DNA of 64,000 nt from Clavaria fumosa (taxonomy: Eukaryota > Basidiomycota > Agaricomycetes > Agaricales > Clavariaceae): the NCBI GenBank assembly GCA_951802425.1, contig OX637805.1, positions 496,001 to 560,000 of the forward strand, read 5' to 3'. How positions within the stretch are numbered: position 1 is the stretch's first letter; every line of letters starts with the position of its first letter. The notes beneath the pieces were generated by a model, which was given only the letters and a program-made list of their open reading frames with translations, was not told the origin of the DNA and made no database searches. Below, piece by piece: positions 1 to 64,000 of the stretch. Made by a program: the position numbers and the translations under genes.

Positions 1-1095
1 AGACTTCGCACCTGGCTTCCGATGTCTTCCTCGGCACAGCTCTTCTCGTGCCTCTGTCTCCGCCGCGTGCTGTTCTCAGGGTTCACCTTCGAAGACTACA
101 GCACGTTCGGCATAAAGAGAGTTTACTTCCGCGGATGCTTACGTGGCTGGACAACCAGAATAAGATCTAGATGCGATCGACGACCGAGGTGACGACCTAG
201 CGTCGGCAATACGGTTCGTCAATTGTGGTCTTTGCTTGGATGCTTGGACCAGGTTTCTTGGCTTCGTGGTGTGTCGGACCCTCGATCATACCTGTAATTA
301 CTAACCGCTGTTTTCAGCGCCCTTAATGTCTTCTTCAACTTCCGCCAACCCGCCCCGTCCATCTTCCGTTGGCCTCCTCGTTTCCTATCAGATCGGCAAG
401 GTCCTCTACCCTCACGCTCGTACTCGTGACGTAGCTCACGGGGTTTGGCCTCGCGGAGGCTCCTTGTCATATCGCGAGCATGGTGTGGTCGCAGAACTTG
501 GCCGCGTGTGTTGCGCAATGTGCGTTGCATGCGGAGTTCTACGTTGTCGTCGCGACCGACGGTTTCTTCTTCTCCTTCCCTCGTGCGTTGTCCTCTCAGT
601 TCCTCTCGCTTCACCAACGATGATCGCATTGACAGCGTGCCTCTGGGCGCATTCTTGAATATGTGCTAGATCTTCCCAGACAATGTGCCAGTGAACCGGC
701 TATCTATGAGCCTGCGCGTTTGACTGGACGCAGATCTCATGGACAGGCAGCCAATTGGTGATTGATGTGTTTTTTATTAGTTCTTCGAGGCGTATGCGGT
801 GCAGGCGCTCATGGAAGCGCAGTCGTTCGTGCAGGATCTTAAGTCAGGTCATGACATCAAGGCTCCCCCACACGCCACCTTCCTATGTGAGTCCCCACAC
901 ACACATTTCTTGTGGAGTGGTTCCACGCGTTGACCCATGCCTGCGCAGTGCAACTAATCGCGGCGGTGTTCGTCCAGGTTGAGACGAAGGCGTGGATGCT
1001 CAGCAACGTGCTGGACATCTGCACGGAGCATGCGCGCGACGAGCTGGCGTGACCTCATAACCAGGTGTTCTTCACCGCGAGTACTGTCTAGTACG
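1..1095 (+). pseudogene. Oligopeptide transporter (OPT family) remnant
   Basis: This is a broken copy of an OPT proton-coupled peptide transporter. Bases 1-400 match the reverse complement of about 20240-19850, another OPT relic, at DNA level. The piece near 325-400 reads ALNVFFNFR followed by LVSYQIGK, the first OPT membrane region. After a gap, 790-880 encodes the hallmark QSFVQDLKSGHDIKAPP, and 950-1095 encodes a segment ending with a match to the conserved LDIC...NQVFFTAS stretch, seen intact in the full gene at 9776-13475. Stops and frame changes break the reading throughout, and the centre of the family is missing between about 650 and 780. It is truncated at the window edge, so upstream sequence may hold more. 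The identification rests on motif order. Loss of function is an inference from the stops and missing core. Confidence 0.7.
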
Positions 1096-1149
1096 TCGGT
1101 TCTCTTCTATTTCTTAGCCCATGTCTGACGGCTTATTACGTTGTATGTA

Positions 1150-1810
1150 TATGTGCGCGTGCGTAGGCGACTCATTTGGCCCATCTGACAGTTCGGGCGC
1201 GAGATGCTAATCGCCGGTGCGTTTCTGCCGCCGCTCTGATTGTGGCGGCGCACCGGCTCGTGTGGAAGATCTCGCGGCATGTGGCGGACGAGGAGGTCGT
1301 AGTATACCCACCCATGGAGAAGCATCTGGGCACGCATGGGGTCAAGCTGGCGTCACAGTACTCCTATTTATTGTGTGCTCCCTTGTTGAGATTAATATGG
1401 ACCTCCTGCGTCTGTAGACTGTCAATGAGGCATTGTACTGTCCTGAAAGTTTGCGTCCCGGCACCGTGGACCACACGAGCCTCTTGGAACAGATGATGGC
1501 ACAGCTGCGTGTGCATAACGACCCAGAGGAGAGAGAGGACCTGCAACTACTCGAGCCGATGCTAGGCCGGATGCGAGGACGGAGGCTCCGGCGTTGTTCC
1601 AGCGCACAACGACGCGTTTGTGCCTACCAGGTGGGTCATGAACATTTTATATTGTTGCGGTTGTTTTATGGCAACGCATCCAGACTGCAGCATCCTTCGG
1701 CACCCAACAAGCCGCCTTATGAGACGCTCGTGATGTGTTTGGCTGTGCCGATTGAGAAGTTGAGGGATTTGTTCACCTCGTTTCCTTCTGAGGAAGAGAT
1801 GAATCAGTAG
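1150..1810 (+). pseudogene. Hemerythrin-like HHE-domain protein, decayed
   Basis: Parts of a fungal HHE (hemerythrin-like, di-iron binding) protein are readable. Bases 1240-1355 give HRLVWKISRHVADEEVVVYP and MEKHLG, the first helix pair with its His and Glu ligands. A plausible intron runs from about 1359 to 1419. Bases 1420-1560 give a second helix with RVHNDPEEREDLQLLEPMLG. After a further intron, 1690-1810 gives APNKPPYETL through FPSEEEMNQ and a stop, the usual C-terminal tail of this fungal family. The first roughly 60 residues cannot be found; the OPT remnant lies there instead. Between MLG and the FVPTR-like segment the frame must shift twice. The natural reading is a truncated, frameshifted pseudogene. 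Sequencing error at two sites is possible but would not restore the missing N-terminus. Confidence 0.7.
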
Positions 1811-2082
1811 CGTGCTGAAGGGGACTGCTCAGCGTAAAGTATTATCTTCTCGAAGCCCTACAGCGCGGTTTCGAGATGTGCTTTTCTGCAATTGCAATAA
1901 GACTTGGAGTTTCGGGATATTGCTCTGAACAGGTGGCTGTGCAACCACTTCACATGCTTGTTTTCCGACCGACCAACATCCTGGCTAATTCCTTCAACAA
2001 CCCAAGCGGCCACCCTCCCTTGATCTCTTTTACATCAAGGCAGCAATTTGTTCATTTTCTGCATCGTTTTCTGTCCACGACG

Positions 2083-4231
2083 ATGTTGAATTCCCCCGAC
2101 GGCTCAACAGCGCAACCGTCACCCGGGCTGAAGAAGATTGCATCGTACTGGCATCCGTACACGACAACGGCGAAGCGGAGATGGCTTGGACGTGAGATCT
2201 TGGAGGTGGTCAGTACCGAGTTTAGGGACCGGAGCGTCGAGTACTATGTTTGAATTTTCCATTTCTCGATGTCGGCACGACTGAATTGATCACCAGCGGT
2301 ATGCGCTCGAGAGCGGGGTGACCACCATTAACGGGAAAGTCGCGAAGCCGGATACCGTTATTCATGACGGCGATTTGATCGAGTCAGTCCCTGTCTCTTC
2401 ATCGCGTTTTCGTCGCGTGGAACAGCCGCGGCTCGGTCGCTGAAATCTGCCTCCCGACAGGAACATGGTCCACCGCCACGAACCGCCCGTGACGTCCATC
2501 CCGGTCAAGGTCCTTTTGCGCGATACCGAACGCGAATTCATCGTCGTCGACAAGCCTGGTTCAATTGTGCGTTCGCTCAGCATTTACCTTGTCCTGGTCG
2601 TGTTTGAGATACTCAGGCAGCGTTGTAGCCTGTGCACCCGTCCGGGCGATATTTCAAGAACACGCTAGTAGAGATTCTCAGGGATGATTTTGGTTATGAA
2701 AAAGTCTTTAGTATGTTATGATAGCGGTGCTTTCGTGATAAAACTAACGACTCATCGCCGCGTCTCAGCCGTTAATAGATTGGATAGGCTGACCTCTGGG
2801 CTCATGATAATCCCTACCTCGTCCAAATGTGCTGCTCGCCTCACAGATGAATTTGTAAAGGGCACTGTGCGCAAAGAGTACATCGCGCGCTGCAGAGGAG
2901 AATTTCCTCTGTGAGCATTTTGCCGTTTGAGTGGTGGGCGTCGCATACTGAGACAGCTCATGTTGAAAATGCAACAGGGGAGAAGTTGTATGTGACGCAC
3001 CGCTATTGACCGTTGACCGACAGATGGGTCTCAACATTGTTCATCCGCAAGGAAAGGTATGTGGCGTGCTTAAGCGCGAATCACGTATGCTGAAATGTTG
3101 TGACCGTAGTTTGCGAAGACGATATTCAATAGAATTAGATATGACCCGAAGTCCGATACCTCTCTCATTACCTGTAAGATTGCTTTGTTTTCTTGTCTCC
3201 TTCAACGTTGCCTCATGTTCTTATCAAGGCCAGCCACTCACAGGACGCTGTGAGTGTCTCCGATGGCTTTTAATCCATTTCACCTGACGCGATCATAGCG
3301 CATCAGATTAGAGTTCACCTTCAATACTTAGGCTATCCCATTGATAATGATCCCGTCTACTCCGATCTTAAGATTTGGGTGCGTCTTGATGACTCCCTTA
3401 CTTGGCCTTTGGGGTGAATATTTTGTTTTTAGGGCCCAGGTCTAGGCAAAAATGGTATTGACGTTGAGCCGTGCGATGAACGTTCTGCTCCAGTCGCCCC
3501 TGCACACCTTCAAAGTGACTCCTCTCTAAGCACGCCCAGCCTGGGCTTGGAGCCGTGGCGCGCGAAGCCACTCCCACGAGAAACAGGGCGTGACATCGGC
3601 ATGGGATCTCCAGTTCCGCTGTCCTCGGAGGCAGTTGGAATCATCACACGCCTGAGGAACATGAAGGTATCTATCTCATACTCTTCCTGTCTGATGTTTG
3701 TCATCGCTCAGAAGCATTCTTGCACAGGATGAAAGCGAAGACTGGTCACGCTGGCGTGATGTCGTTTTCCGTGCTAGAGGCCATCTGATGACCCCCAGCG
3801 TCAAGCGGTCTTCTGCACCCCTACAGAAGAGGAAGAAGCCTGGTCGGAAGCACCCACACATAGGCGACGTGCGGGGCTATGACGGAGAAGCATCCCATTT
3901 ATATATGCGAGTGGGAGGGGAGGCCGACAACCCCGACACGCCTTTAGCGGGCCCGGGCCCCAATGCGTGCTTGGAACAGCCTGAGCAACATCAGCTGACA
4001 ACCGAAGAAGCGCTGGCTCGGCTGTCTGCCATGGAGCGGTCAGAGATGCCGTCGCACTCGTCGTCGTCTAACTGCTTGTACTGTCCCGAGTGTTACCTTC
4101 CACTGCATCCAGATCCGAAGCCGGAAAAACTGTACATCTTCCTGCACGCATTGCGGTATACGACGAGCTTGGGCACATTTGAGACCGAGTTGCCAGTCTG
4201 GGCTGCTGAGGATTGGGTTAGGGATTGGTAG
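2083..4231 (+). CDS. RluA-family tRNA pseudouridine synthase (Pus9/Rib2-like)
   Basis: This enzyme converts uridine to pseudouridine in RNA; the closest characterised relatives modify U32 of tRNA. At least nine exons join cleanly. The start MLNSPDGS is followed by [19 protein letters not shown]. After an intron at about 2249-2296 comes an S4-like RNA-binding stretch ([14 protein letters not shown]). Then come [33 protein letters not shown], and the catalytic loop [11 protein letters not shown] with the essential Asp (spliced near 2769). The RTHQIR-type motif [17 protein letters not shown] is spliced near 3300. The C-terminus ends with a Cys-x2-Cys ([11 protein letters not shown]) and [14 protein letters not shown] replaces the more usual HRLD. 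No stop interrupts the spliced frame. Family assignment is secure; the exact target base is inference. Confidence 0.9.
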
Positions 4232-4559
4232 TAATCCAGCTCATCAGTTTCGTTTAGATGTGGCTTACGACTTGGGTTGTTGGTAAAAAGAAGTTGTGTC
4301 CGAATTCACTATCATCAATATCACTATTACCGTGAACAAGTATGTCCTTGCACATGGCTTCTATTTATCTAGTCCGATGCTTGAAAACGATGCCACCTCC
4401 TTGCCTTTTCCTTTCTCCCGCGTACCTCCCAGACATTCCGATTTGTCTTCAAAAAATGTACCAGATGTTCCAGTGCTCTTAGGCTCATCATTGACTGGAT
4501 CCAATGGAATTGCACCACCCCTACGGACAACTTCACTCGTATTGCAACAAATTTGACCA

Positions 4560-4935
4560 GTGCAAGCAAGACCAGATCGGAGATACACACCTGCAATTTT
4601 GAGGCATGGCTCTGAGATGCAAAAAATCTGATGAGCTTCCGTAGCACGAGAAAGAAAACCGGAGTGTGCTGACGCTGATTTACATAACGGGACAAGGTCA
4701 ACAGCTACACAGCTGGCATGCGGAAAATCAAGAGCTGACTGCATAATCCTATCAAAATCTCGTAAGTATATGTGATTTGAAAAGCTCACCAGCCACCACT
4801 CCCGCAGCCAAGATCCAGGGCAGCGTTAACCTCGCCTAGCGTGTCGTCCGCCAGGATGGTCTTCGGATGGGAGGATATATTCCGGGAAGCTTACGTAGCA
4901 TCAAATCTTGTTTTCTGTGTGTCAGACATCGTCTG
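4560..4935 (-). pseudogene. SAM-dependent methyltransferase fragment
   Basis: On the minus strand about 4840-4790 encodes NAALDLGCGSGGW, the glycine-rich SAM-binding motif I of class I methyltransferases. After a 50-base GT-AG intron, 4735-4690 gives ALDFPHASCVAVDLVPL, the matching second strand with its acidic residue. Upstream, LMLRKLPGIYPPI fits the usual lead-in of fungal methyltransferases but lies in a different frame. Downstream, the remaining two thirds of the domain are not recognisable. The piece is therefore best read as a truncated gene relic. A divergent small gene remains possible, because the 4361-4789 frame is open for 142 codons. Confidence 0.5.
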
Positions 4936-5091
4936 ATCATGAATAGATGACAGGTAATGGTGCTCACAGAGGCTCCGTCTCCTCCAAATTCAACCGATGG
5001 GATGGGCATATCTTATTTGCGCTTGTTACTCTTTGTTTGATTCGCAAGGCGTTGGACAATAAGTCATCGAGCCATTGTCTAGCTGGTGTCA

Positions 5092-6931
5092 TGAACAAAA
5101 GACGGATGGGGCCCCCATACCTTAACCCACCACCCGAGAAACACATTGTCGTTTCCAACGCGTGGGGCCTGCCGCAGCCTGAGCAGCGTGGCCCGCTGGA
5201 CTTTATGAGACTCGGCGGCTGGCTGCGTGTCATGCTGCGCCCTCAGACTGAAGACGACAGCATCTTGGCGGAGGTCGTATACCATAAGCGCACGGTGCGG
5301 CGTCTGGGCGTGCCTCCCCACTGTTATCTCATCTTTGCCGACGCGTTCATGGCAGGAGGAGGCCGTCATCGTTCAGCTCTCGGACAAGGCCAACCTCGCT
5401 CCGATACTCGGCGCGCATCACTGGAGCAGCTTTTGGCTGCGACCGCCCCGACCGCCATCTGATGTATCCTACATTTTCGAGTATAATTGGAGGAACAACG
5501 GTGACCCAAGCAACAGTGAGTGAACCTTCTTCCCCTGCTTCTAGACACCCCTCATGAAACTTCCCCTCCGGCTTTGTCCTCCAGGAGACTGGGAGTTTAC
5601 CATCCCCGATGCTCGTGTTCCGCCCCGCGATTTCCCTATCAGGGACCCGTACCCGGCCGCCGTGTGGTCTGAAAGACCGAAGAACGTCTATTTCAGGTCG
5701 CTCACCATTGCACTTCCGCCACCGCCTCCCGCTCCCACCGCTACTCCTGCGCCGCAGCCCAGGGTTGAACGGCCCGCGCTACTAGGTGCGGAATCATCCA
5801 ATCCACTTCCTATTCCTTCCCACTCACTTGACCTAGAGGAGCGATCCGCGAGCTCTACATCGACGGAGCCTAAATTCCAAGTAGATAAACGCGATTCGTA
5901 TGAGCAAGGTGCATTTTCTTCGGGTTTCAGCAGCTGATTCTTTGCGTGAACAATCTTAATGGGTAAACCAAAGAGGACGCCGCAGAACTGTTGCTACGAG
6001 CTCCTGACCCAACGGTTGCCGTCAAAACACGTATAGAGGGGTCACGGCCCATCAAGGCTGAGCCTAACGAGTCTTTCCGTATCAAACAGGAACCACGGAA
6101 TTGTAAGGTTTCTGGGGTTCATATTCCGTGCTGTCTGTTGACGAATGCTCCTCAGCGAGATCGCGTGATCACGCCAAGGCAGAAGAAGGTCAGCCGGACT
6201 ACATGGCCGTCCGCCCTGCAGACAGATCCGCACCAGCGCCATCGGCCGCGATTGCGGATGCGTTCCAGCAGCTACAGGCGAATGGCCTGATTGCAAATGG
6301 TAAGATGCGACTTTGCTTCTGTGTTCGATACGTTGCGGCTTGCCCTTTCAATTCCATATCCATATCCTCAGTCTATTGAATTTAACTGACGATGATGTAC
6401 AGGCGCACCTCGCGCTCAAGAACCCCGTCCGGCCGTCGACGATGCTCCACACACACTTCCTCAGAAGGATCCGAGACGTCTTGCTCCACGTGAGACGTCA
6501 TCTGCCCTTCCATTCAGACCACTGCTGGAACGCCGTCGACATATTTAGGTGCCGGAGCAACGACGCATCCTTCGGCCGTCACTGTGAAGCCAGAGCCCTT
6601 GGGTGAGTCTTGCGGCCTTGACATTATCCCCTGTCCCTTCAGAGGGGACTGGGCGGAGTGTAGAATTTACTTTTCATCGATTAACTGGTTTGCTCATCAG
6701 AACCCACATCGATATCGTCTGTACAGGGGCACGGATCACCCTTACCCCGTCAAATGACGGCTAGTACCGAAAGTGTGGGCGGGCGTTTGAAACGATTACC
6801 GGAGAGACCGATGCAGGAGTCCGAAGGTGTGTTTCCTTCCCCGTTTGCGTCCGCATGTGATGCATGCCCTCGCGATAGGCTCGGGTCAATCCGCCGTCGC
6901 CAAGAGAATAAAGATGGAACCGCGAGACTAA
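5092..6931 (+). CDS. Unrecognised proline-rich protein with four SUMO-type synergy-control motifs
   Basis: I do not recognise the family. Seven or more exons join in frame: introns lie at about 5310-5355, 5520-5584, 5909-5965, 6103-6155, 6301-6402, 6490-6548, 6604-6700 and 6827-6879. The N-terminal half is folded-looking (LGGWLRVMLRPQTEDDSIL, ILGAHHWSSFWLRPP, then an aromatic FEYNWRNNGDP stretch and RDWEFTIPDARVPPRDFPI). A Pro/Ala-rich, probably disordered half follows. In that half stand IKAEP, IKQEP, VKPEP and a final IKMEPRD before the stop. Each fits the SUMO acceptor pattern (hydrophobic-K-x-E) followed by Pro. Such motifs are typical of transcription regulators, so a nuclear regulatory role is inferred, not shown. 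The start is uncertain: Met at 5092 is used, but an upstream exon in 4947-5090 is possible. Confidence 0.6.
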
Positions 6932-8000
6932 TGACGTAAACGAATGACGAACGCAAGGTATCGAGGGCAGCATGCCCTCAGCTGGAGAATCTGACAAAGT
7001 TGTCTGACAGCTATCTATGCTCAGACTTTGCATCAAAGGCAAAGGCGAGGTGATACGGGCCGAGGTCACTTGAGAGGCAATTGCTGAGCATATGCGAAGC
7101 AGAACGGCTTCAGTGGTGACCTTGGCCTCGAGGAACAGACGGAATCAGAAGAACAAAATTGATTGTTCTCCAAGTCGTGTGCTTTACATAGCAACAGGAT
7201 ACCAATTCCAGACCGCCTTTACTCTAGATGATTCCCATAGGTTTCCATCAGCGTTTACAGGCGCTGCCGCAGCATGCCTTCGTACTGGTATCCCCCGTCG
7301 CGGTCGCCGGCTGCAATGAAGAGAGTGGCATCACAAATCGTCCGCAGGCTGTTAAACCTCACCCACCTTGTCTGCGCTCCTAGGGCAATCCTTGCACCTG
7401 CATTGGCCTTGGGAACATGTGCAGCCCGTGCCATCCGCCCCGCACCTAGTGATTCGCAATAGTGAGCAAAATGACGATCGTTGGAGGAAAGGACTGGAGT
7501 GGAATCAACGAACTGGCAATTATTTTGACAAGCGCACGCAGGTTCACTTGGAGCCATTGAATAGTCTGTTGGTTGACGAAGCTGTAGTAGCGGTTGGTAT
7601 GAGTGTTTCTTAGGAGACGTAGAAAGATTCGCAAAAATGGCTCATTATTTATAGGCTTGTGTGACGTCATGTGATATAAGGGGTGTGACGACTCAGCGGA
7701 GCGTTGGAAGGGGTTGGAGGCGGTGGTGAAATTTCATACCGGAGCTCGAGGCCGAGAGCGACCAGATAGTGGGGCTGAAGCAGAGGAGTAATGCGTAGGA
7801 ACATTCCAATAGCTACCACCAGACTGGGATTTCATTACCATTACAATAATTCGAAACATAAGATGTATTCCTAACTGTTGCTTTCCCATTCTGCCGTCTT
7901 CCAGATGACCCACTGAACAAGCGATGAATAGGCACCACTAATAATGAAAAAAGAGGCCCATATCTCCATAATATAATCACCCTCCTCAAACCAGAAGATA
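6932..8000. other. Intergenic, no supported gene
   Basis: Several short open frames occur on both strands (for example 7255-7557 minus). None shows a recognisable domain, convincing splice structure or codon bias. The stretch from 7600 to 7900 is AT-richer and probably holds flanking untranslated sequence of the carrier gene. Confidence 0.5.
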
Positions 8001-9331
8001 CTACTCTGAGTACCGGTCTTCAGTGTCTTCCGGTGCCCTAGGACTGATGTTTTCAATGATACGCCCCACACGCTCGTAGACGGCAAAGACGATCGCCTGT
8101 CCTGGAGCAACGCGGAGGACTCGCGGGGTGATGCCCTTGTAGAACGACCGGAAACCCTCTTTCCGCCACATCTCTCTCGAGATGACCGCAATGCGCTGGA
8201 AGGCCGTCGTCCCTGGGACAGCGGTAGCCTTCTGCAAACCTGGAAAGGGATTGAATACAGGAGCAGGGGTTACGGGACACCACATACGGGTCTTTATAGT
8301 GTCAATTGGAGCGTTGGAGAAGGGACCCATTGCGCCTGATATGAGGCCGATGAGCATGTGTTGATACGATGGCAGGTCAACGAGGTCGGGTTGAAGCTTG
8401 TGAGCAAGCTTCTTGATTTCCTGATAGGCTGTGAAATTAGCCCCTAACGACATTTACCTCTTCAGCAAAATTGACAAACGATAAAACGACAAAACGAAGG
8501 CTGCCTTACCTTGATTTGTCGCTTGCCGGAGAGCAGTGAGCGAGACGCCGCGGTACAACGCGGAGATCCCTTCCTCGCGAACAATAGTGTACACTGCATG
8601 GCCTGCATTGCGATATCGGGGAACTTCAAGCGGGTCTGCGAGCGAGTGCTGCTGAGCTTGCAATCGGATCTTGACGACCTCCATAGGCGTGACTACCGCA
8701 ACGGCTTCCGTGCTGCCCGCCGCTAATCCGGCTGTTTGTGATAGGGAGATCAAGAATTATAGAAAAGGTCGTCGGATCGATCATTACTATGCGATGTGGA
8801 CGAAGCGCACGCTGCTACACACCGAGGAAGATATTACCGACCGCGGTCTTGCCTGTCTTCTTGTCGGAAAGCCATCGCTTGTACGTCTCAAAGCTAGCAA
8901 ATCGGATCGCCATCTTCGGCACTATGCCAGATAGGACTGCGCCGAGGCCCTTGTAAAGCGCGAGCGGTGTCTCTCGCCTCACGATGAGTGCCCCTGTCGC
9001 AAGAAAACCGCGAGGCTTGGTCTGCAACAACGATCACGTCAGGCATTGGCAAGAATGCGAGCAGCGCCGCAGGAGGAGGCGCGAAAAGAAGAGGCTTCTT
9101 GAGGAAGGGCTCCCCACTCACACCTGGGGCCATCCCCGAGCGAGACAGCTGCATGCGGACTTTGATGGTATCTAGGGGCTGGCACACGAGCTGAAGAGCA
9201 AGTTGAGCTGCACAGAGTGGTGGTGAGCATCGAAGCGATAAGACACGAACCGCTTCGCAACCTCCTGCGATACCGCCCGCGATGATGTGCGTCGCAAATC
9301 CCACAGGCTTCTTGTCACCCGATCTCGACAT
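8001..9331 (-). CDS. Mitochondrial succinate/fumarate-type carrier (Sfc1-like)
   Basis: This is a member of the mitochondrial carrier (SLC25) family, most like yeast Sfc1, which exchanges cytosolic succinate for matrix fumarate across the inner membrane. The start MSRSGDKKPVGF is followed by THIIAGGIAGGCEA. An intron then joins EA to LVCQPLDTIKVRMQLSRSG. The three carrier signatures are all present, one per repeat: PLDTIKVR, PMEVVKIRLQAQ and PIDTIKTRMW. Matching GITPRVLRVAPGQAIVF and GVSLTALRQATNQ segments are found in the second halves. The C-terminus ends ERVGRIIENISPRAPEDTEDRYSE. At least four introns are needed, and all use usable GT-AG sites. Carrier membership is certain. The substrate is inferred from overall similarity. 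Confidence 0.87.
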
Positions 9332-9775
9332 CTTCTACGGTGTACTCAGCCAAGTTCCCTTTCCTCGGCCCTGACACTGAGGAAGCACAGTCAGCCCGTG
9401 AGCGACGAAAGTCGAGGGGCCTTCGGAAAAGGACGGGTTGTTACGTTGAGGAACGGAAAGAGAAACTAACCATACAAGTACCTTTGAGAACTTCTTGTAA
9501 ATATGCAAAGACCCGGGGAGCGTCGGTGCCCATGTGAATCCATTGTGGGGCGGGTGATCGGCGTTCCGGACGTAAGCACGTGCCACAAAGTTCGATTTTC
9601 GCTCAGCTCATCAACATCCTCGCTTTCACACAAGAAGCCATTCCAGTTCAACAAGGCTTGATAGACTTCATCGGAATCTAGTACATGTGTACAGTATGTT
9701 GAACTCAAAAAAAAAGGCAAAAACGACAAAGATTGAAATTGAAAATAGGAAGCGGTGAAGTAAAAAGCAGGGCGG
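9332..9775. other. Intergenic between carrier and OPT gene
   Basis: This 444-base spacer joins the 5' end of the carrier gene to the 3' end of the OPT gene; both lie on the minus strand. A long minus-strand open frame (9466-9918) covers it, but it is explained by the OPT terminal exons plus 3' untranslated sequence. Nothing else is seen. Confidence 0.5.
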
Positions 9776-12700
9776 TCAGGATGAAGCCGACCAAGGCAAA
9801 GGTTTGCCAGATGGTAAGGGGCGGAAAGGCGTTCCCAGAAAGTCGGCAGCTGGCGTCCAGAAGAAAATAACATCAGCAAAGGCAGGTTAGAGACGTAATT
9901 CAGGAACGTACTATTCAAGAAAACATTATTTCCCCACCAGTCAATCTCAATGGGTTTGGTACGAAGCTACAACGTAAGACGACGCATCAGCAACCACAAT
10001 CAATAATATGACGAAATACGGGTCCTCACATAGAATGCGAAAAAGATGGTGAGAATCGAAATTGATGTTCCTGCGCGCGCCACACCATTTGTCAGGATCT
10101 TGGCGAAACAGAGTATTATTAAATGAAGACCACTACTCACCAATATCCAAGCCAATGCTGGTCATGTAGTTATACTTCAGCCACCACGTAAAGTTCTTCT
10201 TCCTGATCAAATACTGGAAGATGAACCCCACTAGGAACCATGACGTATAATTGATGCCCGTGGCCGGCGGGATGTTGAATGCGACGGCCAGAAAGACCGG
10301 GGTAGATACGTATCGCACCCATGAGCGTGGGTGCCGCAGCTGCCAGAGCCAGAAGGGGATAGGTAGGAGTGCACCGACAAGGATGGCTGACAGCTCCGGT
10401 CGATAACGTGCGTGTGGTCCAAACAAGCGACCGGGTCCGATTGTGCCCCTGAAGATACAATTTAGACGTTTCCAGGCCCTTGTAAGTGTGAAGGGTTGTT
10501 GTAAGAGACACGAGGACTCACCAAACGATACTCGCCGTAAAAAATATTTTTAGATGTGGGCATACCAGTCCATTGGGAGCTTGAGGCGTGCATATATCGG
10601 GGACCGTAGAAAAAAGAAGCTGTTGCACTGCAACCTGAACTGACATCGCCATGATTACCCCTGCCAATTGCACTGTTCCACCCATAATGTGAGTACAACT
10701 CCAGATGGAAATGAAAGTGTACTGACCTATAAAGGTGCTACGTGGCGGAATTTTCATATAGTGACTCAATTTAAGATTAAACGGGAAGCCCGTGGCCACG
10801 GCGAATAGCATGACTCCATAACCCTTGCAGACCTGTTCAACGCCAGATCAATGACTTTATCCTTGGCAGCAAAGAACTGAATCAGCGCACTATATTGACC
10901 GCAGGGTTCCCCGGAAACAGGGCCCCTGACATGATCTGCAAAGGCAAATTGACGGAAGCCTGCCTTCTATTTAGTAACGTGGTTGAATTGTCATCGTGCT
11001 GATTCAGCTCACCACAGGCAGGGTCGTCAGGGCGAGAATAATCGTGCTCGGAATGATGAAGACGGCAAGAACTGCGATGATCAACACAAACATCCACACG
11101 GGTACCCCCAAGTGCCACACCTATGGGAATCGGTATGGCTCAGAATATCAAACGATTTGCCAACTAACCTCGGTGAGAACAGTCTGCATTACAAAACCAG
11201 CCACGAAGATCGCAATGTACCACCAGATCGGCACAGTGGGATACGACCTCATCAGTTTTGCGTGTATATCCCCGTATCCTCCATCAGGGTCCTCTCGCCA
11301 GAAAGCAAGAATAGTCTTTCCGTGGTAAAGAATTGCATGGACAATAATATTCGCCGAGATTGCAAATGCGACATAGTACGTGACCACGAAGACGCCGCTA
11401 AGGTAAATTGGAGAGTACTCGTTATAAGCCGTTTCGTTGAATTTGAGATCCGGTGTGAGGATGCGCTGGTAATCGTACTTCTTCCCAAAGCGGTCATATA
11501 CGGAGCTACCGAGGATGGGAAAATGCGCTAATTGCCAGACCTGCATGGAGGTAAGTTTTCATCAAACAGACTAAGAAACGAAAGGCTGACGTTGGTGTAA
11601 TACAAGATTGGCAGGATGATACAATAAAAGAACACGAATCCACTAAAAAGATGCACCTCCGCCCACCACGGAGTAATTAGTGGACTGCCTATCCATGAGA
11701 TCTGCAACCAGTCGAAAGTCAAGAAATTCAGGCCAAGACCTGTATTAGCACCGAACAGCTGGTTGACCACGACGTTGTTTGGTTTGATCCAGCAAATGAA
11801 CGAGAATACACTGAGGGCTTGGAAAAGGTACCCTGTACAACACGCCGCCACATTCAGCACGGGACGAGGCTGGAGAGCGAAGAGGAAATATGGGCGAAAC
11901 ACAGAAGAAGTACACACCGGGCAAGAAAAAGAAAAAAAAACTTGCTAAACAGATAATGAGGAAGTAACGATACCGCGTCATTCCGGGTGTATCATGATCC
12001 TCCTCCGCGTGTAGGGCATTGAGTAGTGTGCATACGGTCAGAGTCTGTGGCCAGATCATAAACGAGGGCGTTACGAAGAGTCTCCTACACATGCCAGCTA
12101 AAGCGAATCCGGTGAATTGCGCACTGACGCCGAATAGGAAGTTAAACCAAAAATCAGGCTTAAAGCCGTAATAGTGCTGCAGGACGGTGGTTGCCTTCAT
12201 GGTATACGAAGACTGGAGGGAAGTGTTGCCCATGATAAAAACGAGCGTGTGCTCTTTGATGTTCCATGGTCCAGGATTGAGAGTGAAGGTGAAAGAAGTG
12301 AAAGGCCGGGGGAGGGGGACGCGAAACGTCTTAATCGGTAGAACGGCAGCAAAAAATTTACCGATCGGATAGCAAAGAAGGAGTGGGATGAATGCCTCGA
12401 ATTCAACGGTAGGTGAGCGAAAAGCAAAGAAGACGTTGGCCGCGCTGGATGTAAAAATCATTGTTCGTGGAACGACAAATGGTGAACGAGGCGAAACATC
12501 GCACCTTGCGGGAAGACAGAGTAATATCGCAATAATCCACATCCTAATGGTCATCGCTGGCATTTCAGGGTCATCTATAGAGGCGTGAATAGATAAGTGG
12601 GTGGCTTCGTTGTTAGAGGCAGGGACCAGGAATACGTGGCGCTAAACTTACCGATATTGCTAACACTGGCGCGCACCTCTGGATATGGTGAGTCTTCATC

Positions 12701-13475
12701 ATCAAAAACCTCTAAATCTATTTCCATCCTGAGGGGCAAGCCGTCAGTGACGGAGCACTGGGGTGTAGATATCCAGACAGACGATGAGCACGGTTGCTAC
12801 TTACTTGACGCTGTGAAGTTCATCCCCAAACGAACTAGGGGTCTTCGAACCTTGCTGGACACTATTCCCCGGCGTCGTTGGCGTGAACATGATGGGGCGA
12901 ATACCTGGAGTGTAGACTACATCTTCACCAACTTTTGTAACCCAGTCCTTCCGCCTCCTCATCCTGTGGTCACCCTCGCTGGAGGTAGTCCCACCGCGAA
13001 CATCATGGTGGACTCTGCTAAATAGCCTGTCGGGTAGAGCCGTCGATAGTGAGTCTGCTCCACCTGGAGAAGGCTGGACTCCGGTCGACACGGGAGAATT
13101 GTACTCCAGGTAGAGAGCAGCCGACAAGGGCAGTTCTGGCATGTATGAGACCGCGGTTTCCTGACGTTGCTCTTGCGGCTGCCTGTCCTGCTGGGCAGTC
13201 GGAGGGGCGGTCGGTGGTCCGAAGGCAAATGGATTTACGTCGGGGTCGAAAGCCTCTTCGAGGGCATCGAGCGGGGAGGTAAATTCCATGGCCAGAGGTC
13301 CGCCTGCGGTGGTGGGACGGTTGGACATGGCTGCCGTGGCGGGACGGTTGAACATGGCTGCCGTGGTGGGACGGTCGGACATGGCTGCCGTGACCCGCGG
13401 GAGAAGACGAGAGAGGACGAGAGCATTGGCTTTGAAGGGGTTGATAAATAACGACGCTCTCGGAGAATTGTTCAC
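9776..13475 (-). CDS. OPT-family oligopeptide transporter, complete
   Basis: This is a plasma-membrane proton-coupled transporter of small peptides (OPT family; glutathione or metal-peptide conjugates are also known substrates). About fifteen exons can be joined. An unusual N-terminal region of about 220 residues is rich in Pro, Thr and Ser (12801-13475). Then come the acidic lead-in DDEDSPYPEVRASVSN, DDPEMPAMTIRMW, and the signature NPGPWNIKEHTLVFIM. Many membrane helices follow (for example TGFALAGMCRRLFVTP and LNFLTFDWLQISWIGSPL). A late KLSHYMKIPPRSTFIGQ matches the OPT motif, followed by INYTSWFLVGFIFQYLIRKKNF. The last exons give KPIEIDWWGNNVFL then NTADFLGTPFRPLPSG and a stop at 9776, the classic OPT end. 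No frame break was found. Two relatives in this window, at 1-1095 and 18930-20570, are broken. Confidence 0.85.
13309..13389 (-). repeat. 27-base tandem repeat, three copies, in the OPT N-terminus
   Basis: Three consecutive 27-base units (13309-13335, 13336-13362, 13363-13389) differ at only a few positions. Read on the minus strand they keep frame and encode AAMSDRPTT, AAMFNRPAT and AAMSNRPTT. The array lies in the presumably cytosolic N-terminal extension and can change length without breaking the frame. Confidence 0.9.
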
Positions 13476-13955
13476 AGGGACACTAAACCCCAGGATGGAA
13501 CAGAAACGGGATGGTCCCCCCTGAGCGGTGGAACCTAATTCCGAGATTAATTCCGAGATCGGTTACTGAGGAAAAACTGTTTCGTCGTCGCTGGCTAAGA
13601 AGTGTGCCAGACGACCAGTTGCGGGCCTCGGCATTTCTGAACAACCAAATCTAGCGAAAAAAAGGTTAGTCCGCTTCTCAGTCTTATTAGACGGACTAGG
13701 TCACCTATTGTGGCACGCAATGATGAACCTGACATAGACCAAGTACTATCACTGACAAGGCAATCGGCAGGCTCCCACAAGCCAGTGGGTCCTTCCCTAC
13801 AATTTGCAATGACGAATGAATGCCCTCAACCGCAGAACGATTTTTTACCGAATCAGTTTCCGTTGTGCAGGGACTTGGAATCTCAGATGTCAGAGCGTTT
13901 TGTGCAAAAATGAGCGAGAAATCCGTAGCTGCGATTTGCTGACTAACACTCTAAA
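13476..13955. other. Intergenic, nothing recognised
   Basis: This stretch lies between the OPT start and the DPH5 stop; both genes read on the minus strand. It should contain the OPT promoter and DPH5 3' sequence. A 67-codon plus-strand frame at 13710 has no recognisable features. Confidence 0.4.
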
Positions 13956-15083
13956 CTAATCTGAAGTAGTACAACCGTACACTGTCCGCGCAACCTCTCT
14001 CCATCGACTGCCCTCCAATGCCCAGTTGCCCACGAACTGCATCTCCAAAGGGTGCAGCCTCTTCCCTACGATTATCAGGCTATGCAACGGCTGTCCAAAT
14101 TGCGTCTCGGACGCCGAGGCCAGTTCCTCGAGCGTCCCGAGGACGATGCGCTCCTTGTCCCCACCCCCTACTTGAGAGACAGCAATGGCTAAGGTATTGG
14201 TTGGGGACAGGGTGCCCAAGGCGCGACATGACTCAATTTCCAGCATCTGAGCCACAGCTGTGGAGATGGACATGTACTTCGGCGGCTCGTATATCTTGCG
14301 TCCCCTGCAGGGCACTTTTAGAGTGTCGAGCGCAACCGAATGCGGACACGCCTTCTCTTAGAGAGTTGAAAGTGGGTGCGCGCACCTGGCGAGGTTCTCT
14401 TCGCTCTGTTCTTTCACTTTGATGTCGAGGAGGACGAGGGTATGCATGCCGAGATCGGAGTTCTCTTTGATGCGGTCATAAAAGCTGTCGGGCTTCCATG
14501 TTTCTGTGAAAAACACGAGAGAGACGGTCTGGCCAAAATTGTACAGTTGCAAGCCGCACGCGCCGACCGCGGTCAAGACAGAAGCGTTGTGGACGACGCG
14601 TGTGGGGATGCCGAGGGCGCGTGCTCGCAAAAGAATGTCGGTGTGGGTTGTTGCACTTGTGGACGGAATCGTTGAGCGCCTAGAGCGGGAGGGAAAAAAA
14701 GGACGAGGCGTTGTCACCCCAATGGATCGCCGACTACGAGTAGAGAAACATCTTCTGTGTCTGCGTCGCGTAATATTTCTTCACTGTCGAGTTCTACCGC
14801 GTCGCGATCCGCGACAAGCAGAGGTCTCCCGTAGAACGCTTCCTTGGAAATGGGTTCAAATAACTAAGAAAAGACGAGACCATGACGGCGACAGACAGAC
14901 CAAGCGTTCCTTTTCTACCATCAGGAGGCTAGTGTAGGCCTCTAGGTACACCCTTGAGGAACCTCTGACGGCCTGCGTTTACATTAGATGATGCACACCA
15001 ACGCACAACCGCTCAAGTCCACCTGAAGGCCGCGAAATGTGATGTCCTGTTCATCGCAGAGGCCGAGACCTATTAGATAGAAC
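13956..15083 (-). CDS. DPH5: Diphthine methyl ester synthase
   Basis: This SAM-dependent methyltransferase adds methyl groups to the modified histidine of translation elongation factor 2, a step in diphthamide synthesis in the cytosol. The start is unmistakable: [20 protein letters not shown] at 15083. Spliced exons give [19 protein letters not shown], then [13 protein letters not shown] with [11 protein letters not shown]. Next come [40 protein letters not shown], and the most conserved block [20 protein letters not shown] with [20 protein letters not shown]. The final exon begins [19 protein letters not shown] and ends [12 protein letters not shown]. Five introns all obey GT-AG and the length fits the family (about 285 residues). 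It appears intact and should be a single-copy essential-type housekeeping gene. Confidence 0.95.
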
Positions 15084-15435
15084 ATGATTGTAGGAGATGA
15101 GGCAGATAGGACGTGCTCGTCTCAAGCAACAAGCGCCACCCAACGCGTCACCGGCACCGTGGCCAGTGCAAACGCCGGTAGCCCAACCCACAGTCATCCA
15201 TCACATTTACATAAAATACGCATTATGGGCAGGAGTGGATGGATCAAAAAGACTGGCGATAACCAATATTGAGAGCGCCCAGTGTTGATTGGGCGACCCC
15301 TTTGCCAATACAAATATTTTCTCTGTTCCTCAGCATCGCCCTCGGTGACCTGCTCACGAGTCTTGTAGCGCCAAAAATCATCGATGGCAATTTTGCCTGA
15401 GTGCCTTTGAGCTAATGCTGTCGATCTGTGGTCTG

Positions 15436-15668
15436 CTAAGGATTGATGGCTGATTTTTTTCGTGGGACTCGGACGAGCATTTGCAAAATAACGAATGGGC
15501 CGCAAACCTCGCGCTTTCTTTGGACAAGAACTTGAAGCTTGAAGGGCTGATGCTGATGATATGTTGAAAGCTTAGCCAAAAGGCGGATAGACCCCTCATC
15601 TTCGTTGATATCGACAAGCCTCACCGACCCTTGAGACCAGTACGAATGTGAGTAAGTTATGGCGAATT
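15436..15668 (-). CDS. Possible exon of an unrecognised gene
   Basis: A minus-strand frame reads KFAITYSHSYWSQGSVRLVD followed by INEDEGSIRLLAKLSTYHQH and a Lys/Arg/Val-rich stretch, then stops. Its composition looks protein-like rather than random. An upstream ATG at 15920 (MEIVSLVTG then a GT) could be a first exon. A downstream piece, IAIDDFWRYKTREQVTEGDA at about 15400-15320, could be a later exon. I could not join them convincingly and recognise no domain. It may equally be a gene relic in this decayed region. Confidence 0.25.
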
Positions 15669-15984
15669 TGTAAATCTTTTACACATCTGAATAGTAATAG
15701 CGGCAGAAAAGAGTTCATACTTGCTTCAAGGCCCCACAAGGAATAATCCTGTGATAATCAAAATCCTGTTATTGTGCGCAGTAAGGTGCCACCTAGGTGC
15801 CTCGGGCAGGGGCGAATCGTGCAAATTGAATAAAGCAAATCGAGGCCTTTTTTCTCCATAAGGGCAAGGAAAGGAGGTAAATAGTCCGAAGGTACCTGTC
15901 ACCAGACTGACTATCTCCATGCGACTCCGTGTGGACCAACCAAGATTAGTCCGAGTCCTTCGCAGGTCGTTTGAATTGACCTCT

Positions 15985-16190
15985 GTTCCAGTTGAGCCTT
16001 CAACGCTTCAACGCGTCAGCTGCTGCTCCGCGTACTTGCCGCTAAAGGAACGTTCTAGCGCGCCATCACTGTCGACAAGCCGTAAGGGTCTGCTGACGTC
16101 TTCACGATACCAGCCAGTTTCGTCACCGCCACTCTGCTTGAGTTGAGGCGCTCGTCGAAGCATCTATACCCGTCACATTTGGACCTCCTC
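15985..16190 (+). repeat. Duplicated anonymous segment, copy 1
   Basis: This segment starts cgtcagctgctgctccgcg and is clearly related to about 18577-18785. The two share ctccgcg-acttaccgctaaa, the gcgccatcac-gtc-acaagccgtaag block and gccagtttcgt-ccgccactctg. Small insertions separate the shared blocks. No open frame or known domain spans either copy. Copy 1 lies directly before the lipase fragment at 16222. Confidence 0.75.
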
Positions 16191-16221
16191 GAAGAGCTGG
16201 AACTCCCCAATTCTATTCACC

Positions 16222-16800
16222 TCAGCCATGACGAAAAGGTCAATGCAGCGTATATGCAAGACCTCCTGAGTCCTGGTCTAGCTGCGCGGCTCTTTGCACG
16301 GCGTCAGCGACGTGCTCGATGTAGTTCGTACCTAACCTCTCTTTCCCTTACCAAATCAAAAGACCACTTGGTTCATCATATCATTTGTTCAGGGCGAAGA
16401 ACTCTTGTGAAGCGGCTTCCGTTAGGTGTCCACGAGTTTCTCCTTATGGGTTGTTTGTCGTATGATTATAACCTTAGCTCCTTTGGGATGCGCATCTCCA
16501 AACTCACGCACCATTCTTCGGACTCGTCCGGACATCCTTCAGGGCCACGCAACAGTTCCGCATGCGCCGTCCGACAAGTCGCTCTCCCGTTATGAGGTAA
16601 CGAATGCGACGCTCTTGACATTGTTTCTTTCAAGTCCTAAATGGTAGCGAACCCCATTAAACTTTATAACGAGCCGATGGCATCGAAGAGAAGCTGTGTG
16701 AAAAGTGGTTCGAGGGTTCGAGCAGATTGACTGAGAGCGGACGGGAGCAAAGAGCTTGCAAGGGATTCGGCGCAAATGAGCAGGCCAAACCTAGATGAGT
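16222..16800 (+). pseudogene. 3' fragment of a monoglyceride lipase gene
   Basis: This piece parallels bases 22562-23240 of the fuller lipase gene at DNA level: SHDEKVNAAYMQDL, the remnant of GVSDMLD, an SGRRTLVKRLP block, the PSDKSLSRYEVTNA region matching PASDKTLSLNEVTNA, and the final tail ending before gatgagttgaag. Against that gene it has many substitutions and small deletions; the GGYHELHNEPDG region with the catalytic histidine is deleted down to a few bases. The 5' half, with the nucleophile serine, is absent. It is therefore a dead duplicate. Confidence 0.75.
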
Positions 16801-16930
16801 TGAAGGGGGTTTACTAGGAATTAACGACGCAACACCACATTCCAGTCGAAATATTTACTGTACTTCTGTGCTTCAGTCCCACATTGTCGCCATGGTGCGT
16901 CCCGTGAATTTAGCCATCTTTCTACTCAAT

Positions 16931-17998
16931 TCAACCAGCTTGTGTCTTCTGAACCAGCAGGTTTACCGTGCTCACAAACAGCTCGTCCCCGACAATCGCC
17001 TCAACTAGTTTGTCCCCCTTGAAAGCCTCGTCGAAAATGGCCTGTATAGCCTTCTCGTTCATATTCCTGTAATTTCTGTTAAGCTCATCCCTGACCGATG
17101 CCGACACTGTCTTCCCCAGCTTCTCCGGGAACACATAGATCTGATGCGCAATAATTCCCACCATGACAGGAAGCAGCATCCACATCATGCTCGCTCCGCT
17201 CGCGAGGCCGAGGTGTGCTGTGAGGAAATGCATGACCGCCGCCACAACCGCCGCCGCAACATATTTCTTCACGAGCACGAAAATGATATCCTTTGCCGCG
17301 GCAGTGGTCAGCAGCTTCGTGATCAAGTACTTGAGGTTGAGCGCCACGAGTTTGGCGAGCATGTGCATGACGACGATGGCGATCTGGTGCCCCGTCGCGG
17401 TGGCTGTCAGATGGGTAACTTGGTGCGCGATTATGTGGTGGCTGGTTTGCGTCAGAGTTTGATGCATGTGCTGCATGAGCGAATGGACAAGCTGCTTCCT
17501 CGTATAGGCCGTGAGTGTTATTGCGATCTTGTCTACAACCATGCCCAAGAACGCTTCCAGTATGACTTTGTCTTTGACCAACATCTTCATCAACGCATCC
17601 GCGACATTGCTTGAATGGGATTGGAAAAACGCAGCATATTTCTTCTCCACAATCTCAACGATGGGATCCGTCAGGGCTGATTCGAGCTGATGACCATTAA
17701 GATCTTTGGACCGCACGAAATGATACAGGATTTTGCAGAATTCGATCGGGTCATTTATGTTGGGCTTATGAGTTATATCGGCGCCGTGTCGTCCTCCGCC
17801 ACGCTCGACCACAGCGATACAATCCTCTTTTTGGCTTTCAATATAGACGCGAATGGCAGTTTGGACCTCAGCAAGAAATTCAGCTTTGTCATCGTCAAGT
17901 TTCGCAAGCAGATCATCGGATGCTCCGCTGGCTGCAACAAGCTATGAGGTCCTGTGATCATTGGAGGGATGAAACGTACGTTGTGACAGTGATGACAT
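16931..17998 (-). CDS. Unknown fungal protein with histidine-rich hydrophobic core
   Basis: I do not recognise a named family. A tiny first exon (ATG at 17998, MSSLSQ) splices at a GT-AG intron of about 48 bases to one long exon. The N-terminal part is soluble and acidic (SDDLLAKLDDDKAEFLAEVQ, then THKPNINDPIEFCKILYHF). The middle, roughly residues 110-260, is hydrophobic with many His and Ala residues. It includes HHIIAHQVTHLTATATGHQI and KDIIFVLVKKYVAAAVVAAV, and MMWMLLPVMVGIIAHQIYVF looks membrane-spanning. The C-terminal part is amphipathic (FPEKLGKTVSASVRDELNRN, ending TVNLLVQKTQAG). The uninterrupted 300-codon exon, unlike the intron-dense neighbours, and its place among pseudogenes suggest an accessory gene. 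A pore- or membrane-active role would be speculation. Confidence 0.65.
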
Positions 17999-18576
17999 GG
18001 CGCAGAAATTGAGGGAGTGCCTCGTTGGCGAAGTCGGGACATGAGAGTTATTAAATGGTGTTGCCGAGCGTCTAGAGCTTTGTGTTCACATGGTTGACAG
18101 CTTGACGAGCGCCTCGTTGGCGAAGTAGGACTATGTAGACTCACCACAAAAGGAGATTGTAAATGGGCATGGGTTCCGTTATTCGTCTAACTCTGCCCCT
18201 TCGTTTATGAGATTGAAGATGTCGTGTTTTCTTCAAGCGCGGAGGAGTACCGAAGAAACCCCAACCCACAAGAATGAAGATATCGATGTTATTGCCGCTG
18301 ATTAGCAAGTCCCAGAGGCGTACATACAGATTCGTCCTTGTTATGCTAGACGGAGCCAATAAAACCCCGTTGGTTAAGTGTGATGCATGTCGCGGAGCTA
18401 TCAAGAGGGGATAAGAATGTGGGTTACTCTGGTGAAAATGATTACACGAAAGTCCCAGAATACCTGCTTGAGCGGCAATCCATTGTTGATGTCACAAAAC
18501 ACATGCTCGAGCGGCAATCTGTTGGAACTGGTTGATAGCAACGAAGATAGAGGGTCTACCCGTTGTTGAGCCTCCA
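17999..18576. other. Intergenic, minor short repeats only
   Basis: No gene is supported. Two short direct repeats occur: gcctcgttggcgaagt near 18018 and 18112, and tgctcgagcggcaatc-like near 18468 and 18504. They look like incidental duplications. Confidence 0.4.
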
Positions 18577-18785
18577 GCACGTCAGCTACTGCTCCGCGCA
18601 CTTACCGCTAAAAGAACGCTCTAAAGCTTGCGCGCCATCACCGTCAACAAGCCGTAAGATTGTGGTAGGCCCCCTAGTCTGCTGACGTCTTTGGGACTGT
18701 TTTACAAGGAGGGAAAACAATGCCTGGTCAGTTTCGTGTGCCGCCACTCTGTTTGAAGCTTATAGAAGCATATGTACCCGCCACA
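18577..18785 (+). repeat. Duplicated anonymous segment, copy 2
   Basis: This is the partner of 15985-16190, sharing several blocks of 15-30 near-identical bases in the same order. It has an insertion of about 30 bases near 18655-18690 and another near 18695-18725. Unlike copy 1 it is not followed by lipase-like sequence. Nature unknown. Confidence 0.75.
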
Positions 18786-18929
18786 TTCGGTCGTGCCGAG
18801 CAAGACGTGGACGGTACTCGCCCTGAAGAACACGAACACCTGGTTATGCGGGCATGTCGGCTCGTCGTGCGCATGTTTCGTGCAGATATCCGTTGCTGAA
18901 CATCCACGTCGTCGCGATTAGTTGCGCTG

Positions 18930-20570
18930 CGCAGGTATGGGGTCAGGTCGTGGAAAAATGTGTATTTGTGGGCTCACTAAATAGGTGGCCCGTGGGGGAC
19001 CTTGATGTAGTGACCCAGCTGAACATTCCACATGAATGACTGTGCCTAGATGAGCGTCTGTACCGCATATACCTTGAAGGACTAATAAAATAAATAACAA
19101 CATATCAGTCACCAACCGCCAAAAAAAACGCACTATATTGGCTAGTGGGTTCCAAGGCAACAATGTGTTCGGGACGATCTGCGCGAGCAAGTCTACCTGG
19201 ATCTGCACCGCCAAGACATCAGACGACGACAGATCCCGCCATACGAGCGTAGGGAGTGGGGGAAGTCACAGCTCGGCCTGTCGTAGACATTGGGGAGGAT
19301 GTACAATCTCGACAGGATAATAGAGAGAAGAGTCGACCACACAGGCCCACATTCTATTAGCTTCGTAGGTGCGTCCGGCTCCTCCATCGGTATGCGCTTT
19401 AGCCCATTACACAGTGCGCTCGTGTGCACGATCACGTTCATCGAAACCGCAAACGCCAGCAAGTTCATCGCGTACACCGCAGGCAGGTACGGTGAGTACT
19501 CCTCGTATCCGCTCGCATTGAACCGCAGAGACGGCGTCAGTACCCGTCACACGTCGTACCGCTTCCCGAATCGGTCGAACGGGATGTTGCTCGCAAGCGC
19601 GAGCGTGGGGCTTAACCAGCACCCAAACTGAGGGCCATAGAACACCTCCACGATGACGATCGCTGCATTGCGTAGGGCGGTGAACCGCCACGTTCGCCAT
19701 GACGTACACGAGTACATGTTCTTTAATGTTCCACGGCCCCTAGTTCAGTGAGAATGCTGTAGGAACGGCCGTGGCCGTGGCAGCGGCAGGCAATACGTCG
19801 TGATAGGTATGATGGAGGCAAGGAATTTGCAAATCAAGTAGGAAACGAGGGAGGCGATGGGGGCGATGGACGGACGGGTCGTTGGAGGTTGGAGAAGACG
19901 TCTAGGGCGCTGAAAACAGCGGTTAGTGTTTACGGATATGACGGAGGGCCCAACACACCTAAAAATGATACCAAGTACCAAACCTATATTAGCTCCTTGT
20001 CGTCAGTCGCATCTAGATCGATCGAATCCCATTATGGGCTACAAAGGGTTCAGTCTCGCGGAAGTAAACTCACTCTATGCTGTCGTCCTCGAGGGCGAAC
20101 CCACGGCACGCAACAGAGACGGAGGCGCAAGAAGAGCCTTGCCGACAAGGAAGACAATGGAAAGCCAAGCGCGACGTCTGTGTCGGATTTGCTCACCACG
20201 TTCTCCATCGGGGCGAACTTACCCGTAGACACCCTTACCGGGGGCGTCTGGGTATCGCTGATGTGTGCGAGGAGAATCGGAGTATTGAGCCTGTAAGCAT
20301 TTCACTGACTGTTGTGTTCGCCGTGTGAGTCGGCGGAGGGCGAAAATTGGGACATGAGGGAATAAGAGGGGGCAGCGAGGGGGATACGGTCTGAAGCGGT
20401 GGGCTGGAGGGTGTTTGGGAGCAGGCGGTGGACGGGGGTCGGAGAAATAAGAGCAGGGGTCGTTGTGATCGGCTGCATAGGGTCAGGGTCGATCTGTCAT
20501 ACGTCAGGAGGATTAAAGTTTACTGGGAAGAAGAGACGGAAGAAGGTGCCTTCTGCAGTTGGGAGAGCCT
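18930..20570 (-). pseudogene. Second decayed OPT transporter
   Basis: Reading the minus strand, the OPT order is visible but broken. About 20570-20240 gives a Pro-rich N-terminal region. Then comes the ALEDDS acidic lead-in followed at once by a stop. Next is RPSIAPIASLVSYLICKFLA near 19880-19820, followed by GPWNIKEHVLVYVMANVA near 19740-19690. Later, a frameshifted stretch reads like SNIPFDRFGKRYD, followed by YLPAVYAMNLLAFAVSMNVI and VHTSA near 19570-19420. Last is the ALPGRPIANM-like AQIVPNTLLPWNPLANIV near 19190-19130. Stops and at least three frame changes separate these blocks, and the last third of the family is missing. Its first 400 bases match window positions 1-400, so these two relics share an ancestor closer than the intact gene. 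Confidence 0.8.
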
Positions 20571-20797
20571 GCATATTGATGATTTGAAGGGACTGCAACT
20601 CTGACTGGAGCTCAGTAGGTCTAGTCATGTTCCAATGATGCACCTGCCAGTGCAGTTGAGTTGAGTACAACCCAATTTTCATCCAAAAATTGGCAGAAGG
20701 GCTGCAGCAATGCAGCCTCTCTTCCCTTATTTCTTTCACTTTCTAGAAGATGGTCTTTGCAGTGAATGCACTCTAAATGTCACCATGTATACAATGA

Positions 20798-21722
20798 TCA
20801 TCTCAGAAATTGCTCTCCTTGTTGCCCTTTTTTGTTTGTGAGGATGCCAACAATCCAGATCATTCTCTTCTCCAACCATCTCATTGCCATGCCCTCCTTG
20901 TCCCACACATCCTTTGTCCAGACTGAAAGAACATTTCTTGTCTGTCTCTCTTTCCCATCTCTCTGGTATTTCTTCCTCACAAAACCAAATCGCGCAAGCC
21001 ATCTTGCTCTGGGCTCCAGACCGATCCGTACCGCAAGTACGATATCTGTCAACACCCGGTCTCCCACGACCACTAGTTCGTCAGCACGCAGGCCGCGCGC
21101 TTCAAAGTACATGCGCACGCCGTTCGCGCACGCGTACGCCGGCTTCAGAGCGCGGTGCTGCAAGACGGACACCCCAGTGTGGTGTGCGACGGACTCTGCC
21201 TGTCGAGTGACCAAGTTGAGCAGCGAGCGGGAGCAATACAAATGAGGGTTTGCGGATAATACCTGAATGAGGCCGACATCAGAAGGTGTACCCGCCGTGT
21301 TGCTCACGATAAGCACGTTTTCTGGCCCAAACGCCCGTTTGCATTCGCACCACGCATCCTATATTTCCAGCCCGTATACGGTATCAGTGCTGCAGTGCAT
21401 CCGCAACAGAGTAGGCACCTTGAGCTCCGGGACAATCTTGTCGTGGTGTGGTAGTGTCTGAGTGTCGGGATGAGATGGGAAGTTGCAGGGATAGCAGTGA
21501 ATACGTGCCAGGCAATTGTCTTTGTCGAACACTATGCCTCTGTAACCTGCCCCGCGCAGTTTTGCGAAATCGAGTTGACGAATATCTGGCTTTTCTTACT
21601 ACTCTGTACTGAGGGCAGATGAGATAGTCCAAATTACCTTTCACAACGACGCTAGGAAGAATTATGCGCGGGTTTACGAGAACTTGCAATACTGCGAGTG
21701 TGCCATGCAGGTTGAATGGCAT
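20798..21722 (-). CDS. GEP4: Mitochondrial phosphatidylglycerophosphatase (Gep4 type)
   Basis: This is a HAD-superfamily phosphatase that removes the phosphate from phosphatidylglycerol phosphate, a step in cardiolipin synthesis at the mitochondrial inner membrane. Exons give MPFNLHGTLAVLQVLVNPRI, then DIRQLDFAKLRGAGYRGIV followed by FDKDNCL, the DxD catalytic motif with its nucleophile Asp. TLPHHDKIVPELK, DAWCECKRAFGPENVLIVSN (motif II region with TAGT), AESVAHHTGVSVLQHRALKP (Lys) and ELVVVGDRVLTDIVLA (acidic motif) follow. The C-terminus VWTKDVWDKEGMAMRWLEKR fits the family. The intron after CL (donor at 21508) begins with GC, not GT. The gene is divergent to the lipase, with about 100 bases between starts. 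The exact stop (20798) is likely but a further exon is possible. Confidence 0.88.
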
Positions 21723-21823
21723 TGGTCCATCCTAGCCAAACGGGAAAGACGGAAATCACAGGCGGCCTGTGGTTGCGCGGTCGGCAGCAACCGAGACCCG
21801 CTCCTCACCGTCTTCCACGGCGA

Positions 21824-23232
21824 ATGGCCTCCTTTGTCGAATCCTGGCTCGTCGGGCCTCAGTCTACCCAATTCTACACGCGGTACTACAAGGCTACTAC
21901 CCGGTCGCCCTTAGCGCATCTCGTCTTCCTGCACGGCTTCATCGAGCATATCGCACGATATGAGGCGACACACAGCGCTTTCGCCGCTCGCGGCGTGTCC
22001 GTGTTCGCTTTCGACCAGCGCGGCTTTGGCCGCACGGCACTCGACGTGGAGCACCGTAGCAAAAATAGCGCATACGGCCGTACGAACTGGGCGGCCCATC
22101 TTGAGGATGTCGAGTGGTTTGTGAAGCGCGCGAGCGAGCAGGCGGAGGGCGTCCCGGTCTTCCTTATGGGGCATTCGATGGTGCGGATTGCTCACAAGTC
22201 TTCGGCCGTCAGGAATTGTGCTGATCAGGAGCGCTCCGTTCTATTAGGGTGGTTCTCTAGCCCTGTCGTTTGTGACACGCGCGAACCCACCCCCAGAGAA
22301 AGCGACCGTGGCTCTTCTGGCAGGCGTCATAAGCACAGGCCCCCTCATTCAGCAGACCACACCCGCGTCCAAGTTTACCCTCTGGTTGGGCGGGAAAGCG
22401 GCTAAGCTCACGCCGTATGCCATGATCTCCACTCCCGTGAAATCGGAGGTGTGTATTGTCTCAATTCCACCTCCGCTTGTTCGATTGTACCATCATTGGG
22501 GCACTCAATACGCTCAAATTCAAGCTGCTTACCCTTCCCCATTTTATTTACTAGGAACTAAGCCATGATAAAGCGGTCAATGCAGCGTATATGCAAGACC
22601 CCCTGATTCAACACCGCGGCTCTATGCGCGGCGTCAGCGACATGCTCGACGCAGTTCGTACCTATCTTTAGTCAAAAGACATCTCGGTCCTGAATTCGTT
22701 TAGGGCGGAGAACTCTTGCGAAGCGGCTACCAGCGCTGGCCGAAGCAGCTTCCGGCACGTGTCCACGATTTTCTTCCGACGGGCTGCTTGTCGTATGCTT
22801 ATACCGTTGAACTCGGTGCATTCTCGACGATTGTTTAGCTCCTTCTCGTTCACGGGACGGAAGACAAGGCGCGTCACCAGACTCACACACTCTCAAACTC
22901 TCCCATGATTACTTCTGCTTTGGACAGGTAACATCCTTCAGAGCCTCCCAACAGTTTCACGAGGGACTACCCGCGTCCGACAAGACGCTCTCCCTGAACG
23001 AGGTAACGAATGCGATGCTCTTTACATTGTTCCTTCCAAGCTCTGATGATGGCGGAAACCCCGTCAGGGCGGCTATCACGAGCTACATAACGAACCCGAT
23101 GGCGTCAAAGAGAAATTGTTTGAAGAGTGTGTCCGTTGGATCGAGAATCATTCACGCGCGGACCAACAAAGAGCAGACAGAGGCAAAGGAGCTGTCGAGG
23201 GATCCGGCACAAGCGAGCAGGCTAAACTTTGA
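21824..23232 (+). CDS. Monoglyceride lipase (alpha/beta hydrolase, Yju3-like)
   Basis: This enzyme hydrolyses monoacylglycerol to glycerol and fatty acid on lipid particles. Exon 1 (21824-22180) encodes MASFVESWLVGPQSTQFYTR, LVFLHGFIEHIARYE and FAFDQRGFGRT, ending GHSM. It splices at 22248 to GGSLALSF, building the nucleophile elbow GHSMGG across an intron. Later exons give ISTGPLIQQTTP, then SHDKAVNAAYMQDPLIQ with GSMRGVSDMLD (22555-22653) and GGELLRSGYQRWPKQLP (22706-22756). LLLVHGTEDK follows, with the catalytic Asp, then VTSFRASQQFHEGLPASDK. GGYHELHNEPDG carries the catalytic His, and the protein ends EQAKL. Two introns (22757-22838 and 22869-22927) must begin with GC. Either they are true GC-AG introns or the gene has started to decay. 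The triad is complete. Confidence 0.78.
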
Positions 23233-23471
23233 CGAGATGAAGGAGCATCACAGAGGTCGCAGAAGATCGCGCAGAGTGTATGGACACAGCGCAGACCAGC
23301 TTGGTCCCTGTCAGCTATTTGGATACTTGGGTGTTTCAGTGCACTCGAGGATGTGATCACGCTGCTGAGTCATTATAGGGTGCCTGTCCTAACCCGCCAT
23401 CCCATGCTGGCAGGGTGACGATGGAAGTGAATAATGGAAGTTCGAAACATAGAATGTCCGTCAAAGGGCTC

Positions 23472-24451
23472 TTAATACCCAGCTGCGCCAGGCGCGTTTC
23501 CGCCCTCCCGTCTAAGTCGAAGCAGCACTTCCTTGTAGCGCGTGAGATCCGTCGTGCCGGGTCCGGTCCGGGCAAGACTCTTGCTCTGCGAGTTCTGCAA
23601 CTCGATGAGCTCGCAAATGCGTGACCATGTCGTTCCTGTTGTAAGTAAATCCGCTAGTGCCGCAAGGAAGGCAGCTTCTTCCTCTCTGTAGTCCAAGGTG
23701 AATGATCGACTGAAAACAATGCAACAAACGGAATATACTTGTTTTGTTTGATGATGCCGGTACGCTTTGCGGTGTACCCCTCGTAAAAGTCGTCGATCGC
23801 CCGCTCGGCTTTGGATATCGTAGCTTGGCGACGGGCTGCTGAAGCCTCGTCACGAGCCTTGATTTCCGCAGCCTGCTTTTCGCGCCAGTCCCTACGGGGA
23901 TAAGTGTATGAGTTTCTCTTCGAAGGTACACAAAGGCGCTGGCCATAAAATCGCGTAGGGGGCCGTCAGAGACGCACCTGATGACTTGTGGTTCGTCCTC
24001 TTCTGGGAGAGACTGGCTGAGGATCGGCGTTACAGCATAAGACGACACCTGCGGGCGAGGAGCATACGGCGTAGGCACTGTGTCTTTGGGCACCAAGGGG
24101 GCTGATGGAGCGGAAAATATCTGTGTCTAGAGGCAGATGACAAAGCGCCATTCATCAGTCACCGATAAACAGGCAGGATTTGCCAAGAGTAGGCACCGGT
24201 GGCTGCGACTCGAGTTGGGGAAATTGTGCCTCGAATGCCTCGATGTCCTCGTCTCCTGTGACTTTCACCGCAGGTGTCGCAAAGTCGGACCACCCCAAGT
24301 CATGCGGTGCTTGCGATGTTGGATTGGACGGAATTGGAGGGAAGCTGTCGCCTGAGCCTAGTTCTGGGAACAAGTCGGCACGGTCTAAGTCTGGGAACAT
24401 GGACACTGCAATTTTGACTTCATCAACGTCGCCGAAGGTGAAGTCAGACAT
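23472..24451 (-). CDS. CLC1: Clathrin light chain
   Basis: This is the regulatory light chain of the clathrin triskelion, acting in endocytosis and Golgi vesicle coats. The start MSDFTFGDVDEVKIAVSMFP and the conserved block DEDIEAFEAQFPQLE match the fungal clathrin light chain N-terminus. After introns come YAPRPQVSSYAVTPILSQSL and PEEDEPQVI. The long heavy-chain-binding helix follows: a REWREKQAAEIKARDEASAA type stretch on the minus strand of about 23900-23790, then AERAIDDFYEGYTAKRTGII. The last exons give REEEAAFLAALADLLTTGTT, WSRICELIELQNSQSK and TTDLTRYKEVLLRLRREG, ending GAAGY. The length is normal for the family. No frame breaks were seen. Confidence 0.92.
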
Positions 24452-24667
24452 GTTGCGGTAACTGCGCTGGCAATAGCGAACGGCAGAACGTTATGATGCT
24501 CGTTGCAGGTCACGTGGTTTCCGTGACAACATGTGACCCTTTTAAATACATTGAATTGTGCGTGTCATGTATCGCAAAAATCTTTTGGAAATGTAGTATA
24601 TTAGGACATTTTAGTGTAAGTCTATGGATCATCAAAGAGGTGGAATTTGCATGAGGAATGACAAATG

Positions 24668-26663
24668 TCAAGAAGGCGGGTGAGTGCTGGGTAACCCAAT
24701 TCCAATCTCGTTCACAACATGCGAAAACTCGTGTTCCTGGCAATGTCTCAATAAGCCGAACTGGGTGTTGCACGAAGGCCAACGACAAGGATATGGCCTC
24801 CACCAACTTAAACACTTGTCATCGAGCTTGACAGTCCCTTTGTCCGAGAAGCTCCGACAACGCCGCAATTTCCTACGGTCGCACCCGTCGCACTTGTTGT
24901 GACCATTAAGCGACTGCGTATTCCCATTGTTGTGGAAGCTGCGAATCGTCTTGGACCGCAGCAGCACACTGCTCCCGGATTCAACCCTCTTCGGGGTCAA
25001 CGTACCCCATTCGGGTTCTGTCTTTTGAAGCGTCGGCATGCTCCTCTCGGTTTCCTTCTTTTCCAGGGCATCCAAGACCAACAGAGGGTCTGTTTCGGAA
25101 ACGCTGTTGCGCCAGAATGCAGCAGCAAGGACGTTTAACGTCAACGATAGTGAGTGCATCGGGGGGCGGTGGGCGGGCTCGTAATTCCAGCACCGCTGGA
25201 GGACAGCCCAGACCTCGGGCGTGACTTCAGGGTACGATTCACGGCGCGGTATTGCACCTTTCATCAGTGAAAAGAGTACTGCCGCGTCCGACCGGAGGTG
25301 GCAAAATGGAACTCTCCCTGTGAACATCTGTGAGTAGGGAGAGGGGTTGGTTAGAGTCAGGGTTCATTATATGCGAGAAATCGACAAGCCTCAAGTACAG
25401 TCATAGCGAACGACCATACGTCGGTACGAGTAGTCAACTGAGGAAGATTCTCGTCGTCGTCGTCATCGACTGCGAGCAGCTCGGGCGCCATCCAACGAAA
25501 AGTCCCTGATGAAGCGATCATCTGAGTTTGACGAATCCTAGGTTACATTAGCGGAGGGTAAATAGATAAAAACTCACCGCCAACATTAGTGGTCATGCCG
25601 GAGTGTTCCAAGACGCGAGTGAGACCGAAATCGGCGAGTAACGCGCAACCGTCGTCACTCACGAGAATGTTTGACTGCACGGCATTGGTTTAAGTTCAAA
25701 TACGGGGGAATCAGGGACTCACGGCTTTTATGTCACCGTGGACCATGCGAACTTGCGGACTATGAAGATACGATAGACCGACAGCGACTTCACAAACCTT
25801 GGAGGGATGACATATGAGATTAAATTACTCGCTAATTCAGTGAACTTACGAGTTTCAATTTGTCGGCACCGGGATTGCGTTGGAGGTACGTAGATATGTT
25901 GCCATTCTGGTAATATGGAGAAATGAGACTGGGCGAGCCTGGGCGGCCCAGGTCATAGGATACTCCATAGAAAGGGACAACGGCTGGATGGCAAAGCTGA
26001 CTCCATAAGTTGCCTTCCCGAGTTAGCCTCTATGGAACATGTCATTGAGATGAAATGGATGAGATGTAAAATAGCGGTACTCGGTTGAGTTTTTTGAGGT
26101 GCTCTGGACTGGTCCAGCTTTCTCTGATGACCTTTATTGCAACCTGGTCAAATCGTCAGCATTAGACTAGGAAAAACGTTGCATACATGAGGGTTGGGCA
26201 CATACTACTTGCGTTTGACCGTCACTGTGAGTCCAATTGCCTCTGTAGATGTCAGCAAGGCCCCCATGGGCGAAATAATGCTTTTCGAGCTTGACTACTT
26301 GTCCACTCAAGTCGCGCATTGTAGATGACGTCCCGGAGAAGTCTTTATGGAGGCACGTCAGTGGAGCAGAGGAGTGGCGTGCGAGAAATGGGCAAGGCAT
26401 GAGCAACCCATGTTGCAAAATGTGAAATAAGTAGAAGTGAACTCACCAGAAACTTTGTGTGCGTTGCCAAGAAAGGTCGTCTCATGAGTTAAAATTTCTT
26501 TGATCAAGTTGATTCGGCAAGGCAGACAAAGATGGATGCCTGCCCGCGGCCGCGGCAGATCCATATGTACACGCCTAGAACGCACTCTGTGCTCCGGCCG
26601 AATCACGCTGCTCTGACAAAAGACACAGGAGGACACCCCAGCTGAGTCACCACTACGACTCAT
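24668..26663 (-). CDS. Protein kinase with Zn-binding-type motifs at both ends
   Basis: This is a basidiomycete-type Ser/Thr kinase (TKL-like). The first exon (26663-26420) carries paired cysteines, CVFC and later CLPC, like a zinc ribbon. The kinase domain then follows: the glycine loop is degenerate (FAHGGLADIYRGNW). VAIKVIRESW holds the ATP lysine, MVHGDIKA splices to SNILV as the catalytic loop (HGD for HRD), and LADFGLTRV is the DFG motif. FRWMAPELL, TRTDVWSFAMTVLEMFTGRV and WNYEPAHRPPMHSL complete it. The C-terminal tail of about 170 residues has CDGCDRRKLRRC and then a C2H2 finger-like pattern, C-x4-C-x12-H-x3-H (PCRWPSCNTQFGL onward). About ten introns are needed; one junction near 25600-25530 is ambiguous. 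All core residues seem present, so an active kinase is likely. Substrate unknown. Confidence 0.75.
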
Positions 26664-26833
26664 TTACCTTTACCTTAGCAATACGCCTTCACCTTTAGCA
26701 ATGGTTTAATTATAAAGTAGCAATCTCATCCGATATCACATGACTGGCGGGTGAACTTAGTGACCGACTCACTGTACCGCATCGCAGTCAACGCCTTTGA
26801 AACGTCGCACAAGAGCGCCCAACTTTTTGAGTG

Positions 26834-29800
26834 ATGGGCCTCACTCGGGCTGTCGGTTTACAAGCTGGCCACCTCATCCTTGGCACATTCTTCCGGCGTT
26901 TCTTTACTCACAATGGGAAAGGTAAGGAGGGGGAAGATGAAGACGATGGAATGACAGAATTGAGAAAGAGCGAGCTGCTCTACGATCAGACATTCACACT
27001 CGTCAAAGCTTTCATGAAAGCAGTCTCGCTGTTCGTCCCACTTTCATATCTCATTCCTTCCTCTATAAATTTCGCCTGTCCAAAAGGCACACAGTGGAGG
27101 AGGTGCAGAGTTTTGCGAATGCGCATACACCCGCCACACCTTGGGTTTATATGCTCAAGACACTCGTTCCCAAGTCCTGCTGCGACGATGCTGCTGTGAT
27201 ACTCATCAAAGTTCTCGGTGGGCGGGAGAGCACGAAGCGCATCGTAGGAGGAACCAGATGGTGGCAGGTTCGTGGCATAGACGGGTATGTCGTTTCTCAT
27301 CATCATTGTTAGTGTTGGTTCTAAATACCAACATCCCATATTCGTATGCAGTGTGGACGCGCAGTGGTTGGCGGCCAAGAAGGACTTACGTGAAGCAAGA
27401 AAGCGGTATGAGAAAGCAAGGAGCACATCCGCCCCCGACAGTGAAGCCGTGGAGGAGCCTGCTTGCTACGAGAAAGATATGGACGCGATGCCATGCATCT
27501 TATATCTTCACGGAGGTGCCCGAATTCTGCTTGGTTCGTTGAATTGCCCGTCTCACGAATCACCGCAGGCGGGTACTATTTCGGTAGCGTCGACGTGGAG
27601 AGGTACAGCAATATATCTATTTCCAATCTCAGTCATTGACGCCCGTGGTAGGTACAGCATACAACGTCACGCACGAAAGATCAGTGGCCGTGTGTTCGGT
27701 TTGTATATCTTCTTTTTTGCACCCCTGCCACATGGTGATGCGTCTACCTTACAGCCGTCAACTATCGCCTCGCCCCTCAGTATCCGTTCCCCTGTGCCCT
27801 CCAAGATGTTCTGGCTTCTTGTGCGTTCCAATCTCTACCACATGCAGCCTCCAATCATATTTGTTCCCAGACCTGTACCTCATCAGGCCTCCCTCTGGTG
27901 CCGAACACCAACCCGTGAATCCGGCGCATCTGATTATCGCGGGCGATAGCGCAGGAGGCGGTTTGAGCATTGCTCTGCTCCAGGTCCTGCGTGATGCCTC
28001 CTTGCCTATGCCTGCTGGTGGCGTGCTGATCTCCCCGTGGTGCGATCTCACGCATTCATTTCCAAGCATTCACACCAACTCCGCAACCGTGAGTCTCCTG
28101 CGGTGTCTATGCATCATGAAAATGGAATGAGCGGTCGTCCCTGTAGGACATCATGCCAGAGTATGGTCTCTCAATGCAGAAGCCAAGCTCGTTGTGGCCC
28201 CCGCCTGCAGAAGAAGTCACCCGAGGCTTCCACACCAGCATACGCGATCGTATTCGTCGCATCATACCATCAGAAGCCCTGGGCTACACAACCGAAGTCA
28301 CGCCTAATTCGAGGAAGATCACGGAATTACAGAAGGAATTATCATCCACTTCTCAAAGTAATGCCGCTGCAGATGTCGGAGAAACTACTTCTGCCCCCGA
28401 GTCGGAATCCACCGACCTGCACGATCAAACGATCACTCTGACGACCGGGAATGAAGTCCTGAAAATCGAGTCTCAAGTGCAACTTTACGCGCCGAATAAT
28501 CTGATAGTGCATCCACTTGTCAGCCCAGTTTTGAGCTACCTGGGGGGTCTACCACCGCTTTTGGTTATTGCTGGTGACAGCGAAGCACTGAGGGACGAGT
28601 GCATATATCTGTCAGTAGTCATTTCGCTGAGCCGGTTCTTTCCGATCTTGACGGTTCTCCTTGCGCAGCGCTCATCGGGCCGCTCATCCGGAGAAATACC
28701 CCATACGAGAGAGGTCAAAAAAATTGTATCCTAGTCTAGAAGGCATCGAAGACAAATTCGGTCCCACCCCAGTCCATTTGCAAGTATATGACGGTAAGTT
28801 TGTATGTCCAATTTTTGTAATCTTACCGTCTATCTCAAACGGACGCGCACGCGTACATGCTATTAAGATGCAGCCCATATCCTTCCCGTGCTTTTCCCGT
28901 TCACTACACCTGCGAAGTATTGTTATCGCGCAGTCGCCACCTTCTGCAAGAACGTTACCGGCATGTCACCGAACCCTCTCATGTCACCCTTGCCATCAAG
29001 TGACTCGAGTGTCTTTCCAATGAGTCCTGTGTCTGAAGGTTTCACGGACACCAACCTGTCGCCAACTCCGGACGGACGTTCCGGTCCGAGGGTTCCGTTC
29101 CGGAGATCCGTCTCTGCAAACTTCAACAAGGCCATTCGATGTATGAGCACGAGCAACATCACGCACGCGACATTTCCGAGCAGAATCGAGGATTCAACTT
29201 CTAGCCTGCGCAAGCCCTTGACTCTGGATCCCGGCGTCTCACCACTCCAGGATGTGCCGCAGCTATCTATAGAAGAACCCCGAAGAGCAGGGGATCCGAT
29301 TGTCTATAGTGGTGCACCCGTACGTGATCAGATGGCTTCGAAGGGGGCCTGACAACTAATTATCCCTTGTTTTGCGAGAAGGGTTTTCCTTCTTTGATGT
29401 CAGGCTTCATAAGAGAAAGGGTCTCAACGCATGGTGTGATTCGTCCGCTGGAGCCTGAAGCGGAGCTCTCGGCTTTCCGGATACTGGATGATCAAGTTGG
29501 CCAACTGTCAGAGCTCACACTCCGGCGGTACATGGCCGGCAAAGCAAAATACGAGAAGAAGTTTGCCGGGGTGGCGAAGACGATAGAAAAACATCGCACA
29601 CAAGAAATGAAGCGGGCACATAAGGACACTCTGCGAAACATTGCGCAACTGCTCGTGCACGATGATGAAGAGGAGCGCCCCAAGGCCGAGTCGTCGTCGC
29701 CGTTGAGAAGGAGGAAGACGAGAAATAGGTTTTCCATCGCGGATGGGCTGGCGCCTGCGGCTGGGAGCTGGAGTTGGGTGTGGGCCATCGACGGCGGCGA

Positions 29801-30083
29801 GCGCCCGCCGCCGAGCAGCATCGTTTCGCGGCGTGACACGCAGGAGGCGCGCCGACTTGCGAAGTTCGCGGACCAGGCCGTAGCGAGAGAGGGTTGCAGC
29901 AAGGATGCCGGAGCGACAGGCGCAAACTCGCTCTGGTCAGCCCTGGCAGACTTGCTTACCGTGGCAAACAGTAGTTCCAGCACGCGCGAAGAGGTCGGGC
30001 AGGCAAGGTCGGATTCGCCTTCTCGCATGTCTTCTTCGGACTCCGCTCCCGTTCAAAATGAAAATTCTATGCGTACGGGGTAG
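26834..30083 (+). CDS. Large fungal alpha/beta hydrolase (hormone-sensitive-lipase family)
   Basis: This is an esterase or lipase-like protein of roughly 850-900 residues. The N-terminal part (MGLTRAVGLQAGHLILGTFF) may be a membrane anchor. The catalytic domain has CILYLHGGGYYFGSVDVER (oxyanion loop HGGG, built across an intron near 27515-27590) and the YRLAPQYPFPCALQD type block near 27760. HLIIAGDSAGGGLSIALLQ holds the nucleophile Ser, and GGLPPLLVIAGDSEALRDE follows. VYDDAAHILPVLFPFTTPA, spliced near 28790-28870, gives the catalytic His. Between the second and third blocks sits a long insertion with charged, probably disordered sequence (28300-28480). After the core come about 370 residues rich in Ser, Arg and Glu, with a predicted coiled region (KYEKKFAGVAKTIEKHRTQE). 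The fold is certain and the substrate unknown. The splice near 27060-27090 could not be settled. Confidence 0.78.
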
Positions 30084-30456
30084 AGACCTGTGTATGTCCT
30101 TACTGTACAGTCTTCATTGTTGTACTGCACTGTATCCCTTATGATGGCTCAGCCTAGACACGAGGAAAATTAAGATATATTGTTTTAACATTGTTCAAAG
30201 GGTGACATATCGAATGGTCCGCGCGCACAATTTTGTGCCATGGAAAAATGCCGTGCTAGATACAAATAGACTAACCAGTTAACGATGTGGAGAGGCATAA
30301 GGAGATTTAGAATGAAAATGATGCCAAAAATGATGACAGATTCGCCATTGCTGAGACCAGTGGCATAATGGTAGAACAAGTCCTTCCCAAGACAGAGGGT
30401 TTTGAGTTCTTATGACAAGAAGATCGAAGATTCGGGCGCAGTTGTGTGCTTGCGCA

Positions 30457-31611
30457 TCATGTCGTTGTGTGTGGCGTTGCAGTGCGAGATCGAGATGTGA
30501 GACGAGAGGACGAAACGAAACGTCTCTCATTTTCTGGGAGTTGTGCAAAGAACCTCTCGATACCCTGCGCAGAAGGACGGGCAAAAGGGTCCGCATTCCA
30601 GGTGCTCTGAAGAAACTCCCAAACATTCGCGGGGATGGAGCTATAATTGATCCGCTGTGGTCGTCCGTCCTGCGACACCTTGCAGACCACCGCAATCCCA
30701 CGAAGGCTCGGAAAGGGCTTCCGGCCAGTCAGGATCTGAGCAGATTCACATGGAGAGCAATTAGAGAGCCATAATGGTGCTCAATCAGATGAACCTGCCT
30801 CGAGAGCGGCGAAACCAAACGCCCAGACATCGGTGGCAGTGGTGAAGTGCAATTGGTCCACCCACTCAGGAGCAATATAGCGATAGGTGACAGAATTACT
30901 GCCTGTCTTGCCTCCCGTAAGCGGTTGGGTGATGCCGAAGTCCGTGAGGCAAGCGTGTCGTTCACCGTTTATCATGATATTTGGCTGGATTTCGGGTTCA
31001 TGGATCTCCATTAAAAAGGTAATGAAGCACTCACAGGTTTGATGTCCCCATGCGCCAAGCCTATCGAATGCAGCCACACCACGCCTGCGGCTATTTCCTC
31101 AAGCTATGGAGCATGTAAGTTCAGAGGGAATCACATCTTGTATCAAGATGAGCTTCACCAATGGTATGGGGGGTGTGCATGGATACTTCTCGAGGAACTG
31201 CATGATGTGGCCGAGCTCGTACCATGGCGACACAAGAGCGATGCTCCCTCTGAAGAGATATATCCCTGACAAAGGTACTATATTCGGGTGGTGACCGACT
31301 TTTGCCCACATCTCCCCCTCAGGCTGTTGAATGTGATAGGTTGACGACTGCGGAATTGACAAGATAGAGGATAAGCGCACTTCTAGTGACCTCGTCCTCT
31401 CTTCGCCAGACGCTCGTTTCACTTTGATAGCCACCTGGTGTGTAGTACATGCGAATTTAAGTCTGTGAAAGAACGAGACAAGGAGCGGGGGTCCACGCAC
31501 AACAACAGGCTTGCGACCAGGACGACACAGCGAAGCCTTGTAGATGTCAGAGGATCCACCAAGAGCAATATGGACGCAGTCCATCATGACACCACTCAGG
31601 AATTGGACCAT
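30457..31611 (-). CDS. Small Ser/Thr protein kinase
   Basis: This is a compact kinase that spans little more than the catalytic domain. Exons give MVQFLSGVMMDCVHIALGGS, SDIYKASLCRPG and VAIKVKRASGEERTRSLE (ATP lysine). WAKVGHHPNIVPLSGIYLF and LEEIAAGVVWLHSIGLAHGD (catalytic HGD) follow, with IKP joined by splicing to PNIMINGERHACLTDFG (DFG present). YRYIAPEWVDQLHFTTATDV and WAFGFAALE come next, then ILTGRKPFPSLRGIAVV. WNADPFARPSAQGIERFF closes the domain. The intron after ALE (donor at 30798) starts with GC. A possible upstream exon lies at 31650-31960 (LCRLRCAGPCGPAGYAE), but I could not join it. It is unlike the larger kinase at 24668, so it is a family member rather than a recent duplicate. 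Confidence 0.75.
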
Positions 31612-31956
31612 GTCGAGCGTCGGAGTGGGCGGAATGGTAGGCGAAGGTCAGGGTGGGGGAGAAGGATAAGCTTGACATCTGGGCGGGGTCGCTTGAAGTC
31701 GAATGTCCTTGGGCGACACGAAGTCCATCTCTTGGACGAGAGAGTCGGGACACCGTCTGGCAAAGCTCAAGGAACATGTATTTTGAGCACACCACCCCGC
31801 AGCGACCTTGGTCCCCGTCGTCCGCGGTCTCTGCATAACCTGCTGGACCGCACGGCCCAGCGCAGCGAAGCCTGCACAGGTCCAGCGCGGCAACGTCCGG
31901 GTTGATACGCATGGGAATTCTTGACGTGATTCCACAGCTAGATGGCCCTGAAGAAT

Positions 31957-32040
31957 CATGAGACTGATGAGTTACTGATAGGTTAACCACGAGACTGATG
32001 GGTTAAATCATGAGACTGATGGGTTGGACTGATGGGAGTC
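31957..32040. repeat. Short degenerate tandem repeat
   Basis: About four imperfect copies of a roughly 17-25-base unit containing gagactgatgggtta occur in a row, partly truncated in the last copy. It lies upstream of the small kinase gene, in non-coding sequence. Confidence 0.7.
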
Positions 32041-32327
32041 TTGGGACGGCCATCCGATACGGCGCGCCAACAAGTTACGTTGAGTACCATTGACAGGGTA
32101 GAGACGCTTGGGGTACCAGGACAAATGGTCCTTTGTAGTGTCTAAGAAATACAGCATTAGAGCCAGCCAGACCTAGCAAACGAGTCTGTGTCAATAGTCT
32201 GCAAATCCAGTGGAAATATAATCCAATGGAAAGACAAGACCGCCCACCGTTGTCAACTATCGCTGAGCCATTAACCACCGTTCTCGCTATCAGACCGTCT
32301 CTATGTCGTCTCGCGACACAGCGGTGC
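32041..32327. other. Intergenic, nothing recognised
   Basis: This stretch lies between the tandem repeat and the small membrane-protein gene. A 90-codon minus-strand frame (32075-32347) overlaps the end of that gene and shows no protein-like conservation. Confidence 0.4.
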
Positions 32328-32594
32328 TTAATGTGACCCAAACACATTACGAGCCTTAACGAGTTTGTCGAGCGCGGCTAGTTCTTCGTCCGTGACGGGC
32401 GTGTCCGAGCGCAGGGTGCGCACCAGAGATTCGAGGACAGATATCTGCGCAGAAACCTGCGCGCGTTGCTCTGCGGCTTCCTTCCTGCGGAAGAACAAAT
32501 GCGTTGAGACGGTGCTCAGAGCTATGGAGTAGACGATGTGGGGTAGGTAGGGATGCATCGCTAGGCGAGGGTGGACAACAATTTTAAGAGCCAA
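32328..32594 (-). CDS. Small membrane-anchored coiled-coil protein
   Basis: This is an intronless frame of at most 88 codons. It opens with a hydrophobic segment, HPYLPHIVYSIALSTVSTHL, that looks like a single transmembrane helix. A positively charged FFRRKEAAEQRAQVSAQ follows, then a heptad-like helix (SVLESLVRTLRSD, EELAALDKLVKARN). This is the form of small mitochondrial or ER tail proteins that basidiomycete genomes commonly carry without a name. The second Met, at about 32558 (MHPYLPH), may be the true start. No function is proposed. Confidence 0.55.
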   Translation of the reverse strand: MALKIVVHPRLAMHPYLPHIVYSIALSTVSTHLFFRRKEAAEQRAQVSAQISVLESLVRTLRSDTPVTDEELAALDKLVKARNVFGSH

Positions 32595-32696
32595 GTTTGG
32601 ACGACGAGCTCCGCGCCGCGCATGGCACTCGCGACTCGCTAATAAACGGCCTTCTTGCCGTTGGGCTCAATGATTGATGGCGAGACGATAGACATA

Positions 32697-33260
32697 CTAA
32701 TGTCCTGCTACCGCTTGTTCGAGTCGGCGCTTGCCTGCCGTCAAGGCGTACCGACCACAACTGACCTTCACCTGGAGTTGGGCCAAATCATCCCAGAGCA
32801 TACCTATTCCCACCATACTGATGCCGCATGTTCGTGTGTACCCCAGGATCACCAAGTTTCGACATCCTCGTGCCGTCATAAATGCCCAGACATGCAGCCT
32901 CAACGAAATTAGAGCCATTTGTACTCCCGCTGGGTGCAGCAGGCCTCCCAGCTCCTCGCCTTCACATCTCTTTTCGTTCCGTGGCAACAACACGACGATG
33001 CTCTTACGAATGTCTCTCTTCGTTTCTTTGGGCAAATTCTTATCCTCCATCCCTGAGGCAAATTGCAACATCTTTCTGCAGATGATACCTCTCCGGGCAG
33101 AATCCTTGCCGTTGGCATCGCTGTCGCTCAAGTACAAGTACGACCACATCATACACGGAAGCATGTCGCATGAAATACACATGTCAAACGGCACACCTAC
33201 AAGGGTCGCTCGCAGCGCATGAGCGACGAGGGCTTCAGGCCGTGCAGTGGGACGACCCAA
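32697..33260 (-). CDS. Doubtful open frame, overlapped by an antisense frame
   Basis: A 187-codon minus-strand frame is open here without introns, but the plus strand is also open for 163 codons over 32731-33222. Neither translation shows a domain, signal or membrane pattern that I recognise. The minus-strand product is Cys- and Met-rich (CISCDMLPCMMWSYLYL). At most one is real, and both may be chance or a decayed gene. Confidence 0.2.
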   Translation of the reverse strand: MGRPTARPEALVAHALRATLVGVPFDMCISCDMLPCMMWSYLYLSDSDANGKDSARRGIICRKMLQFASGMEDKNLPKETKRDIRKSIVVLLPRNEKRCEGEELGGLLHPAGVQMALISLRLHVWAFMTARGCRNLVILGYTRTCGISMVGIGMLWDDLAQLQVKVSCGRYALTAGKRRLEQAVAGH

Positions 33261-33589
33261 TGAGCGACACAGTACACATTCAGACGTCGCCTTTCGAAAT
33301 GACTGCGGAGCGGAGTCTACGTTGATTGAGTAGACTCATGCTACGCTATGGCTGGGTGTAAGTTGCTGGAATATTGCATGCCGAGTGGAGAGTGCTGGGA
33401 ATATCCTCTTGCACCCTCTGGTGATGGTGATAGTATGAATTAAATGCTATGTCATGTCACGCGTCCTCACAGGGGATGGTATGTGCTGGTTGAGAAATTA
33501 CGTAAAAATTCTCTGCTTGTATGCAGGTAGTGAGGGTGTGTTCAGCTTTTCATTGTCAAGTGAAAATATGTTAGGTGATTACTGTATAC
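33261..33589. other. Intergenic, AT-richer
   Basis: No gene is seen. It is downstream (3') of the heavy-metal ATPase and probably holds its polyadenylation region. Confidence 0.4.
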
Positions 33590-36500
33590 TCAGCTAAACC
33601 GAGTATTCTTCTTCACACTCCAACCTATGCTGAGCCCCACAAGTACTACTGGAAGTACACTGACCAATTCCCCCAAACCTGCCCACCTTGGCTCAATGCT
33701 CACCTTCACCGCCACGCCGCTTGCCAACACGATGGCAATAATCATATACATGACACACCAGCCCAGGGAGATCCTGGCCCTCCTGTCTGCAGCACTTGCA
33801 ATACCAAACAGCACGTTAACTCCCCGCTCGATGTCTGGGAAGAGCAGCACAGCACCCGCAGAGGTGCGCGCAACATCCGAGCTCGACACGACAGCAAGTG
33901 CCGCGTCTGCCGTCGCAAGTGCAGGTGCATCATTAGTCCCATCCCCGATGAACAAGACTCTTTCGTGCTTGTCGCGCTGCAATGACTGTATAAATGCCCG
34001 CTTGTCTTCGGGCATGCACCCCGCCAGCAAGTTCTCTTCGCTCACGCCGATTTGTGCAGCGAATCGTGCAACAGCGGCAGCGTTGTCCCCACTACTGATA
34101 AAAACGGTCTTGCCACTCCTCTTAAGCGAGTCCACAAGCCGGGAGGCCTCGGATCGAGGAAGGTCGGCGAGGCCATAGACTGCAATGCACGTGCCGCCGA
34201 GCGTCACGGTGAAAAGCGAGTGCCCGGACCTGAGGCAATGTGCGACAGCAGGGTGAGAGGCGGCGCCAGTGAAGGATGCTTTCCCGCCCAGAATCTCATA
34301 GCCACCCAGGGTGGCACGCATGCCCTTGCCTGGCAATGTGGATATATCCGATAGGCGGAAGATCTCCTTCCAATGGTTGGGCGGTACAGCCTCCGTCAAA
34401 AAACGGTGCACCCCCTGTGCAATCGGATGGTTGTTCCCTTTGACGAGTTCATAAACGAGACGTTCTGCACCCTCCACAAGCACTTCTGACTGCACAACTG
34501 TGAACAGACCTTGGGAAAGCGTCCCGGTCTTGTCGAAAACGACCACAGAGACATGTTGCATGACGTGCAAGATGTCTGCGGACCGCACCAAGATGCCCGA
34601 GCGAGCCAAGACACGCATGGAAACCGACGTAACCATCGGGACCTGCATATCAATAGTTAGCAACGGCACTGGCCACTGTCGGTAATACTCACGGCTAGCC
34701 CAATTGCGCACGGACAGCTCACGACGAGGACCGCAATAGCGTGCATGAGTCCATCTACCACGGCGTCCACCTTTGTCCGTTTCCTTACAAATACATTGAC
34801 AATAACCCACGCCATGAACGCGAGCCCCGCAACAGCCACTGCAAGTGGGAGGATGACTGCTGACAGTCTGTCGGCGAGGTCTTGCAGCGGCGCGCGTGAG
34901 CTCTGCGCGTGCCGGACGAGTTGCGTAATCCTGGCCAGTGAATTCTCGTGCAACAGCCTTGTCACCTCAACGCGCAGGACCCCATCGAGGTTTATCGTCC
35001 CTGCTATCACGCGGCTCCCGCGGATCTTGGAAACAGCGGCGCTCTCGCCTGTCACAGACGACTCGTCGACATCGCTCGAGCCAGAGAGGACCACACCGTC
35101 TGTGACGATGCGTGTGGTCGGGAGAATCTCGATGCAGTCGCCGTAGTGCAAGAGCCGAGAGTCGACCGTACAGCTCGTCTCACCCTCGACCACCCGGACG
35201 TCCTTTGTCTGCAGCTGGTGCAGAGCGTGAATGGCAGACCCCGCAGACTTGCGCGTGGCGCCTTGTACGGTGCGACCAAGGTAGATGAGCGTGATGAGGA
35301 GCGTGCACGTCTCGAAGAATGGCGCCGAGAAAGGCATGTGTGCGGCTTGAAATGCGTATGCGACGACGGAGAAGACGTACGACACGAATGTGCTGACAGC
35401 TGCGAGGACATTCAGGTCTACCTGGTGGATGAAGAGGACGGAACGCGCAGAGGCCCCATACATAGGGGCTGCAAGGACCTGCACGATCGTCGCCAGTCCG
35501 AGCGAGATCCCACCATAAAGCACCGGAGACGGAGAGAGGCGAGCCCAGGTAAGCACTAGGACGGGGACTGTGCAAGCGATGCAGAGAGTTGTGCGAATTA
35601 TCAGATTCCACAGGTCACGAGTAGCAGGGTCGTGGGCTTGCTCGATTGACTTGGGCGCCAATTGCCCTCCGTGTTCTTCCAGCTCTGCAAGGACCTCTCG
35701 AGGAAGGAGTGCTTTCTCGCCGATGACACGGAAAGAGACATCCCAGATGTCGCCGCTAGATCCGTGAGAGATGTCATATTTGTCCATCAGGACGGCTGGC
35801 GGTCGCCCTCTAAACACCACAGGTAAGGTGATGTGTGAGGAAGTCTCTGTATCCTTTCTCGGCATGTCCCTGACCTTGAATCCGGTCGCACGCGCGAGTT
35901 GTGCCACGATCGCTGTCGAAGATATGACCTCTGGATCGTAACGAAGCTGCGCCATTCCAGCGAAATAATCTGTTTCGACCGTTGTGACGGATGGAAGACG
36001 CATGAGAACACGGGCAACTTTGGAGATACAATCAGGGCAGTCCATGCCCCCGATCTCGAGGTGAAGAAGAGTGGACCCCGCTTTCGGAGCCTGGGAATTT
36101 CCAGCTGCAACTAAATCCGCCTTCAAATCCTCGGTGGACACAACCTCGCAACCTCGCAAAGGCCCGGATGGACGGTCGAGAATGAGGGGCGATTCATTCA
36201 AGAAGCAGCAGGCGCGACGGCAGCACTTCTCCAGGATGGCGCAGCAGTAGCGAAGATTTTCCGCGTATCGCTCGAGGCTATTCAAAGCTACTTCTATGCT
36301 GCCTGTTTCCCCTATTAAGCAGGTGTCATCATTAGATCGTCACGGAGGCTGGAATAGGTACCTCGATGCGTTAATGTGGCACGGCGTACCATATCTGCGA
36401 TACAACAGGAACAAGCGCTTTGATCGGACGCTGTTTATGATTGGCATTTAGCAAATGCAATAGACGCCAAGAGATCAGCTTCATACACGACATTCCACAG

Positions 36501-37192
36501 CACGCTTCTGCCATTCCGGATGTTTCATTAGTTGAGGACTGCAAACCTGACACAGGAGAGCGTAAGCTAAAATAGACTCATACCATGCCTTCAATAACTT
36601 ACCTGACGAGGCGCCTGGAGCGCAACAACCTGCCAAGCAACTTTTCTCCGCTGGTTCGAATTTCAGAAGATCTTTCTTGACACAGCAGCTGGCCGCACAA
36701 CCATCTCTCGGTTGCTGTGTGACCTGAGCACAAGAAGACTGTTCGTTTCCTAACACATTGAATTGAGAGAAGAAATCAATCGAACCAATGGACTTCTTAC
36801 CACAGTCGTGGCATTCTTGATCTTTGGGCCCACCAAAGTTTGCGTCTCCTCTGTTCACCACCGGACAGCAAGTGTCCATTAGAACCACGATGTTGGCTGC
36901 TTTATGGGATGAGACGTGCAAATCTAGAACAGAAAGCGCGAGGTGAAGGAGAGTCGTACCACGACTGCAATAACATACCTGGCAAGGCGCTTGGAACGCA
37001 ACAACCGGATGAGCAGCTGGCGGTAGAGCCCTCACTCGGCCGCTGCGGAACCAGAGCACGCGACGATTGTCCGCTTCCTAACAAAACGAGATGGGCGAAG
37101 AGTTCAATCGACTCAAGGTAGGACTTCTTACCACAGCAGCCGCCACCATCTTCACATTCAAGTCCACAAGAGTCCGCATCTCTTTTGTTCAC
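33590..37192 (-). CDS. Heavy-metal P1B ATPase with cysteine-rich N-terminus (Pca1-like)
   Basis: This is an ATP-driven transporter for soft metal ions (copper, silver or cadmium); yeast Pca1, a cadmium exporter, has the same plan. The start MNKRDADSCGLECEDGG leads into two Cys-rich modules ending in CSSGCCVPSALP and CLAGCCAPGASS. CSCCIADMV, YCCAILEKCCRRACCF and one HMA domain with GGMDCPDC follow. The ATPase core has all key motifs: VTGESAAVSK, the metal-site SCPCAIGLAV (spliced near 34690-34640), DKTGTLSQG with the phosphorylated Asp, GNNHPIAQGV (HP motif) and GDGTNDAPAL. Several membrane helices are evident, including the last pair ending VGLSIGWSVKKNTRFS. About eight introns join in frame, and the product is near 1,050 residues. 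The metal preference is inference. The Cys-rich modules could be sensors or degradation signals, as in Pca1. Confidence 0.87.
36600..37192 (-). repeat. Internal duplication of the Cys-rich module, introns included
   Basis: Two modules repeat the same exon-intron layout. Introns 37078-37131 and 36750-36800 both start gtaagaagtcc, share a cgattga...ttc core and end in gttag. Both follow a Cys codon plus G. The exons after them begin GSGQSS and GNEQSS, and end CCVPSALP and CCAPGASS. The following introns start gtatgttattg and gtaagttattg. Similar intron sequence shows a genomic duplication rather than convergence of Cys codons. Confidence 0.8.
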
Positions 37193-39037
37193 CGTCTGAC
37201 GGCATGTGTCTATTGGAGCGAGCTCCTTCGTGCCTATAGAAGAATGCGCGATCTGCAGGAAGAAATTGAGTGGAAGGGAATCAGCTGACTATGTATGATG
37301 TCAATAATATCCGCCGCTATAGCAATGATGTTGGTCAGTGGCAGCGAGGGGAAATGCAGGTTATACCAGTATTGGCTTTGTCGGCGGCGGTGTCGCTACA
37401 TCCTAGGCAACATTTAGAAGGTGACTCTTCTCTTTTGGTGGGGTGTGGTTCCAAATCGCAGCCAGAATACGAAATTTGTTTGTCATTCGCAGGCATATTG
37501 TGTGAGGGTTGGAAGGGAACGATTGTTTGCGATTGACCCGTACTATGTTATTATGGCCGAGTATAGTCGTCCAGATCCTCCCACCCTCACTGCAACCGAG
37601 AGACGAAGGAATCTGATAATCCTTCAATACCGCTCTTAGGAGAATGTGATGTAGTTGATCAGTCATGTGAACTCCGGCCATTTCAGCTAATGATACAACC
37701 AGCAGACTTATATACGATTGACCTTCGGATGCCGCGCTTTCTGTGATGTCAGAAAGGAAAACATTTGGAGACCCAGGCCGCTGAGCGGCTCTGAACGAAT
37801 AATTTTAGACACCCAAATTGAGATTGATGTAAAAAATGAGATCGGCGCCATGTCTCCGTCCTCTGCGAGTCCGAGATTAGAGGGGCGGTCATGCTGATGG
37901 GTGCGAGCGCGTCTCACTAGCTCTGTTCGGAGGAAACAGGTGTCTCGCGACGCGCCTGCCCCGACGGGCAGGATTGATGTGAGTTCCATGCCTTCCCGGT
38001 TCAAAACAAGAAATATTGCCACGATAGTCGACTCGTGGAACGTCGCGTATGCTACTCAAGGAAACCGCAAAATTATGATTCTGCGAATGTGAGGTCAAGA
38101 TCTCTCACCTCGGCCAGCAATAACTATCTCCAGGGCAGTGACCAAGACCTGCACCAGGGTGCCTTCATAACCATACATGGCAAGGCATAGTTGTCTCGAC
38201 GCATTGCCCGACGTAGAGTGATGTAAGAAATACAGATTGACACTGAGATGCGTCCAGTGAGCTTGGTCGAAGCAGGTCAAGAATAAATCTCACAATTGAG
38301 CTGGTATAGGAGGATACCGCGGCATGAAAAGGCGGCCTTAATCAAGATCGCCTTTTTCGTGGGCGGCCGACTGATCGAAAGCCAAAATTCAGAACGGGGA
38401 TACAGGGAGAAATGGTGGATATGGGACATGAGGCCACACGCGAGAGCGTTCAATAGAAATTGTCGAGTTCCATCCCAGTGATGAGCTCGTTCAGCAGGAG
38501 AAAGGACACTTACAAGTCGCTAGATATACAGCGTGAGGCTTGTCGCTAGGGCGAGAAATCCAAGTCGGTTTCCATTGACGTGTAAAACGCGCAAAAAACG
38601 CACCAATTGCTGACCATGTAAGCTGCATGAAGGCTACAATGAGCGCTCCATACCAAATCGTCCGTCGAGAACACCAGGAGGGTTACAGTGTACTGAGAGT
38701 GTGTAACTGTGCTCTCTCCTTGCTTGTAAAATTGCGTAACGTGCACAGCGAGTGGAAAATATTGAACCGTTCATATTATACAAGAGCGCACAACACAGAA
38801 CCGTTGAAGACGTCGGAAATTGGCGCGGTGGTGTGCTTTACGGACGACGATCAGTGTCGCGGCGCGTTCCCTTTTCCAGCGTCGCATCGAACATTGAAAC
38901 CGACAACGCGGCGACGACAAAAACCGCAGTCGCCGTCGCCATCGTCCTGCATTGAGCTACACGATTCTTTGTCTCTAGGGCACGAGTCGCCGCCTTATTC
39001 TCTTCCCGCCGTCTTCAGCAAGGGCCATACTCGAGGG
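37193..39037. other. Long intergenic region, no supported gene
   Basis: About 1.8 kb between divergent genes. Short frames occur (for example 37708-38022 minus and 38296-38481 plus) but none has a domain or believable splice context. It should contain the promoters of both the ATPase and TRAPPC11 genes. Confidence 0.5.
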
Positions 39038-42000
39038 ATGAACTCGTACCCCATCGAACTGCTGGCGCAGCTGGCACCTGTCATGTTCGTCGCAGGCCTC
39101 GGCCAAGCTGCTCCGCTGCCGGCTGCCATTGCGACGCAGCCTGCTTCACACCCGCCTCTGGCTCTCACTCTCCAAGCCCAGCCCCAAGACCCATTCGCCT
39201 CTCTTTGCGCGCGACTGCGCGAGGCTCTTCTCTCTTGGCGCAGAACTGCGGTCTGGCAGCCGGACAAAGCCAACACGTTCCAGGCAGTCTTAGTTGATAA
39301 GGACGTCAGGTTCCCACCTCGCAAAGTGGCCCCGTCTGAAGATGCCTCTTTCTCCGTCGCTCATTCGCCACTTTCCCCGCTGACCCCGTCCTCACCGCTC
39401 TTTCCGGACGGTCTGATCGCGCCTATATGGATCCGCAAACACACGACCCTCGTGCCCAGCGTCTTTGTTATGTTCCTCCGTCTCTTCGAGCAATCCCCAG
39501 CCGCGTCGGATGCAGAAGGAGAAAAGGAAGAGAAGAGGAAAGACGCGGAGCTCTCCGCAGAAATAGCAGCGAGGAAGAAGGCTGTCGCTGAAAGAGGGAT
39601 CAAACTCACCGTAGTTCTCATGGCGAGTCGCAGGATGCTGGGTAGGTCGTGTACCTCGCATCGCGTAGAAAGCGAGCAGTTCTAAACGCTCTCCTAGATG
39701 ATCCAGCTCTCGACGCGCGTCTCACGTATATCCGCAGGCAGGGTAACCTAGACTCCCGCGCATCTTTGTTTGTTCTGAGCCCCGTCAGTGCCGCTGAATT
39801 GACCGATTTCATTCAGAGGTATGCAATCTGTTTTTATATTGGGATGACTCGAATTCTTGCATCCAGCCTTCAACAAGCTCTCTATGAACCAGCGATCGAC
39901 TACTACATTGCACATTCGAAACGTGTCCGGCGGAAACGGAATCGACATTCTCAAGCCGTCTCTTCGTATTCGCATCCTCCGCTGCCCCCTATGAGTGGCG
40001 CTCACGCTGCTCGACCGTTAAGACCTGAGGGTTGGACCGTGCGTTACGAGTATAAGATGGCCTGTTTCGCAGAGTTTCGCGGTGAGGATGAAGTGGCACT
40101 CAAGTGCGTTTGTCTTGATGCTACATTGAAATTGTCTTGATTGTGTATAGACACTACCAGGATGCGTATTCTGCGCTTGCGCTTATGTTTGGGTCCACAG
40201 CAATACTGCCGCCGCGCACGAAGCGATGGGCAGAAGCGAAGGTTCTGGCGGACTGCATCAGCCTCAAGGTTTGCCGTTCTTCTCCGTTTCCCCACCCGTG
40301 AGCACTTTACCCAATCATCTGCCGCGACGTACAGATTTGCAAGCTGTATCTGTACAACAACGAGCACATTCTCGCCCTGTCCCAGAACGTCACTCACGTC
40401 CGCAAATTCTCCGACCTCTCGAGAGGATGGGGAATTGGGGAGGAGACGTTTGAGTATTGGAGTTGGATGGCAAAACAACACAGGCTGTTTGCGGAGCTGC
40501 TGGAGCAAGGGACGAAGGGTACACTCGTGATCCCAGTTCATCGGCCCCAACCTCCGCCGACGCAACCACGACCGAATATCGGCGCAAATGTCGTCGAAGC
40601 TGACTCTATGAGGGCGCTCGGACTCAATCCTATTCAAGCGCTCCAGCATCCGGGTTTCTATTATTATATGGCAGCGAGGTGTACAGAGATTCGAAGAGAT
40701 AGATTTCTGGCTGCGCTTGGGAGCGAAGTTAGTAGGTTCTTTCTTGACTTTCCTTGGGCACCTTCTCACTTTGGTCCCGCCTGTGCCAGTCTACTTCCTA
40801 TCCGATGTCTCCCGGTTATGCCAACGAGAAGAAAGTGGATCATTTGGCTGCCGTTCTTGAGGTCCGTATTGTGACGGAGTGGTTTCAACTCTGCGGTGAA
40901 TCTTTTGTTGAAACTCGCCGTTCTCGCCGTGTCTAGCTTTATACCAAGGCGTACGAGTTTTTCAAACGATTCGCGCCCACTCCGGCGCCGGGCGAGACAC
41001 AGACACAGAGCCGTCTGACCCTTTTCATCGCTTATCGAATCGCCCAAACGTACTATAATTCAGGCAAGTTTGATATGGCAGTCAGGTTCGTTGTTGTCAT
41101 CGCCTCTTTTCGCGTTTCGTGCGTGGATAAGTGCGTTGTGTCACTAACGTGTTTGCCAACGCATGTGCCGCAGATTCTTCGAGCGCATCGCGAAGACGTA
41201 CCGCAAGGAGAAATGGGGATCGCTGCTCCGGCCACTTTTATCGACCTGGTATGCATGTGCGCAGCGGCTCGGAGATGTTGAATTGAGTGTCAAGTTACTT
41301 ATAGAGATGCTGGGGCATGGTAATAGACTTGTTATTTCGCGGATAATGAATGGTCGTCTGACGCTGTGTTTTTTCTGTGCACAGGAGCGTCGATCCATGA
41401 GCACACAGGAGAGTCGATCCATGAGCACACAGGAGAGTCGATCCATGAGCAAGAGCAGGCGAGCCTGGTGGAGGACTTGGTTCTGATCCTCCGGGTTAGT
41501 TGTTTGCTTTAGGCATGGGGTTAACTTACGGGAGGTGTCGTAGAACACGGTTCCGTCGTCCAAGGACGAGCCATTGGTAGTCGACTTTTCAGAATCCGCG
41601 CCAATCTGTACGTCTTAATCTTTCGATGATGTTCGCTGCCTTACGGCTGGGTATGATATCCCTTTACTGACACTACCCCAGTTGCTCCGCGCGTCGTATT
41701 TTGGAAACCTGAAGTTAATGTTGGAGAGTCTTCTGCTTTTCAGCTTTCAATCACAGCTCCTTCAATGGACTTCGAGGCTTTACCAGTATCATCTCTAGTG
41801 GTCGAATTTGCGGATGATATTCCACCAATCATAGTCCGGCATCTCGACTGCGATCCCGCATCCCTACATCCTATCCGACGAATAGACCTTGGCCATACTG
41901 CTGTGCCAAAATCATCTGACGCGGACGTGCCGCCGCGAGAAGTTCAGGCATATCTACGCTGGCAACGCGGTTCCACACTCATATTTGCGGGCACCATCGC

Positions 42001-43876
42001 GTCTGAAGCCCCACGCGTCTTGAAGGCATCTCTATTCGCCTTACTCACGTATGCACTGCTAAGAATCTTGTTTGTATAGCTTTCCAGACTGCTCCTTTCT
42101 CTCCAGGAAGGCAGTTGGTCGATTGATTTACCAATGGACTTGTCGGTGCAGAGGCATGGCCACTCATCCCCTCTTCGGTGGTTGAGTTCCCTCGACCCAA
42201 TACGGTTTCTCCCTCTCAGGCCAGAGCAGCATGCTTCCGCGGTGTTAGTGGCACTTCTCGTCAAGCCCATCCGTGCATTTCTGATCATCATGGCTTTCTC
42301 CAACCAGCGTGCGATATCAACTCCACCAGTTATCGGTGTCCTTGTCCCACGAGGCACCCGCGTTCTTAGACGAAGAGTATCCCATCAGTATCAAGGTCAC
42401 AAACATAGACGATCGCGAGCTTGAGCTTATTTTAGATGTTCTACTGCAACCCACGGAGCTCGACGACGCCGGTGCGCAGTGCACTTTATCCTATCTCAGT
42501 TGACTGTGGGCACGAGAGTCTTTTTATAGTCAACTCAATCTCGTTGGATGGCGAACGTTCCAGTGGGCTAATCAAAGGTGTCTCCCTCGGCATACTTGCC
42601 CCCGGGGGCACAATACTCAAGACGCTGCGACTATTGAGCACGGGGGCGGCGGGAGACAGGACTATCGACATCTCAATCCAATCGCGTTGCACAGCATCGA
42701 ACCCAGAAGACCTTGCACTGGATTTAGCCGACACGGTCGACACGACGGATACACTGAGGACGATCCTGATCCCCACAGTGGCTCCGATCAAGGTCAGCTA
42801 CGACGTGGTTTACAGGCGCTCCCTTGGCGAACAATTGGGTCTTGCGGATCTGAGGAGATATGATAGTGAGTTTTGGGATGTTGGTGACGGCGGAGAGGCG
42901 CTCGTTGTTGCCGAGATGGAATGTTGTGGTCCGTGGAGTGTGAAGATAGACAGCTTGAATTTGGTCTGCAAAGTGGGCACTTCTCCATTATTCTATTGCA
43001 CATTCCAAAGTGCCGTGATCCAGGACGGCGATCAAGCGAGAGTCATTGAGCACTCTTCACATGAACCAGATGAAGATTTGTTCCAGGATTGTGAAGTATA
43101 CTTCCTTCTCCAGTTTCGTCTTACTGCTCATCCTTCAAGATAGACCACTTGCCTGGGGAAACATTCTCGGACGCCTGTCGCATTTCACTTTCCCTTGAGA
43201 CATATGTTGACCTTGACCGAAGTGCTGCTATACCCGGACCGGGAGAATATGTGATTACTTGGCGAAGGTATACCCCTCTCTTTCTCGTGACCCAGTGCCA
43301 GGGACTCATCAACCCGCATCTGCAAGGATTTTACAGGACGGTCAACATGGACCAAGTTCCACTACTCACTTTCCATTACCACCCCTTCAGCCACCCTTAG
43401 ACGGACTCATTGCCTTACTAACCGTTCCATCGACAGCAAAGCTGCACGTGCCATTCTCGCTCCGACTCACGGTGCGCAACCGACACCCGTCACGGACTGC
43501 TGTCGTATTTGTGCATCTGGACCCGGATTCGGGCTCGGAGGGCTTCGTCGTGGCGGGCCCCAGATCGGTCGCTGTTCCGCTGCTGCTGCCATGTGCGGAA
43601 GAGACCTTGATCTGGCGGCTGGTCCCAATCGAGTGTGGGTACCTGCAAGCGCCGCGCTTCAGAGTTGTGGATCGACGGCAGGACAGCGACGCGGGTGCGC
43701 AAGGTGGCGGTGGGACAGGGTCAGGTGGGGATAGACAGAGTGGACAAATCGTGCAGGTAGTAGGTGTAAGGTGGGACATGAGAAAGGGGTCAGACACTAC
43801 CCTAGAGCAGGGCAATGCAGTCATAGAGGGCGCTTCAGCGAAGGAGAGCTTGGGAAATGTGCTTGTATTACCGTAA
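39038..43876 (+). CDS. TRAPP complex subunit 11 (foie gras / Gryzun protein)
   Basis: This is the large scaffold subunit of the TRAPPIII tethering complex, acting in ER-Golgi and autophagosome traffic. The start MNSYPIELLAQLAPVMFVAG is characteristic of the family. Exon 1 runs to 39640 (LTVVLMASRRML). Later exons give ARLTYIRRQGNLDSRASLFV, then YYIAHSKRVRRKRNRH and the foie-gras domain core: RYEYKMACFAEFRGEDEVAL, KHYQDAYSALALMFG and the ISLKICKLYLYNNEHILA type stretch near 40320-40380. ALGLNPIQALQHPGFYYYMA follows. After the minisatellite exon near 41385-41490 comes the Gryzun beta-rich half, e.g. LPVSSLVVEFADDIPP and KVSYDVVYRRSLGEQLGLAD, ending ASAKESLGNVLVLP. It needs about fifteen introns. 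The fit is good along the whole length, though some splice sites in 41000-41700 are approximate. Confidence 0.87.
41389..41451 (+). repeat. 24-base in-frame tandem repeat in TRAPPC11
   Basis: Two full units (41389-41412 and 41413-41436) and a third partial one to 41451 are identical: gtcgatccatgagcacacag followed by gaga. In the TRAPPC11 frame each unit encodes SIHEHTGE, giving a short charged loop. The repeat starts a few bases after a splice acceptor. Confidence 0.9.
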
Positions 43877-44071
43877 TGTCACATGTTGCTAGTATTACCA
43901 GAGGCAGCAGCATTGTCCAGGTGTAGACGTAAGGTGGGACATAGGAAGGGAGTTAGACACTACTCTAGGACAAATGATACACTCATGGAGGGCGCTCAGC
44001 AAAGAACTTTGGAAACATACATGTCCTACATTGCTTGCCAAATGGAGTGTCCGATGCTATCAATTTAGATA
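43877..44071. other. Convergent 3' spacer
   Basis: A short gap between the stops of TRAPPC11 and the phosphotransferase gene. Part of it (43915-43990) resembles the last TRAPPC11 bases (gtgtagacgtaaggtgggaca, compare 43760-43780), so a small local duplication of the 3' exon is likely. Confidence 0.5.
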
Positions 44072-45579
44072 TCACAACCTGGCCGATTGGCCCAATTTGA
44101 ACCCTTCATCTTGTAGGACCTGCTTTGCCAATGCACCCAGGATGGGAAATACGTTGCGAGAAAACCCGGCCATCTCCGAGCTTGCCTGACGCTTCGCAAA
44201 TCTCGCTGCGATACCCTGCGCGATGACAGCAAGCTGGAACCAGGGAAGATGGTGTTAGCAAAAAGAGAAGTTAGGAGATGGGTCGACTGACTCTGAACAA
44301 CATCCAACTTCGAGCAAAGATCATCTCAGAAATTGGATAAGGCTGGCCCACGAGGCGACAGTATTCGCGCTCGAGATCTGCGAGAGGGAATGGGGCGGGC
44401 GTTGTTGAATTTTTGAAACCTGCCACTAGACGGTACGAAGGAACATTCGCGAATGCCTTTTCGTCTATCACCCAGGGCTGAGTGAGGTTCGCCAGATCAG
44501 CGAGCTGGAAAAAATGTCTAGTTAGAAAGAAAGAAAATGGCTAGGCCAGGGGCGAGTCACTGACAGGGCTCCCTAGAGTGCATAACTCCCAGTCCAAGAT
44601 GGCAATGACACGATTTTCAGTGGGGTGAAAAACCAGGTTGTCGAGCTTGTAGTCCCCGTGGACAATACGAAGACCTAGCTTGGACTCGTCTGGCAGGTGG
44701 CTCTGATACCAAGCGAGCAGGTCGACAATGAATGGGATTTCTCCCACCCGCTGCCGTGTCTCAACGTCGACGACCGCAGCTTGAGCTGCGGATACGCGCG
44801 AAAGAGATTTTATCTGGCGGGTAAAATAGGAGGTGGAGGGACCAAGGGTAGAAAGGCCAACAGCGGCTGGAGAAACGGAATGCAGAGCGGCAAGAGCCCG
44901 GGTAGCCGCTAACCAACTGGCGAATCACGAAGATAAGGTTTCGGCACGGAAGAGACTGGATTATACGCACCATTCTCGTCTAGTCTCAGGAGACGCTTCA
45001 GGCATAGCTGTGTTGGTGTATATTCGTCCGTCCATGAATTCCATAAGGTAGAACGGTGTGCCGATGACACTATCATCATTGCAGAGTGCGATGGGCTCCG
45101 GTACGGGAACCTTTTGGTCCGAGTGGGTGGATGGATTGATATTGTGCAGGTACAGAGCGCGAAGCACCGTGAATTCTCTCTCAATTTGATGAGCCGTAGT
45201 AGATACTAGCTGGCCGGCTGGTTTCTTCCTGAGAACAAATTTACGTTTCCTAAGAGAAGAGAATTCAGTTCAACAGAATTGACGTTAGACGATTGACCAA
45301 GCGAAATGACCTAGAATCCGTCAAGAAATAGGTTGGATTGGACTGCAAGGTATATTGGACTATATTCCACACGTATATGGAAGGACTTACTTGTCCAAAC
45401 TGTCAGATGATGAATCCATGTCTTTGCAAGTATTACGCCGCAATGATACTCACCTTGAATTGTTTAACATCGACTGGCGGCTGCAGAGCGGGGACGTGGC
45501 TGGAAAAGTAGCGATTCAAGTTGTCTGTGTCGATGTTGGCGCGTACTTCACCAATTTCCCCGCCGATTTTCGACTCCAT
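44072..45579 (-). CDS. APH-domain kinase-like protein (ACAD10/11 N-terminal type)
   Basis: This is a phosphotransferase of the aminoglycoside/choline kinase fold, like the kinase domain of ACAD10/ACAD11, which in animals phosphorylates 4-hydroxy fatty acids for beta-oxidation. The start MESKIGGEIGEVRANIDTDN is followed by NRYFSSHVPALQPPVDVKQF. A 9-base exon (FGQ) then joins to SNPTYFLTDSR. KRKFVLRKKPAGQLVSTTAH (ATP-binding Lys), VIGTPFYLMEFMDGRIYT, and the Brenner motif IVHGDYKLDNLVFHP with AILDWELCTLGSP (catalytic Asp and DxD-type acidic residue) follow. The end is AGFSRNVFPILGALAKQVLQ through GQSARL. Six or more introns join well. There is no dehydrogenase domain, so it is the stand-alone fungal form. 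Substrate inferred. Confidence 0.85.
45391..45399 (-). other. 9-base microexon of the APH-domain gene
   Basis: Read on the minus strand, an acceptor (gacag) and a perfect donor (gtaagt) flank TTTGGACAA, which encodes Phe-Gly-Gln. It completes the family-typical K-F-G-Q-S-N-P-T-Y block between exons ending DVKQFK and starting SNPTYF. Skipping it keeps frame but deletes three conserved residues. Confidence 0.8.
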
Positions 45580-45740
45580 AACCAGAGGCGATCTCTGCAC
45601 AAGCGGTTAGCGCGGTTAGCCGCTACGTTGTGATCGGCACATCACCATTCACGTGATTCTGCACCCCGGATAAAATTTCGGAAATCGGAACATGTCACGC
45701 GTTGATTACGTTAAGCCCGCGTACGAAAAAAAAAACTATC

Positions 45741-45775
45741 TCTCCTCCTCTCCTCCTCCTCTCCTCCACATCGTG
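45741..45775 (+). promoter_or_regulatory. Pyrimidine-rich tract upstream of the Hsp70 start
   Basis: A run of TCTCCTCCTC-type sequence lies about 20-50 bases before the ATG at 45791. Such CT-rich tracts are common near the transcription start of strongly expressed filamentous-fungal genes. The 211-base gap is shared with the divergent APH-domain gene. Confidence 0.4.
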
Positions 45776-45790
45776 TGCGACTCTTAGCGC

Positions 45791-48331
45791 ATGTTCGCCC
45801 TTGCTCGTTGTCTGCTTGTCCCTGCAACCCATGCGGGCAGGTTCTCAGTACGTCCTTCCTTCCTTAACCATTCTCTGTCATCTGGACGCGAAGTCTTTAA
45901 CAGGCATGCGCGCCTCGATCACTCATCGCAAGAAATATGAATTCAAAAGTCTCCGGTATGTACAGATGACCTGTGACCGAGCTTTCTATGAATTAGGCTG
46001 TGTTTTGTAGGTCCTGTAGTTGGCATTGATCTGGGTACAACGAATTCTTGCGTCTCTGTGATGGAAGGCAAGTCGTCCAAGGTGATCGAAAATGCAGAAG
46101 GCGCGCGGACGACCCCGTCTGTTGTTGCTTTCACAAAGCACGGGGAACGTTTGGTTGGCTTGCCTGCTAAGCGGCAGGCCGTTGTCAACGCTACCAACAC
46201 TGTTTTCGCCTTCAAGCGACTCATCGGACGGCAGTTTAAGGATAAGGAGGTGCAAGAAGACATTAAGCATTGGTAGGGACACTGGAAAGCATGAGAAACG
46301 TGACTTATTTTCTCTGATTAAATTTGACTTCAAGGCCATTCAAGGTAGTACCTAACGCGGACGGCCGACCAGCTGTCGAGGTCGAATCTGAGGGCAAGAG
46401 AAGAAAATTTGTGGGTACAACAACGTACGAGATAATGTATCATGCTGAATCCGGTGTTTAGTCTTCCGAAGAACTGTCGTCGATGGTTTTGGCGAAGATG
46501 CGGGAGACGGCTGAGCAATATCTCAATAAAAAAGTGAAGTGAGTACTAAACATACTCTCTTCAACCAATTTTAACGCCTTGTACTTAGCCATGCAGTCAT
46601 TACGGTTCCTGCCTACTTCAATGATGCGCAACGACAAGCAACGAAGGATGCTGGTCAAATTGCAGGTCTTGACGTATTACGCGTCATCAACGAACCGACA
46701 GCTGCAGCTCTCGCTTACGGATTAGACCGCTCCGAGTCTTCAATCATTGCCGTCTATGATTTGGGTGGCGGGACATTCGATATCTCGATTTTGGAAATGC
46801 AAAAGGGCGTCTTTGAGGTCAAATCCACTAATGGCGATACTCATCTTGGTGGTGAAGATTTCGACATCACTCTGGTTAATCATATCTTGAAGGATTTCAA
46901 GAAGGAATCAGGCATAGATCTCAGCGGCGATAGAATGGCCATCCAGCGTATCCGTGAAGCGGCAGAGAAAGCGAAGATTGAATTATCGTCGACCACGCAA
47001 ACTGAGATTAACCTCCCCTTCATCACTGCGGACGCCAGCGGGCCACGCCATATAAACATGCGGCTTTTGCGCTCGCAATTTGAGGCCCTGGTGCAGCCGT
47101 TGGTACAGCGAACTGTCGAACCCTGCAAGAAGGCCTTGGCTGATGCTGGCGTGAAACCGAGCGAGATCGACGAGGTCATTCTGGTTGGTGGGATGACGCG
47201 CATGCCTAAGGTTGTTGAGACGGTCAAATCAATTTTCGGCAGGGAACCCAGCAAAGGTGTCAACCCAGATGAGGCTGTCGCTATCGGTGCTTCAATCCAA
47301 GGTGGTGTGCTCGCTGGCAACGTGACGGATATTCTGCTGTTGGACGTTACCCCGCTATCTCTCGGTGAGCTTGTCTCGGACTCGTATCACTCGACTACCT
47401 TTTTGAGCCCTATATCGTCGCACAGGCATCGAGACTCTCGGTGGCATTATGACCAAGCTCATCAATCGCAACACCACAATCCCGACGAAAAAGTCGCAGG
47501 TCTTCTCTACCGCCGCGGATGGGCAGACGGCAATCGAGGTTAAAATCTACCAGGGCGAGCGAGAGCTTGTGCGCGACAACAAACTGCTTGGCAACTTCAA
47601 TCTTGTTGGTATTCCCCCGGCGCCAAAGGGAGTTCCTCAAATTGAAATCACCTTTGACATCGATGCTGGTGTGTGACTTTCACACCCATTTTTTTGGACC
47701 AGCAGTTGACGAAAAGGCCAGATGGTATCGTCCACGTGATGGCAAAGGACAAGGCAACGGGCAAGGACCAATCCATGACGATCGCATCCTCGTCTGGTTT
47801 GAACGAGAAGGACATTGAGAAGATGGTCTCGGACGCTGAACAGTTTGCGGAGAGCGACAAGGCTCGGCGCTCACTCATCGAGGAGTCGAACAAGGCCGAG
47901 TCAGTGTGCGCCGATACTGAGAAAGGTTCGGCAATGCGTTGTACCCGTTCAGAATCACGCTCATCCACCGGCTTTTCGTGTGACTACAGCAATGAACGAT
48001 TTCAAGGATCAGGTAGACGCGGCTGAGAAAGAAAAGGTTACGAAGCTCGTTGGGGAGCTGCGTGAGCTGGCGGTCAAAGGTCAATCGGGTGACGCGTCGA
48101 TCACGTCTGAGACTCTCAGGGAAAAAATCAATGAGACGCAGCAGGCATCCCTTGGGCTCTTCCAGAAGGTACATTCCCCGCAGTCTCGCCCTTTTATTAA
48201 CTTTCCTCACTTGCTTCGCACAAACGCAGGTGTACGAGAAGCGCGCAAAGGAAGAAGCTGCGTCCTCGTCGTCATCGGCGGATTCAAGTGAAGCCAGCGA
48301 ACAGGACAAGGACAAGGGCAAAAAAGACTGA
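45791..48331 (+). CDS. SSC1: Mitochondrial Hsp70 chaperone
   Basis: This is the matrix Hsp70 that drives protein import (as the TIM23 motor) and folding. A short basic presequence begins [16 protein letters not shown] and continues after an intron with [13 protein letters not shown]. The nucleotide-binding domain starts [20 protein letters not shown], then [53 protein letters not shown] and [15 protein letters not shown]. The substrate domain has [20 protein letters not shown] (spliced near 47365-47427) and [39 protein letters not shown] follows across a short intron near 47670-47718. The lid includes [20 protein letters not shown] and ends with a Ser/Glu/Lys-rich tail ([13 protein letters not shown]). 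[14 protein letters not shown] and the presequence place it in the DnaK/Ssc1 group, not the cytosolic one. Complete. Confidence 0.93.
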
Positions 48332-48835
48332 ACATCAGTTCTCACTACTTATCCATGACGTCTCTTCTACGCTCCTTTCACCGATGTTTTTTTTTGGATC
48401 GGTTACATCACTCATTCGCTAGAAGCAAGCCATAGGCTTGCTCCCTCACGCGTAAATTTTCCCAACTCACCCGCACCCATTTTGCGTATTGCTATCTGAC
48501 AACCAACCTCGCAACATCCCCACTCAGCCTAAAATTTTCTTTAGCCTCTTACATGCTCTATGTGTAGCACATAATGCAGTACAGGTAACCTTGTTCTCCA
48601 GGGGGCGCACGGTTGGTCTGCCTTTGGGTGAACATAGGCAATTCGCGTCTCATGATGAAGGTCTTTTATCAGTGAAGACTGCTTTGTTCCCACCGAACCC
48701 TGCCGTAAGGCAAAAGGGTCGTAAAACAGAGATGCACCATGCCTCACCGACGGAATAGGATGTCGCCCTCTGGTGTGAATAATCGTTACAGCAGTGGCGG
48801 GGTAAGAGCAGACGTTTTGAAGCATTCCGGGAAAC
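48332..48835. other. Intergenic, 3' regions of convergent genes
   Basis: The Hsp70 gene ends at 48331 and the dynactin gene ends at 48836 on the other strand. Nothing coding is recognised. A run of T residues near 48385-48395 may be part of the Hsp70 3' untranslated region. Confidence 0.5.
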
Positions 48836-49637
48836 TCAAGACCGAGCGCTGGTCTCTAAGGGCTGGAACCGGGTGTAATATTGTTTAGTCGCGGCTTCAA
48901 CCACGTCTTGAGTGGACTCTGGTAGGTCTTCCACGAAGCGGCCTTTGAAAGAAGAAGCTTTAGTTACAGTTTTGGAGAGACGAAGAGGTGAGACCTGGTG
49001 AGCCCGCGAACAAGGCAAGTGCGGGTACAACAGTATTGGGCGCGAGGACAGTGTTGTCAGCGATTTTGGCGCAGTCCTTGATGATGGTAAATTTGCCCTG
49101 CAGTTCAACCAAACGATGTATGCAAAATCGATCAAAGAATCGTGGAGGGGCAATGGAAGGAAGGAAACACAAACGATAATGCAATTCTTGCCGATCTCGA
49201 CGTGGTTGCCGACGGTGGCGGCCTCGATGACGGTGCCCGCGCCGATATGGACGTGGTCGCCGATCTTCATGGGGTAGTAGTTGAAGTTGCCACGATAGGT
49301 CTTGTACGGTGGTCTTTGGGAGGGTCAACTTGTGAGATGCAAAGGAGGTTGAGGCTAACCTCATGACGCATCCTTCGCCTACCAGGCAGTATCTCCCTAG
49401 TGAAATCACGACAGCATGACCTGGGCCAGTACGCCTCAAGTCCCCTCGAATGATAGCACCACTAGAGATAATGGTCTTGCCGCCGAGGATGATGTTCTGT
49501 GGTCCAGCGATGGTGGCGCGCCGAGAGACCTTGTTACCCGTGTCCTGCGAAAGGATTCAGTGTTTTTACGGATAAATTCGATACAGAATTACAGTTTCAA
49601 TGAATTCAGCTTTGGAGTAATATATTGGAGGCTCCAT
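48836..49637 (-). CDS. Dynactin subunit 5 (p25)
   Basis: This is a pointed-end subunit of dynactin, which links cargo such as endosomes to dynein. It has the left-handed beta-helix fold of hexapeptide-repeat proteins. The start MEPPIYYSKAEFIET is followed after an intron (donor at 49593) by DTGNKVSRRATIAGPQNIIL, GGKTIISSGAIIRGDLRR and YCLVGEGCVMR. PPYKTYRGNFNYYPMKIGDH, VHIGAGTVIEAATVGNHVEI, GKNCIIGK and FTIIKDCAKIADNTVLAPNT follow. VVPALALFAGSPG and, after a last intron, RFVEDLPESTQDVVEAATKQ with a stop at 48836 complete it. The hexapeptide repeats ([IV]-G-x4) are visible throughout. Length about 195 residues, as expected. The start is 117 bases from the divergent LSM4 start, so the two probably share a promoter region. 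Confidence 0.92.
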
Positions 49638-49754
49638 CTTTTCAGCCCGTTTGACGACAACGAGCGCGAGAAAGGCAACCAACGGGGAACGCTTGCAGTA
49701 GTCCGAAAAGGCGTTTTGGACAAATCCTACGCGTTCATCGCTTCGCTAGCGACG

Positions 49755-50306
49755 ATGGTCAGTCAACACATGCTAGCACACTGTCACCCTACTGAACGTC
49801 TTTCCATAGCTCCCTCTCTCGCTGCTGAATGCAGCACAGAATAAGCCCATGGTACGTCTCGAAATATTCTGCTTTTAGGCGCTAACTTCATTTCGCGCTC
49901 AAGATGGTCGAGCTCAAGAACGGAGAGACTTTCAATGGACATCTCGTCAACTGCGACAATTTCATGAACATCACGCTGCGCGAGGTTTACCAGACTAGTC
50001 CCGAGGGTGATAGGTTCTGGAAGGTCAAAGAGTGTTACATCCGGGGAAGCACTGTGAGTGCGCATGACGAGTACACGAGCGAATAGAAAAGGCATCTCCT
50101 TCCAGATCAAATACCTGCAAGTCCCTAATGCTCTCCTGAAAGAGGAGCAAGAAAAGTCTAGGGTAGCATTACGCTCAAAAAATATTCCTTCTCGCGGTAA
50201 GAAGTTCGCAAGCACACTTACTCCTCCGCTCAAACATGTTCGTCAGGCGTCGGGCGTGGTGGTGCCCAGCGAGGTACGCTTGCCTTTCTTATTCTCCACA
50301 GGCTAG
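49755..50306 (+). CDS. LSM4: U6 snRNA-associated Sm-like protein Lsm4
   Basis: This is a subunit of the Lsm2-8 ring (U6 snRNA, splicing) and the Lsm1-7 ring (mRNA decay). The first exon carries only the ATG (49755-49757), followed at once by an intron. The second exon gives [14 protein letters not shown]. The Sm1 motif is [20 protein letters not shown] with [10 protein letters not shown], then [15 protein letters not shown]. After an intron ending near 50105 comes the Sm2 part [20 protein letters not shown] short RG tail ([12 protein letters not shown]) is built from a 25-base exon and a final 5-base exon, GC plus TAG (50302-50306). Most Lsm4 proteins have longer RG tails. All joins keep frame. 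The very small terminal exons explain why a simple open-frame scan misses this gene. Confidence 0.85.
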
Positions 50307-50607
50307 TTGGTGTTGATTTGGATATAATTAGGACGTGGAGGTACGCGACCACTGCTACGTTCGAGAGGTCGGAGAGGCCCTTGAAACTCTCATCGTTTTG
50401 TATATTTCTGTCCTGTCCATTCTCTTCAAGGGGTACGAGCCCTCGACATCCAAACATGGTGAGCGACGCGCTCGGTTTTCGCTGTGTAGATAGCTCTCCC
50501 ATGACAGCAGACTCAGCATGATTAGATTAGAATAGTACGGACGTATTTTGAATTGACGGATGAGAAAATGCACGTCGTTGACAGAGACGACCGACAGCAT
50601 CTTTGTT

Positions 50608-50641
<34 letters not shown>

Positions 50642-50654
50642 CCTACAAGTGCCT
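50307..50654. other. Intergenic with a GACAAC microsatellite
   Basis: No gene is supported. A perfect hexanucleotide array, (GACAAC) with five and a half units, lies at 50608-50640 just before the TMEM70-like start codon. It is therefore probably in the 5' untranslated region or promoter. Confidence 0.6.
50608..50640 (+). repeat. GACAAC hexanucleotide microsatellite
   Basis: Five and a half exact copies of gacaac in a row, 15 bases upstream of the ATG at 50655. Confidence 0.95.
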
Positions 50655-51446
50655 ATGCCGGCAACGCCATGGGCAGCGCTCCTTTGCTCCTCAGGCAGAA
50701 TACGTAGTCGCGGTGTGTTTTCTTTTTCCAACTCCAATCTTCATCCAGCCTCGCGAACCCGACCAAGACTTTTGCGCTGCTACTCTTCCTCCCCGACGAG
50801 TGCAGAACACCATGAATCTCGTTCACCAACCCCATCACCATCTCCACCGCCTAGCACTGTCGTTGAAGACATCTACCGTGGCCCGTTCGCGCGCACCTAC
50901 CGACACCTGAAGCTCTTCTCGCTGTCCTCGCTCGGGCTTTCGTGCGCGTTCACCCCGCTCCTCCTCACTCTCGACTCGCCCCTCCCGACGGCCGCGCGTC
51001 TGGCGCTCGCAGGCACAGCACTCTTCGCAAGCAGTGCTTCCACCGCGCTCATCGCCTGGTGCGGCCGGCCGTATGTCTTGACTCTGCGGAACCTCGACGA
51101 CGGCACTGGCGGTTTGGAGATGACAACGATGACGATGCTCCTCAAGCCGCGTATAACGCGCGTGTATGACAGGGATTTTTTGGTCTCCGCCACCCGCCCC
51201 TTCGCGACGTGGATGCTTGCGGAGAGTATCGTGCTTCCTCCAGACCGCATCAGCGGAACCGTCGCACATTCGGAGACTGTCGCCGAAACATTCGACCACC
51301 ACGGCGAGGTTCTCGGCCGCTGGATCGTCAAGTGGGATGACACCGGCAAAGGTGTCTGCTATGGAGTCGGAAAAATTGTTCGGTGCGTTCGGTTCCTTTC
51401 TCTTTCGCCCCTCCAAACGATCTCATCGAGTATAAAGGCATTTTAA
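50655..51446 (+). CDS. TMEM70/TMEM186/TMEM223-family mitochondrial membrane protein
   Basis: This is a mitochondrial inner-membrane protein of the family whose animal members help assemble respiratory complexes (TMEM70 for ATP synthase). A long Arg/Ser-rich N-terminus (SRTRPRLLRCYSSSPTSAEH) looks like an import signal. The conserved core follows: YRGPFARTYRHLKLFSLSSL then GLSCAFTPLLLTLDSPLP. A second hydrophobic helix (ARLALAGTALFASSASTALI) leads into AWCGRPYVLTLRNLD and TMLLKPRITRVYDRDFLVSA. The two helices joined by a short loop are typical. The frame is open to 51446 after KIVR, but a donor-like GT near 51379 could lead to another exon. In-frame start at ATG 50655. Confidence 0.8.
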   Translation: MPATPWAALLCSSGRIRSRGVFSFSNSNLHPASRTRPRLLRCYSSSPTSAEHHESRSPTPSPSPPPSTVVEDIYRGPFARTYRHLKLFSLSSLGLSCAFTPLLLTLDSPLPTAARLALAGTALFASSASTALIAWCGRPYVLTLRNLDDGTGGLEMTTMTMLLKPRITRVYDRDFLVSATRPFATWMLAESIVLPPDRISGTVAHSETVAETFDHHGEVLGRWIVKWDDTGKGVCYGVGKIVRCVRFLSLSPLQTISSSIKAF

Positions 51447-51631
51447 TGTTCATACCGAGCTCCTACAAGTGTGATAGGATGTTTTGTGTATATCGCGCTC
51501 ATATCTTGTCGTAACGCATTACCATTCTCTCTCACTTCCATCTGGCTGGTCACAACTTCGCCTTAATCTGGCGGATCTGCGCCCCTTTCATGCTCTCGTC
51601 TGGCAAAAGAGAAAGCAAAGCCATCACACTA

Positions 51632-54154
51632 TTAAAAGATGCCGCATTCAAACATCATGCAATGAGACCACGCACAATTGTCGTCGTACAAGCGATCGGC
51701 TGGGACAGACGCTATATGAGCATGTATATTGGACGTATCCACCATCTCTGGCACGACCTCCCGCAACGTGCGCGCGCCTAAAAGGCGCATGTTCATTTCA
51801 AACTCGTCCTGAAGAGACGAGGATAAACTTGAGCTCATATGACCAAGCCATGAGATATTATCGTAAAAAGTGCTCACATGCAAAATCTGGAGCGCTTTAT
51901 TGACGCCTTCTTCGCCATACGCTGACATCGCGTACAGGAACGGCCGACCCACACCAACTTCGCCGTGAACCACCCATGCAGAACGTCAGCCACCTCCATG
52001 GAACAATTGAAACAAGAAAAGGAAAAGCGCACCAGCCGTGGCGCCCAACGCTACCGCCTTGAGCACGTCTGTTGCGCGGCGCACGCCTCCGTCGACAAAC
52101 AACTGGAAGCGCTCACTCGGAAATGCGAGGTTGCGCCGTATGCGCAGCTGCTTAACGACCTCGACGAGCACCTCCAGACCAGAGCGCGCAAAGTCGAGTT
52201 GTCGCCCGCCGTGATTTGAGAGCACGACGCCCGCAAGATCGTGATCATATGCCTCCAGCGCGTCCTGTAAGCGAGTGGGGCATAGATAAGATAAACGCGA
52301 ACACGAAGGGTGAACAAATGCGAGCGGACCTCCCAGCATTGAACACCCTTCAGTATCAGTGGCACTGTGATGCATGCCGTCAGCAAGAGAAAAGGTACAC
52401 CAAGGGTAAGATGTGCTTTTGGTGATCCCCTTAAACCAGGCCACATCATCCCAGTTCAGGCCTGGATCTATGAAAGACTTTACGAATGATTTTAAGCACA
52501 TGCTCAGGAGCCAAAGAACCATTGATGAGACGGACGCTTATAGCTCTCGCTGCACCCTGGGTGCGATCGACATTTCCCACACCTGACTTACGGACCTCTG
52601 CCGGATCTTCTGCCTCAAATTTCATCCGCATGTCCTTAAAACGAGGTATCCATTAGACGGCGAAGGCCTTAACAAACGAGCATTCAGAAGCGAGACCTTC
52701 TCTCGCCGGCCGAGCTGCGGTGCATCAACAGTGATGAACAGCCCTTTGATACCTCGCTTTTCCGCGTGCTCGACGATACGTTTCGTGATCTCACGATTCT
52801 TGTTCACGTACCTAAGAGCGAAGGTAAGAGTCCACATCCTAGTTCTCTACGTAAACGGGAGGGCTTACAACTGTAAAAATTGGACCTGCCCTTCCTGTGC
52901 GGTGTCCACCATCTCATCAAACGCACATGACGCCAGAGTGGGTATCTGCATGAAGTCGGATCACAAACTCAATAGAATTGAAATAAAGGGTGCATTATAA
53001 GCGTGATTGCGAAGTCTCACCATCTGTATTAAGCCGTGCTTTCCCGCGGCTCGTGTTAAATTGAGCTCGCCGTCTGGGTGGCCTAGCTTGCCAAGAGCTG
53101 TTGCCGTCTAATCATGGACTCATCAACGTTAAAAGACGAGAACGAGACGGGGGACGCGGCCCCAAACGCACAATGTAGATGGGCATACTGGACGGGTAGC
53201 CCAAGATATGTGTTGACCAATCCACCCTGGTCACGTCACGCATGACCCGTGGCCTGAACCAGACTCTAGCGGCGCATTCATTTCGACGGTGGCTCCGGCT
53301 CAGACGCAAGAAACGGAAGTGCAGAGAAGACGTACCGGTGGTAGGCAGCGTGGTTCTCACGGAGGGTGATCTCGTCGTCGGCAGCTGAGGAGTAGTACGC
53401 CCAGGCCCTCTCAGGCATGACCAACCTCGCAATCGCCTGCCAGAGGTGGCTTCATTAGGGCGGGGCAACGATTTCCCAAGGATGGGCCTGTGGCTGACCT
53501 CGAAGTCGTGCAAACTTAGGATCTCAGACAGCGGGGGCCGCTTGGACACGCGGTCCTGACGTGCCTTTTCCGCATCCGTGAGAGGGGGCGGTGCTGTCTT
53601 CGCGGCGTAGCGATGTTCAGCGGCGGGTGGCTTGAGCACACCAATGCTTAGCGAAGAGAGAAGAGATTCTGAGGTTCTGAACCAAAACAAGAGAATAAGG
53701 CATGGTGAGCTCACTGCTTCTCGGGAGGCAGGTTTGTAGTGATGGCGTCAGGTGGATGTATGGGGTCATATTCGTCCCTACTTGATATTGAAGATCCCAA
53801 GCGAGCGCCGCCAACAGGGTGCTCACGTTGCGTCCTTTCCTGCGTATTTGAGTATGATCTGACTTCCGCCTGCTCCGATCCGTCGCTCGTCAAAGTTCAT
53901 TGAGAAACGGAATCTGTTTGTTGAGTCGCGTACCCGGATGCTCTACGCAAGGCGAGATAAGCACAGGATCATCCAAAAGCCTCAATACTGACCATCCAGG
54001 AATTCAGTCACGTCGTACACTTTCCCTGGTCGACCGTGAGGTTGTGAGACGGGGAGGATAAAGACGTGACTGTACCATGAACAATAATCCAGCAGCTCTC
54101 CCTGCTGTTGTGCTGGGCTACTGTCTGGGCTGAAATGAGTTCTGGTCCGGACAT
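51632..54154 (-). CDS. CYB2: L-lactate dehydrogenase, flavocytochrome b2
   Basis: This FMN- and heme-containing enzyme oxidises L-lactate to pyruvate and passes electrons to cytochrome c in the mitochondrial intermembrane space. The start [20 protein letters not shown] is followed by the cytochrome b5 core [17 protein letters not shown], built across a 49-base intron. [19 protein letters not shown] and [20 protein letters not shown] (linker) follow. The FMN domain contains [17 protein letters not shown] and [71 protein letters not shown] and [18 protein letters not shown] (catalytic His) follow. [20 protein letters not shown] then [20 protein letters not shown] complete it. No clear presequence is visible at the chosen start. 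About twelve introns are needed. Confidence 0.9.
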
Positions 54155-54988
54155 ACGACGAGATGGTTGAGCTTGAACTCTTGACCTTCGCCCGAGGGCC
54201 AGTCACGTGTGTCATGAAGAATAGGCTCTACTCGTCCTCGTTCCTGCCAACTCTCGACGACTTGCACACCTGAGTGGCAAACGAGGTAGTACTCGTTCTA
54301 GAGCCCGCAGGAAGAGGAATTTTCCAATTCTCAAGTCGCTTCACAGGATGCTATGGCCCTTGTCTCCGGTCACGGCGCATCGATGGAACCAAATTGTCGC
54401 GCTTTGTGCTCTGCAAAACGCCATACCTTACGATTGCGCCAAGTCCAAAAATATAGCATGGGGTCTAGTTGAAATTGCGTCCGCAATCCTACCATGCGAT
54501 GTGCTAATGTGAGGCTAGCGCAAGTTCAAACCGACAAACGCAACACCATTTACCTCGCCAAGAGGGATTTCGAGGCGGGGCGACGACGAGCCCAAACAGG
54601 CACTCCTCTTTTCAATGATGAATTCCTGCCTAACCCATTTTGGGCTCTTCCTTTGTTGGTGTCAAACCAGGAACCGAATCCGTATCTCGTTCACGGCGCG
54701 CGTAGATTGCCGGCGGTATGTCGTCTGTCCCTGGATGGTCAACGAGGCGCTTCAGTAGCCGTGAATGCTCTGCTACTCTTTGGGCGCCCTTGTACTCGTT
54801 CTTTCGCAGTGCTTCAGGCGAAATTAGGCATACCGCAATCTTCCTGATTCTATGGTTCCTTTGATCGACGCCTTTCAGGCACTCGTTGACCCCGAATACG
54901 AAAGTGTTCGAGGCATCCTCCTTTGGCGCTGCCGCTTCAGGACGTACCTTTGGTTTCCCCGACCGCTACACTTCTTGTACCTTCGATG
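54155..54988. other. Intergenic between divergent genes
   Basis: This separates the flavocytochrome gene from the repeat-peptide gene. A 117-codon plus-strand frame (54494-54847) has no recognisable feature. The last part carries the promoter of the peptide precursor. Confidence 0.4.
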
Positions 54989-54995
54989 TATAAAA
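54989..54995 (+). promoter_or_regulatory. TATA box of the repeat-peptide gene
   Basis: A perfect TATAAAA lies 120 bases upstream of the ATG at 55115, in the expected position for a strongly expressed, regulated fungal gene. The intervening leader has CT-rich stretches (ctctctcgctc near 55064-55090). Confidence 0.65.
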
Positions 54996-55114
54996 GGCGA
55001 CATCGAGGACACCAATTCCCAGCGCTCCTCAGCTAGCAACGGGCAACCCAGTCGTTTAGACAAGCTCTCTCGCTCATACACCGCTCTCGCTCTCACAAAC
55101 ACACACTTTTCGCG

Positions 55115-55944
55115 ATGCAATCCAAGATCTTCGTCCTCCTTGCTATCTTGGGCGGTAAGCCTGCTTCCAGGCCAACTTCTTTATTCTGCTTGCTCACTTC
55201 CTTTCTTCAGCTGCCCACCTTGCCCCAGCCGCCCCTCTCCCGCTAACTGACTTGCTCGCCGCGCGCGCACCTGAGCCTGAGCCTGTATGCCTCAGAGGTA
55301 TCTGCAACCGCGAGGCTGCACCAGAGCCCGAACCCGAACCGGTTTGCCTCAGAGGCATTTGCAATCGCGAAGCTGCACCAGAGCCCGAACCCGAACCCGT
55401 TTGCCTCAGAGGCATCTGCAACCGCGAGGCTGCACCGGAGCCCGAACCCGAACCCGTTTGCCTCAGAGGCATTTGCAATCGCGAGGCTGCACCGGAGCCC
55501 GAACCCGAACCCGAACCCGTTTGCCTCAGAGGCATCTGCAACCGCGAGGCTGCACCGGAGCCCGAACCCGAACCCGTTTGCCTCAGAGGCATCTGCAATC
55601 GCGAGGCTGCACCGGAGCCCGAACCCGAACCCGTTTGCCTCAGGGGCATTTGCAACCGCGAGGCTGCACCTGAGCCCGAACCCGAACCCGTTTGCCTCAG
55701 AGGCATCTGCAATCGCGAGGCTGCACCGGAGCCCGAACCAGAACCCGTTTGCCTCAGGGGCATTTGCAACCGCGAGGCTGCACCTGAGCCCGAACCCGAA
55801 CCCGTTTGCCTCAGAGGCGTCTGCAACCGCGAGGCTGCACCTGAGCCCGAACCCGAACCTGTTTGCCTCAGAGGTATCTGCAATCGCGAGGCTGCACCGG
55901 AGCCCGAACCCGAACCCGTTTGCCTCAGAGGCATCTGCAACTAA
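55115..55944 (+). CDS. Secreted precursor with twelve VCLRGICN peptide repeats (alpha-factor-like)
   Basis: Exon 1 (55115-55154) and exon 2 (55211-55944) give a 257-residue protein. Residues 1-20 ([20 protein letters not shown]) form a signal peptide, and a short pro-segment ends LTDLLAAR. Twelve repeats then fill the rest: spacer, VCLRGICN, then Arg-Glu-Ala leading into the next. The protein stops inside the twelfth, after CN. Spacers are AP-EP-EP (first), [10 protein letters not shown] (ten times) and the same with one extra EP (fifth). All are X-Ala or X-Pro dipeptides, as removed by Ste13-type dipeptidyl peptidases after Kex2-type cleavage. Cleavage would be at single Arg, not the usual Lys-Arg. 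Two Cys flank LRGI, so a small disulfide ring is possible, as in ascomycete alpha-type pheromones. Repeat 10 has Val for Ile. The role is unknown: a signalling peptide or a modified (RiPP-like) peptide are the main ideas. Confidence 0.85.
55267..55941 (+). repeat. 57-base tandem repeat, twelve copies
   Basis: The coding repeats are nearly identical at DNA level. Most differences are third-base changes in ggcatttgcaa versus ggcatctgcaa. One unit has 6 extra bases (one Glu-Pro) and the first has 12 fewer. The high DNA identity points to recent amplification or gene conversion. It also explains the long spurious open frames on the minus strand here. Confidence 0.95.
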
Positions 55945-56335
55945 GCCATTTGGTGAGTACAACATATTCGTCTAATAGGCTCTGCAGTTCTCAACCCGCG
56001 TCTGTCATGCAGCTCGCCCAAGCATTTTGCGACCCTTTTCTTCGCTGGTTCTGAAAGTATTCCCTTTATACCATTTCGATCTTCTCGCTACCCTAGTGTA
56101 TCTTTTTGGTTTCACGGCTACGGTTTGGATAACAGTTTGGAATTGTAGCGCTATCATACCACTCCTAGACAGCCGGAAATTTCTCCGCGGTTGTATTGCA
56201 GTCTCCATCTCCTGAATGTATCAATGATTTTTTGTGTACGCGCGGGTTTGCGTCCACATCCATGGCCTCGCCGCATTTGAGAATAACAAGAGAACCTCTC
56301 CATTTTTCATACATTCGGTATACCACAATCAGATC
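55945..56335. other. Intergenic, convergent 3' regions
   Basis: The 3' sequence of the peptide gene (plus) meets that of the methyltransferase gene (minus). No coding feature is recognised. Confidence 0.5.
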
Positions 56336-57673
56336 TTATTTTTCGCGCACTGGCAACTTCTTGAACTTCCATTCAGCCCAACCTCCCCCAGCATCGCCAG
56401 CACCAGATATCTTGATAGCCCATGTGATAGCGTAATGATCCAACACGAGCTCAAGCTCTTCGATCTCATCCAGCATTTCAAGCTGTGAGATCCTGGACAC
56501 GAAAAGTCGATGGTCGGAACCAAGAGACACATTAATGAACCGATAGCTCACCGTTCCAATTCAGCAGCGCTGATGTGAATACGTCTCAGAGAGCGTAGCG
56601 AGACAGCCTCAGCTATCTGGAAGCCATGTTGAAGAAAGCGGGTCGGAAGAGAAGCCAATGTCGGGTAAGGTACTGCACCTGGCAGAGAAACGTGTCTAGC
56701 CTGTCCAAAATAAATTAGGTAAAGGAATAGAAGCTGATTCCTCGATGTTTAACCTTGAGGTTGTTAAGCATGACTCGCCCGAAGGCATCCTCTAAACCAA
56801 ACATCTCGTACACGATCCCTCCAAGCACGTTGCTCTCGCCTAGGCGTGGAGCCGGCGCTGAGAAATAGTCGACAAACCATTGCATGAGAGCATTCGACTC
56901 CGACGGGGACATGTACACCAGAACGCACTCAAACAGGAGCAATGTCGGGAGAGCAGGGGAGAGTAAGGGCTGGGACCCCGTGGAACCTGATAATTTGGAA
57001 GATAATAGCAGTGGAGGAAATGTTTTCGAAGGAGGCAGACGAAGGTCAACTGGGAGAAGGTGATATACAGGTGAATGGAGGCCTGCACCCCCGTGACCTT
57101 GGCTCAGATTATGAGTAACACTCTAATCAAATGAAGGAAAATGACACACATAGAAATATCCCGTCTGGAGCACCCAGGATGGTGTTTAAGTCCTTGCTCT
57201 TTCGGATTGACATGGCCTTCTTGGTGGTATTCTCCGGGAAATCAAGCTCGACATAAACAGCGAGGTCCTGTTTATACGAGCTCGTCTGCTCTGAGCGGGA
57301 CACCATGAGTATTCGCGACTTTTCGTTGAGGATGATGACTGGGCCGCACCGCGAGTCTCCAGAACCTTGTGTCGCTACCAGCGCCGAGGCTGACGATCTG
57401 GGCCTGTTTTCCGTGTTGCCTGGAGATGTCGAGCCAAAGATGCACTAGCTCGTCGATCCCAGTTGACCGCACATATGTGCCCACGTTGATTAACGGTGGT
57501 CGAGCCGGTTGTAGATGGGCGCGGGGAACAAGATGGTTGATGAATGGATCGTGAAAGTAACCTTTCCGCGCCGCTGAAACTCTTGCGAGTGCTGCATCAT
57601 TGTCTGTTAGACGTATTGATTCGTCTGCATCAATGGTGCGCTCTCGCGACGGTGGCAGTCGGGGCGGCAGCAT
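56336..57673 (-). CDS. PPM1: Leucine carboxyl methyltransferase 1 (PP2A methyltransferase)
   Basis: This enzyme methylates the C-terminal leucine of the PP2A catalytic subunit, controlling assembly of the phosphatase holoenzyme in the cytosol. The start MLPPRLPPSRERTIDADESI is followed by RLTDNDAALARVSAARKGYF, HDPFINHLVPR and NVGTYVRSTGIDELVHLWLD. The SAM-binding motif QIVSLGAGSDTRFWRLA comes next. Later exons give PALLLFECVLVYMSPSESNA, then WFVDYFSAPAP and VYEMFGLEDAFGRVMLNNLK. The last exon ends with RISQLEMLDEIEELELVLDH, YAITWAIK and EWKFKKLPVREK. The whole follows the LCMT1 plan. An alternative start 14 codons upstream (57715) is in frame. Complete, with at least six introns. Confidence 0.9.
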
Positions 57674-57777
57674 GATGGTGTCCTGCTCGCGTGAACAAGG
57701 CAAAATTCTGATCACGCGATCACACCAACAGCCAATGGAGAGGAGATATGTACTGCATAATTACATATTATAATTTG

Positions 57778-60700
57778 CTACTGGTCCAAATCTATCTCCA
57801 TGGTAGTAGACCATGCCATCTGCTGAAATGCTCGCAGGAACAAATATCCCTTGGCGCTAGCCTCCTTAGAGAGCACTGACACAGATGGACGGGAGACCGA
57901 GTCTGACGTGATAAGGATGCACATTGTTTTGGCTCTGCTGATGGCAACATTCAATCGTCGTCGCTCGAGTAGGAACGAGGCATTCTTGCTCGAAGCACCA
58001 GGAGTCGTAGGCAATGAGAATAAACAAATCACAAAAGCGGCCTCGGAACCTGTCAACAGTTGTTGTGAGGCATCTATGCGAAGTGATGGGTACTTCATCA
58101 TACCTTGAAGTCTCTCGACGGTGTCTACAGTCACTTTGCCCGCGAGAGGAATTTCAGCTCCGAGGCTGAGATGTTCCATTGCTGCGACCACATTCTCTTC
58201 GCCGGTCGAGTGTGATAAAATCGCCTCCCTGACCACTTGGCGTTGAATGCGGTGCGGGGTTGCAACGAAGATGTCATCCGAGGGTGAGCATCGCTGAATT
58301 AATGAAACAAGAGCTGCAGCTACGGCTGCTTCTCCACGCACGTACGTTTCGTATCCCAAGCTGTCGGGATTCCTGCTGCGTGTGCGGAGGTGAATCAGAG
58401 CCAACGAGATAGAGCGGTGTCCCAGATTTTCTTGTCCCAGTTGTTTTTGTCCCAGTTTTTCTTCATTCGTAGAGTATGACGGAGGCATTAGCAGGTCCTG
58501 CCGCTCAAGCAGCATGGCGTGAGACAAAGAGACGAGGAACAGACGCGTCTTCTCCACCACGTCGGATTTGAAATCAGTTTCCTGAACTTGAGAGAGACTC
58601 TTGAGCCTCTCCGCCACTGCACGGACCTGCTCTTTCTGTGGTTTGAATGTCCTGTCATAAATGGTGGAGACAAATCGTCCTAGATCGGGATTAAGCCTGC
58701 AAGCTTGTTTCAGTTTCAAGCGCCAAATATCCGTAAATCTTAACTGCACCTGAAGTTCTCTCTGAGCTGGACTACGAGTGAATTAGGCTTGGGAAGGGAC
58801 ACCGAAAATGAGTCATTCGGCGAGATCGATTGCTGGGTTGACTCATTAGCCAGTGGCTTCTGATTCTTGTGCAGTGCTTGCATCAGACAGTCAAGGATGG
58901 ATCCAAACAAGTGAGGCACGAGTATCGGGTATTGCGCGCTGAAAATTGGGGCCAATTGTTCGGAGTCACCAGCGATGATGATTCGTCCCATGGGAGCAAG
59001 ACGTCGAAGAACCAACGCAGATGTATTAAGAGCGAGTTGACCAGCTTCATCAATAACAACACAGTCGACCTTGAAAGAAAAGCGTTTGCTGAAATTATAC
59101 AGCTGGACGGGCGACAATGAGCGGCGAGGGAGGCAATGAGTGAATCTGGAGAACTGTGCGCATACATACTTGGTAAACAGTTCCTGCATATACGTATGCG
59201 TCCGTTGAGTTGGGTACAGGGCCAAGGTGAGAATTGCCTTGCACAACATGTTCAATCTGAACATGATCGAGCCAGAGGGGCCCTTCAACTTCGCGATAAT
59301 TTTGCGCAAGGCGTTGTAGCTTGTTCAAACAAGCCTGAATAGCGGCGTGCGTCACTGCGGTGAGAAAGATGATACGCCGATTCTTGACTCGCAACCGTGA
59401 CTCTATTTCAAGGAGGCGCAACAATGATAGAGCTATGGTATGCGTCTTGCCAGTGCCTGCAAAGAGGTAAGCTCCGATACAATGCGGGGTTTGCACGCTC
59501 ACCTGGAGGGCCCCATACAACGCTGAGTCTATGCTCCAGGATACATGCGGCTGCGATGCGCTGGGAATGTTTCAGAACTAATATTCCTGCAGCTTTCTGG
59601 CCGTCTCGATACAACCTCTGCAGCCTGGCGTGGATCAATTCTTCCTCTTCAGCGTACGTATCACAGCCATCAATCTTCCCCAACGACTGGGGATCACTGA
59701 TGAGTTGCATGAATGGTATGACTTCGCAGTCTCTTGAACTTTCCCCAAGTCCATCGTCGCCATGCCTCTTGCCTGACTGCACACTGGTCCCATATTGAAG
59801 ATCCAATTCTACAAGGGTCGAGAGAATTTTGCTGACATTGAAATCGACTAACCGAGGCGAGAGTCGATATCGTCGTCCGACAACGAACTTGGAGCGGAAA
59901 GCACCCCATGCCCGTATCACCACGGTTGATTTCTGGGCTTTCAAGAATTTATCGCGAACATCGGCGACCCAGACCTTGGCTTGTACCGAGGGATGCTGCT
60001 CCGTCCATTTGCACATGGTGGCTCCACTGAGTGGAAACACAGTGCCAAGAACACCAAGATCATCGAAGAGAGCTTCAAGCGGCACGCTATCGAGGATGTC
60101 TTCATCCTCCACGAGAAGGTAATTGTAGAAAGCTCGATCTTTGTCGCTGGGGAGGTCCACATTGCCCGAGATGACATTAAAATATTGGAGGATCCCCACA
60201 GACGGCGTCAATGCAGAGCCACGGAATTCAAGAATGGGTGCGTCGGGGCAGCCATCGATTCTAGCATTCCAAAGCTCGGTTAGTCGAGTGAGAATTTCGA
60301 ACTGTTTGTTCAAAATCAGCGAAAAGTTGGAATGCTAGGAACGGAGATGATGGCACCTGTTGCATGAAGAATAGCTTACGTAGCAGTTTGTGCTGGCAGA
60401 TGTCTAGGAAATGGGCTGACAGAACCCTTGCGTCATTGACAAGCAGCTCTGGTCGCTGTGTTACTTGGCAAGATACGAGCTTCCGGACCCGGTGCAGAAC
60501 GTTGTAGATACACCGATTTCTCTTCTTTATAGCAGTTTGAAACTTAAAATTGTAGCTATTCTTGTAAAGGATGAAGATGTCATCATCACTATTGCACGCA
60601 CGAACGTTGCGAAGGAGCATGGCGGCGCATTCTGGCAGGTCCCAGTACCCAGATATGGGGAGTGCCAGCAGCCGTTCCACTTCTTTTTTTAGTATGACAA

Positions 60701-62497
60701 TGCGCGGAAGTTGACCAAGCTCGGCTCTTCTGGAATCACCGTCCTTCGTTGCGGAGGCTCGGCCGCCTTCGACCTTAAGTCGTTGCAACTCGTCCTCCAC
60801 ACGGGCCCTAAGCTGATCCGCAGTGCCATCGCTCGGGAGCCCTAGTCGCTCAAGGCACAAGAGCTTGAGAGTCGCCTTGCTGTGGCTTCTCTTGCTTAGG
60901 AAGTCTAGCAACGCACCGCCGAGGATCAGGGGCTGGAACAATGTCGCAAGCAGCGTCGCCCCTTCGCTTAGAGCGCCGATGCACGTTTGAATGTCACTTT
61001 GCATCTGATGGTTGTCTGGGTCCACGGTTAGCGCTAGGTCGATCAGATGACGCTGTAAGGCGGCCTCTTCATTGGTTGAGAAGACATAGAATTGAGAGGT
61101 AAGAGTCGTCTCCGCCCCGTGAGAGTTGAGAATATGATTGATGAGAAAGGCGAGGGATGAGACCAGAGTCTCTCGTTTACCCACGACGGGCGGAACAGCA
61201 GTAAATGCTGGCACAGTGGAGAACACGGAAATGCAATATGCGGCGATCGTACTAGAGGCAGGATCTTGTACAAGCGACAAAACTATAGCGATATCTTCCC
61301 TGCGAGGACAGGTGAAATTACGGCGGTGCTTCACCTGGCTGGCGTCAGACTCGACAAATTAATTAGGTATATTCAGTAAAACTCCACGCACTTGGATCGT
61401 ACGAGTCACGGCCGCTTCCACCATCGCGCTGGAATTGGTGGCTTTCAGCCTGGGTGTCGAGATACCAAGTATACGTTTCGCCTCGGTGACTGTGCTGGGG
61501 AACGATTTTTCCAGCGCCTTAAGCCTGGACGGGTTTTCGACAAGTCCATGAAGTTCTTCTATATCAGAAACTCCGTTGTTCTGACCATGTTTACGAGAAG
61601 TTGATAGGAGGGTCCCGAGCACCTTGGCTTGTTCCAAAGATATGTTGGGCATAGAGCCGATCGTTCCCTCACTGAGAGCCCTTGTGCGACATTCAGCGTT
61701 AAAAGGGCAAGAGCGACAGAGTGGATTATAATGATACCGAACGGATTCTCGAGGGGATTCCAGAATGTCGGGCAATTGGTGAAATAAAAACCTCTCCACC
61801 GAGTCAGACATGAGGGACAGATCAAACGTCTTGAGGTCCTCAGAACTCGGAGCTGGTGACTCAAAAAGATCTTTGGGGGGTAACCAGATTGCCGCACTAC
61901 CCATAGCGCAAAAAAGAGGAGGCTGCAAAAGCAGGCGGAGGCAAAGACTATAGAAATAGACCTGGACGAAATGAGACGTCTACAATAACGTCAAAACGAA
62001 TAGTTCAACTTTGGGGTAAACAAGCAACAGACCTTCACTCCAGTGGAAGCCTTCGCGTCAATGACCCTCCATTCTATCGAGCCGTTTGCTAAGCGTGTGA
62101 TCTCGAGCAGATCCGGTTTGAAGAGCCCAAATTCAACGGGCTGCCTGCCTGCTCGGACGAAGTTCTCATCGAGAGCCTTTTGGGGAGGCCAAAACTTGAG
62201 ACCCGCGATAAAAAAATGATCACGTTCATCTAGTATGACAAGCTCTCGGAGGTCTGTGGCGTCGAGCGGAGCCGAGAACACCGTCAGAAGTAGACCTTGG
62301 GCATCTAGCCATGCGAGTAGGGTTGCCTCCCAATCGTTGCCACGCTCGAGTTGCGCTTCTGTGAGCCCCGAAGACTGATTTTTGGCCGTGTGAGCGCGAG
62401 ATGGAGAGCCGTAATAGACGTTGTGCAGAAAGAGGTCACACTGCAGATGATGATGAGAAGCGAGATTTGTGGCTGAGAGAGTCAGCTTGCTCTTCAT
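57778..62497 (-). CDS. RecB-like nuclease / SAP / Dna2-type helicase fusion
   Basis: This is a very large multidomain DNA or RNA helicase. The N-terminus MKSKLTLSATNLASHHHLQC with CDLFLHNVYY and RGNDWEATLLAWLD opens a RecB-like (TM0106-type) nuclease, whose active site is FGLFKPDLLEI then WRVIDAKAS. Downstream CRSCPFNAECRTRAL has spaced cysteines like an iron-sulfur nuclease. Around 60880-60800, LKLLCLERLGLPSDGTADQL looks like a SAP DNA-binding helix pair. The superfamily 1 helicase follows: LSVVWGPPG joined by splicing to TGKTHTIALSLLRLL (Walker A), DCVVIDEAGQLALNTSA (Walker B, DEAG) and IIIAGDSEQLAPIF. TVERLQG and RRRLNVAISRAKTMCILIT (motif VI) come near the end. A possible earlier Met lies at 62587. 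It needs about eight introns. Role in genome repair or RNA decay is inference. Confidence 0.8.
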
Positions 62498-63030
62498 GGT
62501 AGGTGTCAGAGGAAGAATCGCGGTTCGCCCATGGTTGAGGCGTGCCGCGTGACGTAGTCCTAGCCGGCCTTCACATCGGCTGCACACCTAATGTCGTCCG
62601 TGAGGGCAATTTACGCCGTTTGACTCCATCGTCGCACGCGCGTTCAGGGGAATATATAAATTGGGAAATAATGAGTCGGCCCCACGTGACTTCAACACAA
62701 CTTGAACATAACATCATGTGCATGATGGCCGCAGCTTCTTTGGTCATTGTTCTCTAGCAACTGGTCTCTATTTCATGGCTTCAACGGTTTAATCCTTTAT
62801 TGTAAATGAACGTTTAAATTTTATTAAACTGCTGAATGATGTGTCCCTGCGGCACGTGAACAGTTCACCAGTCGTTTTTGTGGAATTGGCGCGACCAGCA
62901 TTTGGTTTTCGACAAGGTTCTCCGCCACCTTCCTCAGAATTGTGGAAAGTAGGAAAGTTCAAGCGGTCCTGTACACATGCGATGACCCATGCATAGCAGA
63001 CAAACACCGACGCTATCTTGAAGTGCGTCA
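62498..63030. other. Intergenic, nothing recognised
   Basis: This lies between the helicase 5' end and the 3' end of the carbamoyltransferase gene; both genes are on the minus strand. AT-richer near 62780-62830. No further gene is supported. Confidence 0.5.
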
Positions 63031-64000
63031 TCAGCCCGTTTTCTGTCGATGACTCTCACCCGTCAGATTCCACTTCCCGAACAGAAGGCTATAAAGAGCG
63101 TAGAAGTTAGTGAGAAGGTGCAATTCAGACGAGAAAGAGTTGAGCGAGGATTCGCACTCAAACACAGCCATGGTAGTCCACTTCCTGTTATCGGACTGAG
63201 GGAATACCAGTGATCGAGGACCGTAAAAGACCTGTCGAACCCGGCAACGCGAAGAATGAATCAGAATTTGCTTGTGGAAGGAGAATTCCGCAGCACCTCG
63301 TCGTCGACCTCATCAGCCTTCCTAGGCAAGCAATGCATGAATTTCCAATGGGGCTTCGCTCCTCCATCATGGCAAAGCTTCTCTGTGACCTGGTATCCCT
63401 GGAAATCACGTAGCCGCTGTGCCTTCTCGGCCTCTTGTCCCATTGAAATCCTTAGAAACATATTCACATACATAGTTTGCAAGCAGAAAAAAAGCAGAAC
63501 ACACCAGGTATCGGTCATCACGACGTCCGCACCCGCGACCGCTTCACGTGGGTCAACCCCCCACCATATTCCTGTGTTACACTCCAGTGCTTCAACACGC
63601 TCCCAAACGGCCTTCGGGGCGCGGTACTTCTCGGGACTCGCCACGCGGAATCGGTGCCCGAGACGCGGGTAGGTCACAAGCATGTCGTGCAGCACATTCG
63701 CTGAATCTCCGACATACGCAATTGTCAGTCCGCTCGACGGCAGATTAGGAAGGGGCTTCCATCTTTTGTCCTTCTTGGAGGACTTGGCGTTAACCGCCTG
63801 TTGGTGTTGCGGTTCCATAGGTGTTGGTTGAGAGACGGGCTCAATGTCTGCAGGCGGGAATAAGTGGGCGTGTTCGTGAAGCGTCAACAAATCCGCTAGT
63901 ATCTGGGTTGGGTGCCAGAGAGAAGAAAGCGCATTCAGTACAGGTACGGGGGAGTATTTTGCGAGCTCCTACGAGAGAGGTAATTTTAAAACTAAAACAT
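63031..64000 (-). CDS. Ornithine carbamoyltransferase, 5' part beyond the window
   Basis: This mitochondrial enzyme joins carbamoyl phosphate to ornithine to give citrulline in arginine synthesis. From the window edge the minus strand reads [20 protein letters not shown] (with the HPTQ substrate motif). Then comes a Lys/Gln-rich insertion ([20 protein letters not shown]) and [50 protein letters not shown] and, after an intron, [20 protein letters not shown] follow. [17 protein letters not shown] (ornithine-binding HCLPR) splices to [20 protein letters not shown] and MAVFE. The family usually ends soon after MAVFE, but here the frame goes on for about 40 residues to a stop at 63031. The N-terminal carbamoyl-phosphate domain lies outside the window. 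The insertion and the extension are unusual but may be lineage features. Confidence 0.9.

Follow-up and report, generated by a model that had tools for sequence, protein, structure and literature searches.

The window, i.e. the whole stretch of 64,000 nucleotides analysed here (positions 496001-560000 of contig C12 in a 48.8-Mb assembly of 17 contigs), contains a precursor gene that is read at 55115-55944 on the forward strand and encodes 257 amino acids across one intron of 56 nt. The ATG at 55115 opens a first exon of 40 nt (55115-55154) with the start of a presumed signal peptide. It is followed by a phase-1 intron (55155-55210, gtaagc...cag) and by exon 2 (55211-55944) which comprises the remaining signal and pro-segment, an array of twelve cores and the stop codon TAA (55942-55944). 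The intron was picked by eye among three open GT-AG choices; the two alternatives (55133-55170 and 55155-55228) change the N-terminal region only. A TATA-box-like element (TATAAAAG, 54989-54996, forward strand) is located 126 bp before the ATG. The pro-segment ends with the leader arginine (55264-55266), which is the first presumed cleavage site (DLLAAR|AP), and the leader spacer R-AP-EP-EP connects it with the array at 55285-55941. Each core has eight residues encoded by 24 nt (the first at 55285-55308, the last at 55918-55941). Eleven of them read VCLRGICN and one, core 10 at 55804-55827, reads VCLRGVCN. The spacers have the form R-(X-A/X-P)n; ten of the eleven inter-core spacers are identical, one has an extra EP, and core 12 directly adjoins the stop codon. 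TRF reports the same array as a 57-bp repeat with 11.4 copies and a score of 1093. This reading bears out the anatomy given in the first-pass annotation, namely a hydrophobic signal-like start, a pro-segment ending in Arg and twelve near-identical cores preceded by X-A/X-P spacers.

Since 57 is a multiple of three, the minus strand has long open frames over the array too (240 and 248 amino acids), and openness of the frame by itself is no proof of coding. Among twelve distinct substitutions from the consensus unit eleven are silent in the proposed frame, with an expectation of 24% for all changes or 33% for transitions. This corresponds to a binomial P of about 1e-6 to 5e-5, in which the changes are treated as independent, a condition that may be untrue within one array. 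In the other five frames 1, 2, 2, 9 and 0 of the 12 changes are silent, and the nine silent changes in one minus-strand frame probably result from its third positions coinciding with those of the coding frame. Eleven units entered this comparison, core 12 not being followed by a spacer; for the unit whose spacer is extended, the first 57 bases were used.

Three single-core relatives are found approximately 33-37 kb downstream of the window gene on the same contig. Searching the genome itself at the protein level returned the window gene and two further places on this contig (E 2e-4 and 0.01), and the third relative came from a pattern search. Paralogue A lies at C12:584684-584479 on the minus strand. 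Paralogue B (C12:587634-587429, minus strand) ends with NMLLAR-EAEAAPEP-ICGRGLCN-stop, and paralogue C (C12:588872-589082, plus strand) with DAIAAR-VAEPEALPEP-VCGRGGCN-stop; these two are divergently oriented neighbours. All three end with R-(X-A/X-P)4-5-[VI]C-x-RG-x-CN-stop and share the plan of the window gene with a first exon of 40-43 nt and a phase-1 intron, the whole protein having about 45-52 residues. The intron acceptor of paralogue B is uncertain, being either TAG or, as in the four-sequence alignment A1, AAG. TATA-like elements are present upstream of paralogue A (at -136, CATAAAAC) and paralogue C (at -164, TATAAAGA) and none was found upstream of paralogue B. A common promoter motif was not detected, as the 400-bp upstream regions of these genes have no 11-mer in common.

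The pattern C-x-R-G-x-C-N-stop has five matches across the 48.8 Mb, four of which are the members described above, and the reversed-pattern control gave none. The fifth match, on contig C3, has no leader and is not counted in the family. A looser pattern (E-P-x-C-x-x-G-x-C) yielded 22 matches, comprising twelve in the window gene, three in the paralogues and seven elsewhere, with 25 matches for its reversed control; the seven were rejected as none of them (0/7) has a leader or a dipeptide spacer. When the surrounding 102 kb were scanned with a regular expression, the combination of core and spacer plan was seen in the four members only. By sequence, the window gene can thus be regarded as the member with an amplified core in a family of four genes spanning 38 kb, and its predicted repeat unit is independently confirmed by the three single-core paralogues. 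This constellation, together with the single Arg at every presumed site, extends the first-pass annotation, the relatives being situated outside the window.

Repetitive secreted proteins are common in fungal walls, and the array could also be understood as part of a wall or surface protein that remains whole. We consider this very unlikely, because the three relatives with one core and about 45-52 residues are too short for a wall scaffold and because both the dipeptide register and the core ends match processing sites.

All four deduced proteins possess a hydrophobic N-terminal stretch of 12 residues with a mean Kyte-Doolittle value of 2.4-3.2, and a signal peptide is presumed from this hydrophobicity. 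Their leader sites show Leu or Ile at P4 and Ala at P2 ([LI]-x-A-R in 4/4 genes), and the spacer site of the window gene reads I/V-C-N-R. Dibasic pairs do not occur in the four proteins, every presumed site being a single Arg. In every spacer of the four genes X-A/X-P dipeptides fill the stretch from the basic site to the core. The paralogue spacers vary in length and sequence, yet Ala or Pro is found at each second position; when residues were shuffled within these three spacers, the combined odds of obtaining this register were about 4e-6. The cores of the four genes follow the consensus [VI]-C-[LG]-R-G-[IVLG]-C-N with an internal Arg-Gly that is invariant in 15 of 15 cores.

We suggest, with a probability of roughly three in four, that the window gene and its relatives encode secreted precursors working like ascomycete alpha-factor precursors, whose peptide most likely would serve as an extracellular signal to the producer or its neighbours through a receptor other than Ste2. 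The precursor would enter the ER and a kexin-type protease would cut behind the lone Arg that closes the leader (..[LI]-x-A-R|) and behind the one in each spacer (..C-N-R|). A carboxypeptidase would then take off the C-terminal Arg, and a dipeptidyl aminopeptidase of the Ste13/DPP type would strip the X-A/X-P pairs up to the core, where trimming presumably halts because the second core residue is Cys. Each twelve-core precursor would yield eleven copies of VCLRGICN and one of VCLRGVCN, and the paralogues would release their own octapeptide cores including ICGRGLCN (B) and VCGRGGCN (C). In the paralogues and in core 12 of the window gene the core stands directly before the stop codon, so that the Asn C-terminus would arise there without further trimming. 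With the mature C-terminus placed at Asn and the dipeptide register kept in the single-core relatives, alpha-factor-like processing is a well supported prediction. A disulfide within the peptide between the two core cysteines is possible. For the Fusarium alpha-pheromone WCTWRGQPCW, whose Cys pair is comparable, the intramolecular disulfide is reported to form only in the presence of membrane mimetics, and the oxidised peptide to be inactive (PMC7289986).

Homologues of the presumed enzymes are encoded in the genome, as the first-pass annotation had proposed to check. A kexin-like protease on contig C1 combines a Peptidase_S8 domain with a P-domain (best PDB match Kexin 1ot5, 5.3e-73), a DPP4-like N-terminal domain together with an S9 domain is encoded on contig C8, and matches to S10 carboxypeptidases are located on contigs C13 and C4. 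The S10 family spans other carboxypeptidases too, so these matches fall short of Kex1 proper. Repeat anatomy, single-core relatives and encoded enzyme homologues together lend support to the originally suggested Kex2/Ste13 logic with up to twelve copies of a small two-Cys peptide.

Kexins favour an aliphatic residue four places before the cut, and monobasic sites are regarded as less favourable for them. A point against the proposed processing is that all sites are monobasic and that the Arg within the core looks equally cleavable. By the P4 criterion VCLR|GI (with Val or Ile) seems as good as the presumed sites, and LR|G and GR|G share the aliphatic P4 with them. If the core Arg were also cut, the products would be VCLR and GICN as a two-chain, disulfide-linked molecule or as two linear tetrapeptides. 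The invariant Arg-Gly would fit such a cleavage. It fits a turn equally well, since the residue before Arg shifts from Leu to Gly while R-G-x-C-N remains constant, and the loop of the Fusarium alpha-pheromone holds an uncut Arg-Gly (PMC7289986); we regard the additional cut as improbable. Cuts after single Arg are reported for mushroom precursors expressed in Pichia (PMC9769878).

The first-pass annotation had placed the predicted signal outside the described basidiomycete pheromone system. In this form the claim is not borne out, because basidiomycete KEX2-processed repeat proteins (KEPs) with a clear STE13 signature, one of them with two cysteines, have been in print since 2019 and were proposed to be non-mating hormones (Le Marquer et al. 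2019, PMC6339444), and STE13-type mushroom peptides were detected by mass spectrometry in Pleurotus in 2022 (Vogt et al. 2022, PMC9769878). The STE13-signature proteins Pleurotus 1091723/1439342 and C. cinerea 490115 have in common with the window family a secreted precursor, short repeated cores, X-A/X-P pairs after the basic site and a basidiomycete host. They were found, however, by their dibasic sites, and the cores named in the published text end in Trp (..AADW, ..PSW), whereas the present family has single Arg sites, a C-x4-C core ending with Asn and relatives with a single core per gene. The KEP of Trichosporon oleaginosus, with the core QSWGGCGGRGTPCW, is also basidiomycetous and combines a STE13 signature with two cysteines around an Arg-Gly loop, but its core has 14 residues, contains Trp and shows the PCW end known from Sordariomycetes, and its sites are dibasic by definition of the survey (PMC6339444). 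Similarly, the two-Cys alpha-pheromones of Pezizomycotina, such as Fusarium WCTWRGQPCW, display a hydrophobic residue, Cys, an Arg-Gly loop and Cys next to last, with processing of the Kex2/Ste13 type. In contrast with the window family they have six instead of four residues between the cysteines and Trp ends, and they are perceived by Ste2. Rep1 of Ustilago maydis is a Kex2-processed precursor in a basidiomycete as well, but it is described as having no STE13 signature and as giving rise to peptides that become attached to hyphae (PMC6339444). What appears to be new here, as far as sequences can tell, is the exclusive use of single-Arg sites, the C-x4-C core and the mixture of twelve-core and one-core genes in one family; the class as such was already known.

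The automatic filters of three KEP surveys, as described in their methods, ask for dibasic KR/RR/KK(/RK) sites and for three or more repeats that resemble each other. Umemura (2020) catalogued 7878 KEPs (PMC7329392), and Vogt et al. supplemented their C. cinerea set by visual inspection of the repeat output (PMC9769878). With its twelve similar repeats the window gene lies above the minimum of three and the paralogues with one core each lie below it; the dibasic sites between repeats that belong to the published KEP definition are absent from the window gene. This means that such screens would pass over the window gene and its single-core kin. As single-Arg, single-core precursors exist beside a multi-core one, published counts of such fungal peptides are probably too low.

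Relatives outside this genome, which the first-pass annotation had proposed to seek as VCLRGIC-type repeats in other Agaricomycetes, did not turn up in the collections searched. Protein database searches gave none with the full precursor among 7990 candidates scored, none with spacers masked as X among 2619 candidates at E up to 10 and none with alignment A1 among 556 candidates at E up to 10. The full-precursor search was probably swamped by E-P repeats. In viral contigs 32 pattern matches were obtained and none was confirmed. As fungi may be thinly covered in these collections, the results are no evidence for a confinement of the family to this genome. Among the literature matches listed for the core strings only the text string VCLRG occurred, in an unrelated paper on paracetamol, and no publication on the present family was among the papers listed in further literature searches; these searches covered texts outside the supplementary tables of the KEP surveys.

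Two database assignments were rejected. The array (window 55252-55941) reaches 30.9 bits with the Pfam model PF08093 (Toxin_23) at a cut-off of 22.2. This score is a repeat sum, since the best stretch covers eight residues (profile positions 20-27 of 30), no stretch passes alone and the three single-core relatives have no match. Automatic annotation could therefore mislabel the array as a relative of spider toxins. For paralogue A the top-ranking PDB sequence (E 0.0078), a DPBB protein with a designed-sounding name, has no stretch passing alone either and was taken as chance. None of the five sequences scanned matched a Pfam alpha-factor model, even with E allowed up to 1, and the resemblance of the cores was judged by eye.

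Mating pheromones of basidiomycetes are farnesylated CaaX peptides that have no signal peptide. The window family shares with them the phylum and the presumed nature of small peptide signals, but 4/4 of its proteins end with ..R-G-x-C-N, having Cys second from last and no CaaX box. STE2 (PF02116) had no match in a profile search of the genome, a search that rang in no control genome (the controls being prokaryotic), whereas STE3 (PF02076) had 23 exon-level matches, 20 of them on contig C5, three on contig C9 and none on C12. The weight of the STE2 negative derives from the STE3 matches in the same genome and from the reported restriction of Ste2-type receptors to Ascomycota (PMC12842992). By these tests on STE2, on alpha-factor Pfam models and on the C-terminus, the predicted products are neither ascomycete alpha-factors nor CaaX pheromones. 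The STE3-type exons are situated at C5:601849-616140, C5:635363-635503, C5:763590-764594 and C9:832177-833204; 17 of the 23 matches fall within about 14 kb on C5 and perhaps mark a mating (pheromone/receptor) locus. The many STE3 matches suggest that the genome is Agaricomycete-like.

The secreted peptides might also act on other organisms, i.e. as antimicrobials, anti-grazer compounds or host-directed effectors, instead of serving as a self-signal. The missing Ste2 match and the variation of cores among paralogues are in line with such a role. Six kep knockouts of C. cinerea are reported to have no apparent phenotype in axenic culture, and their authors favour a role in the biotic environment (PMC9769878), which at the same time makes a role as developmental hormone harder to argue. 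On the other hand, no antibacterial activity was reported for synthetic KEP peptides of C. cinerea (PMC9769878), and a core that is short and carries only one Arg seems atypical for a membrane-active peptide. Furthermore, toxic cyclic tetrapeptides and epichloecyclins are described as products of precursors that lack the STE13 signature, although an effector role is kept open in the same source (PMC6339444). Action on other organisms is a possible but doubtful explanation.

In the surroundings 161 frames of at least 100 amino acids were counted in 102 kb after overlapped ones had been dropped, and 39 of them were run against Pfam, 30 at E 0.001 (two of these cut at locus ends) and nine more, with one repeated, at E 1. 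Among the 30 frames twelve matched nothing. The matches obtained comprise a metal P-type ATPase, an OPT transporter, Hsp70, a TMEM70-like protein, an FMN dehydrogenase, AAA_12, a carbamoyltransferase, eIF4G-like genes, TrkH, Brix and an amino acid permease. No receptor of the GPCR type was seen near the family genes among these 39 of 161 frames, where split exons could hide one. A frame of 336 amino acids at 16934-17941 (minus strand) of the window has four hydrophobic stretches and no convincing match in Pfam or among PDB sequences; judged by eye, it is a helical protein with many charged residues at either end, and it was set aside as no obvious seven-helix receptor.

Dikaritins have precursors of the same architecture class and genes of the DUF3328 type reportedly accompany 22% of KEP genes (PMC7329392), so that the core could in principle be cross-linked by UstYa-type oxidases. 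UstYa (DUF3328, PF11807) had, however, no match in the genome search, for which no control rang, nor in the 39 of 161 neighbouring frames, in which split exons could be missed, and the core contains no aromatic residue. Nothing speaks for an assignment to the dikaritins, which we consider extremely improbable.

Returning to secreted precursors of alpha-factor type, a wider proposal can be made tentatively, and we hold it for rather doubtful in its full extent. The four genes may represent a mushroom peptide-hormone family of alpha-factor build in which all sites are single Arg, the number of cores in a gene ranges from one to twelve, and perception depends on receptors of neither the Ste2 nor the Ste3 class. 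Its active face would be the C-x-R-G-x-C ring or dithiol, and paralogous cores would be distinct signals. Such a family might be present in many Agaricomycetes and have gone unseen there, because proteins with fewer than three repeats or without dibasic sites fell outside the surveys. The relevant passages of the KEP literature give neither a receptor nor a function for basidiomycete alpha-factor-like precursors (PMC6339444, PMC9769878). In this respect the locus is a compact test case, offering four linked genes, three main predicted octapeptides and one variant core, exact masses and a defined mature end. The calculated [M+H]+ values for the reduced and the disulfide form are 877.438 and 875.423 for VCLRGICN, 835.391 and 833.376 for ICGRGLCN, and 765.313 and 763.297 for VCGRGGCN.

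Some further elements of the region deserve mention. A pair of eIF4G-like genes with MIF4G domains (L032:4537-5982 and L029:2-1231, both on the plus strand) lies in the interval that separates the window gene from its single-core relatives and is likely a tandem duplication. Two frames of 112 amino acids at L031:1815-2150 (minus strand) and L031:3443-3778 (plus strand) have opposite orientation at a distance of about 1.3 kb; comparison of their beginnings showed nearly the same first 25 residues, perhaps indicating an inverted duplication or a mobile element. Within the window a heavy-metal P-type ATPase is encoded at 33593-36339 (minus strand) with HMA, E1-E2 ATPase and hydrolase domains over two frames, and short minisatellites occur at 13304-13392 and 41380-41451 with periods of 27 and 24, both being multiples of three.
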